Assembly (NCBI RefSeq): GCF_014489115.1
Contig: NZ_JACTAH010000002.1
Span: 62,001-126,000, forward strand
From: Thauera sedimentorum
Lineage (GTDB): Bacteria; Pseudomonadota; Gammaproteobacteria; Burkholderiales; Rhodocyclaceae
Length of the DNA: 64,000 bases
Reading direction: 5' to 3'
The position numbers and the translations under genes were made by a program. Each line of letters starts with the position of its first letter. Position 1 is the first letter of the stretch. Below are positions 1 to 64,000 of this stretch, piece by piece. Below the pieces are notes generated by a model, which saw only the letters and a list, made by a program, of their open reading frames with translations, searched no databases and had not been told where the DNA came from.

Positions 1-993
1 GTCATGGCGCAGAGCCTGTTCAAGACCCTCAAGGCCGGCACGCCATGCGAGATCGACGTGCTCGCCCCGGGCTGGTCGCTGGCCATCCTGGAGCGCATGC
101 CGGAAGTGCGCCGCGGCATCGTCATGCCGCTCGGGCACGGCGAGTTCGGCCTCGCCAAGCGCCGCGCGCTGGGCAAGGAACTGGCCGCGGAAGGCTACCA
201 GCAGGCCATCGTGCTGCCGGGTTCGCTCAAGTCCGCGCTGGTGCCCTTCTTCGCCGGCATCCCGCGCCGCACCGGATTCCGCGGCGAGATGCGCTACGGC
301 CTGCTCAACGACATCCGCCCGCTGGACAAGGCCGCGCTGCCGATGACCGTGCAGCGCTTCGTCGCGCTGGGCCGGGTGGCCGGCGCACCGCTGCCCGAAC
401 CCTTCCCGCGCCCCAAGCTGGTCCCGGACGCGGCCAACCAGGAACGCCTGCGCGCTGAGCTCGGGCTCGCCGCCGAGCGCCCCGCGGTGGCCTTCATGCC
501 CGGCGCCGAGTACGGCCCGGCCAAGCAGTGGCCGCTGGCGCACTTCGCCGCCTTGGCAGAAGACCTCGCCCAGCGCGGCTTCCAGGTCTGGGTGCTGGGT
601 TCGGCCAAGGACCGCGAGTTCGGCGACATCATCGCCGCCGACATGGAAGACGCGGTCATCAACCTGTGCGGCCGCACCCAGTTGGGCGACGCGGTGGATC
701 TGCTCGCCATGGCGCAGGCCGCGGTCACCAACGATTCCGGGCTGATGCACGTGGCCGCCGCGCTCGACCGCCCGCTGGTGGCGATCTACGGCTCCTCCAC
801 GCCGGACCACACCCCGCCGCTGGCCGAACGCGTCGCCATCCGCTACCTGCGCCTGGAGTGCTCGCCGTGCTTCGAGCGCACCTGTCCGCTCGGCCACACC
901 CGCTGCCTGCACGAGATCACCCCGGCCAGCGTGATGGCCGCACTCACCCAACTCGGCGTGGTCGCACAACCCATGGTGGCGAGGGCGCGCTGA
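1..993 (+). CDS. waaF: ADP-heptose--LPS heptosyltransferase II (5' end cut by window)
   Basis: GT9-family enzyme that adds the second L-glycero-D-manno-heptose to the LPS inner core at the cytoplasmic face of the inner membrane. The reading frame is open to base 1, where a Val codon precedes MAQSLF. WaaF proteins usually begin with a short strand ending in GDMVMAQSLF, so roughly the first 15 residues lie outside the window. The C-terminal nucleotide-sugar site is visible as NDSGLMHVAAAL followed by VAIYGSSTPDHTPP. The stop abuts the waaC start with no gap, so the two are translationally linked. Identity is secure; only the true start is unseen. Confidence 0.93.
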   Translation, partial: VMAQSLFKTLKAGTPCEIDVLAPGWSLAILERMPEVRRGIVMPLGHGEFGLAKRRALGKELAAEGYQQAIVLPGSLKSALVPFFAGIPRRTGFRGEMRYGLLNDIRPLDKAALPMTVQRFVALGRVAGAPLPEPFPRPKLVPDAANQERLRAELGLAAERPAVAFMPGAEYGPAKQWPLAHFAALAEDLAQRGFQVWVLGSAKDREFGDIIAADMEDAVINLCGRTQLGDAVDLLAMAQAAVTNDSGLMHVAAALDRPLVAIYGSSTPDHTPPLAERVAIRYLRLECSPCFERTCPLGHTRCLHEITPASVMAALTQLGVVAQPMVARAR

Positions 994-2082
994 ATGCGGG
1001 TGCTGCTGGTCAAGACCTCCTCGCTGGGCGACGTCATCCACACCCTGCCGGCGCTCACCGACGCCGCGCGCGCCATCCCCGGCATCCGCTTCGACTGGGT
1101 AGTGGAAGAGGCCTTCGCCGAGATCCCCGCCTGGCATCCGGCGGTCGACCGCGTCATCCCGGTAGCCATCCGGCGCTGGCGCAAGGCGCCGTTCCGCGCG
1201 TGGACCAGCGGCGAATGGCGGCGCTTCACCCGCGAGCTACTGCACGTCCGCCACGACCTCACCATCGACGCCCAGGGCCTGCTCAAAAGTGCCCTGCTCA
1301 CCCGCTACGCCAGCACCCCGGTGCACGGCCTGGACCGCGCCTCTGCCCGCGAACCACTGGCCGCGCGCTTCTACACCCACCGCCACCCGGTCGCCCGCGG
1401 CCGCCACGCGGTGGAGCGCACCCGCGAGCTGTTCGCCCGCGCGCTCGGCTACCCCGTCCCCACCGGAGCCGGCAGCTATGGCCTGGACCGCACGCGCGTG
1501 CTCGCGGGCGCCGGCGAAGCCGCCAATGTGGCCGTGGCGGCCGACGCCCGCCCTTATCTCGTCTTCCTGCACGGCACCACCTGGACCACCAAGCACTGGC
1601 CCGAGGCCTACTGGCGACGCCTGATCGAAACCGCCATTGCCGCCGGCTGGCCGGTACGCCTGCCCTGGGGCAACGAGGTCGAACGGGCTCGCGCGGAACG
1701 CCTGGCGACTGGCCTGGCCGATGCCACAGTACTGCCCAGGCTGCCGCTCGCCGGTATTGCCGCGCAGCTTGCCGGCGCGCGCGCCTGCGTGGCGGTCGAC
1801 ACCGGCCTCGGCCACCTCGCCGCCGCGCTGGACGTGCCGACCATCTCGCTGTTCGGCCCCACCAACCCCGGCTACACCGGCGCCTGGGGCCCGCGCCAGA
1901 TCCACCTGGCCAGCGACTTCTCCTGCGCGCCCTGCCTCGCCAAGACCTGCGCCTACCAGCCCAGCGCGGCCGAGCGCGAGCGCTTCGACCTGGAGCGCGA
2001 CTGGCCGCTGTGCTTCACCCGCGTGGACGCCGCACAGGTCTGGCAGCGCCTGCAACCCCTGCTCGACGAGGCCCACGCCTGA
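994..2082 (+). CDS. waaC: LPS heptosyltransferase I
   Basis: GT9-family enzyme that transfers the first heptose onto Kdo2-lipid A. The 362-residue protein starts MRVLLVKTSSLGDVIHTLPA, the typical WaaC N-terminus, with the ATG immediately after the waaF stop. The conserved C-terminal donor site is DTGLGHLAAAL and ISLFGPTNPGYTG. Length is slightly above the usual 320-350. Its stop overlaps the next start by one base (TGATG), as expected in the waaF-waaC-waaG-waaP inner-core operon. Confidence 0.94.
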   Translation: MRVLLVKTSSLGDVIHTLPALTDAARAIPGIRFDWVVEEAFAEIPAWHPAVDRVIPVAIRRWRKAPFRAWTSGEWRRFTRELLHVRHDLTIDAQGLLKSALLTRYASTPVHGLDRASAREPLAARFYTHRHPVARGRHAVERTRELFARALGYPVPTGAGSYGLDRTRVLAGAGEAANVAVAADARPYLVFLHGTTWTTKHWPEAYWRRLIETAIAAGWPVRLPWGNEVERARAERLATGLADATVLPRLPLAGIAAQLAGARACVAVDTGLGHLAAALDVPTISLFGPTNPGYTGAWGPRQIHLASDFSCAPCLAKTCAYQPSAAERERFDLERDWPLCFTRVDAAQVWQRLQPLLDEAHA

Positions 2083-3209
2083 TGCAGCTCGCCTTCTGCC
2101 TATACAAGTACTTCCCCTTCGGTGGCATGCAGCGCAACTTCCTGCGCATCGCGCTGGCCTGCCAGGCACGCGGCCACGACATCCGCGTGTATGTGCTGGA
2201 GTGGCAGGGCGAAGTACCGGAAGGCTTCGAGCTGGTGCGCGTGCCGGTGCGCGCCCTGGTCAATCACCGGCGCTATCGTAAGTTCACAGACTGGGTGCAG
2301 GCCGACCTCGCGCGCCGCCCGGTGGACCGCGTGGTCGGCTTCAACAAGATGCCTGGGCTGGACGTGTATTACGCCGGAGACCCCTGCTTCGAGCAGAAGG
2401 CGCGCGCACTGCGCGGGCGCTTCTACCGCTTCTCGCCACGCTACCGGCACTTTTCCGCATACGAGCGCGCGGTGTTCGACCCCACGGCGCACACCCGCAT
2501 CCTGATGATGTCGCCGGTGCAGAAGCCGATGTTCGTCGAGCACTACGGCACCCCGGCGCACCGCTTCCACCAGCTGCCACCGGGCATCGCCCGCGACCGC
2601 CGCGCGCCGCCCGATGCGCCCGCGGTGCGCGCCGCCTTTCGCGCCGAGTTCGGGCTTGCTGACGAGGATCTGCTGCTGCTGCAGATCGGCTCGGGCTTCC
2701 GCATCAAGGGTGTGGACCGCACGCTGGCCGCGCTGGCCTCCCTGCCGCCGCCCCTCGCCGCACGCACCAGGCTGATGGTCATCGGCCAGGACGACGACGC
2801 CCCGTACCGCCGCCAGGCCGCGCAACTCGGCGTGGCCGGACGAGTGCGCTTCTTCAAGGGGCGCACCGACATCCCGCGCTTCCTGCTCGGCGCCGACCTG
2901 CTCATCCACCCGGCCTACAACGAGAACACCGGCAACGTGCTGCTGGAGGCACTGGCCGCCGGCCTGCCGGTGCTGGTCACCGGTATCTGCGGCTTCGCCC
3001 ATTACGTCGCCGACGCCGATGCCGGCGTAGTAGTATCCAGCGCCCCCTTCGTGCAAGCCGAGCTCGACGCCGAGCTGGCGCGCATGCTCAGCGACGAGCC
3101 CGCCCGCCGGCACTGGGCGCGCAACGCACTGGCCTTCGCCGACAGCGCGGACATCTACGACATGCCCGAGCGTGCCGCCGACGTCATCCTCGGGCGGGGT
3201 CGCGGATGA
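2082..3209 (+). CDS. waaG: LPS core glycosyltransferase, WaaG family (GT4)
   Basis: GT4 (GT-B fold) glycosyltransferase of 375 residues, predicted to add the first hexose to heptose II of the core. I chose the ATG at 2082, which overlaps the waaC stop. It gives MQLAFCLYKYFPFGGMQRN, a typical WaaG start with the glycine-rich acceptor-side loop. The donor-binding E-x7-E region is seen as HPAYNENTGNVLLEALAAG. A longer upstream open frame exists but lies in the shadow of waaC. The stop overlaps the next gene by 4 bp (ATGA). Confidence 0.92.
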   Translation: MQLAFCLYKYFPFGGMQRNFLRIALACQARGHDIRVYVLEWQGEVPEGFELVRVPVRALVNHRRYRKFTDWVQADLARRPVDRVVGFNKMPGLDVYYAGDPCFEQKARALRGRFYRFSPRYRHFSAYERAVFDPTAHTRILMMSPVQKPMFVEHYGTPAHRFHQLPPGIARDRRAPPDAPAVRAAFRAEFGLADEDLLLLQIGSGFRIKGVDRTLAALASLPPPLAARTRLMVIGQDDDAPYRRQAAQLGVAGRVRFFKGRTDIPRFLLGADLLIHPAYNENTGNVLLEALAAGLPVLVTGICGFAHYVADADAGVVVSSAPFVQAELDAELARMLSDEPARRHWARNALAFADSADIYDMPERAADVILGRGRG

Positions 3210-4045
3210 ACCAGGTGACGCTCGCGCCGCCGCTCGACCGGCTGTGGGCCGGGCGCGACCCCTTCGCCGCCACGGCCGAACTCGCCCGCAATGCGCCTCC
3301 CGACGCCATCACCCGCGACGTCGAGGGCCGCCGCACGCTGCGCTTCGAACTCGACGGGCGCGGCTACTACCTCAAGCTGCAAAGCGGCATCGGCTGGGGA
3401 CGGATCCTCGGCGAGCTCGCACGCCTGCGCTTGCCGGTGCTCGGCGCGGGCAACGAATGGCGCGCCATCGGCGCCTGCCACCGCCTCGGCGTGCCGACGA
3501 TGAACGCGGTCGGCTATGGCGAGCGCGGCCGAGGCTGGACGCACCGGACTTCCTTCCTGGTCACCGAGGCCATCGAGCCCGCGGTCGATCTCGACACCTG
3601 CACCCGCGGCTGGGTTGATGCCCCGCCGCCGCTGGCGCTGAAACGTGCGCTACTGGCGGAGGTGGCGCGCATCGCGCGCACGCTGCACGAAGGTGGGCTG
3701 AACCACCGCGATTTCTACCTTTGCCACTTCCTGCTCGCCACCGAGCCGCCACCCTCGCCCGCACAACTTCGCGTGTCGCTGATCGACCTGCACCGCGTGC
3801 AGATCCGCGCCCGCACGCCCGCGCGCTGGCGCAACAAGGATCTCGCCGCGCTGTATTTCTCCGCCTTGCGCATCGGCCTCACCCGGCGCGACAAGCTGCG
3901 CTTCCTGCGCGCCTACTTCGGCGCGCCACTGCGCACCGTCCTCGTCCGCGAAGCCGGTTTTCTTAAGTGGCTGGAGCGCGAGGCACAACGCCTCCTCCTG
4001 CGCTTCGATCGCAAGTTTGCCCACCGCCCCGCTCTGCAGAAATGA
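3206..4045 (+). CDS. waaP: LPS core heptose(I) kinase, WaaP/RfaP family
   Basis: Eukaryotic-like kinase predicted to phosphorylate heptose I of the LPS inner core in the cytoplasm. The 279 residues carry the catalytic loop NHRDFYLCH (H167-R168-D169) and the metal-binding Asp of LIDLHR (D194). The ATP-lysine candidate is in YYLKLQSG. The start overlaps the waaG stop by 4 bp. In Pseudomonas aeruginosa, waaP follows waaF-waaC-waaG in the same order and is essential there; that is established for that species and only inferred here. Confidence 0.92.
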   Translation: MNQVTLAPPLDRLWAGRDPFAATAELARNAPPDAITRDVEGRRTLRFELDGRGYYLKLQSGIGWGRILGELARLRLPVLGAGNEWRAIGACHRLGVPTMNAVGYGERGRGWTHRTSFLVTEAIEPAVDLDTCTRGWVDAPPPLALKRALLAEVARIARTLHEGGLNHRDFYLCHFLLATEPPPSPAQLRVSLIDLHRVQIRARTPARWRNKDLAALYFSALRIGLTRRDKLRFLRAYFGAPLRTVLVREAGFLKWLEREAQRLLLRFDRKFAHRPALQK

Positions 4046-4809
4046 TTCGCTGGCATACCGACATCTCTGCCCTCGGACAGCACGCCCGGCATCTCTTTCG
4101 TTCATTGAACGACACCTTCCTGCTCGATGGCCGGCAGATCACTCACGACCAGATCAGCGACGTCATCCTGGTGCCTGCAGACGGCAAGAACTACTACGTG
4201 AAGCGCTACAACCTGGCCGGCAAGTACCTTCGACGCTTTCTCGGTCGCCCGCGCGTCGTCGCCGAATGGCGAAACTTGTTGCTGTTCGCGCGCTGGGGCA
4301 TACCGACCGCACAGGTTGTCGCATATGGACTCGAGCGCTTTGTGGGGCTGGTGTTTCGCCGAGGGGCATTGATCACGGAGGAAATTCAAGGCACCGTCGA
4401 TCTTGCGCGCATGGTCCGCAACCGTGACCCCCGCCTGCGCCAGCGCGCTTTCGTAAGCGCACTCATCACTCAGGTCGCAGCCATCGCGCGTGCCCTCCAC
4501 GATCATCGCTTTGCCCACAACGACCTGCACTGGCGCAATCTATTGCTCCAGGAGCAGAGCGGTCGCGTGTACCTGATCGACTGCCCGGGGGGGCGCTTCT
4601 GGTTCGGCCCCCTGCTAAGCTACCGGGTTGCCAAGGACTTGGCGGCGCTGGACCGCACCGCGCGCACCTGTCTGACTCGCACACAACGTCTGCGTTTTTA
4701 CCTGGAGTATTCGCAGAAGACACGTCTGGACGAAGCGGACAAACGAGCAATCCGCTATGTCATGCACGCGGCCGAACACCGCCAGAAGCGCAAGCAGCGT
4801 CCGGCCTGA
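4042..4809 (+). CDS. second LPS-core-type kinase (RfaP/RfaY/InaA superfamily)
   Basis: A 255-residue kinase-fold protein starting at the ATG at 4042, which overlaps the waaP stop by 4 bp. Catalytic residues visible are HNDLHWRN (H159, D161, N166) and LIDCPGG (D180), with an ATP-site lysine in NYYVKRYNL. The likely substrate is another core heptose or hexose hydroxyl, by analogy with the extra kinases beside waaP in pseudomonads; the exact position modified cannot be read from sequence. The coding sequence is visibly less GC-rich than waaF-waaP. Confidence 0.82.
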   Translation: MIRWHTDISALGQHARHLFRSLNDTFLLDGRQITHDQISDVILVPADGKNYYVKRYNLAGKYLRRFLGRPRVVAEWRNLLLFARWGIPTAQVVAYGLERFVGLVFRRGALITEEIQGTVDLARMVRNRDPRLRQRAFVSALITQVAAIARALHDHRFAHNDLHWRNLLLQEQSGRVYLIDCPGGRFWFGPLLSYRVAKDLAALDRTARTCLTRTQRLRFYLEYSQKTRLDEADKRAIRYVMHAAEHRQKRKQRPA

Positions 4810-4847
4810 AGCCCTCCAGGCGAACTCAACACACGGGCAGAACACCG

Positions 4848-5663
4848 ATGGATAGCCAGAAAGAGATCACGATCCTGATTCCCAACTACCGCACGCCGGA
4901 TATCACCAAGATCTGCATGCGCCTGCTGCGCAAGCACACGGATCTGAGCCGGGTTCGGGTCGTCGCGATCGACAACGACTCCAAGGACGAGTCCCTTGCC
5001 TACCTCCGCTCGCTCAAATGGATAGACTTGATCGAGCGTAAAGCTGAGGCCGACGACACCCCGCCGCGCTCCCATTCGAGGGCACTCGACCTGGCGCTGC
5101 AGACTGTCGACACGCCCTACGTCCTGTCCATCCACACAGACACGTTCGTGAAACGGGACGACTGGCTGGATGTACTGCTCGCACCCTTCAAGGCGGATTC
5201 CAATGTCGCCGGGGTGGGTTCATGGAAGCTGGAATCCAAGACGCGCCTTGAAATCCTCGGACGCAACATCGAGAAGGCCTGGAAGCTCGCACTGTACCGC
5301 CTGACCGGCATCCGCACCTTCCACCCCATTCGTTTCGACGAAAGCCTGCATTACCTGCGCAGCCATTGCGCCATGTACCGCACCGACGTCATCCGCAAGC
5401 TTGGCACCGGGTTTGCCGATGGCAACAGCACGGCGGGCAGCGTCATGCACCGTAAGATGGTCGAAGCCGGATATCGCATGGTCTTCCTCGAATCCGAACA
5501 GCTCGGTCAATACGTGGATCACCTCAACCACGCCACGATGGTTCTCAATCCCGAACTCGGCAGCAAGCAGCGCAGCATTCGCGAAGGCCACAAGCGCATT
5601 CGCCAGAAACTCAGGGGCATCGACGCGGTGGGTCTGCTGTCCGATGACAGCCTTGACCGCTGA
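4848..5663 (+). CDS. GT2-family glycosyltransferase
   Basis: A 271-residue GT-A fold enzyme. The N-terminal nucleotide-sugar site is ITILIPNYRTPD followed by VVAIDNDSKDES, and a DxD-like motif is in LSIHTDTFVKRDDW. There are no membrane segments, so it should act on the cytoplasmic face, probably adding a sugar to the LPS core given its place among core kinases and transferases. It starts 38 bp after the preceding kinase and is separated from the next gene by 9 bp. Donor and acceptor are unknown. Confidence 0.8.
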   Translation: MDSQKEITILIPNYRTPDITKICMRLLRKHTDLSRVRVVAIDNDSKDESLAYLRSLKWIDLIERKAEADDTPPRSHSRALDLALQTVDTPYVLSIHTDTFVKRDDWLDVLLAPFKADSNVAGVGSWKLESKTRLEILGRNIEKAWKLALYRLTGIRTFHPIRFDESLHYLRSHCAMYRTDVIRKLGTGFADGNSTAGSVMHRKMVEAGYRMVFLESEQLGQYVDHLNHATMVLNPELGSKQRSIREGHKRIRQKLRGIDAVGLLSDDSLDR

Positions 5664-5672
5664 ACGCCGCGC

Positions 5673-7106
5673 ATGACGGCCGACAACTGCTCCGCTCTGC
5701 CACCACCCTTGCTCGGCCGTGATGCGCTGCTCGCAGCCGGCCGCACGCCACCCCTGCCGTGCAGGATCTCACTCGACGACGGCAGCCTGCTGATTCTGCT
5801 CCGTACGTTGCGCGTTCTACCCGGTCAGCGCCTCGTGGCCGAAGCACGCTGGGAAGACCGCCCGGTCCTTGCCAAGCTTTACCTCGACGGCGATGCCGCC
5901 CGCCACGCCACGCGTGAAGCCGCGGGTCAGGGCAAGCTGGCTGCCGCCGGTCTGCCCACGCCAGCATTGCTCGCCCGCAGGCAAAGCACCGACGGCATGG
6001 CGATACTGCTGACCACCTGGCTCGACGGCGCGATGACACTCGCCCAAGAGCGGCCCTCCGCTCGGCCCCTGCAGGCGCTCGACGATGTGCTTGAACTGAT
6101 TGGCCGTCTGCATGCCGCCGGCCTCATCCATAGCGACCTGCATCCAGGCAATCTGCTGCAACACGACGGCCGCTGGTATCTGATCGACGGCGATGCGATC
6201 TCCGATGCGACAACATTGAACGCCCGGACGGACAACCTCGCGCTTTTTCTTGCTCAGTTCACCGGGCCAGACGCACCATCCGCGGCCGACGCCCTACCGG
6301 CCTACCGTCGCGGGCTGGGAGCGGGCCTTGCAGCGCCGGAAGCGCCTGCGCTCGCAAGCCGCGTCGAGCGCACGCTCGCGACCCGGCTACAGCGCTATAT
6401 GGAAAAAACCGGTCGTGACTGCACCCGCTTCGTCGCACAGCAGAGCCTCTCGCGAAGAACCCTGATCAGTCGCACCGAAGCCAATTGGCTCGCCCCGCTG
6501 CTTACCGATCCCGACCACTGGCTGGAGCAGGGCAAGCGGCTCAAGAGCGGGCGCAGCGCCACCGTCGCGCGCGTGGCGTCAGGGGGCCATGATTGCGTGA
6601 TCAAACGCTATAACCTGAAGAATCTTGCCCATGCTGCACGGCGCGCACTACGTCCGACCCGTGCCTGGCATGCCTGGCGAGAGGCCCATCGGCTGACGTT
6701 TCTCGGCATCCCTACCCCGGCCGCGCTGGCGGTGGTGGAGAACCGATTCGGCCCCTTACGCGGTCGGGCGTGGCTGGTCACCGCCTGGTGCGAGGGCCCC
6801 AGCCTCCGCGAACTGTTCGCCCGCCGAGAAGACCAGACGCCCAACACCGACGAGGCCCGAGCATTGACCGAACTGTTTGCCGCACTGCACCGCCACCGCG
6901 TCACTCACGGCGATCTGAAGGCAAGCAATCTGCTCTGGTGCGATGGGCGCTTTCATCTGATCGATCTCGACGCCACGGTGCAACACCACAGCAACAATGC
7001 CTACCGCAAGGCCTGGGCACGCGACCGCGCCCGACTGCTGGCGAACTGGCCCGCAGGCAGTCGCATTGCGCAGTGGTTCGACACCCACCTGCCGGCGGCA
7101 AACTGA
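5673..7106 (+). CDS. tandem LPS-kinase-like protein (two kinase domains)
   Basis: A 477-residue protein made of two RfaP/InaA-like kinase domains. Domain 1 (about 40-200) has K68, E82, HSDLHPGN (H153, D155, N160) and LIDGDA (D172). Domain 2 (about 285-460) has K311, E337, HGDLKASN (H412, D414, N419) and LIDLDA (D431). Both therefore keep the full catalytic set. From memory, P. aeruginosa has a similarly long kinase-like protein near waaP (WapQ/PA5006 region), so this may be its counterpart. Substrates are unknown; two different core hydroxyls is the simplest inference. Confidence 0.8.
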   Translation: MTADNCSALPPPLLGRDALLAAGRTPPLPCRISLDDGSLLILLRTLRVLPGQRLVAEARWEDRPVLAKLYLDGDAARHATREAAGQGKLAAAGLPTPALLARRQSTDGMAILLTTWLDGAMTLAQERPSARPLQALDDVLELIGRLHAAGLIHSDLHPGNLLQHDGRWYLIDGDAISDATTLNARTDNLALFLAQFTGPDAPSAADALPAYRRGLGAGLAAPEAPALASRVERTLATRLQRYMEKTGRDCTRFVAQQSLSRRTLISRTEANWLAPLLTDPDHWLEQGKRLKSGRSATVARVASGGHDCVIKRYNLKNLAHAARRALRPTRAWHAWREAHRLTFLGIPTPAALAVVENRFGPLRGRAWLVTAWCEGPSLRELFARREDQTPNTDEARALTELFAALHRHRVTHGDLKASNLLWCDGRFHLIDLDATVQHHSNNAYRKAWARDRARLLANWPAGSRIAQWFDTHLPAAN

Positions 7107-7120
7107 AGACCTCGCCCCAC

Positions 7121-8077
7121 ATGAGAATGGACACTTCCGCCCAGCACCCGCAGCCCTCGGTCGCAATCACGGTCATCATCCCGGCCTACAACTATGCGCA
7201 CTATCTGCCCCGGGCTCTGGATTCGGTTTTCCGGCAGAGCTTTCCGCCGGTCCGCATCGTGGTGGTTGATGACGGCTCAACCGATGACACGCCTGCCGTG
7301 CTCGAGCACTATCTGGCCAAGGCCCCCGCAGCCCCCGAGTTGCTGACCTTTCGCCAGATCAACCAGGGACCATCGGCCGCCCGCAATCACGGCATCCGGC
7401 AGGCCATTGGTGACTACATCGTTTTTCTCGACGCGGACGACGCGCTGCTTCCCGATGCGCTGCATCAACTCGCGTCCGCGATCACGGCCTTTCAAGAGCC
7501 GGCCATGGTGTTTGGTGGCCGCTACGCAGTGGGCGAAGACGGCCATCGCACCGTCCGACCCGCTTACGTCCTCAGCGGCGAGCGTGAGCGCGATTTCGCG
7601 GCTTATGTAGAGGGCCGCTTCCGCATCTCCAACGGCACCGCGGCAATCGCCCGCCAGGTCTTTGAGCGCATCTCCTATCCCGAGGATCTGCGCAACAACG
7701 AGGACATGGTGGTCGACGCCCTCATCCTCGCCAACCACGCATGCCGTTCGATTACCACGCCGGTCGCCGAGATTCACGCTCATCCCGGGCGCCTGCGCAA
7801 TGCCGTCTCGGACAGACTGGACAACGCCCTTGAACTAACCGAGCGGATCTTCGACCCCGAGCAGATGCCGGTCGACCTGATGCGCTTCAAGGCTCCATTT
7901 CTTGCCCGCAGGTATCTATCGCGCTTCAGAAGCTTCTATCGCGCGGGCGACCGGCGCCGCGCCCTGGACAACTTCATGCACGCCTTGCGTATCGAACCGC
8001 GTCAGGCGCTGAAACCCGATTACCTGCTCAAGGCGCTCGCTTGCGTGTTGAGACGCAGCCATACCTCGGAATCCTGA
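7121..8077 (+). CDS. GT2-family glycosyltransferase
   Basis: A 318-residue GT-A enzyme. The start at 7121 gives a short leader and then VAITVIIPAYNYAHYLPRAL, with VVVDDGSTDDTP and the metal-binding FLDADDALLPD. The region after residue 150 (NNEDMVVDALIL) carries the typical catalytic-base ED. It sits 14 bp after the tandem kinase and ends 1 bp before the next start, so it belongs to the same operon. It probably extends the LPS core; the sugar is not predictable. Confidence 0.82.
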   Translation: MRMDTSAQHPQPSVAITVIIPAYNYAHYLPRALDSVFRQSFPPVRIVVVDDGSTDDTPAVLEHYLAKAPAAPELLTFRQINQGPSAARNHGIRQAIGDYIVFLDADDALLPDALHQLASAITAFQEPAMVFGGRYAVGEDGHRTVRPAYVLSGERERDFAAYVEGRFRISNGTAAIARQVFERISYPEDLRNNEDMVVDALILANHACRSITTPVAEIHAHPGRLRNAVSDRLDNALELTERIFDPEQMPVDLMRFKAPFLARRYLSRFRSFYRAGDRRRALDNFMHALRIEPRQALKPDYLLKALACVLRRSHTSES

Positions 8078-8078
8078 C

Positions 8079-8888
8079 ATGACCGCAAGACCCATAAAAC
8101 TGTTCTGGTGGCAGGGCGACGGCGCCCACGACGTCTCGCGCAGAAACTTCGGCGACTATCTATCCCCTCTGATCGTGGAGATGGTCTCCCGGCGACCGGT
8201 AGTGTTCGCACCGGTCGCGAGTGCCGACATGCTTGCCATAGGCACCATCCTGAAACGGGAGCGCCAGGCCAGATTCTTCGGCTTTCCGCGCAAGCTTCAC
8301 ATATGGGGGAGCGGGGCTGGAAAACCCGACGAGCGCTTTCCCGCGCGCCACTACTATCACGCTGTTCGCGGCCACCTGACGCTCGCAAGGATCAAGGCCA
8401 CGGGAGGAGCATCACCCGCGCTCGGCGATCCCGGCATTCTCGCAGGGCGATATGTCGATGGCAGGCAGGCGCCCGACAAGACATTCACGCTGGGGATCAT
8501 TCCTCACTTCGTGGACCAGTCTCTGAAAGCCGTTACGGAGATCGGCTCACGCCCCAACACATTGGTCATCAATGTGTTCGATCCCGTCGACAGCGTGCTC
8601 GAACAGATCAGGAGGTGTCACTTCATCCTGTCATCGAGCATGCACGGGCTGATCGTCAGCGATGCCTTCGGCATTCCCAATCGGCGCATTCTGCTCTCCG
8701 ACAAAGTGAAATCGTCGATGAAGTTCGAAGACTACTATTCGATCTACGGACTGCAGGAACCTCAGCCGCTTACTCCGGCAGAAGTACTCGACCCGCGCTT
8801 CAAGCTGGACCTCATTGCAGAAAGCTATGCTCGCCCGGGTCTGCAGGCGCTTCAGGATCGCCTTGCAGCCGCATTTCCAGACCTGTAG
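8079..8888 (+). CDS. polysaccharide pyruvyl transferase family protein
   Basis: A 269-residue protein with the hallmarks of the polysaccharide pyruvyl transferase family: N-terminal FGDYLSPLIVEMVSRR and C-terminal SSSMHGLIVSDAFGIPN. Family members transfer pyruvate ketals from PEP, or act as related GT-B-like sugar transferases on surface glycans. It is the last gene of the plus-strand core operon; msbA converges on it 50 bp downstream. Pyruvylation of the core is an inference from family and location only. Confidence 0.78.
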   Translation: MTARPIKLFWWQGDGAHDVSRRNFGDYLSPLIVEMVSRRPVVFAPVASADMLAIGTILKRERQARFFGFPRKLHIWGSGAGKPDERFPARHYYHAVRGHLTLARIKATGGASPALGDPGILAGRYVDGRQAPDKTFTLGIIPHFVDQSLKAVTEIGSRPNTLVINVFDPVDSVLEQIRRCHFILSSSMHGLIVSDAFGIPNRRILLSDKVKSSMKFEDYYSIYGLQEPQPLTPAEVLDPRFKLDLIAESYARPGLQALQDRLAAAFPDL

Positions 8889-8938
8889 TCGCAACTCCAC
8901 CGAAACCTTGCCCCCGGACAGCGAGACCGAATCGACGG

Positions 8939-10738
<1,800 letters not shown>

Positions 10739-10881
10739 CGTTGGAGGAATCCGGCACGGACAGGGCCGCGATGGTAACACGGGCGTGTTGCCACGAATGC
10801 GCGCGCGGGTCGCCTGGCTTACAATCCGCAGTCCTCGCCGGGCGGCGCCATGGAGCCCGCCATGCGCGCGTTACTAGCGTC

Positions 10882-10902
10882 CCTCCCCTTGAAGAGGGGG
10901 AG
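10882..10902. repeat. short palindromic repeat (CTCCCCTT...GGGGGAG type)
   Basis: A CTCCCC / GGGGAG palindrome around TTGAAG in the divergent msbA / fusion-gene interval. It matches the core of the longer repeat pair at 24881-24971 (CCCTCCCCTTCAAGGGGAGG). The two sites suggest a dispersed REP-like family; copy number elsewhere is unseen. Confidence 0.5.
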
Positions 10903-10952
10903 ATCCATGGCCGTCCGCATGCGAGCCCCGAGCTCCGGAAATAGCAGAACAA

Positions 10953-13187
10953 ATGCAAACACCCAACCCGCTCCGCACAGGCTCCCGGTTCGCGCTCGCA
11001 GTATTTGCAGCCTTGCTCCGCGCCCGCTTCTTCTTACGCGGCGGCCACCTGCCGCCGGCCGGCCACCAGGTGCCCGAGGACTTCGCTGGCGTCGGTGTTG
11101 CGGCAGGCGCGGATGCGGCACATGACGAGCTGCAGCTCGCCCATCTTGCCCGGCTGGGCGTGCGCCGCGTGCGCATCGACTACACCTACGGCGACGCAGA
11201 CCGCCCCGCCGGCCGCCTCTTGCCCAAGCTCGCTGCGGCCGGCTACCGCGTGAACCTGCACCTGCTGCAGCCCTTCGACGAAGCCCGGCAGATGCCCGAC
11301 GCGGCCGCCTGCGAGCGCTGGCGCGCCTTCCTGGCCGACACGCTGGACCGCTTCGGCGCGCTGGCCGACCTCGTCGAGGTCACCTCCACGGTCAATCGCC
11401 GCCGCTGGGCCGGCTACCGGCTCGACGGGCTGCTGGCCGCCTGGGACATCGCCCACGACGAGGTCCGCCGCCGCGGCCTCACGCTGGCGGGTCCCAGCAT
11501 CACCGACTTCGAGCCGGTCTACAACGTCGGCCTGCTGTCGCTGCTGCGCGAGCGGGGCCGCCTGCCCGACATCCACACCGACAACCTGTTCGCCGAGCGC
11601 GCCCTCCGCCCGGAACGCTGGGACCACAAGATCCTCGGCGAGCGCCTGGCGCCGCTGATCCGTTTCAACCTGGTCAAGAAGGCGCGTCTGCTCGCGCGCA
11701 TCGGCGCGCAGGCCGGGGTGCCGCGACTGGTATCCCCCGCCGCCTTCTGGACCCTGCCGCGCATCGAGCGCCGCCTGCCGGACAGCGAGCAGAAGCAGGC
11801 CGACTACCTCACCCGCTACTTCGTCCTCTGCGCCGCCTCGGGCGCGCTGGAGCACGCCAGCTGGGGGCCGCTCGCCTGCCATCGCGAGGGCCTGGTCGAC
11901 GACGGCGAACAGCCCTACCCCAAGCTCGAACGCATCACCCACTACGCTGCGGTGACCGGCCCCGAGTATCGCCCGCGCCCGGCTTTCGACGCCCTGGCGG
12001 CCTTCAACCGCCTCATCCCCGGCACGCGCTACGAAGGCCGGCTCAACCGGGGGCAAGGCCTGGAAGTGCACGCCTTCGCCGGCGCAGGGCGCCGCATCCA
12101 CGTCATCTGGACCACCAACGCCCGCGCGGCGGCCATGCCCGACCTGTACGACGCCGCCAGCCTGGCCGATGCGCGCATCCTCGACCGCGACGGTCTCGAG
12201 CTCTCCGGCACCGCCGCGCTCGAATCGCGCCTCGCCACCCTCGCCGTCACCGAGAAGCCGCTCTACCTGGTCTGGCCCGCCGACCAACAGCCGCAGGTGC
12301 TGCCCGGCGCCGCGCCGCTGCCCGGCCTGGTGGTGCACGCCCACGGCGGCGGCCTGCACTACTACCACCGCAAGGGCGAGTGGCACGGCATGGTGCGCGC
12401 GCAGGACGGCCTGGAGGCGGACGCGCTGATCCGCGCGCTGCACCCCGAGCAGGTCGGCGCGCCGAACGCGGACGCCACCCTGCGCCACGCGCGCAACGCC
12501 ATCTGGACCGTGGCCGACCCGCGCCACAGCGGCGCGCTGCTCGCCGTCAAGCAGCCGGTCAAGCACCACCTGCACAAGAAGCTGCTCGACCGCCTCAAGC
12601 CGTCCAAGGCCCGTCGCAGCTGGAACGGCGCCTGCGAACTGCTGCGCCGGGGGCTGGGCTCGGCCGCACCGGTGGCCTGGTTCGAGCAGCGCAGCGGGCG
12701 GGACCTGACGCTCAACTGGTACACCTGCGAGTACATGAGCGGACAAGTCTCGATCGGACGAGCCTTCTCCGCCTTTGCGCGCGGTGAGGGCATATACGAA
12801 GGACTGACTGCCGAGGACGTCTATCGCAACCTCGCAAGCTTTCTGCTGCGCATGCACGGCCGCGGCATATTCTTTCGGGACCTCTCGGGCGGAAACATCC
12901 TCGCCCAACGTGCGCCACAGGGCGGTCTCGCGTTCGCGCTGATCGACACCGCCCGCATCCGTCTATACCCTCACGGCGTCCCCGTACGGCACCGCATGGC
13001 CGACCTCGCCCGAGCCTGCCACAAACTGCACCCGGAAGGCCGTGAAGCCTTCATGGCGATCTACCTGCAGGGCATAGGTCATAAGTTCACTCTGTTGCAA
13101 CGGGCCGGTTTCCGCCTCTACGACTTCAAGGCTGCCCTGAAGCGCCGCCTGCGCAGAACCCGCGCCTACAGGGCACTCAAACGCTGA
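10953..13187 (+). CDS. glycoside-hydrolase-like / LPS-kinase-like fusion protein
   Basis: A 744-residue two-part protein. Residues about 50-420 look like a TIM-barrel glycosidase (LGVRRVRIDYTYGD, DLVEVTSTVNRRRWAGY, ASWGPLACHREGL). Residues about 540-744 look like an RfaP/InaA-type kinase with FFRDLSGGN (D643, N648) and LIDTAR (D665). The usual catalytic-loop His is replaced by Phe641, so activity may be altered. No clear signal peptide or membrane segment. The start at 10953 has a weak ribosome site. Location beside msbA and the core operon suggests a role in core or surface glycan modification; no specific function can be assigned. Confidence 0.65.
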   Translation: MQTPNPLRTGSRFALAVFAALLRARFFLRGGHLPPAGHQVPEDFAGVGVAAGADAAHDELQLAHLARLGVRRVRIDYTYGDADRPAGRLLPKLAAAGYRVNLHLLQPFDEARQMPDAAACERWRAFLADTLDRFGALADLVEVTSTVNRRRWAGYRLDGLLAAWDIAHDEVRRRGLTLAGPSITDFEPVYNVGLLSLLRERGRLPDIHTDNLFAERALRPERWDHKILGERLAPLIRFNLVKKARLLARIGAQAGVPRLVSPAAFWTLPRIERRLPDSEQKQADYLTRYFVLCAASGALEHASWGPLACHREGLVDDGEQPYPKLERITHYAAVTGPEYRPRPAFDALAAFNRLIPGTRYEGRLNRGQGLEVHAFAGAGRRIHVIWTTNARAAAMPDLYDAASLADARILDRDGLELSGTAALESRLATLAVTEKPLYLVWPADQQPQVLPGAAPLPGLVVHAHGGGLHYYHRKGEWHGMVRAQDGLEADALIRALHPEQVGAPNADATLRHARNAIWTVADPRHSGALLAVKQPVKHHLHKKLLDRLKPSKARRSWNGACELLRRGLGSAAPVAWFEQRSGRDLTLNWYTCEYMSGQVSIGRAFSAFARGEGIYEGLTAEDVYRNLASFLLRMHGRGIFFRDLSGGNILAQRAPQGGLAFALIDTARIRLYPHGVPVRHRMADLARACHKLHPEGREAFMAIYLQGIGHKFTLLQRAGFRLYDFKAALKRRLRRTRAYRALKR

Positions 13188-13206
13188 GCGGCTTGCTCCG
13201 ACTGCC

Positions 13207-13224
13207 TGTTGCACGCATGCAACA
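13207..13224. other. 7-bp inverted repeat, no T-run
   Basis: TGTTGCA-CGCA-TGCAACA is a perfect 7-bp hairpin 20 bp after the fusion gene and about 145 bp before the porin start. Lacking a T-tract, it could be a weak terminator stem or an operator for the porin gene. Confidence 0.35.
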
Positions 13225-13368
13225 AGATTTGTCGAAATGCGCGGCTTTTACCCGCTAACGCTTGCGCGGTCACATGCGGGTTTGCAGAATCGCAGGCAAC
13301 TTCTCGTTATGAGAGGTCAACAGGCCGCGGGACACCGCGACCTCCACTTCAAGCAAGAGGAGAATTAC

Positions 13369-14403
13369 ATGCAGAAGAAACTGATCGCGCTGGCTGTCGC
13401 TGGCCTGGTTTCCGCTCCGGCTTTCGCCCAGTCCAACGTGACTGTGTACGGTATCGTCGATATGTTCGTTGGCCACAGCAAGGCCGGCGACACCAAGGCT
13501 ACCGACGTTCTCTCCGGCGGCCTGGCTGGCAGCCGTCTGGGCTTCAAGGGCACCGAAGACCTCGGCAACGGCATGAAGGCCCTGTTCACCCTCGAATACG
13601 GCATCAGCCCCGACATCTCCGGCGGCGGCCTGACCTTCACCCGCCAGAGCTTCGTCGGCCTGTCCGGCAACTTCGGTACCGTGACCCTGGGTCGCCAGTA
13701 CGCTCCGGGTTACTACGCTACCGCCGCTCTCGGCGCCGTGGCTGCCGGCCCGCTGGACCCGATCGCCGTGCTGACCTCCGGTCTGGGCATCGCCCCGGGC
13801 AGCAACGCCCGTTGGGAAAACGCCATCAACTACGCCTCCCCGTCCTTCGGCGGCTTCTCCGCTCAGGCCATCTACTCCTTCAGCGGCAAGTCCGGCGACG
13901 GCACCGTTGTTGACGGCCTCGGCGACCGCAACCGCATGGACAGCAACGACGTCGGCCTGGGCCTGACCTATGCCAACGGCCCGCTGGACGTTCGCTACGT
14001 GTATCAGGCTGCCGAGAACCTCACCGACGTCGAGCAAGACGAGCACCTGATCGGCGCCGGCTACAACTTCGGCGTGATGAAGCTGGTCGCTTCCTACCAG
14101 ATCGCCAACATCGACGCCCCGGGCGCTAGCGACTTCGACATCAAGGTCGCCACCATCGGCGGCATCATCCCGGTTGGCGCCGGCAACATCCACGTGTCCG
14201 TCGGCAAGCGCAGCGACGACCGTAGCGAGCGTGACGCCACCTCCGTCGGCCTGGCCTACACCCACGGCCTGTCCAAGCGCACCACCGTGTACGCTGGCAT
14301 GAACCGCACCAGCAACGACGACAACGCCGCTTTCGGCTCCGTGCTGGGCATTGCCGGCGAGAACGAGACCGCGTTCGCCGTCGGTATCAACCACAAGTTC
14401 TAA
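13369..14403 (+). CDS. Gram-negative trimeric porin
   Basis: A 344-residue outer-membrane general porin of the betaproteobacterial type. The start at 13369 is set by a strong AAGAGGAG ribosome site 7 bp upstream and yields a classic signal peptide, MQKKLIALAVAGLVSAPAFA, cleaved before QSNVTVYGIVD. Repeated amphipathic strands, LGFKGTEDLGNGMKALFTLE and the C-terminal aromatic signature ending in NHKF are typical of 16-strand porins. Codon use is strikingly uniform (CTG, ACC, GGC), as in highly expressed genes. It is monocistronic, with a strong terminator right after it. Confidence 0.93.
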   Translation: MQKKLIALAVAGLVSAPAFAQSNVTVYGIVDMFVGHSKAGDTKATDVLSGGLAGSRLGFKGTEDLGNGMKALFTLEYGISPDISGGGLTFTRQSFVGLSGNFGTVTLGRQYAPGYYATAALGAVAAGPLDPIAVLTSGLGIAPGSNARWENAINYASPSFGGFSAQAIYSFSGKSGDGTVVDGLGDRNRMDSNDVGLGLTYANGPLDVRYVYQAAENLTDVEQDEHLIGAGYNFGVMKLVASYQIANIDAPGASDFDIKVATIGGIIPVGAGNIHVSVGKRSDDRSERDATSVGLAYTHGLSKRTTVYAGMNRTSNDDNAAFGSVLGIAGENETAFAVGINHKF

Positions 14404-14428
14404 TCGTTTCCAAACGATCCGAGCTGCA

Positions 14429-14459
14429 AACGGGCGCTTCGGCGCCCGTTTTTGTTTTT
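14429..14459 (+). terminator. intrinsic terminator of the porin gene
   Basis: Perfect 9-bp stem AACGGGCGC/GCGCCCGTT (14429-14437, 14442-14450) closed by a TTCG tetraloop and followed by a T-rich tract to 14459. Confidence 0.93.
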
Positions 14460-14511
14460 GGCGCCAACCAGGCGCTCACGTCCTGATTGCTCGGGCAATA
14501 CAAGCCGATCC

Positions 14512-14540
14512 GTGACAGCCCCTTGCCTGACGGCTAGAAT
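14512..14540 (+). promoter_or_regulatory. sigma-70-type promoter for rfbA
   Basis: GTGACA (14512-14517), 17-bp spacer, TAGAAT (14535-14540), about 48 bp before the rfbA ATG. It lies directly after the porin terminator, so the dTDP-sugar genes are an independent unit. Confidence 0.6.
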
Positions 14541-14587
14541 CCGGGCGCTGCGGCAAAGCCGCCCGTCACCTGTTCCGGACTCCCCCC

Positions 14588-15463
14588 ATGAAAGGCATCA
14601 TCCTTGCCGGCGGCGCCGGCACCCGGCTGCATCCGGCCACGCTGGCCATCTCCAAGCAGTTGTTGCCGGTGTTCGACAAGCCGATGATCTACTACCCGCT
14701 CAGCACCCTGATGCTGGCGGGCATCCGCGACATCCTGATCATCTCCACGCCGCAGGACACCCCACGCTTCGAGCAATTGCTCGGCGACGGCGCCCGCTGG
14801 GGTCTGAACCTGCAGTACGCGGTGCAGCCCAGCCCGGACGGGCTGGCGCAGGCTTTCCTGATCGGCGAGGAGTTCATCGCCGGCGAGCACTGCGCGCTGG
14901 TGCTGGGCGACAACATCTTCTACGGGCACGACTTTCACCTGCTGCTACGCAACGCGGCGACAAGGCCTGTGGGCGCAAGTGTGTTTGCCTATCATGTGCA
15001 CGACCCCGAGCGCTACGGCGTGGTGGACTTCGACGCACAAGGCAAGGCGCTATCGCTGGAAGAAAAGCCAGGCAAGCCACGATCCAACTACGCCGTGACC
15101 GGGCTTTACTTCTACGACCGGCAGGTCGTAGAGCTTGCCCGCTCACTGAAACCTTCTGCTCGCGGCGAGCTGGAGATCACCGACCTCAACCGCCTGTATC
15201 TGGAACGCGGGCAGCTTGCGGTGGAGATCATGGGCCGCGGCTACGCTTGGCTGGACACCGGCACCCACGAAAGCCTGCTGGACGCCAGCCAGTTCATCGC
15301 CACGCTGGAGAAACGCCAGGGCCTGAAGGTGGCCTGCCCGGAGGAGATCGCCTGGCGAAGCGGCTGGATCGGTGACGACGCACTACGCGAACTGGCCGAA
15401 CCTCTGGCCAAGAACGGCTACGGCCAGTACCTGCAAAGCCTGCTGCGCACAAAGGTGTTCTGA
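14588..15463 (+). CDS. rfbA: glucose-1-phosphate thymidylyltransferase
   Basis: Makes dTDP-glucose from glucose-1-phosphate and dTTP, the first step of dTDP-L-rhamnose synthesis. The 291-residue protein has the N-terminal signature [40 protein letters not shown] and the [20 protein letters not shown] block. Its TGA overlaps the rfbC ATG (TGATG). rfbB and rfbD, needed to complete rhamnose synthesis, are not in the window. The ribosome site is poor. Confidence 0.95.
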
Positions 15464-16005
15464 TGCAAGCCACTCCGCTCGCCATTCCCGAGGTCGTATT
15501 GTTCACCCCGCGCGTGTTCGGTGACGAACGCGGCTTCTTCTTCGAGAGCTACAACCAGCACGCCTTCCGCGAGGCGACGGGGCTGACGACGGACTTCGTT
15601 CAGGACAACCACAGCCGCTCCGCCCGCGACGTGCTGCGCGGCCTGCACTATCAGGTCGAACCCCGCGCCCAGGGCAAGCTGGTGCGTGTGGTGCAGGGCG
15701 CGGTGTTCGACGTCGCGGTAGACATCCGCCCCGGTTCACCCACCTTCGGTCACTGGGTAGGCGAGGAACTGTCCGCGGAGAACAAGCGCCAGATGTGGGT
15801 CCCTCCCGGGTTCGCACACGGTTTCCTCACGCTCTCCGAGTCCGCTGAATTCCTCTACAAGACCACTGACTTCTACTCCCCCGAACACGAACGCTGCATC
15901 GCCTGGGACGATCCGGACCTTGCGATCGATTGGCCGCTCGAGGGCCGCACCCCCAGGTTGTCGGAGAAGGATCTGCGTGGCGCACGTTTCAGTACTCTGC
16001 GCTGA
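15463..16005 (+). CDS. rfbC: dTDP-4-dehydrorhamnose 3,5-epimerase
   Basis: Cupin-fold epimerase of 180 residues, third enzyme of dTDP-L-rhamnose synthesis. Visible signatures are [30 protein letters not shown] (catalytic His region), [18 protein letters not shown] and [13 protein letters not shown]. It is translationally coupled to rfbA by a one-base overlap and ends 29 bp before the next gene, so the three probably form one transcript. Confidence 0.95.
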
Positions 16006-16034
16006 GATACTCCTCCCTCATACAAGAATCGTCC

Positions 16035-17312
16035 ATGCTCACATTGCCCCAAGTACGTCTTGCCGTAATCGGCCTCGGCTACGTCGGCCTGCCGCTAGCG
16101 GTCGAGTTCGGCAAGCACCGCGAGGTGCTCGGTTTCGACATCAACACGACACGCATCGAGGCGTTGCGCGCCGGGCACGATGCGACGCTGGAGGTCGACG
16201 ACGCCGATTTGCGCAGTGCATCCGGGTTGCGCTTCACCGCTGACGCGACCGAACTGGCCGCCTGCAACGTGTTCATCGTCACCGTGCCCACGCCCATCGA
16301 CGAGCACAAGCGCCCCGACCTTACACCGCTGATCAAGGCGTCCGAGACCGTAGGCCGTGTGCTCAAGCGCGGTGACGTCGTGATCTACGAATCCACGGTC
16401 TATCCTGGGGCCACCGAAGAGGACTGCGTCCCGGTGCTCGAAAGGCTCTCCGGCCTCAAGTTCAACGCCGACTTCTTCGCGGGTTACAGCCCGGAACGCA
16501 TCAACCCGGGCGACAAGGAACATCGCGTCACGACGATCAAGAAAGTCACCTCCGGCTCCACCCCGGAAGTGGGGGAACTGGTCGATGCGCTCTACCGCCA
16601 GATCATCACCGCGGGTACCCACAAGGCCGAAAGCATCCGCGTTGCCGAGGCCGCGAAGGTCATCGAGAACACCCAGCGCGATCTCAACATTGCGCTGATC
16701 AACGAGTTGGCCATCATCTTCAACAAGATGGGCATCGACACCGAAGCGGTGCTCAAGGCGGCCGGTACCAAATGGAACTTCCTGCCTTTCCGCCCAGGGT
16801 TGGTCGGCGGGCATTGCATCGGCGTCGATCCCTACTACCTCACCCACAAGGCCCAGGCCATCGGCTACCACCCCGAGATCATCCTCGCCGGCCGGCGCCT
16901 GAACGACGGCATGGGGGCTTACGTGGTTTCGCAGCTGGTGAAGGCCATGCTCAAGCGCCGCATCCAGGTCGAAGGTTCGCGGGTGCTGGTCATGGGTCTG
17001 ACCTTCAAGGAAAACTGCCCCGACCTGCGCAACACCCGCGTCGTCGATATCGTGCGCGAACTCGCAGACTACGGCATCGCGGTGGACGTCTTCGACCCTT
17101 GGGTGAGTGCCGACGAAGCCCTTCACGAGTATGGCATCTCGCCGGTCGACGAACCTGCCTCCCACGCCTACGATGCCATCGTGCTGGCGGTGGCACACGA
17201 GCAGTTCAGAGAGCTCGGCGCAGAACGGATACGCGCGCTCGGCAAGCCCCAGCACGTGCTCTATGACCTCAAGTATCTGCTGCCGGCTGGCGAGGCGGAC
17301 CTGCGTCTCTGA
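16035..17312 (+). CDS. UDP-N-acetylhexosamine dehydrogenase (TviB/WbpA-like)
   Basis: Nucleotide-sugar dehydrogenase of 425 residues that oxidises the C6 of UDP-GlcNAc-type sugars to uronic acids with NAD. The ATG at 16035 gives [19 protein letters not shown] (Rossmann site). Further signs are [14 protein letters not shown], the central [20 protein letters not shown] helix and the catalytic-Cys loop [15 protein letters not shown]. The sequence is closer to Vi-antigen TviB and WbpA than to UDP-glucose dehydrogenase. The epimerase partner usually found beside it is absent here. Confidence 0.88.
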
Positions 17313-17337
17313 TCGGAACTTGCCCCCGGATGCGACC

Positions 17338-17380
17338 GCGTCAGCAAGGCGACAGCTGAACACCTTGCCAATACTGACGC
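17338..17380. other. imperfect hairpin between convergent genes
   Basis: GCGTCAG (17338-17344) pairs with CTGACGC (17374-17380), reinforced by CAAGG/CCTTG inside. It lies between the stops of the dehydrogenase and the converging GT-C-like gene. There is no T-run, so at most it is a weak bidirectional terminator. Confidence 0.4.
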
Positions 17381-17410
17381 CTGGATCTTCGCGAAACCTG
17401 CCGCCTTTCG

Positions 17411-18919
17411 CTAGCGGTGATCCAAAGCAGGGGCGGCAGACCGCACGAACGCGTGGACTGTCCTGTTCCTGGCGTCGGCAAAGCGTTCGACGCTCCGCAG
17501 CCCTTTTTCCTTCGCCCAATGCTGCAGGTCGGGCGAGTCAGAGGGCAGGTCGAGCAGTGCAAGGTCGATAGCGCCGCTGGCGAGCGCAACGAGCGCTTCT
17601 TCCCGCCCCCTGATCGACTGCGCTTGCGGGCCGTGGTAGGGCCAGCCGACAAGGTAGATCACTTCCCTGGGCTCCACGAACACTCGCGACGGGTCGGCCC
17701 CATGTAGTTTGAGCCAGGTCGCGGCGTCCATCATGCGCGTTTCTGGAGGCGTCGTGGAGATCACGTTAGACAGCCCCATCATCACCGCTATCGCTATCAA
17801 CGGAATGCGCCAGCGCGCGATCCGTTGGAAAAGATGCGCGAGCCCAACCGAAACCAGCGGCACGGCAAGGAGGTTGAGCAGCGCAACATATCGCGAGGAC
17901 AAGAACATGCTATCAAGCACGAATGCCAGTGGCACGATGGCATACACGGCGAAAGCGATCGCGAAAGGAGCGGCGGACACTAGCAGTACTGGCAGGCGCG
18001 GGCGTATCAAGGCGTAGATGCCCGGAACGATGAGCAGGCCGAAGTTCGAGATGAACTTGCTCAGGAGAAGGCCGAACGCACCGAAGAACAGGATTGTCGG
18101 CATCTGCTTGATGGCGTACTTGTTGTCTATCTGACTGCCAATCTCAGCCGCCATGGCGAAGAATCGATCGTGCTTGGAGGCAAGGTCGATCGCGTTGAGC
18201 TGCTGAGCCACCCGGCTGCCAAACTCCGCGTCACCGACGCCAGCCAGAAGGCCGACACCGACCCCTCCAAGCAAGGGCGGCAGTAGGAACATCGCCACTC
18301 GCCTCCAGCCACAACCATGCCGTATCGAGATCAACTGCCAGAGAACGGGGACAGCGAGAAAGATCAGCGTCTCCAGTCGGAAAAGGGCGGCCGCACAGAT
18401 CGCGGACTGCGCAGCCAATCCGCCTGCCCATCCCGGGCGTCGTGCCCAACGCAGTAGCAGCCAGAGCGCCAGAAACAGGAGAAACCACGCCCCGAACTCC
18501 CGAATGATGTGATCACGGTAGTTGTTGAGCGCCGGCACCGTCAGCACGACGACCATTGCCGCCCACCCGGACCGAGGCAGCATTTCGCGAGTACAAGCGA
18601 CGATCAGCGAACAGGTGCCCGCGATGAAGACTGTCGACAGCAGATAGCCGGACGCCTCCACCTCAAGGCCGGTAAACGACGAAACGGCAGCCATCAGGAT
18701 AGGCAAGAACGGCCAGTCGAAGAGCTGCAGGGCGGCACTCAGCCCCTCACTCTGAAACGCCCTCGCCGTCTCTACGTACAGCATGCCGTCGTCGTTCGGC
18801 GTGATCGCAGCCGATAGTGCGATCAGTGACAGCAGAATGCTAAGAGCGAACGCAGTCCAAACCGGTCCGACGTGCTCCGCACAAGATACCAACCTGTGAC
18901 GACTCACAGGAGGCTTCAT
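17411..18919 (-). CDS. polytopic GT-C-type membrane protein, putative glycosyltransferase
   Basis: A 502-residue integral membrane protein with about ten hydrophobic helices. After the first helix comes TPNDDGMLYVE with the acidic pair D43-D44, the position where GT-C (PMT/ArnT-like) transferases carry their catalytic acidic motif, followed by a short soluble C-terminal domain. Such enzymes use polyprenyl-linked sugars on the periplasmic side. It starts within the stop of the upstream carbamoyltransferase (4-bp overlap), so both are co-transcribed. Base composition is clearly lower in GC (one 60-base line counts 55%), suggesting transfer. The function is inferred from fold only. Confidence 0.65.
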   Translation of the reverse strand: MKPPVSRHRLVSCAEHVGPVWTAFALSILLSLIALSAAITPNDDGMLYVETARAFQSEGLSAALQLFDWPFLPILMAAVSSFTGLEVEASGYLLSTVFIAGTCSLIVACTREMLPRSGWAAMVVVLTVPALNNYRDHIIREFGAWFLLFLALWLLLRWARRPGWAGGLAAQSAICAAALFRLETLIFLAVPVLWQLISIRHGCGWRRVAMFLLPPLLGGVGVGLLAGVGDAEFGSRVAQQLNAIDLASKHDRFFAMAAEIGSQIDNKYAIKQMPTILFFGAFGLLLSKFISNFGLLIVPGIYALIRPRLPVLLVSAAPFAIAFAVYAIVPLAFVLDSMFLSSRYVALLNLLAVPLVSVGLAHLFQRIARWRIPLIAIAVMMGLSNVISTTPPETRMMDAATWLKLHGADPSRVFVEPREVIYLVGWPYHGPQAQSIRGREEALVALASGAIDLALLDLPSDSPDLQHWAKEKGLRSVERFADARNRTVHAFVRSAAPALDHR

Positions 18920-20658
18920 GCACCCACGCTCTCCTTCACCACCAGCACATCTTCCATGATCAGATACTGCAGATCCGATCCGAAGAACATGTTCAGCGCG
19001 TCGGTGGGCGAGCAGATCATCGGCTCACCGCGGCGGTTGAGCGAGGTGTTGAGCACCACGCCATTGCCGGTGCGCTTTTCCAGTTCCTTCATCAGGTCGT
19101 AGTAGCGCGGGTTGAACTCGCGCTTGAGGACCTGGGCGCGCGAGGTGCCGTCTTCGTGCACCACTTCCGGCACGCGCTCCTTCCAGCCCTCGGCGACTTC
19201 GAAGGTGAAGGTCATGAAGGGCGCGGGGTGGTCGGTGCCGAGCATCTGCGGGCCGACGGTATCGAGCATGCTGGGGCAGAACGGGCGCCAGCGCTCACGG
19301 AACTTGATCTGCTCGTTGATGCGGTCGGCCACCCCGGGCGCGCTGGGGCAGCCGAGGATGGAGCGCCCGCCGAGCGCGCGCGGGCCGAATTCCATGCGTC
19401 CCTGGAACCAGGCCACCGGGTTGCCGTCGGCCAGCACCTTGGCGATGTGCGCCGGCACATCATCAATCTTCTGCCACTTGGGCTGCGCCGGATGGCGGGC
19501 ACAGGCGGCGATGACGTCCTCGTTGCTGTAGGCCGGGCCGAGATAGACGTGTTCCATCTTCTCCACCGGCACGCCGCGCTTCACCGAGACGTAGGCGGCC
19601 GCGCCAACCGCGGTGCCCGAGTCGCCGGAAGCCGGCTGCACGAAGAGCTCCTTGACCTCCGGACGGGCGATGATCTTCTGGTTGAGCTTGACGTTCAGCG
19701 CGCCGCCGCCGGCAAAGGCCAGCTTGCCGGTCTCGCGCAGGATGTCGCCCAGGTAGTAGTCCATCATCTGCAGGGCGAGGTCTTCGAACAGCTTCTGCAT
19801 GCTCGCCGCGTAGTGGATGTAGGGCTCGTCGGCGATGTCGCCGTGGCGCATCGGGCCCAGCCAGTCGATCAGCTTGGGCGAGAAGTAGTAGCCCTTGCCA
19901 TTTTCCTTGTAGCGCCGCAGGCCGATGACGTTGGCGAGATCGGTGTTGATGACCAGTTCGCCGTTCTCGAACTTCGCCAGTTGCGAGAAATCGTATTTGT
20001 CCGGATCGCCGTAGGGCGCCATGCCCATGACCTTGTATTCGCCGTCGAGCATCTCGAAGCCGAGGTACTCGGTGATCGCACCGTACAGGCCGCCGAGCGA
20101 ATCCGGGTCGTAAAACTCCTTGATCTTGTGGATGCGGCCGTTCTCGCCGTAGCCGAAGAAGGTGGTGGCGTACTCGCCCTTGCCGTCGATGCCGAGGATG
20201 GCGGTCTTTTCCGTGAAGCCGGAACAGTGATAGGCGCTGGAGGCGTGGGTGAGGTGGTGCTCGACCGGCACGATTTCGGTCTTGCCGAGGTCGAAACCCA
20301 GCTGCTGCAGGCACCATTCGATGCGCTTCTTGTAGCGATGGAAGCGCCGGTTGCCCATCAGGATGGCGTCCAGCCCGCGGTCGGGCGCGTACCAGTAGCG
20401 CTTGGCGTAGTGCCAGCGCGCCTTGTCGAAGATGCTGATCGGCGCGAAGGGGATGGCGACCGCACTGACGTCCTTGGGCTTGATGCCGGCAAAATCCAGG
20501 CAGAAGCGCGCGGATTCGTAGGGCATGCGGTGCTTGGCGTGCTTGTCGCGCACGAAGCGCTCTTCTTCCGCCGCGGCGACCAGCTTGCCGTCGATGTAGA
20601 GGGCGGCAGAGGGGTCGTGGGTCAGGGCGCCGGACAGGCCGAGGATGGTCTGGGACAA
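18916..20658 (-). CDS. carbamoyltransferase (WapO-like, TobZ/NodU family)
   Basis: A 580-residue O-carbamoyltransferase. The N-terminal Kae1-like domain has LGLSGALTHDPSAAL, EEERFVRDKH and the metal-site HHLTHASSAYH. The C-terminal domain shows WFQGRMEFGPRALGGRSIL and NTSLNRRGEPM. In P. aeruginosa a very similar enzyme (WapO, PA5005, from memory) carbamoylates heptose II of the LPS core. With a complete waa operon 10 kb away, LPS-core carbamoylation is the best guess. A TATAAT hexamer (20723-20728 on this strand) lies upstream of the start. Confidence 0.88.
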   Translation of the reverse strand: MSQTILGLSGALTHDPSAALYIDGKLVAAAEEERFVRDKHAKHRMPYESARFCLDFAGIKPKDVSAVAIPFAPISIFDKARWHYAKRYWYAPDRGLDAILMGNRRFHRYKKRIEWCLQQLGFDLGKTEIVPVEHHLTHASSAYHCSGFTEKTAILGIDGKGEYATTFFGYGENGRIHKIKEFYDPDSLGGLYGAITEYLGFEMLDGEYKVMGMAPYGDPDKYDFSQLAKFENGELVINTDLANVIGLRRYKENGKGYYFSPKLIDWLGPMRHGDIADEPYIHYAASMQKLFEDLALQMMDYYLGDILRETGKLAFAGGGALNVKLNQKIIARPEVKELFVQPASGDSGTAVGAAAYVSVKRGVPVEKMEHVYLGPAYSNEDVIAACARHPAQPKWQKIDDVPAHIAKVLADGNPVAWFQGRMEFGPRALGGRSILGCPSAPGVADRINEQIKFRERWRPFCPSMLDTVGPQMLGTDHPAPFMTFTFEVAEGWKERVPEVVHEDGTSRAQVLKREFNPRYYDLMKELEKRTGNGVVLNTSLNRRGEPMICSPTDALNMFFGSDLQYLIMEDVLVVKESVGA

Positions 20659-20788
20659 GGGGAAACCTCTTCAGGGCCGGGCAGCAGCGCGCACCAGCCG
20701 GAAAGCGTCATGGAAACAGCGGATTATACATGCGGGGCATGCCACGCCGCCCGGCCTGCTGGCGCCGGACGGCGGGCATCGGGTGCGC

Positions 20789-23521
20789 TCAGTGCGCCTC
20801 ATCCCAGTTCGCCCCCGCGCCCACCTCCACCAGCAGCGGCACCTTGAGTGCGGCCACGCCGCCCATCAGCGCGGGCAGCTCCTGGCGGATCAGGTCGAGT
20901 TCGGCGTCCGGCACTTCCAGCACCAGTTCGTCGTGCACCTGCAGGATCAGGCGCGATTGCAGCCGCTTGTCCTTCAGCCAGGCACTGGTGGCGATCATCG
21001 CCTTCTTGATCAGGTCGGCGGCGGTGCCTTGCATGGGCGCATTGATCGCCGCGCGCTCGGCGGCCTGGCGACGGCCGGCCTGGCTGGCGCGGATCTCGGG
21101 CAGGTAGAGGCGGCGGCCGAAGACGGTTTCGACGTAGCCGCGCTCGCGCGCTTCCGCGCGGGTGCGGTCCATGTAGGCGGCCACGCCGGGATAGCGGGCA
21201 AAGTAGCGGTCGATCCAGCCCTGGGCGGCGGCGCGGTCGATGCCGAGGTTCTTGGCCAGACCGTGGGCGCTCATGCCGTAGATGAGGCCGAAGTTGATCA
21301 CCTTGGCGTAGCGGCGCTGCTCGCTGCTGACTTCTGCTGGCGTGCTGCCGAAGACCTCGGCGGCGGTAGCGCGGTGCACGTCCTCGCCGTGAGCGAAGGC
21401 CTCCAGCAGGCGGGCGTCGTCCGACAGATGGGCCATGATGCGCAGCTCGATCTGCGAGTAGTCGGCCGAGACGATGTGGTGGCCACGCGGGGCGATGAAG
21501 GCCGCGCGGATGCGCCGGCCCTCGGCGGTGCGGATGGGGATGTTCTGCAGGTTGGGTTCCGAGCTGGCGAGCCGGCCGGTGACCGCGGTGGCCTGCGAAA
21601 AGCTGGTGTGCACCCGGCCGGTCTTCGCATTGACCATGCGTGGCAGCTTGTCGGCGTAGGTGCTCTTCAACTTGGCCAGGCCGCGGTGCTCGAGCAGCAG
21701 CTTGGGCAGGGGGTAGTCCTCGGCGAGCTTCTCCAGCACCTCCTCGTCGGTGGAGGGCTGGCCGGTGGCGGTCTTCTTGACCACCGGCAGGCCGAGCTTG
21801 CCGAAGAGGATTTCACCCAGTTGCTTGGGCGAACCCAGGTTGAAGGGCTGGCCGGCGAGTTCGTGCGCTTCGCGTTCCAGCTCGTGCAGGCGGCGGCCGA
21901 GTTCCTCGCTGTGGCCGGCCAGCAGGAAGGGGTCGATCAGCACGCCGTTGCATTCCATCTCCAGCAGCACGGCGAGCGTGGGCAGCTCGATGTCGCGGTA
22001 GAGCGCCGCCAGGCGCGCTTCGCGTTCGACCTGCGGCCACAGCTTGCGGTGCAGGCGCAGGGTGACGTCGGCATCCTCGGCGGCGTACTCGGTGGCGCGC
22101 TCCACCGCTACTTCATCGAAGCCGATCTGCTTGGCGCCCTTGCCGCACACCTCGGTGTAGGGAATGGTGGTCAGCCCCAGGTGGCGCCTGGCGAGCGAAT
22201 CCATGTCGTGCGACTTGTCGGACTCCAGCACATAGGACTGCAGCAGGGTGTCGTGGGCGATGCCACCCAGATGGATGCCGTGGTTGGCCAGCACGTGAGC
22301 GTCGTACTTGAGGTTCTGGCCGACCTTGGGCTTGGCGTCGGACTCCAGCCAGGGCTTCAACTTGGCGAGCACCTCGTCCAGCGGCAGCTGCTCGGGCGCC
22401 TCGGCGCCGCGGTGGGCCAGCGGCAGGTAGGCGGCCTCGCCCGGCACGATGGAGAAGGACATGCCGACCAGGCGTGCGGCCATCGGGTCCAGGCTGGTGG
22501 TTTCGGTGTCGAAGGCGGTGAGCTCGGCGGCGTCGATCTTAGCCAGCCAGGCGTCGAAGGTGGGCCAGTCGAGGATGGTCGTGTAGTGGCGTTCTGTAGG
22601 AGCGGGCTCGCCCGCGATTTCGTCGGCCGGTGCCGGATCGGCGTCGCGTATCGCGGCCAAGGCCGCTCCTACAGGGGCGCCGTCCAGGTCCTTCAGCCAG
22701 GTGCGGAACTCGAAGCGCTCGTACAAGGCGCGCAGCGCCGCCTTGTCGTCCTCGCGCGCGGGCAGGTCTTCCAGTTGCACCGGCAGTTCGACATCGGTGG
22801 CCACGGTGACCAGCTTGCGCCCCAGCGGCAGGAAGTCCAGATGCCGGCGCAGGTTCTCGCCGACCTTGCCCCCGACCTTGTCGGCGTTGGCAACCAGATC
22901 GTCCAGGGTGCCGTATTCGGTGAGCCACTTCACCGCGGTCTTGGGGCCGCATTTTTCCACCCCGGGCACGTTGTCCACGGTGTCGCCGACCAGCGCCAGG
23001 TAGTCCACGATGCGCTCGGGCGGCACGCCGAACTTGGCGGTCACGCCGGCTTCGTCCAGCACCTCCTCGTTCATGGTGTTTACCCAGCGCACGCCGGGGC
23101 GCACCAGCTGGGTAAGGTCCTTGTCGCCGGTGGAGATCACCACCTGCCAGCCGCGCTCGGCGGCCTGGCGGGTGAGCGTGCCGATCACGTCGTCGGCCTC
23201 CACCCCTTCCACCGACAGCAGCGGCCAGCCTTCGGCCTGTACCGCCTGGTGCAGCGGCTCGATCTGCGCGCGCAGGTCGTCCGGCATCGGCGGACGGTGG
23301 GACTTGTATTCCGGATACCAGTCGTCGCGGAAGGTCTTTCCCTTGGCGTCGAACACGCAGGCGCGATATTCGGCGGCGTACTCGGCTTCCAGTCGGCGCA
23401 GCATGGAGAGCACGCCGCGGATCGCCCCGGTGGGTTCGCCCGCGCCGTTGCGCAGGTCCGGCAGGGCGTGGAAGGCGCGGTACAGGTAGCTGGAACCGTC
23501 GACGAGCAGCAGCGTGGGCAT
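20789..23521 (-). CDS. polA: DNA polymerase I, with an in-frame palindromic repeat
   Basis: The 910-residue protein starts at 23521 (MPTLLLVDGSSYLYRAFHAL), the standard PolA N-terminus; upstream in-frame codons are not family-like. Domains in order: 5' nuclease (1 to about 280), 3'-5' exonuclease with an intact DTET motif, and polymerase with motif A DYSQIELRIMAHLS, motif B RRYAKVINFGLIYG and motif C VHDELVLEV. Residues about 284-309, the linker between the two nuclease domains, are encoded by a GTAGGAGCGG-type repeat (22596-22672) and read PVGAALAAIRDADPAPADE. Expressed divergently from the LOG-family gene. Confidence 0.96.
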   Translation of the reverse strand: MPTLLLVDGSSYLYRAFHALPDLRNGAGEPTGAIRGVLSMLRRLEAEYAAEYRACVFDAKGKTFRDDWYPEYKSHRPPMPDDLRAQIEPLHQAVQAEGWPLLSVEGVEADDVIGTLTRQAAERGWQVVISTGDKDLTQLVRPGVRWVNTMNEEVLDEAGVTAKFGVPPERIVDYLALVGDTVDNVPGVEKCGPKTAVKWLTEYGTLDDLVANADKVGGKVGENLRRHLDFLPLGRKLVTVATDVELPVQLEDLPAREDDKAALRALYERFEFRTWLKDLDGAPVGAALAAIRDADPAPADEIAGEPAPTERHYTTILDWPTFDAWLAKIDAAELTAFDTETTSLDPMAARLVGMSFSIVPGEAAYLPLAHRGAEAPEQLPLDEVLAKLKPWLESDAKPKVGQNLKYDAHVLANHGIHLGGIAHDTLLQSYVLESDKSHDMDSLARRHLGLTTIPYTEVCGKGAKQIGFDEVAVERATEYAAEDADVTLRLHRKLWPQVEREARLAALYRDIELPTLAVLLEMECNGVLIDPFLLAGHSEELGRRLHELEREAHELAGQPFNLGSPKQLGEILFGKLGLPVVKKTATGQPSTDEEVLEKLAEDYPLPKLLLEHRGLAKLKSTYADKLPRMVNAKTGRVHTSFSQATAVTGRLASSEPNLQNIPIRTAEGRRIRAAFIAPRGHHIVSADYSQIELRIMAHLSDDARLLEAFAHGEDVHRATAAEVFGSTPAEVSSEQRRYAKVINFGLIYGMSAHGLAKNLGIDRAAAQGWIDRYFARYPGVAAYMDRTRAEARERGYVETVFGRRLYLPEIRASQAGRRQAAERAAINAPMQGTAADLIKKAMIATSAWLKDKRLQSRLILQVHDELVLEVPDAELDLIRQELPALMGGVAALKVPLLVEVGAGANWDEAH
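22596..22672. repeat. REP-like palindrome pair inside polA
   Basis: Two inverted 23-bp arms, GTAGGAGCGG...CCGCGAT at 22596-22618 and its complement-type ATCGCGG...GCTCCTAC at 22650-22672, separated by 31 bp. It is the same unit as at 24356, 29071 and 56747. The insertion keeps the polA frame open and encodes an Ala/Pro-rich linker. Confidence 0.9.
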
Positions 23522-23636
23522 GGCGGATGGGCGGGCAGAACGGAGGAAGGAACGAATGGTACCGCGCCCGCGCTCTGGGTTATCGTTTACGTCTTTCCCA
23601 AGAACGGCCCAGAGCCCTTCCACAACCGGCCCTTCC

Positions 23637-24359
23637 ATGACAGCAAAAGACAAACTCCCGCACGGCGTCGCCAGCGCGGCGCCGCGCTTCAATGCGCGCG
23701 AATCCTGGCGCATCTTCGGCATCATGGCCGAGTTCGTCGAAGCCACCGAACGGCTCAACGCCATCCGCCCGGCGGTGTCGATCTTCGGCAGCGCCCGCAT
23801 CCCGCCGGACCACATGTACTACATGCTCACCGAGAAGATCGCCCGCCAGCTCTCGGACGCCGGCTTCTCGGTGATCTCCGGCGGCGGCCCGGGCATCATG
23901 GAGGCGGCCAACAAGGGCGCCTATTTCGGCAAGAGCCCGTCGATCGGGCTCAACATCCAGCTGCCGCACGAGCAGGCCGCCAACCCCTACCAGGACATCT
24001 CGCAGACCTTCCAGCACTTCTTCGCGCGCAAGTTCATGTTCGTGAAGTTCGCCGCCGCCTATGTGGTGATGCCCGGCGGCTTCGGCACGCTGGACGAACT
24101 GCTGGAGGCGATGACGCTGATCCAGACCCACAAGAGCCGCAAGATTCCCATCATCCTGGTGCACGGCCCGTTCTGGAAAGGACTGCTCGACTGGTTCCGC
24201 GACCGCCTGGTGAGCGAGCGCATGATCAACCCGGAAGATCTCGACCTGGTCCAGGTGATCGACAAGCCGGAAGAGGTGGTCGAAGCGATCTTCAAGCACT
24301 ACGAGACGCGCGGCTTCCTGCCGCTGCCCGAAGAACACGAGCTGATGCTTAACCTGTAG
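23637..24359 (+). CDS. LOG-family (TIGR00730-type) Rossmann nucleotide hydrolase
   Basis: A 240-residue protein with the two diagnostic motifs of the LOG/PpnN family, GGGPGIMEAANKGA and PGGFGTLDELLEA. Such enzymes cleave nucleoside 5'-monophosphates to base and ribose 5-phosphate; annotation as lysine decarboxylase is a known historical error. The start at 23637 (MTAKDKLPHG) follows a 115-bp divergent interval shared with polA. The stop codon TAG is itself part of the GTAGGAGCGG repeat beginning at 24356, so the repeat fixes the C-terminus (MLNL). Confidence 0.85.
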   Translation: MTAKDKLPHGVASAAPRFNARESWRIFGIMAEFVEATERLNAIRPAVSIFGSARIPPDHMYYMLTEKIARQLSDAGFSVISGGGPGIMEAANKGAYFGKSPSIGLNIQLPHEQAANPYQDISQTFQHFFARKFMFVKFAAAYVVMPGGFGTLDELLEAMTLIQTHKSRKIPIILVHGPFWKGLLDWFRDRLVSERMINPEDLDLVQVIDKPEEVVEAIFKHYETRGFLPLPEEHELMLNL

Positions 24360-24427
24360 GAGCGGCCTTGGCCGCGATGCATCCTGCGAGGAAACAAGCG
24401 CAGCATCGCGGGCAAGCCCGCTCCTAC
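24356..24427. repeat. REP-like palindrome pair
   Basis: Arms GTAGGAGCGG...CCGCGAT (24356-24378) and ATCGCGG...GCTCCTAC (24405-24427) facing each other across 26 bp. The first arm overlaps the stop codon of the LOG-family gene. Confidence 0.9.
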
Positions 24428-24519
24428 CTGAGCCGTCGGCGGTTCAGGCCTTCCGCCCCGGCCGGATTCCGCGGGGGCACATCCGGGCTACAATCGCATT
24501 ACCCTGCGGAGAACCCATC

Positions 24520-24849
24520 ATGCATCGCAAACTGCTCATCCTTGCTCTGGCCTGCGCCCTGCCGGCCTTCGCCCAGCAACCCGCCAACCTGGAACCCCTG
24601 CCGGAGCCCCCGCCCCCGCCGCCGGGCATGGCCGGGGACGATTTCGAGCCCGAGGTCACCATCGTCAAGCGCGGCGAGGACACCGTGGAGGAGTACCGCA
24701 TCCGCGGCCGCCTCTACATGATGAAGGTCACCCCGCCGCACGGCACGCCCTACTACCTGATCGATCAGCGCGGCAACGGCCAGTTCGTGCGCGCCCAGGA
24801 GGCGGTGCCCACGCTGTCGGTGCCGATGTGGGTCATTCACAGTTGGTGA
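24520..24849 (+). CDS. DUF2782-family small exported protein
   Basis: A 109-residue protein with a signal peptide (MHRKLLILALACALPAFAQ), a proline-rich stretch and then EPEVTIVKRGEDTVEEYRIRG and PPHGTPYYLIDQ, which I recognise as the DUF2782 family. Betaproteobacteria commonly carry it next to polA and thrB, as here. The function is unknown; it is presumably periplasmic. A TACAAT hexamer at 24489-24494 may be its -10 element. Confidence 0.7.
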   Translation: MHRKLLILALACALPAFAQQPANLEPLPEPPPPPPGMAGDDFEPEVTIVKRGEDTVEEYRIRGRLYMMKVTPPHGTPYYLIDQRGNGQFVRAQEAVPTLSVPMWVIHSW

Positions 24850-24880
24850 GCTGAAGCGCGCTGGAGCAGGTACGATCACT

Positions 24881-24971
24881 CCCTCCCCTTCAAGGGGAGG
24901 GCCGGGGTGGGGATGGGTGGTCTTATGGCGCCTGCTACCCCATCCCGTCCTTGCCCTTGAAGGAAAAGGGA
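24881..24971. repeat. inverted pair of CCCTCCCCTTCAAGGG-type repeats
   Basis: CCCTCCCCTTCAAGGGGAGG with a GGGGTGGGGATGGG tail (24881-24917) is answered by a degenerate reverse copy, CCCCATCCCGTCC...CCCTTGAAGG (about 24939-24971). It fills most of the gap before thrB. A short relative occurs at 10882-10902. Confidence 0.6.
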
Positions 24972-25002
24972 GCTGTCAACCAGCGCCGCACGTCGAGCAT
25001 TC

Positions 25003-25953
25003 ATGTCCGTCTTCACTCCCGTCACCTCAGAAGCTCTCGCCGACTGGCTGCGCCGTTACGCCATCGGCCGTCTGGCGCAGCTGCAGGGCATCTCTGCCGG
25101 CGTGCAGAACAGCAACTTCTTCGTCACCACCACGCTCGGCCGCTACGTGCTGACGCTGTTCGAGACCATCCCGCGCGCCGAGCTGCCCTTCTACCTGCAC
25201 CTGATGGCGCATCTCGCCCGCCACGGCCTGCCGGTGCCTGCGCCGATCGCCGACCGCGACAACGAATACCTCGGCACGCTCTCCGGCAAGCCCGCGGTAC
25301 TGGTCGCACGCCTCACCGGCCAGTCCGACATGACGCCCGCGCCGGCGCGCTGCGCACGCGTCGGCGCCATGCTCGCCGGCCTGCACCTCGCCGGCCTGTC
25401 CTACGGTCGCCGCCAGGACAACCCGCGCGGCGCGGCGTGGCGTAGCGCCACCGCCGCCCAGGTTCGCCCCTTCCTGCCGGCCGACGAGCAGGGCCTGCTC
25501 GATGCCGAGCTCGCCTTCCAGGCAGCCGCCGCCGGCGAGGAACTGCCCGAAGGCGTGATCCACGCCGACCTCTTCCGCGACAACATCCTGTGGGACGGCG
25601 AGCACATCGGCGGGGTGATCGACTTCTATTTCGCCGGCGTGGATGCGCTGCTGTTCGACGTGGCGGTCACCGTGAACGACTGGTGCACGCTGCCCGGCGG
25701 CGAGCTGGACGAGACGCGCACCCGCGCCCTGCTCGACGCCTACCACGCCGAACGCCCGTTCACCGCCGCCGAACGCAAGGCCTGGCCGGCGATGCTGCGC
25801 GCCGCCGCCCTGCGCTTCTGGCTGTCGCGCGCCGCCGACTTCCACCTGCCGCGCGAGGGCGAACTGGTGCTGGTCAAGGACCCCAACGAATACCGCGACA
25901 TCCTGCGCCTGCGCGCCCGCGCGGTGCCGCCGCTGGTGGAGGCGGGCCGATGA
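25003..25953 (+). CDS. thrB: homoserine kinase (aminoglycoside-phosphotransferase fold)
   Basis: A 316-residue homoserine kinase of the APH-fold ThrB type found in pseudomonads and betaproteobacteria, unrelated to the GHMP-type ThrB of E. coli. It phosphorylates L-homoserine in threonine synthesis. Visible are GVQNSNFFV and TLFETI in the N-lobe, the catalytic loop GVIHADLFRDNIL and metal site GVIDFYFAG. The stop overlaps the next start by 4 bp (ATGA). Confidence 0.92.
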   Translation: MSVFTPVTSEALADWLRRYAIGRLAQLQGISAGVQNSNFFVTTTLGRYVLTLFETIPRAELPFYLHLMAHLARHGLPVPAPIADRDNEYLGTLSGKPAVLVARLTGQSDMTPAPARCARVGAMLAGLHLAGLSYGRRQDNPRGAAWRSATAAQVRPFLPADEQGLLDAELAFQAAAAGEELPEGVIHADLFRDNILWDGEHIGGVIDFYFAGVDALLFDVAVTVNDWCTLPGGELDETRTRALLDAYHAERPFTAAERKAWPAMLRAAALRFWLSRAADFHLPREGELVLVKDPNEYRDILRLRARAVPPLVEAGR

Positions 25954-26723
25954 ACGCCACCCCGCAGCCGATGCGCTTCGGCACTGTCGAACCGGCACAC
26001 ACCCTGCAATGGCTGGCCGCCGGCTGGCGGGTCTTTCTCGCCAACCCCGGCATCTGGATCGCCCAGACGGTGATCCTGATCGCCATCCTCGCCGCGCTCG
26101 GCTTCGTGCCGCTGCTCGGCTGGGCGGCCGCGCCGGTCGCGCTGCCCATGCTTGCCGCCGGCATGCTGGCCGGCGTGGAGGCCCTGCGCCGCGATGAGGC
26201 GCTGCGGGTGGACCATCTCTTCGAAGGCCTGCGTCGCCGCACCGGCGAGCTGCTGCTGCTCGGCGCCTGCCATCTGGCCGGCGCACTGGCCGCCGCGCTG
26301 ATCGCGGCCGTGGTCGGCGGCAGCGCGGTGCTTACCGGCATGCTGATCGGCGCACTGGCCGGAGCCGGCGTGGCCGCGGGCGGCGTGATGTTCGGCGTCC
26401 TGGTGTTCACCGTGCTGTGGACCCTGCTGATCATGGCCCTGTGCTTCGCCCCGGCGCTGGTGCTGCTCGACGGCGTGCCGCCGCTCGAAGCGATGAAGCT
26501 GTCGGCTCGCGCCTGCTTCGCCAACCTGCTCACCTTCATCGTGCTCGCCGCCATGCTCTACGTGCTGGTATGGATCGCCATGCTGCCGGCGGGCCTGGGC
26601 ATGCTGGTACTGGTGCCGGTCATTGCCGGCACGCTGCATGCGGCCTGGGTGCAGGTGTTCAAGCCGCCGCTGGCCCTGCCCTCCCCCGACGACAAACCGG
26701 AAAATCCCGTCGATGCAAGCTAG
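25950..26723 (+). CDS. BPSS1780-type multi-pass membrane protein
   Basis: A 257-residue membrane protein with about six hydrophobic helices (for example TVILIAILAALGFVPLL and LLTFIVLAAMLYVLVW). Its N-terminus (PAHTLQWLAAGWRVFLANPG) matches what I know of the BPSS1780 membrane family, which sits after thrB in many betaproteobacteria. No function is established. It overlaps thrB by 4 bp and the next, related gene by 11 bp. Confidence 0.7.
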   Translation: MNATPQPMRFGTVEPAHTLQWLAAGWRVFLANPGIWIAQTVILIAILAALGFVPLLGWAAAPVALPMLAAGMLAGVEALRRDEALRVDHLFEGLRRRTGELLLLGACHLAGALAAALIAAVVGGSAVLTGMLIGALAGAGVAAGGVMFGVLVFTVLWTLLIMALCFAPALVLLDGVPPLEAMKLSARACFANLLTFIVLAAMLYVLVWIAMLPAGLGMLVLVPVIAGTLHAAWVQVFKPPLALPSPDDKPENPVDAS

Positions 26724-27516
26724 ACAACTTCCCATGCACCGCGGCTGGTCCTGGCTGACCGAAGGCCTGCAGCTGTGGCGCCGCAACCCTGCCTTGATGA
26801 CCTTCCTGGCCTTCGGCTACCTGCTCACCCTGGTGGTGATCAGCATCTTCCCGCTGATCGGCCAGCCGATCGCCTCGCTGCTGATGCCGGTGCTCTCGCT
26901 CGGCGTGCTCAACGGCTGCCGCTCGATCGACGAGGGTCGAAAGGCGGGGCCCGACATCCTCTTCTCCGGCTTTCGCGCCAACATCGCCGCACTGGTGACC
27001 ATAGGCGGCATCTACCTGATCGCCAGCCTGCTGGTGCTGGTGCTGACCATGGCGGCCGACGGCGGCACACTGCTCAAGGTGATGGGCGGCGGCAAGCTCG
27101 ACCCGGAAGCCGCCCAGGCTCCCGGCTTCACCCTCGCCCTGCTGCTCGCGGTGGTGCTGTCGACGCCGGTCATGATGGCCTACTGGTTCGCCCCGCTGCT
27201 CGCCGGCTGGTGGAAGCTGCCGGCGCCCAAGGCCATGTTCTTCAGCTTCTTCGCCTGCCTGCGCAACTGGCGCCCCTTCCTCGCCTACGCCATCGCGCTG
27301 ATGCTGTTCGGCGCCATCCTGCCGGGCGTGGTGATCGGCGTGGTCGGCCTGGTGGTGCCGCTGCTGGCCACCGTGCTCACCTTCCTGGTGCCGCTGGTGC
27401 TGGTGCCGACCATCTTCGCCAGCTTCTACATCAACGCGCGCGACGTGTTCGGCATCCCGGGGGCGGTGGTGCATTCCGCGCCGCTGATCGTCGACGACAA
27501 CGATGCCCACGACTGA
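26713..27516 (+). CDS. second BPSS1780-type membrane protein
   Basis: A 267-residue polytopic protein starting at 26713, inside the end of the previous gene. The N-terminus RGWSWLTEGLQLWRRNPALM parallels the GW...NPG motif of its neighbour, so the two are probably paralogues that may pair. About six helices. The C-terminus (VVHSAPLIVDDNDAHD) is cytoplasmic-looking and overlaps nadD by 14 bp. The tight packing argues for one thrB-to-rlmH transcript. Confidence 0.68.
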   Translation: MQARQLPMHRGWSWLTEGLQLWRRNPALMTFLAFGYLLTLVVISIFPLIGQPIASLLMPVLSLGVLNGCRSIDEGRKAGPDILFSGFRANIAALVTIGGIYLIASLLVLVLTMAADGGTLLKVMGGGKLDPEAAQAPGFTLALLLAVVLSTPVMMAYWFAPLLAGWWKLPAPKAMFFSFFACLRNWRPFLAYAIALMLFGAILPGVVIGVVGLVVPLLATVLTFLVPLVLVPTIFASFYINARDVFGIPGAVVHSAPLIVDDNDAHD

Positions 27517-28180
27517 GGCCGGCCCACTCGGCCTGCTGGGCGGCACCTTCGACCCCATCCACCTCGGCCACCTGCGCCTGGCCGAAGAGGCGCGCGAGGC
27601 GCTCGGCCTGGCGCGGGTACGCCTGATCCCCGCCGGCCAGCCGCCGCACCGCGACACCCCGCTGAGCAGCAGCGCCGACCGCCTGGCCATGGCCCGTCTG
27701 GCGGCAGCCGGCAACCCGGCCCTGGAGGTGGACGACGGCGAGATCCGCGCCGCCACGCGCAGCTACACCGTGCTCACGCTGGAACGCCTGCGCGCCGAGC
27801 TCGGCCCGGAGCGGCCGCTGGTGCTCATCCTCGGCGCCGACGCCTTCCAGGGTCTGCCCACCTGGCACCGCTGGCAGGAGCTCTTTGCGCTCACCCACAT
27901 CGCGGTCGCCAACCGCCCCGGCTACGCACCGCATGGCCGGCGCTGGCCCGGCGTGCTGTCGCCCGAGCTGGACGAAACCTGCGCCGGGCGGATGAGCACC
28001 GATCCGGCACGCATCGCCGCGGCGCCGGCGGGCCTGGTGATTCCCTTCGACATGACCCCGCTGGACATCTCCGCCTCACTGGTTCGCGACCTGCTCGCCG
28101 GCGGTCACAGCGCCCGTTATTTGCTCCCCGATTCGGTTCTCGACTATATTGGGCTGCACCACCTCTACCGCCCCAACTGA
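27503..28180 (+). CDS. nadD: nicotinate-nucleotide adenylyltransferase
   Basis: Adenylates nicotinate mononucleotide in NAD synthesis. The 225-residue protein has GLLGGTFDPIHLGHLRLAEE (the HxGH adenylyltransferase motif) and PAGQPPHRD, with ISASLVRDLLA near the C-terminus, where the second nucleotide-binding ISxTxxR motif has Ala in place of Thr. The start overlaps the membrane-protein gene by 14 bp and the stop shares an A with rsfS (TGATG). The nadD-rsfS-rlmH order is widely conserved. Confidence 0.95.
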   Translation: MPTTEAGPLGLLGGTFDPIHLGHLRLAEEAREALGLARVRLIPAGQPPHRDTPLSSSADRLAMARLAAAGNPALEVDDGEIRAATRSYTVLTLERLRAELGPERPLVLILGADAFQGLPTWHRWQELFALTHIAVANRPGYAPHGRRWPGVLSPELDETCAGRMSTDPARIAAAPAGLVIPFDMTPLDISASLVRDLLAGGHSARYLLPDSVLDYIGLHHLYRPN

Positions 28181-28545
28181 TGGAACCAAGCACCCTGCAG
28201 AATGTGGTCGTCGATGCCCTCGAGGACATCAAGGCCAAGGACATCGAAGTCATCGACACGTCCCGACTCACCGCCCTGTTCGACCGCATCGTGATCGCCA
28301 GCGCCGACTCCAACCGGCAGACGCGCGCACTGGCGCGCAACGTCCAGGAGAAGGTGAAGGAGGCCGGCGGCGAGGTGGTCAGCGTGGAAGGCGAGGAGAC
28401 CGGCGAATGGGTGCTGGTCGACCTCGGCGACATCGTGGTGCACATCATGCAGCCGGCCATCCGCAGCTACTACAACCTGGAAGAGCTCTGGGCTCACAAC
28501 CCGCCCACCCCGGCCCGCCGCAAGGCCGGCGCCGCGGCCGACTGA
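28180..28545 (+). CDS. rsfS: ribosomal silencing factor
   Basis: Binds ribosomal protein L14 and blocks subunit joining in slow growth. The 121-residue protein contains [37 protein letters not shown] and [18 protein letters not shown], all standard for the family. A basic Ala-rich tail ([11 protein letters not shown]) ends it. It is coupled to nadD by a one-base overlap. Confidence 0.95.
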
Positions 28546-28552
28546 CGCACGC

Positions 28553-29023
28553 GTGAAGCTGCTGCTGGTTGCGGTGGGCCACCGCATGCCCGGCTGGGTG
28601 GCCGCCGGCTTCGACGAGTTCGCCCGCCGCATGCCGCGCGAACTGCCGTTGCAGCTGATCGAGGTGAAGGCCGAGCCGCGCACCACCGGCAAGACCGTGG
28701 AGGCCATGATGGCCGCCGAAGCGGCACGCATCGAGGCCGCCCTGCCGCCGCGCTGCCGACGGGTGATCCTCGACGAACGCGGCGCCGACCTCACCACCCG
28801 CAAGCTGGCCGACCGTCTGGAGCACTGGCAGACCGAGGGCCGCGACGTGGCATTGATCGTCGGCGGCCCCGATGGCCTGGCCCCGGCGCTCAAGGCCAGC
28901 GCCGACGAGACCATGCGCCTGACCAGCCTCACGCTGCCGCACGCCCTGGTACGCCCGCTGCTCGCCGAGGCCCTGTACCGCGCGTGGAGCGTGCTGAAGA
29001 ACCATCCCTATCACCGCGAGTGA
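28553..29023 (+). CDS. rlmH: 23S rRNA pseudouridine-1915 N3-methyltransferase
   Basis: SPOUT-class methyltransferase of 156 residues acting on helix 69 of assembled 70S ribosomes. It starts with GTG at 28553 ([16 protein letters not shown]), 7 bp after rsfS. The SAM-binding knot is [16 protein letters not shown] and the C-terminus [14 protein letters not shown] is diagnostic. Confidence 0.95.
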
Positions 29024-29070
29024 TCGCAGCCGAGCCGCTCGTACCCCCTCCAGGCTGTGGTTTCGCGCCT

Positions 29071-29142
29071 GTAGGAGCGGCCTTGGCCGCGATGCGGCGA
29101 TTGTTCCATCCCAGGCCGCATCGCGGCCAAGGCCGCTCCTAC
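29071..29142. repeat. REP-like palindrome pair
   Basis: Perfectly matching 23-bp arms at 29071-29093 and 29120-29142 (GTAGGAGCGGCCTTGGCCGC core), separated by 26 bp, in the rlmH-maf interval. This is the best-conserved copy in the window. Confidence 0.92.
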
Positions 29143-29249
29143 CAAAGCCTGGCCGGTTCGGGTTGCACGCTCCCGGGCGCGCTCATCATGCCGCCCGAAC
29201 TGCGCGAAAGCGCTAGAATGCGACGTTATTCCACCAACACATTCCCGTC

Positions 29250-29873
29250 ATGAGTGCCGCCCAGCCCCGCATCTATCTCGCTTCGCGCAGTCCGCGCCGG
29301 CGGGAACTGCTGCGCCAGATCGGCGTGCGTTTCGACGTGCTTGCCTTCCGCGGCGGCGAGCGGGGCGAGGATGCCGACGTGGATGAAACGCCTATCGACG
29401 GCGAGGCCGCCGAGCGCTATGTCGAACGCCTGGCGCTGACCAAGGCGGAAGCCGGCATGCGCCGCCTGGTCTGGCGCCACCTGCCACGCCAGCCGGTGCT
29501 GGCAGCCGACACCACCCTGGAAGTCGACGGCCACATCATCGGCAAGCCGGAGAGCCCGGAAGATGCGGTAGCCATCCTGCGCAGCCTGTCGGCACGCACC
29601 CATCGGGTACTGACCGCGGTGGCAGTGAGCGACGGCGAGCGCACGCGCAGCGCGCTGAGCATCAGCGAAGTGCGTTTCCGCGCCATCGAGGACGGCGAAC
29701 TCCACCGCTACGTGGCCACCGGCGAACCGCTGGACAAGGCCGGGGCCTACGGCATCCAGGGGCGCGCCGCGGTGTTCGTGGAGCGTATTTCCGGCAGCTA
29801 CACCGGCATCATGGGCCTGCCGCTGTACGAAACCGCGCAGCTCCTCCAGGGCTTCGGTTACTCTTGCCTGTAG
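29250..29873 (+). CDS. maf: Maf-family nucleoside triphosphate pyrophosphatase
   Basis: A 207-residue house-cleaning nucleotide pyrophosphatase (dTTP/UTP type, YhdE-like). Signatures are YLASRSPRRRELLRQIG, VLAADTTLEVDGHIIGKP and KAGAYGIQGRAAVFVERISG. A TAGAAT hexamer at 29214-29219, 31 bp upstream, is a likely -10. It is separated from rlmH by the repeat and so is probably transcribed independently. Confidence 0.92.
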   Translation: MSAAQPRIYLASRSPRRRELLRQIGVRFDVLAFRGGERGEDADVDETPIDGEAAERYVERLALTKAEAGMRRLVWRHLPRQPVLAADTTLEVDGHIIGKPESPEDAVAILRSLSARTHRVLTAVAVSDGERTRSALSISEVRFRAIEDGELHRYVATGEPLDKAGAYGIQGRAAVFVERISGSYTGIMGLPLYETAQLLQGFGYSCL

Positions 29874-30036
29874 GGGGACGCACCGCACACTCATCCCCCG
29901 CGCTTGTGTCCGACCGGCCCGTGTCTCCCCGGCAGGGGCAGCCGACCCGGTTGGCACGCAAGCAGCCCCGATGGGCAATGCGCAAGGGCGGCCCGCCAGT
30001 CCGTCATTGCGCATTCCTCATTGAATCCCAGTGCGC

Positions 30037-31491
30037 ATGAGCATCGAATTCCTCATCAATTGCACCCCGCAGGAAACGCGGGTGGCCCTGGTCGAACAGG
30101 GCGTGGTCCAGGAACTGCACGTCGAACGCACCGCCAGTCGCGGCATCGTCGGCAACATCTATCTCGGCAAGGTGGCCCGCGTGCTGCCCGGCATGCAGTC
30201 GGCCTTCATCGACATCGGCCTGGAGCGCACCGCCTTCCTGCACGTGGCCGACATCTGGAGCGAGCGCCAGCACGGCGAGGCCGCCAAGCCGATCGAGCGC
30301 ATCCTGTCCGAGGGCCAGAACCTCACCGTACAGGTGCTCAAGGACCCGATCGGCACAAAGGGCGCGCGCCTGTCCACCCAGGTCAGCATCGCCGGGCGCA
30401 TGCTGGTGTACCTGCCGCAGGAAAAGCACATCGGCATCTCGCAGCGCATCGAGGACGAAGCCGGGCGCGAAGCGCTGCGCGAGCGCCTGACCCGCCTGGT
30501 CCCGGCCGACGAACCCGGCGGCTTCATCGTGCGCACCATGGCCGAGTCCGCCACCGACGACGAGCTCGCAGCCGACATCGCCTACCTGCGCAAGCTGTGG
30601 GGCGAGATCCAGGCGCGCAGCACCGGCGCCCATCCGCCGCGCGTGCTGTACGAAGACCTCAACCTGGGCCAGCGCGCGCTGCGCGACCTGGTGGACGACG
30701 ACACCGGGCGCATCGTCATCGACTCGCGGGAGAACTTCCAGAAGCTCACCGCCTTCGCCCAGGAATACATGCCCAAGGTGCTGCCGCTGCTCGAGCACTA
30801 CACCGGCGAGCGTCCGCTGTTCGACCTGCACAGCGTCGAGGACGAGATCCAGAAGGCGCTCGCCCGCCGCGTCGAGCTCAAGTCCGGCGGCTACCTGATC
30901 ATCGACCAGACCGAAGCGATGACCACGGTGGACGTGAACACCGGCGGCTTCGTCGGCGCGCGCAACTTCGACGACACCATCTTCAAGACCAACCTGGAGG
31001 CGGCCCAGGCCATCGCCCGCCAGCTGCGCCTGCGCAACCTGGGCGGCATCATCATCATCGACTTCATCGACATGGAAACCGTCGAGCACCGCGAGATGGT
31101 GCTCGAGGAGTTCCGCAAGGCGCTGTCGCGCGATCACACCAAGATGAGCATCAACGGCTTCACCGCGCTCGGCCTGGTGGAGATGACCCGCAAGCGCACC
31201 CGCGAGTCGCTCGCCCACCTGCTGTGCGAGCCCTGCCCCACCTGCGGCGGGCGCGGCGAGGTGAAGACCGCGCGCACGGTGTGCTACGAGATCCTGCGCG
31301 AGCTGCTGCGCGAGGCGCGCCAGTTCAATGCGCGCGAGTTCCGCGTGCTGGCCGCGCCCAACGTCATCGACCTGTTCCTCGACGAAGAGTCGCAGTCGCT
31401 GGCGATGCTGTCGGATTTCATCGGCAAGAAGATCTCGCTGCACCCGGAAGCCAGCTACACCCAGGAACAGTTCGACATCGTGCTGCTCTGA
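30037..31491 (+). CDS. rng: ribonuclease G
   Basis: RNase E/G-family endonuclease (484 residues) that matures 16S rRNA 5' ends and decays mRNAs. I prefer the ATG at 30037 (MSIEFLINCTPQETRVAL) over the GTG at 30031. An S1 domain lies in residues about 35-125, followed by the DNase-I-like catalytic domain with VDVNTGGFVGARN and IIIIDFIDM, then the zinc-link CPTCGGRG. There is no long RNase E-type C-terminal scaffold. The 163-bp leader contains no obvious promoter. Confidence 0.93.
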   Translation: MSIEFLINCTPQETRVALVEQGVVQELHVERTASRGIVGNIYLGKVARVLPGMQSAFIDIGLERTAFLHVADIWSERQHGEAAKPIERILSEGQNLTVQVLKDPIGTKGARLSTQVSIAGRMLVYLPQEKHIGISQRIEDEAGREALRERLTRLVPADEPGGFIVRTMAESATDDELAADIAYLRKLWGEIQARSTGAHPPRVLYEDLNLGQRALRDLVDDDTGRIVIDSRENFQKLTAFAQEYMPKVLPLLEHYTGERPLFDLHSVEDEIQKALARRVELKSGGYLIIDQTEAMTTVDVNTGGFVGARNFDDTIFKTNLEAAQAIARQLRLRNLGGIIIIDFIDMETVEHREMVLEEFRKALSRDHTKMSINGFTALGLVEMTRKRTRESLAHLLCEPCPTCGGRGEVKTARTVCYEILRELLREARQFNAREFRVLAAPNVIDLFLDEESQSLAMLSDFIGKKISLHPEASYTQEQFDIVLL

Positions 31492-31499
31492 GCCACGCC

Positions 31500-32474
31500 G
31501 TGAGCCCATCGCCCCAGCATCCGTCCGCCGGCCCGGCCGAGCCCAGCCCGGCGCGCTTCGCCAATCCGCTGGCACGCGGCATCGCCGCCACCCGGCCGGC
31601 CTTCCTGCTGGTCACCCTGGTCGCCTGCCTGGTCGGGCTGGCGGTCGCCCACGGCAGCGGCGTACGGCTGGACCCGCTCACCGCTCTGGCCACCGTGCTG
31701 CTGGCCCTCGTGGCGCATGCGGCCGGCAACGTGATCAACGACTACCATGACCGCGACGCGGACCGGCTCAACACCGGCCGCCTGTTTCCCTTCACCGGCG
31801 GCAGCCGCTTCATCCAGAACGGCGTGCTCAGCGCCCGGCAGACCGCGATGCTCGGCTACGGCCTGCTGGCCGCGGTGATCCCCGGCGGGCTGTGGCTAGC
31901 CTGGAGCGCCGGCCCCGGCCTGCTGGCCATCGGTGCAGGCGGCCTGCTGGTGGCCTGGGCCTACTCCGCGCCGCCGCTCTACCTGGTGGGACGCGGCCTG
32001 GGCGAACTGTGCATCGTCGCCGCCTGGCTGCTGGTGGTGGCCGGCGCGGACTACGTGCAACGCGGCGCGTTCAGCGCCCTGCCCTTCGCGGCCGGGCTGT
32101 CCTACGCGCTACTGGTGGCCAACCTGCTGTACATCAACCAGTTTCCCGACCACGCCGGCGATGCCGCGGCCGGCAAGCGCACCCTGGTCGTGCGTCTCGG
32201 CCCGCAGGCGGCCAAGTGGGGCTACCTCGTCATCGCGCTACTGGCCTACGCCTGGCTGGTGCTGATGGTGGGCCGCGAGCTGCTGCCGCAGAAGGCGGCC
32301 GCGGCCGCCTTCACCCTGGTGCTGTCCTTCAACGCCGCCAAGCACTTGATCGACCATGCCGACGAGGCCGCCGAGCTCGCCCCCGCCATCCGCCAGACCA
32401 TTGCTGCTGCCTGCGTCCACGGCCTCATCCTGACCGGCGCGCTCGCCATGGCCGAATGGCCCGGCGGGCACTGA
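31500..32474 (+). CDS. UbiA-family prenyltransferase
   Basis: A 324-residue integral membrane prenyltransferase. The GTG at 31500, 8 bp after rng, gives a short Pro/Ser-rich leader followed by eight or nine helices. The first Asp-rich motif is [15 protein letters not shown] and the second is [15 protein letters not shown]. The pattern is closest to MenA-like (1,4-dihydroxy-2-naphthoate) prenyltransferases rather than UbiA itself, but Rhodocyclales normally use ubiquinone, so the substrate is uncertain. Confidence 0.78.
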
Positions 32475-32511
32475 CCGCTTCCCAACCACCGCTCCCGGAT
32501 ACGCCACACCC

Positions 32512-33117
32512 ATGATCGGACGACTTGCAGGCACCCTGCTGGAAAAGAACCCGCCGCAGATTCTGGTGGACGTGCACGGCGTCGGCTACGAAGTGGACGT
32601 GCCGATGAGTACCTTCTACGGACTGCCCGCCACCGGCCAGCCGGTCACCCTGCACACCCATCTCGCCATCCGCGAGGATGGCCACTTCCTCTACGGTTTC
32701 GCCTCCCAAGAAGAGCGCGCCGCCTTCCGCCAGCTGCTCAAGGTCTCCGGCATCGGCGCGCGCACCGCGCTGGCGGTGCTCTCCGGCCTCTCGGTTACCG
32801 ACCTCGCCCAGGCCGTGGCGCTGCAGGAAGCCGGCCGCCTGGTGAAGGTGCCGGGCATCGGCAAGAAGACCGCCGAACGCCTGCTGCTGGAACTGCGCGA
32901 CAAGCTCGGCCAGGCCCTGCCCACGCTTGCGGCGGCACGCCTGGCGTCGCCGGCATGTACCGCGCTGCCCGGCGACGCGAAGAGCGACATCCTCAACGCG
33001 CTGCTGGCACTCGGCTACAACGAACGCGAAGCGCTAGGCGCGATGAAGGGACTGGACGAGGAGGTCGGCGTATCCGACGGCATCCGCCAGGCGCTGAAGC
33101 AATTGTCCAAGGCCTGA
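32512..33117 (+). CDS. ruvA: Holliday junction DNA helicase subunit RuvA
   Basis: Tetrameric Holliday-junction-binding protein (201 residues). It has the N-terminal OB domain [15 protein letters not shown], helix-hairpin-helix motifs [14 protein letters not shown] and [14 protein letters not shown], and the C-terminal RuvB-contacting domain [16 protein letters not shown]. It is unusual in being separated from ruvB by a PEP-CTERM gene with its own promoter and terminator. Confidence 0.96.
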
Positions 33118-33223
33118 AGAGCCCGCGCCGGCCGGGCGCTCCTGTCGAACACCTTTACACATCGATACATCGACCGAACCAGCACCAGCAACAAGCTCCT
33201 GTTTTTTAAGGTTTTTCAAAGAC

Positions 33224-33238
33224 TGGCACGACTGATGC
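33224..33238 (+). promoter_or_regulatory. sigma-54 (RpoN) type promoter for the PEP-CTERM gene
   Basis: TGGCAC-GACTG-ATGC has the exact GG-N10-GC spacing of -24/-12 promoters (GG 33225-33226, GC 33237-33238), about 50 bp before the start codon, preceded by a T-rich tract. PEP-CTERM genes are known to be controlled by the PrsK/PrsR system with RpoN, which supports the call. Confidence 0.72.
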
Positions 33239-33288
33239 TCTTACAGGGCAAGCAGTCAAACCTGCAACCTGAAGACAGGAGAACGGCA

Positions 33289-34122
33289 ATGTTCAGCACC
33301 AACACCCTTCGCAAGAACGTCCTGGCAAGCAGCCTGCTCGCCTCCGCAGCCCTGTTCACCGGGAGCGCCCAGTCCGCAGTGCTGTCGTGGGACTACGACA
33401 TCCTCAGCGGCTTCACCCAGTCGACCATCGGCGGCGCGACGACCAACTATCCCGATCCGGGCGTTGACATCCTGTCCTGGGGCACCTCGACCGGTTCCGG
33501 CCAGAGCTCGCTCGTGGTGAACAACCCCGAGATTGTCGGCGCCTCGGTGGACACCTTCATCGGCGGCGGCATGCCCCCCGCTGCGCCTCCCTACCTGGGT
33601 TTCAGCACCTCGCTCACCCACAACAACAACCCGATCACCGGCAACTCGCTGACCTCCGCGACCCTGCGCGCACAGGTCACCCTGACGCCGACCAACCCGG
33701 CCGGCGGTGCGCTGCCCGACCAGATCACCTCCTTCGACATCTCCTTCGCCGAGACCCCCAACGTAGCCAACTGCGGCTTCCCCTCGACCAGCAACTGCGA
33801 CGACATCTTCGTGCTGCTCGGCGGTCTGTTGAACCAGAGCTTCCAGTACGACGCCGGCGACGGTGACGGCCTGCTGACCTACTTCGTGAACATCTTCCCG
33901 ATCACCGGCGGGGTATTGAGCGTCCTCTCCAACGCAAGCTGCGCGGCGGCTGGCGAAGCTCCGGGTTGTATCGGCTTCCAGACCCAGGAGAACCAGTCGA
34001 CCACCCTGGCCTTCGGCTTCACCATCTCCACCGAACCGCTGGGCGTGCCCGAGCCCGGCATGCTCGCCCTGCTCGGCATCGGCCTCGCCGGCCTGGGAGC
34101 GATGCGCAGGCGTCGCGTCTGA
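33289..34122 (+). CDS. PEP-CTERM sorting-domain protein
   Basis: A 277-residue exported protein. The ATG at 33289 follows an AGGAGA ribosome site and gives a signal peptide (about residues 1-29, ending AQSA). The body is Thr/Ser/Asn-rich with a Cys pair (ANCGFPSTSNC) and another (CAAAGEAPGC). The C-terminus is a textbook PEP-CTERM signal: VPEPGMLALLGIGLAGLG followed by MRRRR. Such proteins are processed by exosortase EpsH and linked to exopolysaccharide or floc formation. The body matches no fold I recognise. It is a stand-alone unit with its own promoter and terminator. Confidence 0.88.
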   Translation: MFSTNTLRKNVLASSLLASAALFTGSAQSAVLSWDYDILSGFTQSTIGGATTNYPDPGVDILSWGTSTGSGQSSLVVNNPEIVGASVDTFIGGGMPPAAPPYLGFSTSLTHNNNPITGNSLTSATLRAQVTLTPTNPAGGALPDQITSFDISFAETPNVANCGFPSTSNCDDIFVLLGGLLNQSFQYDAGDGDGLLTYFVNIFPITGGVLSVLSNASCAAAGEAPGCIGFQTQENQSTTLAFGFTISTEPLGVPEPGMLALLGIGLAGLGAMRRRRV

Positions 34123-34153
34123 ACAAGAATCACACCCTCGGTGCAGCACCGTT

Positions 34154-34182
34154 CGGGGAGCCTCGTGCTCCCCGTTTTCTTT
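34154..34182 (+). terminator. intrinsic terminator of the PEP-CTERM gene
   Basis: Perfect 8-bp stem CGGGGAGC/GCTCCCCG (34154-34161, 34167-34174) with a 5-nt loop, followed by TTTTCTTTT. It separates this gene from ruvB. Confidence 0.9.
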
Positions 34183-34233
34183 TCCCGCAGCTGTCGGAGG
34201 ATTTGACGTCTGCCTTCGGCTAAACTTCGGCCC

Positions 34234-35283
<1,050 letters not shown>

Positions 35284-35288
35284 AGGGC

Positions 35289-35939
35289 ATGGGCACGACG
35301 CTGCAGTTGCTGCTCGCGGGCGCCGTCGTGCTGCTCTTCGGCTGGCAGATGAAGCGCGGCCGTAGCCGGCAGCGCGCCGCCTACCTGGCGGATTACGACT
35401 TCGCCCGCCTGCTCGACCGCCGCCTAGCCCTGCGTCGCCCGCAACTGGACGCCGCGCAGCGCCGCCTGGTGTTCGACGGCCTGCGCCAGTGGTTCGCGCT
35501 GTGCCAGCACAAGGACGGCCGGCGCCTGTCCATGCCCTCGCAGGCGGTGGACGATGCCTGGCACGAGTTCATCCTGTTCACCCGCAACTATGCGCAGTTC
35601 TGCCAACGCGCGCTGGGCCGCTTCCTGCACCACGTGCCGGCCGAGGCGATGAGCTCGCCCACTCAGGCGCAACGCGGCATCCGCGCCACGTGGCAGCTGG
35701 CCTGCCGCGCCGAAGGCATCGCCCCGGACCGCCCAAGCCACCTGCCGCTGCTGTTCGCGCTCGACGCACAACTGGGGCTGGCCGACGGCTTCCACTACAG
35801 CCTCGACTGCCGCGACACACGCGCCGCCGGCGGCGCACCCTACTGCGCCAGCCATATCGGATGCGGCAGCGGTTGCAGTTCGGACAGCTGCGGGGACAGC
35901 GGGGGCAGCAGTTGTGGCGGGGGCTGCGGCGGCGACTGA
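35289..35939 (+). CDS. membrane-anchored protein with Cys/Gly-rich tail
   Basis: A 216-residue protein of unknown function. Residues about 3-20 are a membrane anchor (LQLLLAGAVVLLFGW). The middle contains VDDAWHEFILFTRNYAQFC, resembling the WHxFIL signature of glycine-rich-domain proteins. The last 25 or so residues are almost only Gly, Ser, Cys and Asp (CGSGCSSDSCGDSGG), a possible metal-binding or disulfide-rich tail. It starts 5 bp after ruvB and ends 3 bp before the next gene. Confidence 0.68.
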   Translation: MGTTLQLLLAGAVVLLFGWQMKRGRSRQRAAYLADYDFARLLDRRLALRRPQLDAAQRRLVFDGLRQWFALCQHKDGRRLSMPSQAVDDAWHEFILFTRNYAQFCQRALGRFLHHVPAEAMSSPTQAQRGIRATWQLACRAEGIAPDRPSHLPLLFALDAQLGLADGFHYSLDCRDTRAAGGAPYCASHIGCGSGCSSDSCGDSGGSSCGGGCGGD

Positions 35940-35942
35940 CGC

Positions 35943-36290
35943 ATGCGCACTTTCCAGGCCTTTGTCATCCTGCTGTGCGTATTCTCCGGCGCCTGGCTGC
36001 TGAGCGGGCCGGAGTTCTACATGCCCGGACGGCACGATCCCGCTTACGGCATGTACTTCAGCGGCCTGTCCTCGCGCCTGCTCGGTCTCGGCCTGCTGTC
36101 GCTCGCCTGGGCGGGCTTCAGCGTCAAGCGCTATGCCGGGCGCGGCAGCGGCAAGCCGCCACCGCATCGCTGGCAGGTGCGCTACTTCCTCACCCTGATG
36201 CTGACCCTGGCGCTGATCGGCACCGCCTACTACCTGGGCGAGGCCGGGCCCGCGCCGCATCTGCGCATCGAGAGCGGCGCGGTCTCCTGA
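35943..36290 (+). CDS. small two-helix membrane protein
   Basis: A 115-residue protein with an N-terminal helix (FVILLCVFSGAWLLSG), a second near residues 38-56 and a third near 80-96 (YFLTLMLTLALIGTAYYLG). No family is recognised. Packed 3 bp after the Cys-tailed gene, so probably co-expressed with it and with ruvB. Confidence 0.6.
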   Translation: MRTFQAFVILLCVFSGAWLLSGPEFYMPGRHDPAYGMYFSGLSSRLLGLGLLSLAWAGFSVKRYAGRGSGKPPPHRWQVRYFLTLMLTLALIGTAYYLGEAGPAPHLRIESGAVS

Positions 36291-36301
36291 ACGGCAGCCG
36301 C

Positions 36302-36649
36302 TCAGCCGCCGGAGCAGCCGCAGCCACCGCCACCCCCGCCGCAGCCGCCGCCCACCGGCGCACTCTCGGCCGGGGCCTGCTTCTGTTCGCGCGGAGAGAG
36401 ACAGATGGAGAAGTCGATGACGATGTTGCCCGGGTCGCGGGCCACGTACTCGATGCTGACCTGGTCGCCGTAGCGCTGGCGGATCTGGCCGAGCAGCGGC
36501 AAGGGATCGTGGTCGTTGACGAAACGCATGGTCTCGCCGTCCATCAGGGCTTCCAGCGCACCGAAAATGGCCGCATGGCGGAAGCGCTTGGCGACGCCGC
36601 GGGCATCGAAGGGGAAAACGGATTCGTTGAACAGGGGCAGTTCGCTCAT
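36302..36649 (-). CDS. DUF2249-like protein with Gly/Cys tail
   Basis: A 115-residue protein. The body (FRHAAIFGALEALMDGETMRF, DHDPLPLLGQIRQRYGD, YVARDPGNIVIDF) fits the DUF2249 fold, small proteins related to TusA and often linked to nitrogen-oxide metabolism. The last 16 residues are GGGCGGGGGGCGCSGG, strikingly like the tail of the protein at 35289-35939 on the other strand. The ATG at 36649 was chosen over an upstream extension that lacks homology. Confidence 0.72.
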   Translation of the reverse strand: MSELPLFNESVFPFDARGVAKRFRHAAIFGALEALMDGETMRFVNDHDPLPLLGQIRQRYGDQVSIEYVARDPGNIVIDFSICLSPREQKQAPAESAPVGGGCGGGGGGCGCSGG

Positions 36650-36770
36650 GGATTCTCTCTCCTGGAGTCGGGGGACGCCCGCCCGCTTGGCGGGGCGTGA
36701 CGCTGCGACGCATCGTATGGATGCGCGCCCCCTACCGCCTTGAGCCAGAACAAGAATCCGCGGACGGCGC

Positions 36771-37961
36771 TCAGCCGATCTGGCAGGCCAGCCCCTTGAG
36801 ATACTCGCCCTCGGGTACCGCCAGCCCCACCGGGTGGTCGGCCGCGGCCGACAGGCGATGGATGATGCGCGCATCCACGCCGGCATCGATCGCCGCGCCG
36901 GCGACGATCTTCTGGAACAGTTCCAGCCCCACGCCGCCGGAGCAGGAATAGCTCATCAGGATGCCGCCGGGGTTCAGCAAGCGAAAACCCAGCAGGTTGA
37001 TGTCCTTGTAGGCGCGCGCGGCGCGATCGGCGTGCGCGGCCGAAGGCGCGAACTTGGGCGGGTCGAGCACGATCAGGTCGAACTTGCGGCCCTCGGCGCG
37101 CAGCGCGCGCAGCGCCTGGAAGACGTCGTCCTCGCGCCATTCGGCGCGCGCCGCGTCGAGCTTTGGATTGAGCGCCAGATTGCGCTGCGCGACCGCCAGC
37201 GCCGGGCCCGAGGAGTCGATCGACAGCACGCCGGCCGCGCCGCCGGCCAGCGCCTGCAGCGAGAAGCCGCCGGTATAGCAGAAGCAGTTGAGCACCTGGC
37301 GGCCGGCCGCCAGCTGTCCGGTAAGCAGGCGGTTGTCGCGCTGATCCAGGTAGAAGCCCGTCTTGTGTCCGCCGGCCACGTCCACTTCCATGGTGACGCC
37401 GTTCTCGACGATGGTCAGCGGGCCTTCCGGCAGTTCGCCATGGACGCAGCCGGCCACCGGCTGCAGGCCTTCCAGGCCGCGCACCTCGGAATCGGAGCGC
37501 TCATACACCGCCACGCAGCCGGTCGCCTGCACCAGGGCGCCGACGATGGCCGTGCGCCACTTGTCGGCGCCGGCGCTGGTGAGCTGCACCACCACCACCG
37601 CGCCGTAGCGGTCGGCGATGACCCCGGGGAGGCCGTCGGATTCGCCATGGATCAGGCGCATGCCGGCCTGTCCGGCGAGCAGCGGATGGGCCGCACGGCG
37701 CGCGACCGACTCGGCCACCTTGCGCTTGAAGAAGGCGTGATCGATGGCGACCTCAGGATCGAAGCTCCACACCCGCGCGCGAATCTGCGAGGCGGGCGAC
37801 CAGGCCGCACGCGCCAGCACCCGGCCATCGGCCGCGCAGACATCCACGGTGTCGCCCGCACGCGCGCGGCCGTCGAGCTCCGCCACCGAACCGGCGAATA
37901 TCCACGGATGACGGCGCATGAGCGAGCGCTCCTTGCCGGGCTTGAGTATGAGTCGGGCCAT
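36771..37961 (-). CDS. rlmI: 23S rRNA (cytosine-1962-C5)-methyltransferase
   Basis: Class I SAM-dependent rRNA methyltransferase (396 residues) with an N-terminal PUA domain (MARLILKPGKERSLMRRHPWIF), an RlmI central domain and a Rossmann domain with LNCFCYTGGFSLQALAGG and LIVLDPPKFAPS. The catalytic Cys is in MSYSCSGG. Monocistronic on the minus strand; its promoter should lie in or next to the inverted-repeat element upstream. Confidence 0.92.
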   Translation of the reverse strand: MARLILKPGKERSLMRRHPWIFAGSVAELDGRARAGDTVDVCAADGRVLARAAWSPASQIRARVWSFDPEVAIDHAFFKRKVAESVARRAAHPLLAGQAGMRLIHGESDGLPGVIADRYGAVVVVQLTSAGADKWRTAIVGALVQATGCVAVYERSDSEVRGLEGLQPVAGCVHGELPEGPLTIVENGVTMEVDVAGGHKTGFYLDQRDNRLLTGQLAAGRQVLNCFCYTGGFSLQALAGGAAGVLSIDSSGPALAVAQRNLALNPKLDAARAEWREDDVFQALRALRAEGRKFDLIVLDPPKFAPSAAHADRAARAYKDINLLGFRLLNPGGILMSYSCSGGVGLELFQKIVAGAAIDAGVDARIIHRLSAAADHPVGLAVPEGEYLKGLACQIG

Positions 37962-38004
37962 GATCGAACAGCCTGCAAAGGGGGAAGGCGCCAGAGTCTA
38001 CCCG

Positions 38005-38188
38005 CTAGCCCGCATTTCTCACACTGGCACGTCACGAGGGGGTCAAGGCGCCGCCGTGGTGCGCCGCACGGAGCGAGCGACGCCGAAGGCCTAGCTGACA
38101 CTACGTCGAAGTGGCGTGAGCGAGTACGGCGTGCCGCGGCGAGCGTATCGGCACCCGCAGCAGGGGCTGTGTGAGAAATGCGGGCCAG
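38005..38188. mobile_element. MITE-like element with long terminal inverted repeats
   Basis: A 184-bp block bounded by 20-bp inverted repeats (38005-38024 and 38169-38188) matching at 19 of 20 positions; the inner 17 bp GCCCGCATTTCTCACAC are perfect. It has no open frame of its own and no visible target-site duplication. It fills the gap between rlmI and the small minus-strand gene. The form fits a non-autonomous transposable element or a dispersed RNA-type repeat. Confidence 0.6.
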
Positions 38189-38213
38189 GACCTCGCCCGG
38201 CCATCGCAGCGGC

Positions 38214-38438
38214 TCAACGACGGCCGCGGATATGGATGGCCAACAGGTCGCGGCGCAGGCTCAGCAGGCTGCGCAGCGCCTCGACCACCGGCGCCGACAG
38301 GTGCCGGGTGGTGGCCTCGTGGCCTTCGAGGCGCTCCAACAGGGCATCGAAGTCGCCGCATTCGACGCCCTCATCATCACAGATCGCGAGCACCTCGCTC
38401 TCCAGGATCTCGATGATGCGGCGAGCCTGCGGCTCCAT
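38214..38438 (-). CDS. small protein of unknown function
   Basis: A 74-residue acidic/Leu-rich helical protein (MEPQARRIIEILESEVLAIC). It begins 9 bp after the stop of the winged-helix regulator on the same strand, suggesting an operon. No family recognised. Coding status rests on position and on a frame without stops in high-GC DNA, so it is only moderately supported. Confidence 0.5.
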   Translation of the reverse strand: MEPQARRIIEILESEVLAICDDEGVECGDFDALLERLEGHEATTRHLSAPVVEALRSLLSLRRDLLAIHIRGRR

Positions 38439-38447
38439 CTCGGCGCT

Positions 38448-38957
38448 TTACTGCCTCATCAGGCGACGCGCGCGGTCGGCAATGGCAAGCAGTTCAGGCA
38501 ACTCGCGCGAGAACAGCACCTCGCCGAACTTTGCCAGCGCATCGGAGCTTATGTAGAGGTGGCCATTGCGCCGCCGGTTGATCCAGCCGAGTTCGGTCAG
38601 CCGGGCAATCTTGCGCCGCACGGTCTCACGCGGCAGGCCGGTGGCGGCAGCAATGGAATAGGCGTTGCACGGCCGCAGGTCACGCACGCCGCAAAGCTCT
38701 ACGCCGTCCTCATTGGCCGCGGACTCCTTGACCTCGCGCCCGTTCTCGAGCTCGCCGAGGTTGTGCAGGGCGATCTCGCCCAACAGGATGGGGAGCAGGA
38801 TGTCGCGCTCGAATTCATCGAAGATGCGTTTGAGGTTGCGCACCTCGTAGCGCGCAAGGAGAAGCGCGACTGCACGGAAGATACGCTGCGCCTCGGCGCG
38901 TGACTGCTCGTCCTGGTTGCCGTCTGTGCGGCGTGCTGGGGTATTGGTTGTTGTCAT
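38448..38957 (-). CDS. winged-helix transcriptional regulator
   Basis: A 169-residue DNA-binding protein. The C-terminal half is a winged helix: NAYSIAAATGLPRETVRRK (helix-turn-helix), LTELGWINRRRNGHLYIS (wing). The N-terminal half is helical (RIFRAVALLLARYEVRNL) with no obvious ligand pocket. The regulon is unknown. The 151-bp upstream interval has an AT-rich patch (39017-39050) that probably holds its promoter. Confidence 0.75.
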   Translation of the reverse strand: MTTTNTPARRTDGNQDEQSRAEAQRIFRAVALLLARYEVRNLKRIFDEFERDILLPILLGEIALHNLGELENGREVKESAANEDGVELCGVRDLRPCNAYSIAAATGLPRETVRRKIARLTELGWINRRRNGHLYISSDALAKFGEVLFSRELPELLAIADRARRLMRQ

Positions 38958-39108
38958 GTTTTCCCGCTCCCTCTTCCCCGTACGCAGGGCCTCCCGGGCT
39001 AGGATCTCATCTCAGTGTTTTTTACCGAGAATACCCTACGACTATTAGCACAGCTTGATCTTCAATCCCCAAAATGGGGAGCAGTTCACGAGCGCTACTG
39101 CCTTGGGG

Positions 39109-40026
39109 TCACTTGCCCTGATCACGCCTTCTGGCGCGCGGATGCGCCGCGTCGTACACCTTTGCCAGATGCTGGAAATCCAGGTGCGTATAGACCTGCG
39201 TACTCTGTATGCTGGCATGCCCGAGCAGTTCCTGCACGGCGCGCAGATCCCCGCTCGACTGCAGCAGATGGCTGGCGAAGCTGTGGCGCAGCATGTGTGG
39301 ATGGACGTGCACGCCCAGGCCCGCTTCGCGCGCCCAGCGTGCGAGCCGGCTGCGGATCGCCCCCGCCCCCAGCCGCGCGCCGCGCCGGCTGACGAACAGC
39401 GCCTGCTCGCCGGCCATCGCCATCGCCGGGCGCTGGACCAGCCACTCGCGCAGGGCCGCCACCGCCTTGCCGCCCACCGGCACGCTGCGGGTCTTGCCGC
39501 GTTTGCCGGTCACGGTGATCAGGCCCTCCTCGAGATCCGCTGCAAGGCTCAGGTTCAAGCCCGCCAGCTCAGCCAGGCGCAGGCCCGAGGAGTAGAACAG
39601 CTCGAACATCGCACGGTCGCGCACTGCCAGCACGCCGTCGTCGGCATCCGCGTCGAGCAGCATCTGGGCCTGGTCGGGCGACAGCGCCTTGGGCAGTCTC
39701 CTGGGGGCGCGCGGCGAGCGTACGCCCTCGGCGGGATTGGCCGCCAGTCCGCGATGACGCACCAGCCAACGGAACAGGCCGCGCCATGCCGACAGCCGAC
39801 GCGCGATCGAGCGTCCGCCCAGGCCTTCGCCGTGCAGGCGGGCAACGAACACGCGTATGTCATGAGCGCCGAGCGTTTCGGGCGGGCGCCCTCCGGCCAG
39901 GCGCTGCAGCGCGGCGAGGTCCCGCCGGTAGTTCTCCAGGGTGAGCCTTGCCGCCCGCCGCTGGCTGTCCAGCCAGTCGAGGTAGGCGGTCATGCACTCC
40001 GGCAACTCGACGGCTGCCTCGCCCAC
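39109..40026 (-). CDS. xerC: site-specific tyrosine recombinase XerC
   Basis: Resolves chromosome dimers at dif with XerD. The 305-residue protein has a SAM-like N-domain (LTLENYRRDLAALQRL) and the catalytic set SSGLRLAEL (Arg), KRGKTRSVPV (Lys), HPHMLRHSFASHLL (HxxR), GHASIQSTQVYTHLD (His and nucleophilic Tyr). It follows the DUF484 gene by 5 bp, the conserved dapF-DUF484-xerC order. Confidence 0.94.
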   Translation of the reverse strand: MGEAAVELPECMTAYLDWLDSQRRAARLTLENYRRDLAALQRLAGGRPPETLGAHDIRVFVARLHGEGLGGRSIARRLSAWRGLFRWLVRHRGLAANPAEGVRSPRAPRRLPKALSPDQAQMLLDADADDGVLAVRDRAMFELFYSSGLRLAELAGLNLSLAADLEEGLITVTGKRGKTRSVPVGGKAVAALREWLVQRPAMAMAGEQALFVSRRGARLGAGAIRSRLARWAREAGLGVHVHPHMLRHSFASHLLQSSGDLRAVQELLGHASIQSTQVYTHLDFQHLAKVYDAAHPRARRRDQGK

Positions 40027-40031
40027 GAGGT

Positions 40032-40682
40032 CTATCCGAGTTGCCGCAGCAGGGCGGTGGACACCAGTTCACCGATGCGGCCGAGATAGAGCGTGCCCAT
40101 GCCGGAATAAAAGCGTTCGGCCTCTTCGCTGCCGAGCGCAAGCAGGCCGAACACTTGAGCACCGCGACGCAAGGGCACCAGCGCCACCGAACGCACGTGC
40201 GGAGCCGCCTCACCGAACCAGCCGACCACCTCGATATTACCCGGCGCCCCACAGTAAGGCTGGCGCAGGTCGCCCGCGTAGAAGCGTACCGCTTCGCTGA
40301 CCTCGGCGAAGTCCTCGCCATCGTGGGTGATCACGCTGTTCCAGATGCGCAGCGACACATGCGGAACCGCGAAATCCTCCCGCAGGTGATGGAAGAGCAC
40401 ATGGCGTAAACCGTCGAACTCGGCAGAGTCGAGCAAGGCCACGCTGAAACGGTGCACCTTTTCGCCGATTTCGTCGTTCTCCTCGCCAAAGCGGATCAGT
40501 TCGGCGAGCTTGTGCTCCAGCTGGCGGATCTTGTCGCGCAGGGCGTGCAACTGGCGCTCGGCCAGCGATATCGCCTGCCCGCCATGTGGATGCGGCACAG
40601 TGAGTTCGGTGAACAGCTCGCCATGCTGGGCGAGGAAGTCGGGATTCTGCTTCAGATAGCGAGCAACGTCGTCGGCGTTCAT
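40032..40682 (-). CDS. DUF484-family protein (GAF-like)
   Basis: A 216-residue protein with the DUF484 pattern: MNADDVARYLKQNPDFLAQH, a coiled-coil (LHALRDKIRQLEHKLAELI) and a GAF-like domain with VALVPLRRGAQVFGLLALGS. I start it at 40682, dropping a 24-residue extension. It is always found between dapF and xerC in this lineage; no biochemical role is established. Confidence 0.88.
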   Translation of the reverse strand: MNADDVARYLKQNPDFLAQHGELFTELTVPHPHGGQAISLAERQLHALRDKIRQLEHKLAELIRFGEENDEIGEKVHRFSVALLDSAEFDGLRHVLFHHLREDFAVPHVSLRIWNSVITHDGEDFAEVSEAVRFYAGDLRQPYCGAPGNIEVVGWFGEAAPHVRSVALVPLRRGAQVFGLLALGSEEAERFYSGMGTLYLGRIGELVSTALLRQLG

Positions 40683-40746
40683 CGGTTGTTGGCTCCTGTC
40701 GCGCGGTCGCCCGCAGGCGCGCTCCGGCGAGTTATGAACAGGGGTG

Positions 40747-41574
40747 TCAGGCAAGCGCCAGCTCGCCTTCGAAGACGGTCACCGCCGGGCCGGTCATCAT
40801 GACCGGCGCGCCGATCCCCGCCCAGGCAATCTCCAGTTTGCCACCGAGGGTTTCCACGCGTACCGGCGAAACCAGCAGCCCGCGCAGGACGCCCGCAACC
40901 ACCGCGGCACACGCGCCAGAGCCGCAGGCCAGCGTCTCGCCCGCACCGCGCTCGTAGACCCGCAGGCGGATGTGCGAAGGCGACACCACCTGCATGAAGC
41001 CAGCGTTAACCCGGGCGGGGAAGCGCGCATGGCCTTCGATCAGCGGCCCCTGTGCGGCCACTGGCGCCGCATCGACATCCGCGACCACCTGCACCGCGTG
41101 CGGGTTGCCCATCGACACCGCGGTGACCGGCACCATGGTGCCGCCTACGTCCAGCGGCTGCACGACCGCATCGGAATCGGAGATGAAGGGAATGCGCGCC
41201 GGCTCGAGCACCGGCACGCCCATATCCACGGTCACCAGACCGTTGTCTTCCAGGCGCGGGGCGATGATGCCGGAGCGGGTCTCGACGCGGATCTCGCGCT
41301 TGGCGGTCAGGCCCTTCTCATGCACGAAACGCACGAAGCAGCGCGCGCCGTTGCCGCACTGCTCCACCTCCCCGCCGTCGGCGTTGAAGATGCGGTAGCG
41401 GAAGTCCACGCCCGCCTGGCTGGGCGGCTCGACCACCAGCAGCTGGTCGCAGCCCACACCGAAATGGCGGTCGGCGATGTGGCGCACGCGCTCCGGCGTA
41501 AGCTCGACCGGCTCGTGGGTGGCATCGATGACCACGAAGTCGTTGCCGAGGCCGTGCATCTTGGTGAAGCGCAT
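40747..41574 (-). CDS. dapF: diaminopimelate epimerase
   Basis: Converts LL- to meso-diaminopimelate for lysine and peptidoglycan. The 275-residue protein starts [18 protein letters not shown] (an ATG two codons earlier, at 41580, is also possible). The two catalytic cysteines lie in [16 protein letters not shown] and [12 protein letters not shown]. First gene of dapF-DUF484-xerC. Confidence 0.95.
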
Positions 41575-41669
41575 CGTCATGAATGGTGCATCTCGAGGAC
41601 AATTCGCGGATTGTCCTCCAGCGGCTGCGGCGCGTCCACCGCGGTCCCCTCGTGCGAGAATCCGCCTCC

Positions 41670-41912
41670 ATGAACAGACCGCCCGCCACCATACCGCTGA
41701 CTGCCTGGCTGCTCGGCCTGCCGGGCCTGGCCTGCCTCGCGGCCGGCGTCGTCCTGCTGGCCTTCGATTTCGGCGCGCTGCATCCGCTGCTGGGCGGTGC
41801 GGGTGCCGGCCTGGCGCTGCTGGTTTCGGCCATCGCCCTGCTCGGCAGCGCGGCCTTTCCGCTGGTGCTGCGGCGCCTGGCCGAACGCGACCTGCCCGCC
41901 GGCGATCAGTAG
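41670..41912 (+). CDS. small two-helix membrane protein
   Basis: An 80-residue protein with two strong hydrophobic helices ([22 protein letters not shown] and [22 protein letters not shown]) and charged ends. The ATG at 41670 is preferred over an earlier frame start at 41583. It is divergent from dapF; its last bases overlap the 3' end of the converging acyltransferase by 7 bp. Function unknown. Confidence 0.55.
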
Positions 41913-42829
41913 GGCCGGGGCTCACCCTCCGGCCGCGTCTTGAAGCGGCGATGCACCCAGTAGTACTGCTCGGGCATGCTGCGGATGACCTCTTCCACCC
42001 AGCGGTTCATGCGCGCGGTGTCCGCTTCGACGTCCGCGGTGGGAAAGTCCGCCCACGGCTCACCGAACTCCACCCGGTAGCCCTGCCCGCCGGGCAGCAT
42101 GCGGGTGACGCAGGGCACCACCGCGGCGCCCGCCAGGCGCGACAGGCGCGACAGGCCGGTGATGGTGGCCGCGGGTACGCCGAAGAAAGGCACGAAGATC
42201 GAGTCCTTGCGGCGGTAATCCATGTCCGGCAGGTAATAGAAGGGGCGCCCGGCCTTCATGGCCTTCACCGTGGCGCGCGCGCCGTCCTCGCGGGCGAGCA
42301 ACAGCTGGTCGCCGAAGCGGCTGCGCCCGTGCAGGAACCAGCGGTCGAACACCGGGTTCTTCTGCCGCGCGTAGATGCTGACGATGTCGAAGGACATCGT
42401 GACCCGCGTGCCGCCCATGTCCAGGCCGACGAAATGCGGCGCCAGCAGGATCACCGGCCGGCCGGCGGTGAGCAACTCGCGCAGCCGCTGGTCGCCGTCG
42501 AAGCGCACCACGCGCTCGATGCGGGCGCGCGGCGCCCACCACAGCAGGCTGCGCTCGAGCAGGCTGCGGCCGAGCACGTGGAAATGGCGGCGGGCCAGGG
42601 CGCGGCGTGCGGCATCGTCGAGCTCGGTAAAGCACAGGCGCAGGTTGGTCAGGACGACATGGCGACGCCCGCGCGCGAAGCGGAACAGCAATTCGCCAAG
42701 CGCCACACCCAGCGGCGCCAGCACCGGCAGGGGCAGCCAGTGCAGCAGCCACAGCAGCGCCACGCCCACGCGGCTGGCGGCACGGGCGAGCACGCCGCTC
42801 CCCTCCTCATCGCGCTTGCGGCGGCTCAA
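41906..42829 (-). CDS. lipid A acyltransferase, LpxL/HtrB family (copy 1)
   Basis: Late lipid A acyltransferase adding a secondary acyl chain at the inner membrane. The HX4D catalytic motif is in LAPHFVGLD, with [16 protein letters not shown] and the C-terminal [15 protein letters not shown]. The start is uncertain: I use a TTG at 42829 preceded by AAAGAGGGG, giving 307 residues; a longer frame to 42922 would overlap the upstream gene by about 60 bp. Paired with a second homologue just upstream. Confidence 0.85.
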
Positions 42830-42860
42830 GCGAAACCCCTCTTTCCGACCGACAACTGGC

Positions 42861-43730
42861 TCATGCGCGCACCGCCGGCGCATCCGGCGCGGCCACGCCC
42901 TTGGGCCGCTTGTAGCGGTCATAGCCCCACAGGTACTGCGCCGGACAGGCCAGGATCAGGCGCTCGATCTCGCGGTTGATGGTGGCGCAACGGGCCTCCA
43001 GTTCGCCCTCCAGCGCTTCCACCCCCTCGCTGAAACGCAGCGCGAAGCCTTCGCCGCGCGGCAGGCGTTCGGCCCACACGTAGAGCACGCACACGCCCTT
43101 GACCTCGGCCATGCGCGCGGCCAGGGTCATGGTCCATGCGGGCCGGCCGAAGAATGGCGCCCACACGCCCTCGCCCACGCCGGGCGCCTGGTCGGGCAGC
43201 ATGCCCACCGCCTCGTGGCTGCGCAGCGTCTTGACCAGCTTGCGCACCCCGGACAGGTCCGCCGGGGCGGTCTTCATCTGCCCGCGCGCGCGCCCGGCCT
43301 CCATCAGCGGCTGCAGGACGGCCTTGCGCGGTGGCCGGTAGAGCACGGTGATCGGCGTGCGGCTGGCGATGTACTGCGCGGTGATCTCGAAGCAACCGAG
43401 GTGGGGGGTGAGGAACAACAGGCCGCGGCCTTCGGCCAACGCCGCATCCACCAGCTCCCAACCCTCCACGCGACGCACGCCGGCCACCACCTCGTCGGCA
43501 GTACGCAGCCACACCCAGGGCAGTTCCAGCGCCTGCCGGCCGGCCTCGCGCGCCGCCTGCCGCACAAGCGCGGGGTCGTCCCGCCCGATGGCGAGCGCGA
43601 GGTTGTCATGCAGGCGGCGGCGATAGCCGGCGTCCACGCGGTACACCAGCCAGCCGGCCCAGCCGCCCAGCAGGTGGAGCACCCGCAGGGGCAGGCGCGA
43701 AAGCATGCGGAACAACAGCTTGGTGATCAC
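42861..43730 (-). CDS. lipid A acyltransferase, LpxL/HtrB family (copy 2)
   Basis: A 289-residue homologue of the downstream acyltransferase. The motif reads TPHLGCFE (HX4E), also seen in active LpxL/LpxM enzymes. Other blocks are GMLPDQAPGVGEGVWAPFFG and CPAQYLWGYDRYKRPKG. The two copies presumably add different secondary chains, so lipid A is probably hexa-acylated. It is divergent from metK across a 207-bp regulatory interval. Confidence 0.88.
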   Translation of the reverse strand: MITKLLFRMLSRLPLRVLHLLGGWAGWLVYRVDAGYRRRLHDNLALAIGRDDPALVRQAAREAGRQALELPWVWLRTADEVVAGVRRVEGWELVDAALAEGRGLLFLTPHLGCFEITAQYIASRTPITVLYRPPRKAVLQPLMEAGRARGQMKTAPADLSGVRKLVKTLRSHEAVGMLPDQAPGVGEGVWAPFFGRPAWTMTLAARMAEVKGVCVLYVWAERLPRGEGFALRFSEGVEALEGELEARCATINREIERLILACPAQYLWGYDRYKRPKGVAAPDAPAVRA

Positions 43731-43750
43731 GGTCTAGGTGGGTGGCGGAT

Positions 43751-43778
43751 TTGACCGCCAAGACTGAAAGCTTATAAT
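43751..43778 (+). promoter_or_regulatory. strong sigma-70 promoter of the metK leader
   Basis: TTGACC (43751-43756), 16-bp spacer, consensus TATAAT (43773-43778). Transcription should begin near 43785, about 150 nt before the metK ATG, producing a long leader. Confidence 0.88.
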
Positions 43779-43784
43779 TATCGC

Positions 43785-43917
43785 CCAGCCGCCGAGTTAA
43801 TACGACAACTTGCAGGGCGGCCGCCGGCCTCGACCGGCACAGAAATACTGCTAAAGCGTCAGCTGCTCGTGAAATCCCCGGAGCCGGCCGCGACGCCAGA
43901 AGCACCGGGGATTTTTT
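43785..43917 (+). promoter_or_regulatory. metK leader RNA with transcription attenuator
   Basis: The leader ends in a 10-bp terminator hairpin AAATCCCCGG/CCGGGGATTT (43872-43881, 43905-43914) followed by six T residues, only 20 nt before the metK start and just ahead of its AGGAG site. The 23-nt terminator loop can pair with two upstream segments: GCGGCCG (43817-43823) with CGGCCGC (43885-43891), and GCGTC (43856-43860) with GACGC (43892-43896). A local hairpin GCCGG/CCGGC lies at 43823-43838. It matches no SAM riboswitch class I know. It could alternatively be a separate small RNA. Confidence 0.6.
43872..43917 (+). terminator. intrinsic terminator in the metK leader
   Basis: Ten-base-pair stem with a 23-nt structured loop and a run of six T, placed between the metK promoter and its start codon. 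Read-through must be allowed for metK to be expressed from this promoter. Confidence 0.85.
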
Positions 43918-43937
43918 CATTTGCTCAGGAGCAGTGC

Positions 43938-45104
43938 ATGTCCAGCGAATTCCTCTTCACCTCCGAATCGGTCTCCGAAGGCCATCCCGACAAGGTCGCC
44001 GACCAGGTCTCGGACGGCGTGCTCGACGCCATCCTGGCCGACGACCCGCACGCCCGCGTGGCCTGCGAGACGCTGGTATCCACCGGCCTGGTGGTGATCT
44101 CCGGCGAGATCACCACCACCGCGCACCCGAACTACCGCGAGATCGCCCAGGACGTCATCCGCCGCATCGGCTACGACAGTTCCGACATCGGCTTCGACTA
44201 CAAGAGCTGCGCGGTGCTGGCGGCAATCAACCGCCAGTCGCCGGACATCGCCCAAGGCGTGAACGAGGGCGAAGGCCTGGATCTCGACCAGGGTGCCGGC
44301 GACCAGGGCCTGATGTTCGGCTACGCGACCAACGAAACCCCCAGCCTGATGCCGCTGCCGATCTACTACGCGCACCGCATCATGCAGCGCCAGGCCGAAG
44401 TGCGTAAGGACGGCCGCCTGCCGTGGCTGCGCCCGGACGCCAAGAGCCAGCTCACCGTGAAGTACGTGGACGGCAAGCCGGTGGCGATCGACACCGTGGT
44501 GGTGTCCACCCAGCACAGCCCGGAGGTCTCCCACGCGCAGATTTCCGAGGCGGTGATCGAGGAGATCATCAAGCCGGTCCTCCCCGCCGAGCTGATGGCC
44601 GGCGAGGTGCGCTACCTGATCAACCCGACCGGCCGTTTCGTCATCGGCGGCCCGCACGGCGACTGCGGCCTGACCGGGCGCAAGATCATCGTCGACACCT
44701 ATGGCGGCGCGGCCCACCACGGCGGCGGCGCGTTCTCCGGCAAGGACCCCTCCAAGGTCGACCGCTCGGCAGCCTACGCCGGCCGCTACGTGGCCAAGAA
44801 CGTGGTCGCCGCCGGCCTGGCCGACAAGTGCGAGGTGCAGGTGGCCTACGCGATCGGCGTGGCCAAGCCGGTCAGCCTGATGGTCAACACCTTCGGCACC
44901 GGCAAGATCAGCGACGAGAAGATCGTCGAGCTGATCCGTGCGCACTTCGACCTGCGCCCCAAGGCCATCATCCAGACCCTGGACCTGCTGCGCCCGATCT
45001 ATTCCAAGACCGCCGCCTATGGCCACTTCGGCCGCGACGAGCCGGAATTCACCTGGGAGCAGACCGACAAGGCCGCCGCGCTGCGTGCCGACGCCGGGCT
45101 GTAA
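43938..45104 (+). CDS. metK: S-adenosylmethionine synthetase
   Basis: Makes SAM from methionine and ATP. The 388-residue protein starts at 43938 behind AGGAG and reads [20 protein letters not shown]. Further motifs are [12 protein letters not shown] (adenosine site) and [20 protein letters not shown] (phosphate loop). It is the first SAM-cycle gene in the window; ahcY and metF follow 1.4 and 5.3 kb downstream. Expression is probably controlled by the leader terminator. Confidence 0.98.
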
Positions 45105-45118
45105 GGGTGTAAGCAACT

Positions 45119-45155
45119 GCAAGGGCCGCTCCGCCCGGGCGGCCCTTGCTATTCT
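45119..45155 (+). terminator. terminator after metK
   Basis: Perfect 11-bp stem GCAAGGGCCGC/GCGGCCCTTGC (45119-45129, 45139-45149) with a 9-nt loop, then TATTCTT. The T-tract is imperfect. Confidence 0.75.
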
Positions 45156-45197
45156 TGCGCCAGGCCGGCCTTCACTTCCTTGAACCCGTAGTTGCCC

Positions 45198-46277
45198 ATG
45201 CTAGACCACGTCATCCTGCTCGCTCTCGGTCTCGTCATCCTCGTCATCGGCGCCGACCTCATGGTGCGCGGCGCCTCGCGCCTGGCCGTGTCGATGGGCA
45301 TCTCGCCGCTGGTCGTCGGCCTCACCGTGGTCGCTTTCGGCACCAGCGCGCCGGAACTGGCGGTGTCGGTGGGGGCCACGCTCTCGGGCTCGCCGGACCT
45401 GGCCATCGGCAACGTGGTCGGCAGCAACATCGCCAACATCCTGCTGATCCTCGGCATTTCGGCGCTGATCACCCCGCTGGTGGTCGCCGAGCAGATCATC
45501 CGCCAGGAAATCCCCATCATGATCGGCGCCTCCCTGCTGCTGGTGGTGATGGCCCTGGACGGCGGCATCAGCCGCTTCGAGGGCGGCGTGCTGTTCGCGC
45601 TGGTCGTGGCCTACACCGTGTTCCTGATCCGCCAGTCGCGCAGCGCCTCGAAGGCGGCGGAGGACGAGTTCGCCAGCGAGATCCCCACCTCGAACTGGGA
45701 CCGCCACTGGAGCGTGCAGCTCGCGCTCATCGTCGTCGGCCTGGGTTTGCTGGTGCTCGGCGCCGACTGGCTGGTGGACAGCGCGGTGGCGCTGGCCAAG
45801 GCCTTCGGGGTGAGCGATCTGGTGATCGGCCTGACCATCGTCGCAGTCGGCACCTCGATGCCGGAAGTGGCCACCTCGGTGGTCGCCGCCCTGCGCGGCC
45901 AGCGCGACATCGCGGTGGGCAACGTGGTGGGCAGCAACGTGTTCAACATCTTCGCGGTCATCGGCGCCACCGGACTGGTGTCCTCGGCCGGCATCCCGGT
46001 GCCGGAAGCCGCGCGCAACTTCGACCTGTGGGTGATGCTCGCCGTGGCCTTCGCCTGCCTGCCCATCCTGATGACCGGACGCGAGATCGCGCGCTGGGAG
46101 GGCGGGGTGTTCCTCGGCTATTACGCCGCCTACACCGCCTGGCTGGTACTGTCCGCCCAGCAGCACACGGTGCTGCCGGCCTTCTCCGGCGTCATGCTCG
46201 GCTACGTGATGCCGCTGACCGTGATCACCCTGATCGTCTCGGTGGTACGCCACAACGGACACACGTCCAGGGACTGA
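45198..46277 (+). CDS. calcium/sodium antiporter (YrbG-like, CaCA family)
   Basis: A 359-residue ten-helix exchanger of the inner membrane. The two inverted alpha repeats are clear: GTSAPELAVSVGATLSG with GNVVGSNIANILLILG, and GTSMPEVATSVVAALRG with GNVVGSNVFNIFAVIG. I use the ATG at 45198 rather than a TTG two codons earlier. It sits between metK and ahcY without an evident link to methionine metabolism. Confidence 0.9.
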   Translation: MLDHVILLALGLVILVIGADLMVRGASRLAVSMGISPLVVGLTVVAFGTSAPELAVSVGATLSGSPDLAIGNVVGSNIANILLILGISALITPLVVAEQIIRQEIPIMIGASLLLVVMALDGGISRFEGGVLFALVVAYTVFLIRQSRSASKAAEDEFASEIPTSNWDRHWSVQLALIVVGLGLLVLGADWLVDSAVALAKAFGVSDLVIGLTIVAVGTSMPEVATSVVAALRGQRDIAVGNVVGSNVFNIFAVIGATGLVSSAGIPVPEAARNFDLWVMLAVAFACLPILMTGREIARWEGGVFLGYYAAYTAWLVLSAQQHTVLPAFSGVMLGYVMPLTVITLIVSVVRHNGHTSRD

Positions 46278-46314
46278 ACCCGGATCGTACCGCTCGCGGC
46301 CGCGCGCCGCGGGG

Positions 46315-46320
46315 TATAAT
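46315..46320 (+). promoter_or_regulatory. -10 element of the ahcY promoter
   Basis: Consensus TATAAT 13 bp before the SAH riboswitch; no good -35 is visible, in keeping with an activator or extended contacts. Confidence 0.6.
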
Positions 46321-46332
46321 CCACCCCTCTTT

Positions 46333-46423
46333 TCCGAGGAGCGCTGCGAGGCGCCGCATTCGCCGGCCCCCAGGCTCGGAAAGCCGCCAGCCCCGCGCTG
46401 CGGCCGCTTGAACGGCGCTCACC
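46333..46423 (+). promoter_or_regulatory. S-adenosylhomocysteine (SAH) riboswitch
   Basis: The sequence matches the SAH riboswitch aptamer. P1 is TCCGAG (46333-46338) with CTCGGA (46375-46380). The conserved core GAGCGCTGC follows, and its GAGCGC (46339-46344) forms the pseudoknot with GCGCTC (46415-46420). A further helix GCCG...CGGC lies between. The aptamer is established as an ON switch that raises ahcY when toxic SAH accumulates. A downstream hairpin CAACCC/GGGTTG (46452-46467) may be part of the expression platform. Confidence 0.93.
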
Positions 46424-46532
46424 CGAAGCACCCCCGCGGTGTTTCGCTTCTCAACCCTGCCGGGTTGGGGATGCCGGGTGAGCCGCACGCGATTCTCTCC
46501 CCCTCCCCCCCGGCCATAGCATGGAGAAATTC

Positions 46533-47942
<1,410 letters not shown>

Positions 47943-48017
47943 GCGGCCCTTGCACCGCCCGGCCTCGCGCCGGGCGGTCGCGAAGCCGGCGCCTTGCCGC
48001 AGTGGGAGGAAACCGTC

Positions 48018-48677
48018 ATGAGCAAGCTTCGCGTACGCCATCTGCGCCACGAGGACATCCCCGCGCTGGTCGCCCTGCAGCGCCGCGCCTACCCGCCGCA
48101 GATGCCGCCCTGGTCGCGCAGCACCTTCGCACAGCAACTCGAGATATTCCCCCAGGGCCAGATCGTGGCCGAAGCGGACGGCCGCCTGGTCGGCTGCGCC
48201 AGTTCGCTGGTGGTGCTGTGGGACGACTGGTGCGAATCGCACACCTGGAAGGAGATCACCGCCGGCGGCAGCTTCGACAACCATAACCCGGAAGGGCGCA
48301 CGCTCTACGGCGCCGAGGTCTTCGTCGACCCGGAGGTTCGCGGCAAGGGCCTGGGTCATGCGCTCTACGAAGGACGCCGGCGCCTGTGCCGGGCGATGAA
48401 CCTCAAGCGCATCATCGCCTGCGGCCGCCTGCCGGGCTACCACGAGCATGCGACGCAGATGAGCGCCGAGGACTACGCCAAGCGCGTGGTATGGGGCGAC
48501 TTCTCCGACCCGGTGCTCGGCTTCCAGCTGCGCGAAGGCTTCCACTATTGCGGCGTGATCGAGGACTACCTGCCCGAAGATCCCGAATCGCGCGGCAACG
48601 CCTCGCTGATCGTGTGGCTCAACCCGGCCTACGATCCCGGCCGACCCACCCGCATACCGGAGGAGGACATCCTATGA
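48018..48677 (+). CDS. GNAT-family N-acetyltransferase
   Basis: A 219-residue acetyltransferase. The acetyl-CoA loop is VDPEVRGKGLGHALYEGRRR. The start at 48018 follows GGGAGG. Its ATGA overlap with the nitrilase gene implies coupled translation. In other bacteria I recall the same two domains occurring as one fused protein, so they probably act together. Substrate unknown. Confidence 0.82.
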   Translation: MSKLRVRHLRHEDIPALVALQRRAYPPQMPPWSRSTFAQQLEIFPQGQIVAEADGRLVGCASSLVVLWDDWCESHTWKEITAGGSFDNHNPEGRTLYGAEVFVDPEVRGKGLGHALYEGRRRLCRAMNLKRIIACGRLPGYHEHATQMSAEDYAKRVVWGDFSDPVLGFQLREGFHYCGVIEDYLPEDPESRGNASLIVWLNPAYDPGRPTRIPEEDIL

Positions 48678-49546
48678 TCGTCAGAATCGCCGCGGTGCAG
48701 TACCTGCTGCGCCAGATCCACGACTGGTCCGGCTTCGAGAACCAGGTGCGCTTCGTCATGCAGGCAGCCGGCGACTACCGCCCGCATTTCGTCCTGCTGC
48801 CGGAGATCTTCACCACCCAGCTGCTGTCCTTCATGGACACCCGCGAACTGCCCGCCGCGGTGCGCAACATGCACGACTACACCGCGCGCTACATCGAGCT
48901 GATGCGCGAGCAGGCGCAGTACTGGCGGGTCTTCCTGATCGGCGGCAGCCACCCCACGCTGCGCGACGGCCAGCTGTACAACACCGCCTACCTGTTCACC
49001 CCGGAAGGCGAGGTGTTCGAGCAGGACAAGATCCACCGCACGCGCTGGGAGCGCGAGATGTGGGACACCGCCGCTGGCGACCAGCTGCGCCTGTTCGACA
49101 CGCCCTACGGCAAGATCGCCATCCTGATCTGCTACGACATCGAGTTCCCGGAACTCTCGCGCATGGTCTGCGAAGCCGGCGCCGACATCCTCTTCGTGCC
49201 CTCGTGCACCGACGACCGCCAGGGCTTCCTGCGGGTGCGCTACTGCTGCCACGCGCGCGCCATCGAGAACCAGGTGTACGTCGCCATGACCAGCACCGTG
49301 GGCAACCTGCCGGTGCAGGGCCTGGGGGTGCATTACGGCCAGGCCAGCATCATCACCCCGTCGGATTTTCCCTTCTCGCGCGACGGCATCGCCGCCGAAG
49401 GCACGCCCAACGTGGAGCAGATCGTCATCGCCGACGTGAACATCGACAACCTCACCCAGAACCGGGTGAACGGCACCACCATCCCGCTGTACGACAAGCG
49501 TCACGACGTGTACGACAACGAGGTCGAGCTGATCAGCGCGCGGTGA
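48674..49546 (+). CDS. carbon-nitrogen hydrolase (nitrilase superfamily)
   Basis: A 290-residue amidase-like enzyme with the Glu-Lys-Cys triad visible: VLLPEIFTTQ (Glu), QDKIHRTRWE (Lys) and AILICYDIEFPE (Cys). It overlaps the GNAT gene by 4 bp. The pair may make and break, or sequentially process, an N-acyl compound; this is inference. It lies between ahcY and tlyA/metF. Confidence 0.85.
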   Translation: MIVRIAAVQYLLRQIHDWSGFENQVRFVMQAAGDYRPHFVLLPEIFTTQLLSFMDTRELPAAVRNMHDYTARYIELMREQAQYWRVFLIGGSHPTLRDGQLYNTAYLFTPEGEVFEQDKIHRTRWEREMWDTAAGDQLRLFDTPYGKIAILICYDIEFPELSRMVCEAGADILFVPSCTDDRQGFLRVRYCCHARAIENQVYVAMTSTVGNLPVQGLGVHYGQASIITPSDFPFSRDGIAAEGTPNVEQIVIADVNIDNLTQNRVNGTTIPLYDKRHDVYDNEVELISAR

Positions 49547-49550
49547 AGCC

Positions 49551-50396
49551 ATGTCGATGAACTCCTTCCACGCACGCTCCGGGCGGCCGCGCCCTACCGC
49601 CGACAAGCACCGCCCGGCAGCGCGCGCAGACGGCATGTTGCGCGCCGACGCCCTGCTGGTGGCGCAGGGCCTGGCCGAATCACGCACCCGCGCCCGCCAG
49701 CTGATCGAGGGCGGGCGGGTGGCCTGGGACGGCGGCACGGTCGCCAAGCCGGCGCAGGAACTGCCCGTTTCGGCGCGGCTCACCGTGGCCGCGGACGAAG
49801 CCGACCGCTATGTCTCGCGCGGCGGCCTCAAGCTCGCCGGCGCGCTCGCCGCCAGCGGCGTGGCGGTGGCCGGACGGACCTGCCTGGACGTCGGCCAGTC
49901 CACCGGCGGCTTCAGCGACTGCCTGCTGCAGGCCGGCGCCGCGCGCGTGGTGGGGATCGAAGTCGGCCACGGCCAGCTCCACCCGCGGCTCGCCGCGGAG
50001 CCGCGCTGCATCACCCTGGAAGGCGTCAACGCCCGCCACCTGTCGGCGACAGACCTCGGCGGTCACTGCCCGCCGGACGGCTTCGACCTCATCGTCTGCG
50101 ACGCCAGCTTCATCTCGCTCACCCTGCTGCTGCCGCAGTGGCCGGCGCTGCTGGCCGCCGGCGGCGACATCCTCGCACTGGTCAAGCCGCAGTTCGAGGT
50201 CGGCCCGCAGGGGCTGGCCAAGGGCGGCATCGTGCGCGACGCCCGTCTCTACCGCGAGGTGGAGGACAAACTGCGCGCCGCCGCGCACGACGCCGGGCTG
50301 ACGGTGTGCGGCTGGTACGATTCACCCATCGCCGGCGGCGACGGCAACCGCGAATTCTTCATCTGGATGCGACACCCCGAACATGCAAGCAACTGA
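49551..50396 (+). CDS. tlyA: TlyA-family rRNA methyltransferase / haemolysin-like
   Basis: A 281-residue protein with an N-terminal S4 RNA-binding domain (RADALLVAQGLAESRTRARQ) and an FtsJ-like methyltransferase domain with SAM site CLDVGQSTGGFSDCLLQAGA, DASFISLTLLLPQ and KPQFEVG. Known members 2'-O-methylate 16S/23S rRNA. It begins 4 bp after the nitrilase stop and overlaps metF by 14 bp. Confidence 0.88.
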   Translation: MSMNSFHARSGRPRPTADKHRPAARADGMLRADALLVAQGLAESRTRARQLIEGGRVAWDGGTVAKPAQELPVSARLTVAADEADRYVSRGGLKLAGALAASGVAVAGRTCLDVGQSTGGFSDCLLQAGAARVVGIEVGHGQLHPRLAAEPRCITLEGVNARHLSATDLGGHCPPDGFDLIVCDASFISLTLLLPQWPALLAAGGDILALVKPQFEVGPQGLAKGGIVRDARLYREVEDKLRAAAHDAGLTVCGWYDSPIAGGDGNREFFIWMRHPEHASN

Positions 50397-51228
50397 ACTC
50401 TCCATCGAATTCTTCCCCCCGCAGACCCCCGAGGGCGCCGACAAGCTGCGTGCGGTGCGCGAGCGCCTGGCGGTGCTGCAGCCCGCCTTCTTCTCGGTGA
50501 CCTACGGCGCCGGCGGCTCCACCCGCGAGCGCACCTTCGCCACCGTGCAGGAGATCGCCGCCGCCGGGCACGAGGCCGCCCCGCACCTGTCCTGCATCGG
50601 CTCCAGCCGCGAGCAGCTGCGCGCCATCCTCAAGGAGTACGAAGAGGCCGGCATCCGCCGCATCGTCGCCCTGCGCGGCGACCTGCCCTCGGGCGTGGGC
50701 ACCGCGGGCGAATTCCGCTACGCCAACGAGCTGGTGGAGTTCATCCGCGCCGAGACCGGCCGGCGCTTCATCCTCGAGGTGGCCGCCTATCCGGAATGGC
50801 ATCCGCAGGCGAAGAGCCCGCGCGACGACCTGATCGCCTTCCAGCGCAAGGTGGCCGCCGGCGCGGATTCGGCGATCACGCAGTATTTCTACAACCTCGA
50901 CGCCTACCTGCATTTCGTAGACGAGGCGCGCGCGCTGGGCGTGGACATCCCCATCGTGCCGGGCATCATGCCGATCTCCAGCTTTTCGAAGCTGGCGCGC
51001 TTCTCGGACGCCTGCGGCGCCGAGATCCCGCGCTGGATGCGGCGCAAGTTCGAGAGCTTCGGCGACGACTCGGCGTCGATCCGCGAGTTCGGCCTGGACG
51101 TGGTCACCGACCTTTGCCAGCGCCTGCTCGACGCCGGCGCGCCCGGCCTGCACTTCTACTGCATGAACCAGGCCGAGCTCACGCTGGCGGTTTGCGAGCG
51201 TCTGGGCCTCGGCCCGCAAGCCGAGTGA
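50383..51228 (+). CDS. metF: 5,10-methylenetetrahydrofolate reductase
   Basis: FAD enzyme of 281 residues making 5-methyl-THF for methionine synthesis. The start overlaps tlyA. Signs are LSIEFFPPQTPEGADKL (catalytic Glu), VTYGAGGSTRERT, LRGDLP and QYFYNLDAYLHFVD (NADH/FAD residues). The ahcY-to-metF block closes the methyl cycle begun by metK. Confidence 0.96.
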   Translation: MQATELSIEFFPPQTPEGADKLRAVRERLAVLQPAFFSVTYGAGGSTRERTFATVQEIAAAGHEAAPHLSCIGSSREQLRAILKEYEEAGIRRIVALRGDLPSGVGTAGEFRYANELVEFIRAETGRRFILEVAAYPEWHPQAKSPRDDLIAFQRKVAAGADSAITQYFYNLDAYLHFVDEARALGVDIPIVPGIMPISSFSKLARFSDACGAEIPRWMRRKFESFGDDSASIREFGLDVVTDLCQRLLDAGAPGLHFYCMNQAELTLAVCERLGLGPQAE

Positions 51229-51243
51229 GCCGCACGGCCGGCT

Positions 51244-52140
51244 TCAGCCGCGCCGCGCCATCACCAGCACGCCGGCGATGACCAGCGCGGCGCCGGCGAT
51301 CTGGCTGGCGCCGATGGCCTCGTCGAGCATCAGCCAGCCGAGGAAGATGGTGATCACCGGCCCCAGCGTGCCGGTCAATGACACCGGGCCGGCGCCCAGC
51401 CGGCGGATGGCTTCCGACACCAGCCACACCGGCGCCACCGTGGAGAACAGCGCCATCGCCAGCCCCAGGCCGTAAACCGGCCAGGGCTGCACCAGCGCGC
51501 CCAGCGGACGCAGCAGCAGAAACTGGGCGATGCAGAACAGGCAGGCGAAGCTGGTGGCGAAGGCGGTCACCCGCATCGACCCGAGCCGGCCGACCACCTC
51601 GCCATTGCCCATCAGGTAGAGCGCGTAGGCCAGCGCGCTGCCGAACACCAGCAAGGAGCCGAGCAGCACCGCCCCGGCCTCGCCGGCAATCTTCAGGTCG
51701 TGGCCGAGCGCCAGCGCGATACCCAGGTAGCACAGGCCGAGGGCGGCCATCGCGCGGCGGGTGACCGGCTTGCCCAGGAAGAGCGCGGAGAGCACGATCA
51801 CCAGGGTCGGATAGAGGAAGAGGATGAGCCGCTCCAGCGCCGCGCTGATGTACTGCAGGCCCAGGAAGTCGAGATAGCTCGCCAGGTAGTAGCCGAAGAA
51901 GCCCAGGCCGGCCATCCACAGCCAGTCGCGCCCGTCCAGGCGTCGCGCCGCACGCCGGTCGGCCACCACGCCCATCACCAGGAAGAAGGGCAGCGAGATG
52001 GCCATGCGCAGGGCGAGCAGGGTCTCGGCATCGACCTCGTACTGGTAGGCGAGCTTGACCAGGATGGCCTTGAACGAGAACCCCACCGCACCGACCAGCG
52101 CGAACAGCAAGCCTGCCCGCTTTACCGCCTCGCCCATCAT
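51244..52140 (-). CDS. DMT-superfamily (EamA) transporter
   Basis: A 298-residue inner-membrane protein with ten helices in two EamA repeats (AVGFSFKAILVKLAYQY; SLTGTLGPVITIFLGWLMLDE). Drug/metabolite exporters of this type move amino acids or other small metabolites. Substrate unknown. Convergent with metF, 15 bp apart. Confidence 0.82.
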   Translation of the reverse strand: MMGEAVKRAGLLFALVGAVGFSFKAILVKLAYQYEVDAETLLALRMAISLPFFLVMGVVADRRAARRLDGRDWLWMAGLGFFGYYLASYLDFLGLQYISAALERLILFLYPTLVIVLSALFLGKPVTRRAMAALGLCYLGIALALGHDLKIAGEAGAVLLGSLLVFGSALAYALYLMGNGEVVGRLGSMRVTAFATSFACLFCIAQFLLLRPLGALVQPWPVYGLGLAMALFSTVAPVWLVSEAIRRLGAGPVSLTGTLGPVITIFLGWLMLDEAIGASQIAGAALVIAGVLVMARRG

Positions 52141-52225
52141 CCACTCCCTACCCCAATCCGGCTGGCATTACGCCACCGGCCGCGGCGCTTGGCAAATGTC
52201 CTGTGCGCAAACGCACCATTTTGGG

Positions 52226-52262
52226 CAATGCGGCGGCATAATCGGGCATTGCCGCCGCATTG
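52226..52262 (+). promoter_or_regulatory. 13-bp hairpin before the DUF1631-like gene
   Basis: CAATGCGGCGGCA (52226-52238) and TGCCGCCGCATTG (52250-52262) form a perfect stem with an 11-nt AT-containing loop, ending 9 bp before the ATG. With no T-run it could be an operator or a structure that limits translation. Confidence 0.45.
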
Positions 52263-52271
52263 GACGCCGCC

Positions 52272-53702
52272 ATGATCGACACTTCCACTGCCAGTGCTCC
52301 GCAGTCGGCCCAGGAGCGACTGCGCGATCACTGCCGCAGCGTACTGCTTGCCAGCCTCGAGGCGTTCGCCCGCGGCCTCGGCTTCGTCCAGCAGGAAACG
52401 ATTGCGGCCTTCCTCGACGAGGCGGCCCGCTGCCACGATGAACTCGCCGGCCTGCACGACCGTCGGGGCTTCGAGCAGGCGCACGGGCTGACCGCATCGC
52501 GGATCAGCCTGGTACATGAACACGACCTCGAGTTCACCCTCGAACTCACCGCCCTGGCCCGTCGCCTGCGCGACTATTGCGGTGGCGAACTGAGCCGCCT
52601 GCACCTGCGCTACATGACCCTGCTCGGGCAGCGCGACGCCGCAGCCGAACAGACCCCGGTCGGCCCCGAAACCGTTTGCCGCGCGCTGCGCGCGTTGTCG
52701 GACGCGGCGGGTTTCGACCCCGAGCAACGTCTGCAATTCCTCGAGCGCTGCGGCGAGCCGCTGGCGCACGCCTTGCGTGCCACCTACCGCGAACTGGGCG
52801 CAACGCTGGATGCGGCCGGTGTCGCCCCGTATCGCAACACCCCCCCGGCGCCTGCCCCTGCCGCAAGCTCGGACGGTCGCGCGCATGAGCGGGCGGAGGC
52901 CTCGGGCGAAGGCCAGCGGCGCAGCGCGGCTGCCGCCGGCGCCACCGATGACGAGCTCGCCGGCCGCATTGCCGAGCTCGTGCAACCGGCCCATGCCCTG
53001 GCCGAGCGCGCCGAGCGGCGCGAACACTCGCTCATCCAGGCCACCGCCCTGATCGAAAGCCTGATGAGCACGGAAACGCCGAACGCGATACGCCAGTTTC
53101 TCACCCGTTCGTGGCTGCCGCTGCTCGCCCGCCTGCACTACAACCACGGTAGCGACCACCAGCAATGGCAGATCTGCGGCGAACTGGCCGGACGCCTGGT
53201 GCGCAGCGCCCGCCTACCCGCAGACCCGCAGGAGCGCCAGCAATGGGCAAGCGGGCTGCCGGCGCTGGTCAGGAAGCTCACCCAGGGGCTCGTCGCCCTG
53301 GGCCTGGACGCCGACGCACGGCAGGCCGCGCTGGCCCCGTGCATGGCCTTGCACGGTGCGCTGATCGCCGGTGAAACCCCTCCAGCCGGCCTGCCGCCGG
53401 TGCCGGCCAATGCCACGCTCAGCGCGCCGCTCGGCGCCAACGGCCTGCGCATCCTCAATCACACCGGCTACTCGGCGAGCAGCCCCGCCCCCCATCCGGT
53501 CACCGACGCCGCCGCCGGAAGCTGGCTCGCCATCGATCTGCCGGACGGCAGCGCGCTGCATGGATGCATCGCCTGGGTGGGCGCCACCGGACACATGGTC
53601 GTGCTTGCCGACCCGGACGCCCCTCAGGTGCTGGTGGCCAGCCGCCGCGCACTCGCCGAGCTGGCGGCAGCCGGGCGCTGCCGCGTGCTGAACGCGGCCT
53701 GA
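52272..53702 (+). CDS. DUF1631-like protein
   Basis: A 476-residue soluble protein that resembles the DUF1631 family: an N-terminal helical region (QERLRDHCRSVLLASLEAFARG, MTLLGQRDAAAEQ), a long variable Ala/Pro linker (residues about 190-225), a central helical block (LLARLHYNHGSDHQQWQICGE) and a C-terminal beta domain (WLAIDLPDGSALHGCIAWVG) reminiscent of PilZ. Some DUF1631 proteins are described as regulatory. It is shorter than most members. The ATG at 52272 is used rather than a TTG at 52260. Confidence 0.6.
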   Translation: MIDTSTASAPQSAQERLRDHCRSVLLASLEAFARGLGFVQQETIAAFLDEAARCHDELAGLHDRRGFEQAHGLTASRISLVHEHDLEFTLELTALARRLRDYCGGELSRLHLRYMTLLGQRDAAAEQTPVGPETVCRALRALSDAAGFDPEQRLQFLERCGEPLAHALRATYRELGATLDAAGVAPYRNTPPAPAPAASSDGRAHERAEASGEGQRRSAAAAGATDDELAGRIAELVQPAHALAERAERREHSLIQATALIESLMSTETPNAIRQFLTRSWLPLLARLHYNHGSDHQQWQICGELAGRLVRSARLPADPQERQQWASGLPALVRKLTQGLVALGLDADARQAALAPCMALHGALIAGETPPAGLPPVPANATLSAPLGANGLRILNHTGYSASSPAPHPVTDAAAGSWLAIDLPDGSALHGCIAWVGATGHMVVLADPDAPQVLVASRRALAELAAAGRCRVLNAA

Positions 53703-53709
53703 AACGCCT

Positions 53710-55233
53710 TCAGCGCCGACTGCCGCCGAGCAAGGAGCCGAGCAGGCCGCGCACGATCTGCCGGCCGATGGCGCTACCCACCGTACGCGTGACCGTCTTG
53801 GCGGCGATCTGCACCAGGCCGTCACGCTTGCCGCCGCGCGGGCCGGTGGAGCCGAACAGCATGTCGCTCAGGCCGCCGCCCGCCGGCGCGGATTCGGCCG
53901 GTGCGCCGGCGCGCCCACGCGTCGCGGGCGGTTCCGGCGCCTGCGCGGCGGCCGCCTCGGCCTGCGCGCGCAGGCGTTCGTAGGCCGACTCGCGGTCCAG
54001 CGCCTGCTCGTAATGGCCGTAAAGCACCGAGGCGCGGATCGCCGCCTCGCGCTCGGCCTTCTCCAGCGGCCCCATGCGCGAGCTTGGCGCGACCACGGTG
54101 GCGCGCTCGACCACCTCTGGACGCCCCTTCTCATCCAGGAAGGAGACCAGCGCCTCGCCCACCCCCAGCTCGGTGATCGCGGTGGCGGCATCGAAGGCCG
54201 GGTTGGCGCGCATGGTGCTGGCCGCCGTCTTCACCGCCTTCTGGTCGCGCGGAGTGAAGGCGCGCAGCGCGTGCTGCACGCGGTTGCCGAGCTGGCCGAG
54301 CACCGCGTCGGGCACATCGAGCGGGTTCTGGGTGACGAAGTACACCCCCACGCCCTTGGAACGGATCAACCGCACCACCTGCTCGATCTTGTCCACCAGC
54401 GCCTTGGGCGCATCGTCGAACAGCAGGTGGGCCTCGTCGAAGAAGAACACCAGCTTGGGCTTGTCCGGGTCGCCCACCTCGGGCAGCTGCTCGAACAGTT
54501 CGGCGAGCAGCCACAGCAGGAAGGTGGAGTAGAGCTTGGGCGAGTGGTAGAGGCGGTCGGCAACCAGCACGTTGACCACCCCGCGTCCGTCGGCGTCGGT
54601 CTGCATCAGGTCGGCGATGTCGAGCATCGGCTCGCCGAAGAAGACGTCGCCGCCCTGCTCCTCGAGCGCCAGCAGGTTGCGCTGGATGGCGCCGATCGAC
54701 GCGGCCGAGACGTTGCCGTACTCGGTGGTGAAGGATTTCGCGTTCTCGCCCACGTACTGCACCATCGCGCGCAGGTCCTTGAGGTCGAGCAGCAGCAGGC
54801 CGTTGTCGTCGGCGACCCGGAACACCAGCTGCAGCACGCCGGCCTGGGTGTCGTTGAGATTCAGCAGGCGCGCCAGCAAGAGCGGCCCCATGTCCGAGAT
54901 GGTGGCGCGCACCGGGTGGCCGGCCTCGCCGAACACGTCCCAGAACACCGCGGTATTGGCGCGCGGCGTGAATTCGTCGATGCCGATTGCCGCGAGGCGC
55001 TGCATGAGCTTGGGCGAGGCGACGCCCGCCGCGCCGATGCCGGAGAGGTCGCCTTTCACGTCGGCCATGAACACCGGCACGCCGGCGGCGGCAAAGCTCT
55101 CGGCGAGTTTCTGCAGGGTCACCGTCTTGCCGGTGCCGGTGGCGCCGGTGATCAGGCCGTGGCGGTTGGCCAGGCGCGGCAGCAGGTGCAGGGTCTTGTC
55201 GCCCGCGCGGGCGATCGGCAGGGGTTCGGCCAT
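53710..55233 (-). CDS. HerA/YjgR-like P-loop ATPase (DUF853)
   Basis: A 507-residue FtsK/HerA-superfamily ATPase. It begins [19 protein letters not shown] at 55233. Walker A is [12 protein letters not shown], Walker [15 protein letters not shown], and [20 protein letters not shown] is diagnostic. A low-complexity Ala/Pro segment and a Gly/Arg tail ([12 protein letters not shown]) follow. HerA relatives pump or process DNA, but the role of YjgR is unproven. Confidence 0.85.
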
Positions 55234-55262
55234 GGTGGGCTCCTCGTTCGGGGTTCCGGCGC

Positions 55263-55889
55263 TCAGCGTTCGCCGCAGCGGGCGATGCAGCGCCCGTACT
55301 CGTCGTCGCATCCCGCGCCGCGGCAGGCGAACAGCGCATCGCCGCACACGCGCACGCAGGTGTTCCAGGCGTCCTGACCGGCCGGCGGCGCGGCCAGCCG
55401 CGGACGCGCGGCGATGCGCGCCTGGCAGGCCGGCAGATCGAACTCGCGCGGCGGGCCGGGCAGCAGCGCCCACTGCTCCGGGGTGAAACGCAGTTCGGCC
55501 TGCAGGGCGGCCAGGTCCGCCGCGCTGCGCAGCAGGCCCGAGCGCAGCAGGCTGTCCAGCCCCCAGCAATCCGCGCGCTGCGCTTCCTCGGCCAACAAGG
55601 GGCGGTCCAGCGGCAGGGCGAGGTTGTGGCGCGCGCACTCATGCGCATAGAAGAACAGGCGCGCGGTCTGGGAGAGCTCGGGCATCAGGGCCGGGTTGTA
55701 GCGGATCACCCGGCGGCCGGCCTCGACATGGGTGCCGGCCACCACCGGCGAGGCCGGATCGGCCACCGACAGCACCGCGCGGCCGCGCGCGTCGGTGCAG
55801 CCGTGATAGGAAATCGTCTCCTGCGAGAAGGCCGGCGGCGCGAAGACCACCAGCAGGACCAGGAAGAATCGCGTCAGCGGAGCAGTCAT
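55263..55889 (-). CDS. exported Cys-rich protein of unknown function
   Basis: A 208-residue protein with a signal peptide ([19 protein letters not shown]) at the 55889 start. The body holds [14 protein letters not shown], reminiscent of a metal-site HExxH-like segment, but with Cys. The C-terminus is Cys-rich ([19 protein letters not shown]). Likely periplasmic and disulfide-bonded. It begins the two-gene minus-strand unit with the HerA-like ATPase 29 bp downstream. Confidence 0.62.
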
Positions 55890-56011
55890 GACCGGAGCCC
55901 TCGGGTTTGCACCCGGCGAGCATACCACCGGCGCGCCCCTGTCCGGCCACCATGCCCGGCCTGTATAATGCCGGCCTCTCTCAAACCAACCGGCAGCATC
56001 GAGGGCATTCC

Positions 56012-56737
56012 ATGGCTGGTCATTCCAAGTGGGCCAACATCCAGCACCGCAAGGGGCGTCAGGACGCCAAGCGCGGCAAGATCTTCACCCGGCTGATCAA
56101 GGAAATCACCGTCGCCGCCAAGATGGGCGGCGGTGACGCGAGCGCCAACCCGCGCCTGCGCCTGGCCATCGACAAGGCCAAGGCCGAGTCCATGCCCAAG
56201 GACAACATCGAGAACGCCATCAAGCGCGGCACCGGTCAGCTCGAGGGCGTGACCTACGAGGAAGGCCGCTACGAGGGCTACGGCATCGGCGGCGCGGCGG
56301 TGATGGTCGACTGCCTCACCGACAACAAGACCCGCACCGTGGCCGACGTGCGCCACGCCTTCTCCAAGTACGGCGGCAACATGGGCACGGACGGCTGCGT
56401 GGCCTTCCAGTTCAAGCACTGCGGCCAGCTGATGTTCGCCCCCGGCACGGATGAAGACGCGCTGATGGAAGCGGCGCTGGAAGCCGGCGCCGAGGACGTG
56501 GTGAGCGACGAGGACGGCTCCATCGAAGTCATCACCGGCCCGTGGGAGTTCACCGCGGTCAAGGAGGCGCTGGAAGCCGCCGGCTTCACCGCCGAGTTCG
56601 GCGAAGTCAGCATGAAGCCGCTCAACGAGACCGTGCTCACCGGCGACGAGGCCGCGCGCATGCAGAAGCTGCTCGACGCGCTCGAATCGCTGGACGACGT
56701 GCAGGAGGTGTATACCTCCGCCGTGCTGGAAGAGTAA
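56012..56737 (+). CDS. yebC: YebC/PmpR-family regulatory protein
   Basis: A 241-residue protein of the YebC family, described as transcriptional regulators and more recently as translation factors. The start [20 protein letters not shown] is diagnostic; [14 protein letters not shown] and [13 protein letters not shown] follow. A TATAAT hexamer at 55964-55969 lies 42 bp upstream. yebC commonly precedes ruvC; here two genes intervene. Confidence 0.95.
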
Positions 56738-56746
56738 GCCGGGCGA

Positions 56747-56801
56747 ATCGCGGCCAAGGCCGCTCCTACAGGTCGACGGTAGGAGCGGGCTTGCCCGCGA
56801 T
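56747..56801. repeat. REP-like palindrome pair, inverted arrangement
   Basis: The same 23-bp arms as the other copies but in the opposite layout: ATCGCGG...GCTCCTAC (56747-56769) comes first and GTAGGAGCGG...CCGCGAT (56779-56801) second, with only 9 bp between. In the other three copies the GTAGGAG ends point outward. Confidence 0.88.
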
Positions 56802-56935
56802 ACGGCCGTTCGGCTGCACACCCCCGACGGGCCGCCCCACGCGGCCCGTTTGCTTTCCCACCCCCCAGCTGTACCGGCCGATCGACGTGTCGCTGTGCCT
56901 TCTCCGCCCACCGCCCGAAAGGGCACCATGCGCGC

Positions 56936-57823
56936 ATGAATCCACCCCGCACCGCCCTGCTCAGCGCCGCCGCACCGCTGCTCTTCGTCCTGCTGTGGAG
57001 CACCGGCTTCATCGGCGCCAAGTTCGGCCTGCCCTACGCCGAGCCGCTGACTTTCCTGTCCACCCGCTACGTGCTGGTGATCGGCCTGATGCTGCTCGTC
57101 GTGCTGGCCACCCGCGCGCCCTGGCCCAAGCGCCCGCAGGACTTCTTCCATATCGGCCTCTCCGGCCTGTTGCTGCACGCCTGCTATCTGGGCGGCGTGT
57201 TCGTCGCCATCGACCGCGGCCTGCCGGCCGGGGTCACCGCGCTGGTGGTCGGCATGCAGCCGCTGCTCACCGCGCTCGGCGCCGGCTGGCTGCTCGGCGA
57301 GCGGGTCAGCGCGCGCCAGTGGGCGGGGCTGGCGCTGGGCTTTGCCGGCGTGGCGCTGGTGGTCGGCGACAAGGCCGGCACCGGCGGCGCGGACCTGGCC
57401 GGGCTGTGGCACGCGCTGCTGCCGGCCCTGGTGGCACTGGTCGCGATCACCGGCGGCACGCTGTACCAGAAGCGCTTCTGCCCGCGCTTCGACCTGCGCA
57501 CCGGCTCGGTGATCCAGTTCGTCCCCACGCTGGCGGTGTCCGCACTCGCCGCCAGCCAGACCGAGACCATGCAGATCGACTGGCAGGGCGAGTTCGTATT
57601 CGCCCTGCTGTGGCTGGTGCTGGTCCTTTCGCTGGGTGCGATCAGCCTGCTCAACATCCTGATCCGCAACGGCAGCGCGGTGAACGTGGCCAGCCTGTTC
57701 TACCTCACCCCGCCGACCACCGCGCTGATCGCCTGGGCGATGTTCGGCGAGACCCTCGCGCCGCCGGCCTTGGCCGGCATGGTGGTGGCGGTGGGCGGCG
57801 TGTGGCTGGCACGCAAGGGCTAG
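56936..57823 (+). CDS. DMT-superfamily (EamA) transporter
   Basis: A 295-residue ten-helix exporter ([36 protein letters not shown]). The pattern [20 protein letters not shown] is common in EamA exporters of unknown substrate. It is not closely similar to the one at 51244-52140. It stands between yebC and the ybjQ/ruvC pair. Confidence 0.82.
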
Positions 57824-57854
57824 AATCGGACTTTTCCGCACCGGAGCGCAGGCC

Positions 57855-58175
57855 ATGGAACTGTCCACCACCCCGACCCTGGAAGGCCGCCCGATCCGCA
57901 AGTACCTGGGCGTGGTCACCGGCGAAGCGATCATCGGCGCGAACATCTTCAAGGACATGTTCGCCTCCATCCGCAATATCGTCGGCGGGCGTGCCGGCGC
58001 CTATGAGCGCTCGCTGGCCGATGCGCGCCAGGTGGCGATGGACGAGATGGCCGAGCAGGCCGCGCGCCTGGGCGCGACCGCAGTGGTCGGCATCGACATC
58101 GACTACGAAGTGCTGGGCGCCGACAACGGCATGCTGATGGTGTGCGTCAGCGGCACCGCGGTGGTGACCGCTTGA
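57855..58175 (+). CDS. YbjQ-family protein
   Basis: A 106-residue pentameric-type small protein: [35 protein letters not shown] and [15 protein letters not shown] are the YbjQ signature. Its function is not known despite heavy-metal-binding annotation. Its TGA lies within the first codons of the ruvC frame (TTGA), linking the two. Confidence 0.88.
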
Positions 58176-58750
58176 ACGCACCCACGGCCTCCGGCGTGGT
58201 CGCCACCCGCATCCTGGGGCTGGACCCCGGGCTGCGCATCACCGGCTTCGGCCTCATCGACCGCCTCGGCAGCCAGCTGCGCTACGTGGCCAGCGGCACC
58301 ATCCGCACCGCCGACGGCGAACTGCCCGGGCGGCTGCGCACCCTGCTCGACGGCGTGCGCGAGGTGATCCAGACCTACACCCCCGACCAGGTCGCGGTGG
58401 AGAAGGTGTTCGTGAACGTGAACCCGCAATCCACCCTGTTGCTCGGCCAGGCGCGCGGCGCGGTGATCTGCGGCGCGGTGAGCTGCGACCTGCCGGTGGC
58501 CGAATACACCGCGCTGCAGGTCAAGCAGTCGGTGGTCGGCTACGGCAAGGCCGACAAGGAACAGGTGCAGCACATGGTGCAGCGCCTGCTCGCGCTGCCC
58601 GCCCTCGCCGGCCCGGACGCCTCGGATGCGCTGGCCTGCGCCATCTGCCACGCGCACGGTGCCGCGGGGCTGGGCGCGCTGGCCGGCAGCGGCACGCGGC
58701 GGCGCGGCGGGCGGCTGATTCCCGGGCAGGGCGAACGCTTTCCGCGCTGA
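58172..58750 (+). CDS. ruvC: Holliday junction resolvase RuvC
   Basis: Endonuclease that cleaves Holliday junctions with RuvAB. Signatures: [18 protein letters not shown] (first catalytic Asp), [42 protein letters not shown] and [16 protein letters not shown]. The start is a TTG at 58172 (192 residues) or a GTG at 58196. It is about 25 kb from ruvA and ruvB, not the usual ruvCAB operon. Confidence 0.93.
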
Positions 58751-58787
58751 GGCGGTCCACCCGGTCATCGCCCCGCGGAGTCCGGCC

Positions 58788-59441
58788 ATGTCAGTGCGCA
58801 CCCCCATCCTCGCTCCCGCGCTCGCCGTCCTGCTCGCCGGCGGCCCGGCCGGCGCCGCCGAACCGGTCAATGCCGGCCAGCCCACCGCCTTCTTCGCCGA
58901 GGATGCGCCCGCCACGCTGTACCGCTTCGAGGCGCGCATCCACATCGACGAAGCCAGCCTGGACAGCGGCGTGGTGCGCACCCACACCTGCCACTACAAC
59001 CTCGATCCGATCGACCGCGTGGACATTGTCTTCGCCGCCGACCGCGTGCAGGCGCCCAGGGTGGTGAGTCACCAGGGCATCGGCGCGGTGCATGCCGGCG
59101 CCCACGAGGTACGCCTGGAGCGGGTGACCCGCGGCGCGAGCATCTGCATCGACCTGCAGTCGCGGTCGCTGGAGCGCGAGGCCGCCGGCTGGGTGCTGCG
59201 CGGCGGCCCGCTGCAGCGCCGCTTCCTGGACAGCTTCCACCCGATGGCGGTGCACGGCACGGTGGTGCTCGAAACGCCCCGGCTGCGCTTCGCGGCCATG
59301 GAGCCGGCCGCACGCCCGGGCTGGGAGATCACTGCCGGACCGCAGGAGGTGGCCTATCGTGGACACGTGGCCGGCCTGCTGCGCACCGCGATCCATTTCG
59401 ATGAGGCCCAGGCCTTCGCCATGCGCCGGGAAACCGACTGA
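58788..59441 (+). CDS. exported protein of unknown function
   Basis: A 217-residue protein with a signal peptide ([19 protein letters not shown]). The mature part looks beta-rich ([31 protein letters not shown]), with two Cys that could form a disulfide. No family recognised. It lies 37 bp after ruvC and 82 bp before the hydrolase. Confidence 0.62.
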
Positions 59442-59523
59442 GCGCCACGGAACGCCGGCACTGCCGCCTTGTCATCCTTCAGTTCGCCCGAACACCGCAG
59501 ACCAACAACAAGGAGAGACCACG

Positions 59524-60390
59524 ATGAAAGACACCGCCGACTTCGACAGCCTGCTGCCCGCCGCGCGCATGGACCGGCGCGGCTTCGTCGCCACGCTCGG
59601 CGCCACCGGCTTCGCCCTGGCCGTCCAGCCGGTGATGGCCCAGAGCGTCATCACCACCCCGGCCGAAGGCCTGGACCAGGGCAACGCGAGCGTCCCCTCC
59701 GGCGGCGACACCCTGCCGGTCTACTATGCCCGGCCGGCCGCCAAGAGCGGCTTGCCGGTGGTGCTGGTGGTGCAGGAGATCTTCGGCGTGCACGAGCACA
59801 TCCGCGACGTGTGCCGCCGCCTCGCCCACCTCGGATATCTGGCGATCGCGCCCGAACTGTATTTCCGCCAGGGCGATCCGTCCGCGCTCGGCAGCGTCGG
59901 CGAGATCCTCTCCGGCATCGTCTCCAAGGTGCCCGATGCGCAGGTCATGGCCGACCTCGACGCCTGCGCGGCCTGGGCCGGCGGCCAGGGCGGCGACCCG
60001 GCCCGCCTCGGCATCACCGGTTTCTGCTGGGGCGGGCGGGTCACCTGGCTGTATGCCGCCCACAATCCCGGACTCAAGGCCGGCGTGGCCTGGTACGGGC
60101 GCATCGATGGCGCCCCCGGCGAACTCACCCCCCGGCACCCGATCGACGTGGCCGACGCCTTGAACGCGCCGGTGCTCGGCCTCTACGGCGGACAGGACCA
60201 GGGCATCCCGCTGGACGACGTGGAGATGATGCGCGAGGCCCTGAAAAAGGCCGGCAGCACCAGCGAGATCGTGGTCTATCCGGACGCCCCGCACGCCTTC
60301 CACGCCGACTATCGGCCGAGCTACCGCAAGACCGAGGCGGAGGACGGCTGGCAGCGGCTCACCGCCTGGTTCACCCGCCACCTCGGCTAG
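59524..60390 (+). CDS. Tat-exported dienelactone hydrolase family protein
   Basis: A 288-residue alpha/beta hydrolase. The start at 59524 follows AAGGAGAG. Residues 16-40 form a twin-arginine signal ([18 protein letters not shown]...VMA), so it acts in the periplasm, unlike cytoplasmic ClcD-type enzymes. The nucleophile is Cys in [11 protein letters not shown], with Asp in YGGQDQGIP and His in DAPHAFHAD. The substrate is unknown. Confidence 0.87.
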
Positions 60391-60500
60391 CGCCGCCCCG
60401 CTTCCCTCGATGCCGTGCCCGCCGGAGCGCCCAGAATGGGGCGGTCCGGCGGGCCTGTGCGCGATTGATCTGTACCAAAGTACAAGCGCGGCCCTGCGAC

Positions 60501-60528
60501 TAAAGTTGCACCGCAATATCGTCGTATA
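60501..60528 (+). promoter_or_regulatory. possible sigma-28 (FliA) type promoter of the chemotaxis operon
   Basis: TAAAGTTG (60501-60508), 12-bp spacer, GTCGTATA (60521-60528) resembles the flagellar TAAAGTTT-N11-GCCGATAA pattern; the -10 half is imperfect. A sigma-70 -10 (TATACT, 60525-60530) overlaps it. Confidence 0.4.
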
Positions 60529-60540
60529 CTCATCCGAGGC

Positions 60541-60580
60541 AAGCGCCCTCACCGACCTCGGGCCGATCAGGGCGCTTTTT
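60541..60580 (+). terminator. intrinsic terminator upstream of cheY
   Basis: Nine-base-pair stem AAGCGCCCT/AGGGCGCTT (60541-60549, 60569-60577) with a 19-nt loop and five T residues, 30 bp before the cheY ATG. It may end the hydrolase transcript or attenuate the chemotaxis operon. Confidence 0.8.
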
Positions 60581-60609
60581 CTCGGCTAACCGCACAGAGT
60601 GACACCCTC

Positions 60610-60975
60610 ATGAAAACCATCTTCCTGGTCGATGATTCCGCAACCATCCTGCTGAGCATCTCCGGCATCCTGAGCAAGGCGGGCTATGGCGTGGAGAAGG
60701 CCGGCAACGCACAGGAAGCGATGAAGAAGTTCCAGGCCGGGGTCAAGGTGGACCTGCTGATCACCGACCTCAACATGCCCGGCATGAACGGCATCGAGTT
60801 CATCAAGGAAGTCCGCAAGCTGCCGGGCTACCGCTTCATGCCCATCCTCTTCCTCACCACCGAATCGCAGCAGTCGAAGAAGGCCGAGGCCAAGGCCGCC
60901 GGCGCCTCCGGCTGGATCGTCAAGCCGGCCTCGGCCGACGAGCTGCTCAACACCATCAAGCTGGTCATGCGCTGA
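60610..60975 (+). CDS. cheY: CheY-like single-domain response regulator
   Basis: A 121-residue receiver with acidic pocket D8-D9, phosphorylation site D53 ([13 protein letters not shown]), Thr83 and K105 (GWIVKPAS). It is the output of the adjacent CheA, either to the flagellar motor or to another target. First gene of the operon; 19 bp to the receptor gene. Confidence 0.93.
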
Positions 60976-60994
60976 CCCGCACGGGAATAGAACC

Positions 60995-62263
60995 ATGGAC
61001 TTCAATGCCCTCCTCCGCCGCTCAATACTGGTCGCCACCGTGGTTGCGCTGGGGGCGGGCACCACGGTCTTCTTCCTCAACGAATGGTTCCACGAGGACT
61101 TCCTCGCCGGGCTCAACATCGCCCAGCCGCTGGGCGATGCGGTCGGCACCGTGCTCATCGTCGCGGTGGCCACGCTGGCCCAGCGCCTGGTGTCGCTGGC
61201 CTTCTTCCGCGACCACATGTTCGGCCTGACCTCGGTGCAGGAGAGGATGGAGTTCTCCTCGCGCAACGTGGTCGCGGTCAACGAGGAAGTCTCCAAGGAA
61301 CTGCGCACGGTGCCGACCTACAACGGCGTGCTGCGCGACCAGCTCGACAGCGTGATCCAGCAGACCGAGCAGGCGGCCTACGACATCACCAGCCGGCTGC
61401 AGGCGATCGACGAAGTCGTCAGCCGTCTCAACGGCTTCGTCGCCGAAAGCTCGTCGGCCTCCAACCAGCTGGCCGAGCACTCGGAAGAGAACATCGAGCA
61501 CAACCAGCGCCTGATCGGCGAGATGCGCGAATACATCGAGGCCCGCATCGCCGAGGCCCAGGCCGACCAGGAGCGCGTGGCGCAGGTGGTCGGCGAGGCG
61601 CGTTCGCTGGAGTCGCTGACCAAGCTGATCAAGGACATCGCCGCGCAGACCAACCTGCTGGCACTCAACGCCGCCATCGAAGCGGCCCGCGCCGGCGAGG
61701 CGGGGCGCGGCTTCGCGGTGGTGGCCGACGAGGTGCGCAAGCTCTCGGCGGAAACCGAAAAGGCGGTGCTGGCGATCAACCAGGGCATCCAGGGCGTGGC
61801 CACCACCATCGAGGTGCAGCTGCAGGAGAAGCTCTCGGCCATCAACCTCGACCGCGAGAAGGCCGCACTCGGCCAGTTCGCCGACCAGCTGGTGCAACTC
61901 GGCGGCAGCTACGAGGAGATCCTCCGCCACCAGGCCACGGTGATCGACACCGTGCGCGGCAGCAGCGAGGAACTGGCGGTCATGTTCATGGATACCATGG
62001 CCAGCGTGCAGTTCCAGGACGTCACCCGCCAGCAGATCGAGCACACCGCCCAGGCCCTGCAGCGCCTGGACGAACACCTGGCCGGCCTGGCCGAGCGCCT
62101 GGTCCAGGCCGAGAACCCGGACTTCAAGTACGTTCCGCTGGCCGAACACCTGGAGCAGCTGTACTCCCAGTACGTCATGGAAAGCCAGCGCAGCACCCAC
62201 AAGCACAGTCTGCACCAGAAGGACGAACCGGCTGGCGGCAGTCCCAAGATAGAACTGTTCTGA
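60995..62263 (+). CDS. methyl-accepting chemotaxis protein with CheZ-like motif
   Basis: A 422-residue receptor. Two N-terminal helices (about 12-28 and 48-64) enclose only about 20 periplasmic residues, so there is no external ligand domain. The signalling hairpin tip is intact ([20 protein letters not shown] near 215-234; [14 protein letters not shown]). After it, FQDVTRQQ (F340-Q347) aligns with the CheZ active site FQDLTGQ, giving D342 and Q346 at the CheZ D143/Q147 spacing. The tail ends GGSPKIELF, similar in character to CheZ's CheY-binding tail. It may sense internal state and also dephosphorylate CheY. Confidence 0.85.
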
Positions 62264-62289
62264 CCGCCGCACCGCCCTGGGGAGGGTCG

Positions 62290-62607
62290 ATGAGCAAGAA
62301 GAAAAGCACCGTCCAGCGCCTCGCGATCGTCGAGGACATGACCATCTACAACGCCATGATGCAGAAGCAGTCCCTGGTCGAGGCGCTGGCTGCCTGCGAC
62401 GAACTGGAACTGGACCTGTCCACCGTGGCCGAGATCGACACCGCCGGCTTCCAGCTGCTGGTGCTGGTCAAGCGCGAGGCCGCGCGCCTGGGCAAGCAGG
62501 CCCGCATCGTGGCGCACAGCCAGGCCGTCAGCGAAGTGGTCGATTTCTTCAACATGGCAGCCCACTTCGGCGATCCGATGCTGGTGCCCGCACAGGAGGC
62601 GCGCTGA
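62290..62607 (+). CDS. STAS-domain protein
   Basis: A 105-residue STAS (anti-anti-sigma-like) domain. The conserved phosphorylatable region is ELDLSTVAEIDTAGFQLL, where the usual Ser/Thr after DTAG is replaced by Phe next to Ala-Gly, so classical SpoIIAA-type phosphorylation is doubtful. It stands between the receptor and cheA, 3 bp before cheA, implying a role in the chemosensory complex. Confidence 0.82.
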   Translation: MSKKKSTVQRLAIVEDMTIYNAMMQKQSLVEALAACDELELDLSTVAEIDTAGFQLLVLVKREAARLGKQARIVAHSQAVSEVVDFFNMAAHFGDPMLVPAQEAR

Positions 62608-62610
62608 ACG

Positions 62611-64000
62611 ATGGATGAGATCACCTCCGTCTTCGTCACCGAGAGCCGCGAGCAGCTAGAGGCCATGGAGGCCGCGCTGCTGCAACTCGAGGACAGCCCC
62701 GACGACGCCGACATCCTCGGCGCGGTGTTCCGCGCCGCACACACCATCAAGGGCGGCGCCGGCGTCATCGAATGCGGCTTCCTGGTCGCCTTCACCCACG
62801 TGGTGGAAAGCGCGCTGGACAAGCTGCGCAACGGCGAGATTGCCGCGAATACCGACCTGATCGCCCTGCTGCTGGCCTGCTCGGACCACATGGGCAACCT
62901 GATCGGCGTGCTCGAATCCGGCGCCGACGCGCCCGATGCCGACCTGCAGGCCGAAGGCGACGGCCTGCTCGCCCGCCTGCAGCGCGACTGGCTGTCGGGC
63001 GCCGGCGCCGCTCAGGACAGCGGCCACGCGCCGCCGGCACCGAAGTCCGAGGAAGTGCTGGCCAGCGGCGGCGGCGTGGTGGAGACCGATTGCTGGCACA
63101 TCTCGCTGCGCTTCGGCCCGGACGTGCTGAAGAACGGCATGGACCCGCTGTCCTTCCTGCGCTACCTCGGCACCCTGGGGCGCATCGAGCGCATCGAAAC
63201 CCTGGCCGACGCCATGCCGCCGGCCGACGAGATGGACCCGGAGTCCTGCTACCTGGGCTTCGAGATCAGCTTCGCCTCGGACGCCGACAAGGCCGCCATC
63301 GAGCGGGTGTTCGACTTCGTACGCGACGACTGCACCCTGCACATCCTGCCGCCGCGCAGCCGCCTGGCCGACTACATGCAGCTGATGATGGCGCTGCCGG
63401 AAGACCCGATGCGCCTGGGCGAGATCCTGGTGCGCATCGGCGCGCTGACCCAGGCCGAACTGGACGAAGGCCTGCGCGCGCAAAGCGGCACCGGCGAGCC
63501 CGCCGAAGGCGGCGAAGCGGCGGCGCCCGCCCCGCTGGGCGAGATCCTCATCGAGCAGAAGGTGGTGCAGCCCGAGCTGGTCGAGGCCGCGGTGGTCAAG
63601 CAGAAGCAGGTCAGCGACAAGAAGGCCGCCGAAGCGCGCCTGATCCGCATCCAGGCCGACAAGCTCGACCGCCTGATCGACCTGGTCGGCGAGCTGGTGA
63701 TCGCCGGCGCCAGCGTGAACCTGCTCGCCAGCCGCGCCGGCCAGGCCGACCTGACCGAGGCCACCTCCATCGTCAGCCGCCTGGTGGAGAGCATCCGCGA
63801 CTCCGCGCTGCAACTGCGCATGGTGCAGATCGGCGAGACCTTCAACCGCTTCAACCGGGTGGTGCGCGACGTCTCCAAGGAGCTCGGCAAGGACATCGAG
63901 CTGGTCATCTCCGGCGGCGACACCGAGCTCGACAAGTCGGTGGTGGAGAAGATCGGCGACCCGCTGATGCACCTGGTGCGCAACGCCATCGACCACGGCA
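62611..64000 (+). CDS. cheA: chemotaxis histidine kinase CheA (3' end beyond window)
   Basis: The frame is open from the ATG at 62611 to the window end (463 codons). The N-terminal Hpt domain has the phosphorylated H44 in RAAHTIKGGAGV. A middle region (about 145-265) includes CWHISLRFGPDVLKNGMDPL, a further regulatory domain, then the dimerisation helices (RIQADKLDRLIDLVGELVIA) and the ATPase N box HLVRNAIDHG at the very end. The G boxes and CheW-like domain lie outside. Confidence 0.94.
   Translation, partial: MDEITSVFVTESREQLEAMEAALLQLEDSPDDADILGAVFRAAHTIKGGAGVIECGFLVAFTHVVESALDKLRNGEIAANTDLIALLLACSDHMGNLIGVLESGADAPDADLQAEGDGLLARLQRDWLSGAGAAQDSGHAPPAPKSEEVLASGGGVVETDCWHISLRFGPDVLKNGMDPLSFLRYLGTLGRIERIETLADAMPPADEMDPESCYLGFEISFASDADKAAIERVFDFVRDDCTLHILPPRSRLADYMQLMMALPEDPMRLGEILVRIGALTQAELDEGLRAQSGTGEPAEGGEAAAPAPLGEILIEQKVVQPELVEAAVVKQKQVSDKKAAEARLIRIQADKLDRLIDLVGELVIAGASVNLLASRAGQADLTEATSIVSRLVESIRDSALQLRMVQIGETFNRFNRVVRDVSKELGKDIELVISGGDTELDKSVVEKIGDPLMHLVRNAIDHG

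Follow-up and report, generated by a model that had tools for sequence, protein, structure and literature searches.

The chemoreceptor encoded at 60995..62263, close to the end of the window (by which we mean the whole stretch of 64,000 nucleotides analysed here), carries in a long helix a motif that corresponds to the active-site dyad of CheZ, and ends in a conserved peptide that accompanies this motif. We consider it probable that this membrane-anchored receptor doubles as a CheZ-type phosphatase for the adjacent CheY, a reading of its sequence that would entail both catalysis and CheY binding. The gene (ATG start, ORF of 422 aa; all window features given here lie on the + strand) belongs to the start of a chemosensory cluster at the window end, composed of cheY (60610..60975; a single receiver domain, 121 aa; PF00072, E=5.4e-26), the receptor gene, a gene for a STAS-domain protein (62290..62607; 105 aa; PF13466, E=8.2e-12) and cheA (62611..64000), which runs beyond the window edge and is present as a complete copy (736 aa) in the host-genome locus L035. 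Downstream of cheA, this locus continues with a receptor gene, cheW, a further receptor gene, cheR, cheD (whose product ends RRKSE) and cheB. The first-pass annotation had put cheY at the operon start, and cheY does lie directly upstream of the receptor gene. Its product has the conserved set D53, N55, T83, E85 and K105, at a constant offset of 4 from E. coli CheY, in which we take the counterparts to be D57, N59, T87, E89 and K109.

The protein has two predicted transmembrane stretches (approximately residues 9-29 and 48-72, 61019..61210; Kyte-Doolittle scan) and an MCP signalling tip (residues 192-276, 61568..61822; PF00015, MCPsignal, E=7.7e-25), and its score of 88.2 bits against the Pfam cut-off of 34.6 identifies it as a chemoreceptor. 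Beyond the tip lies the CheZ-like helix (residues 293-371, 61871..62107; PF04344, E=0.0012, sub-threshold, and hhalign), which contains FQDVTRQQ (residues 340-347, 62012..62035), corresponding to the CheZ DxxxQ dyad: D342 (62018-62020) is its first residue and Q346 (62030-62032) its second, with FQ preceding the dyad. The motif sits about 107 residues beyond the hairpin tip, in approximately the region that holds the C-terminal methylation sites in receptors of E. coli. From residue 418 the protein ends in KIELF (62246..62260), which its conservation and its co-occurrence with the motif lead us to propose as a CheY-docking tail. The ORF coordinates and the numbering of D342 and Q346 had both been given correctly by the first-pass annotation, FQDVTRQQ starting at residue 340; its suggestion that signal reception resides in the same molecule is unsupported, because the receptor has no sensor domain: Pfam found neither a ligand-binding nor a HAMP domain at E<=1, and only some 20 residues separate the two hydrophobic stretches. 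An AlphaFold model of the full receptor from an 81-row alignment gave one continuous helix without a hairpin (pTM 0.38) and was uninformative, and a phmmer search of PDB sequences with the tail alone returned three matches, all at E>=0.06 and none chemotactic.

Conservation in close homologs singles out both elements. A search with residues 275-422 found 422 homologs, of which 120 were listed and the 110 of 400-445 aa were aligned; since the query was this C-terminal portion, the sample favours the tail stretch. Among the matches listed, D342 and Q346 are each identical in 110/110 aligned homologs, as are the whole of Q339-D342, R345, Q346, E349 and the final ELF, so the acidic and hydrophobic C-terminal tail noted at first reading is indeed a conserved feature. 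Identity to the window receptor reaches down to 43% in a 29-member subset, and the nearest named homologs among the matches listed are from Pseudothauera and Azoarcus. One homolog (P0035, 584 aa) carries a sensor of the four-helix-bundle type and a HAMP domain ahead of the same CheZ-like tail, motif included, which suggests that the tail may be exchangeable as a module and provides an existing sensing version of a tail-bearing receptor. At least three homologs among the matches listed (P0077, P0084 and P0101) bear a precomputed CheZ domain, so that public annotation already hints at a link between receptor and CheZ.

Measured against single sequences, the similarity to CheZ stays below the family thresholds. 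PF04344 gave E=0.0012 and 19.2 bits on the window receptor against a cut-off of 30.7, and NCBIfam Phos_CheZ matched residues 307-367 with E=0.0074 and 15.8 bits against a cut-off of 350. No receptor scanned reached the Pfam CheZ cut-off (30.7), the best being P0084 with 29.4. A CheZ match at E<=0.1 was absent in three of ten close homologs scanned (P0018, P0082 and P0035); among a further five motif receptors a match at E<=0.01 was found in L038 only; and none of the three McpA-like receptors (L252, L253 and L255) gave a Pfam CheZ match at E<=0.01. Members of the family are matched as well by unrelated coiled-coil models, with E-values of about 1e-3 to 1e-4. We have rejected the DxxxQ motif as proof of CheZ membership, the scores lying below the family cut-off.

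Comparison of profiles gives a clearer signal. The 110 tails aligned with 120 close CheZ proteins with a score of 35.7 (P=1.1e-4, 68 columns), against 14.4 for reversed CheZ and 18.5 for the signalling tip; the receptor N-terminal helix, used as a coiled-coil control, scored 24.5 against CheZ (P=0.0048) and 23.0 against reversed CheZ, the former falling between background and the 35.7 of the tail. The score rose to 38.9 (P=5.1e-6), over 66 ungapped columns, when 68 diverse receptor tails selected for having motif and tail were set against 37 more diverse CheZ proteins; the controls gave 20.6 for reversed CheZ (P=0.01), a maximum of 18.8 for 60 column-shuffled CheZ profiles, and 19.2 (P=0.025) for 70 ordinary receptor tails. 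Masking the nine motif columns brought the scores down to background: one CheZ set gave 19.5 (17.5 with its reversed version) and the other 17.8 (20.9 reversed). The statistical link to CheZ therefore depends on the motif, although with both CheZ sets the alignment kept its diagonal after masking. Homology from the flanks alone was accordingly rejected. Ordinary coiled-coil similarity, which the first-pass annotation had itself raised as an explanation, is opposed by the reversed, shuffled and ordinary-tail controls, all below 38.9.

A tail profile (A2) matched in 32/299 genomes of the phylum and 15/150 of the order; in the host genome its only other match was the genuine CheZ (E=2.8e-4). No CheZ match was found in 19/32 of the A2-positive genomes; among these 19, several of the A2 matches are proteins whose receptor domain, if any, stays below threshold, and some of the assemblies are incomplete. 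A profile built from 23 diverse tails (A4) matched in 68/79 genomes around G190 and in 32/79 around G216; its further matches were largely CheZ, many being CheZ-sized, and a hand comparison of coordinates showed the CheZ gene among them in 14/22 CheZ-bearing genomes, but not in the other 8. Calculated at a period of 3.5 after removal of the motif columns, the heptad phase, measured from the hydrophobic face, sets D and Q of 73 receptors at 98 and 149 degrees, and those of 37 CheZ proteins at 106 and 157 degrees; at a period of 3.6 the angles are 76 and 116 degrees in the receptors versus 125 and 165 in CheZ. The sequence-derived phase would turn the two residues to the side of the helix that they occupy in CheZ, with the agreement counting as modest support because heptads allow only about seven phases. 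The CheZ-like motif that the first reading had picked out matches CheZ in its residues, in its helix face as judged from sequence, and in its position within a long helix, and the profiles favour CheZ over ordinary receptor tails.

The motif and the tail occur together well beyond the close family. In a wider set of 193 distinct receptor ORFs from the loci examined, 73 combine QxxDxxxQ with a terminal [IVLF]x[LF]F, 0 have the tail alone, 4 have a motif match alone and 116 have neither; many or most of the tail-receptor loci had first come to light through tail profiles of which the motif is a part. Among the 118 receptors not found by tail profiles, part of which came from a scan with ASVQFQD as one of two patterns, both features are present in 9, the tail only in 0, the motif only in 3 and neither in 106. 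Each of the 73 tail receptors has the motif once, 75-100 residues past the tip signature, in 28 distinct 8-letter versions that always keep D and Q while the three intervening residues vary; conversely, receptors of the 193-ORF set without the [IVLF]x[LF]F end also lack the motif at its place, L229 excepted. The receptor of L229 has the motif QFQDRVSQ in a frame that ends SQLTK, with no tail, perhaps by a frameshift or a real loss. In the three other motif-only receptors (QINDAMSQ, QLADALQQ and QITDACGQ) the pattern is matched by other residues, which we read as chance. The receptors of L241, L243 and L244, which lie beside cheB, have QVEDIINQ or QVEDIISQ, with V in place of F and with D and Q kept.

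The tail varies from KIELF in the window receptor to EVELF, DIELF and DITFF elsewhere. A pattern of the type [SAT]Qxx[IVLM][DESQN] is present in the last 20 residues of 19/73 tail receptors (for example SQESIDEGEVELF) versus 1/120 of the others, and CheZ proteins end in SQDEVDDLLSSLGF or, in other lineages, in SQDDIDAILAMFD and AQDDIDKLFG; the KIELF of the window receptor is without the SQ part seen in some of these CheZ ends. In E. coli CheZ it is the C-terminal end that binds CheY. A figure legend likewise marks the C-terminal region of CheZ as involved in CheY binding (PMC7750401).

A DxxxQ helix motif and a similar tail are also present in proteins of L050, L052, L056, L057, L058, L062 and L063 in which an MCP match is absent or sub-threshold, and the proteins of L052, L057, L058 and L063 gave no Pfam match at E<=0.01. 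Such motif-and-tail proteins without an over-threshold MCP match are, judged by these two elements, possible candidates for stand-alone CheY phosphatases. In L253, a stage-1-type F7 cluster, the CheD (5582-6145, +) ends GDIELF and the motif receptor two genes on ends GEVELF, and the two ends may possibly form a shared docking peptide. Since such a tail occurs on a CheD, its presence by itself is no mark of a phosphatase.

Gene order links these receptors to cheY. In 8/8 close-family loci (L037, L067-L070 and L083-L085) the order is cheY-receptor-STAS-cheA, and in a second group, which includes L046, L048, L074, L076, L086, L089, L093, L098, L100 and L111, it is receptor-cheY-STAS-cheA. By hand count, 27/33 loci of one set and 35/52 of another have a cheY-like gene immediately next to that of the receptor; of the other 17/52 loci, nine have the receptor beside cheB and eight have no strong cheY in the short flanks covered. 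In L252, whose receptor is nearest to one from Pseudomonas sp. SCB32 (90%), the motif receptor is followed by cheY, cheA, cheW and an McpB/Aer2 gene (Pfam McpB_HAMP); a 300-aa ORF of this locus was dropped as cheR, as it gave no Pfam match. In L253, cheW, cheW, an Aer2-like receptor, cheR, cheD, cheB, the motif receptor and a STAS gene are followed by a response regulator that carries a SpoIIE phosphatase domain.

The host genome has three CheA matches and 32 MCP matches. As to a separate cheZ, a point raised by the first-pass annotation, the genome does have one CheZ (C1:1135245-1135838, 264.9 bits), which counts against the proposal; it lies on another contig next to a different cheA, and a profile search of the host genome gave no CheZ match within the receptor's own cluster. 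The [IVLF]x[LF]F tail occurs in 0/27 other host-genome receptor ORFs of the set examined, in which two of the 32 MCP matches are not represented. The two other receptors encoded in the L035 cluster (6864-8510 and 9140-10879) end DFERF and AFERF and fit the CheR-tether pentapeptide; with their endings set against KIELF, there would be a division of labour within one cluster.

In the mechanism that we propose, the window protein would be an array-type, membrane-anchored chemoreceptor whose descending helix bears a CheZ-type phosphatase site; its C-terminal peptide would dock the CheY encoded by the neighbouring gene, D342 and Q346 would then be presented to the active site of CheY~P, and Q346 would orient the attacking water, as Q147 does in E. 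coli CheZ. A cluster with its own cheA and cheY, and no cheZ, would in this way possess a private off-switch at the array. We infer, then, that the receptor binds CheY, catalyses its dephosphorylation and is specific for the CheY of its cluster; that receptor conformation gates the phosphatase activity is a speculative addition. Against the phosphatase reading stand the CheZ scores below cut-off, the background level reached with the motif masked, the separate CheZ of the genome and the lack of an SQ part in KIELF.

These same observations have to be weighed under other readings. Tail and motif could form a CheY anchor without catalysis, which would hold CheY or CheY~P at the array or feed it to CheA; the likeness of the tail to the CheY-binding ends of CheZ, the adjacent cheY and the tail of the L253 CheD, which is not a phosphatase by family, would all suit such an anchor, but it would not need D and Q fixed amid varying neighbours, nor the helix face of CheZ, and we regard it as rather unlikely. 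Neither do we favour a docking or structural element for some other partner (the CheB receiver domain, CheA, the STAS protein or receptor packing), in which the likeness to CheZ would be convergence on a short helical motif. Such an element would agree with the background-level CheZ similarity beyond the nine motif residues, with the invariance of QFQD, R345, Q346 and E349 in the close family, which exceeds what the dyad needs, and with the nine of 52 receptor loci beside cheB that have no strong cheY in the flanks covered; yet the wider set fixes only Q, D and Q, the pairing of motif and tail extends to proteins without an over-threshold MCP match, and the further matches of A4 are largely CheZ, which together make it unlikely.

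It is very improbable that we are looking at ordinary adaptation features, namely a docking pentapeptide for CheR or CheB together with QQ/E methylation sites. The length and position of the peptide would fit, and the motif lies near the C-terminal methylation-site region of E. coli receptors, but KIELF has no aromatic residue at position 2, and the wider family does not preserve the QQ; the CheR-pentapeptide reading of KIELF was rejected. AFERF and DFERF, the ends of the other receptors in the cluster, do fit the pentapeptide, whereas McpA, with a valine at position 2, is described as binding no CheR homolog of four (Ortega 2020, PMC7184735). Least probable of all, and to our minds scarcely credible, is a chance resemblance within a coiled coil: single-sequence CheZ matches are weak, other coiled-coil models match the family at similar E-values and the coiled-coil control reached P=0.0048, but the invariance, the co-occurrence with the tail and the outcome of the profile controls already make chance unlikely. 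A receptor that acts as a phosphatase for its neighbouring CheY is the reading that we retain.

The same features lead to a family of receptors from F7 systems. McpA-like receptors (CttP/PA0180 of P. aeruginosa, VCA1088 of V. cholerae) are described in F7 clusters as a class that could not be assigned, with a highly conserved C-terminus whose role is called 'important yet unclear', and with cheZ, at stages 1 and 2, in F6 systems only; the McpA of that report, with valine at pentapeptide position 2, bound none of four CheR homologs (Ortega et al. 2020, PMC7184735). In a review of the V. cholerae systems, VCA1088 is listed as a 24H outlier for which experimental reports are lacking (PMC7534058), and the parts of these two papers available to us make no mention of a phosphatase role for McpA-like receptors (PMC7184735, PMC7534058). 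The contents of L252 and L253 agree with stage 2 and stage 1, respectively, as told in the part of PMC7184735 consulted. CttP (P0252, 'trichloroethylene chemotactic transducer CttP') has the motif QFQDMGSQ and ends SQNSVNVGEVELF, with a terminal EVELF, and among the listed homologs of the L252 receptor 112/120 have motif and tail, 6 have neither and 2 have the motif only. Taxis to chloroethylenes is reported for CttP in a table (PMC9864684), and our findings do not contradict it.

We therefore put forward, as a serious if still tentative possibility, that a large and unrecognised class of chemoreceptors (CttP/McpA and those of the STAS-cheA clusters of Rhodocyclales, Pseudomonas and Shewanella), along with companion proteins in which no receptor domain exceeds threshold, act on the adjacent CheY as phosphatases of the CheZ type. 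If true, the kinase-control complex and the phosphatase would share one protein lattice, and the place of the motif in the adaptation region would let the receptor state set the phosphatase activity; the conserved, CheR-refusing C-terminus of McpA would be explained, as would signal termination in F7-type systems without cheZ. The chemotaxis phosphatases known to us are soluble CheZ, CheC, CheX and CheT, or FliY in the flagellar rotor, and with the phosphatase built into a receptor the pathway would have a new arrangement. Chemotaxis phosphatases are named in the portions consulted of PMC10579534 and PMC12654446, and in the open-licence literature searched, as far as its text was accessible, we met no description of a chemoreceptor with a CheZ-like site. 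A simple sequence rule, QxxDxxxQ with a terminal [IV]x[LF]F, would then find CheY off-switches in genomes that seem to have none.

Among known systems, CheZ (PF04344, PDB 1kmi) shares with the window receptor FQDxTxQ in a long helix, the heptad phase of D and Q, the association with cheY and a C-terminal peptide of similar letters. Unlike CheZ, the window receptor scores below the family cut-off and has a shorter tail, and CheZ is a soluble protein with neither receptor tip nor membrane anchor. The CheT of Sinorhizobium meliloti, a DXXXQ protein described as enhancing the dephosphorylation of one CheY and as having no significant homology to known chemotaxis proteins (PMC12654446), is a precedent for the motif, which the window receptor has as well, although CheT, known here by description, is not a receptor. 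With Aer2/McpB the window receptor has in common a signalling domain joined to a C-terminal peptide, functional in Aer2/McpB and putatively so here; the Aer2/McpB peptide, unlike that of the window receptor, is a tethering one, such as DWEEF in L252, and CheR-tethering receptors in general are described as carrying x-[HFYW]-x2-[HFYW] pentapeptides (PMC7184735). The window cluster differs from the F7 clusters of McpA-like receptors in having cheY before the receptor gene and a STAS gene between it and cheA, and its host, a relative within the Rhodocyclales, differs from the hosts of those systems. CttP/McpA and VCA1088/Mlp44 are like the window receptor in being short and encoded in a che cluster without cheZ, beside cheY or, for some McpA-like receptors, cheB, and the C-terminus of McpA, as described in PMC7184735, is like the K-I-E-L-F of the window receptor in being conserved and in having no aromatic residue at pentapeptide position 2.
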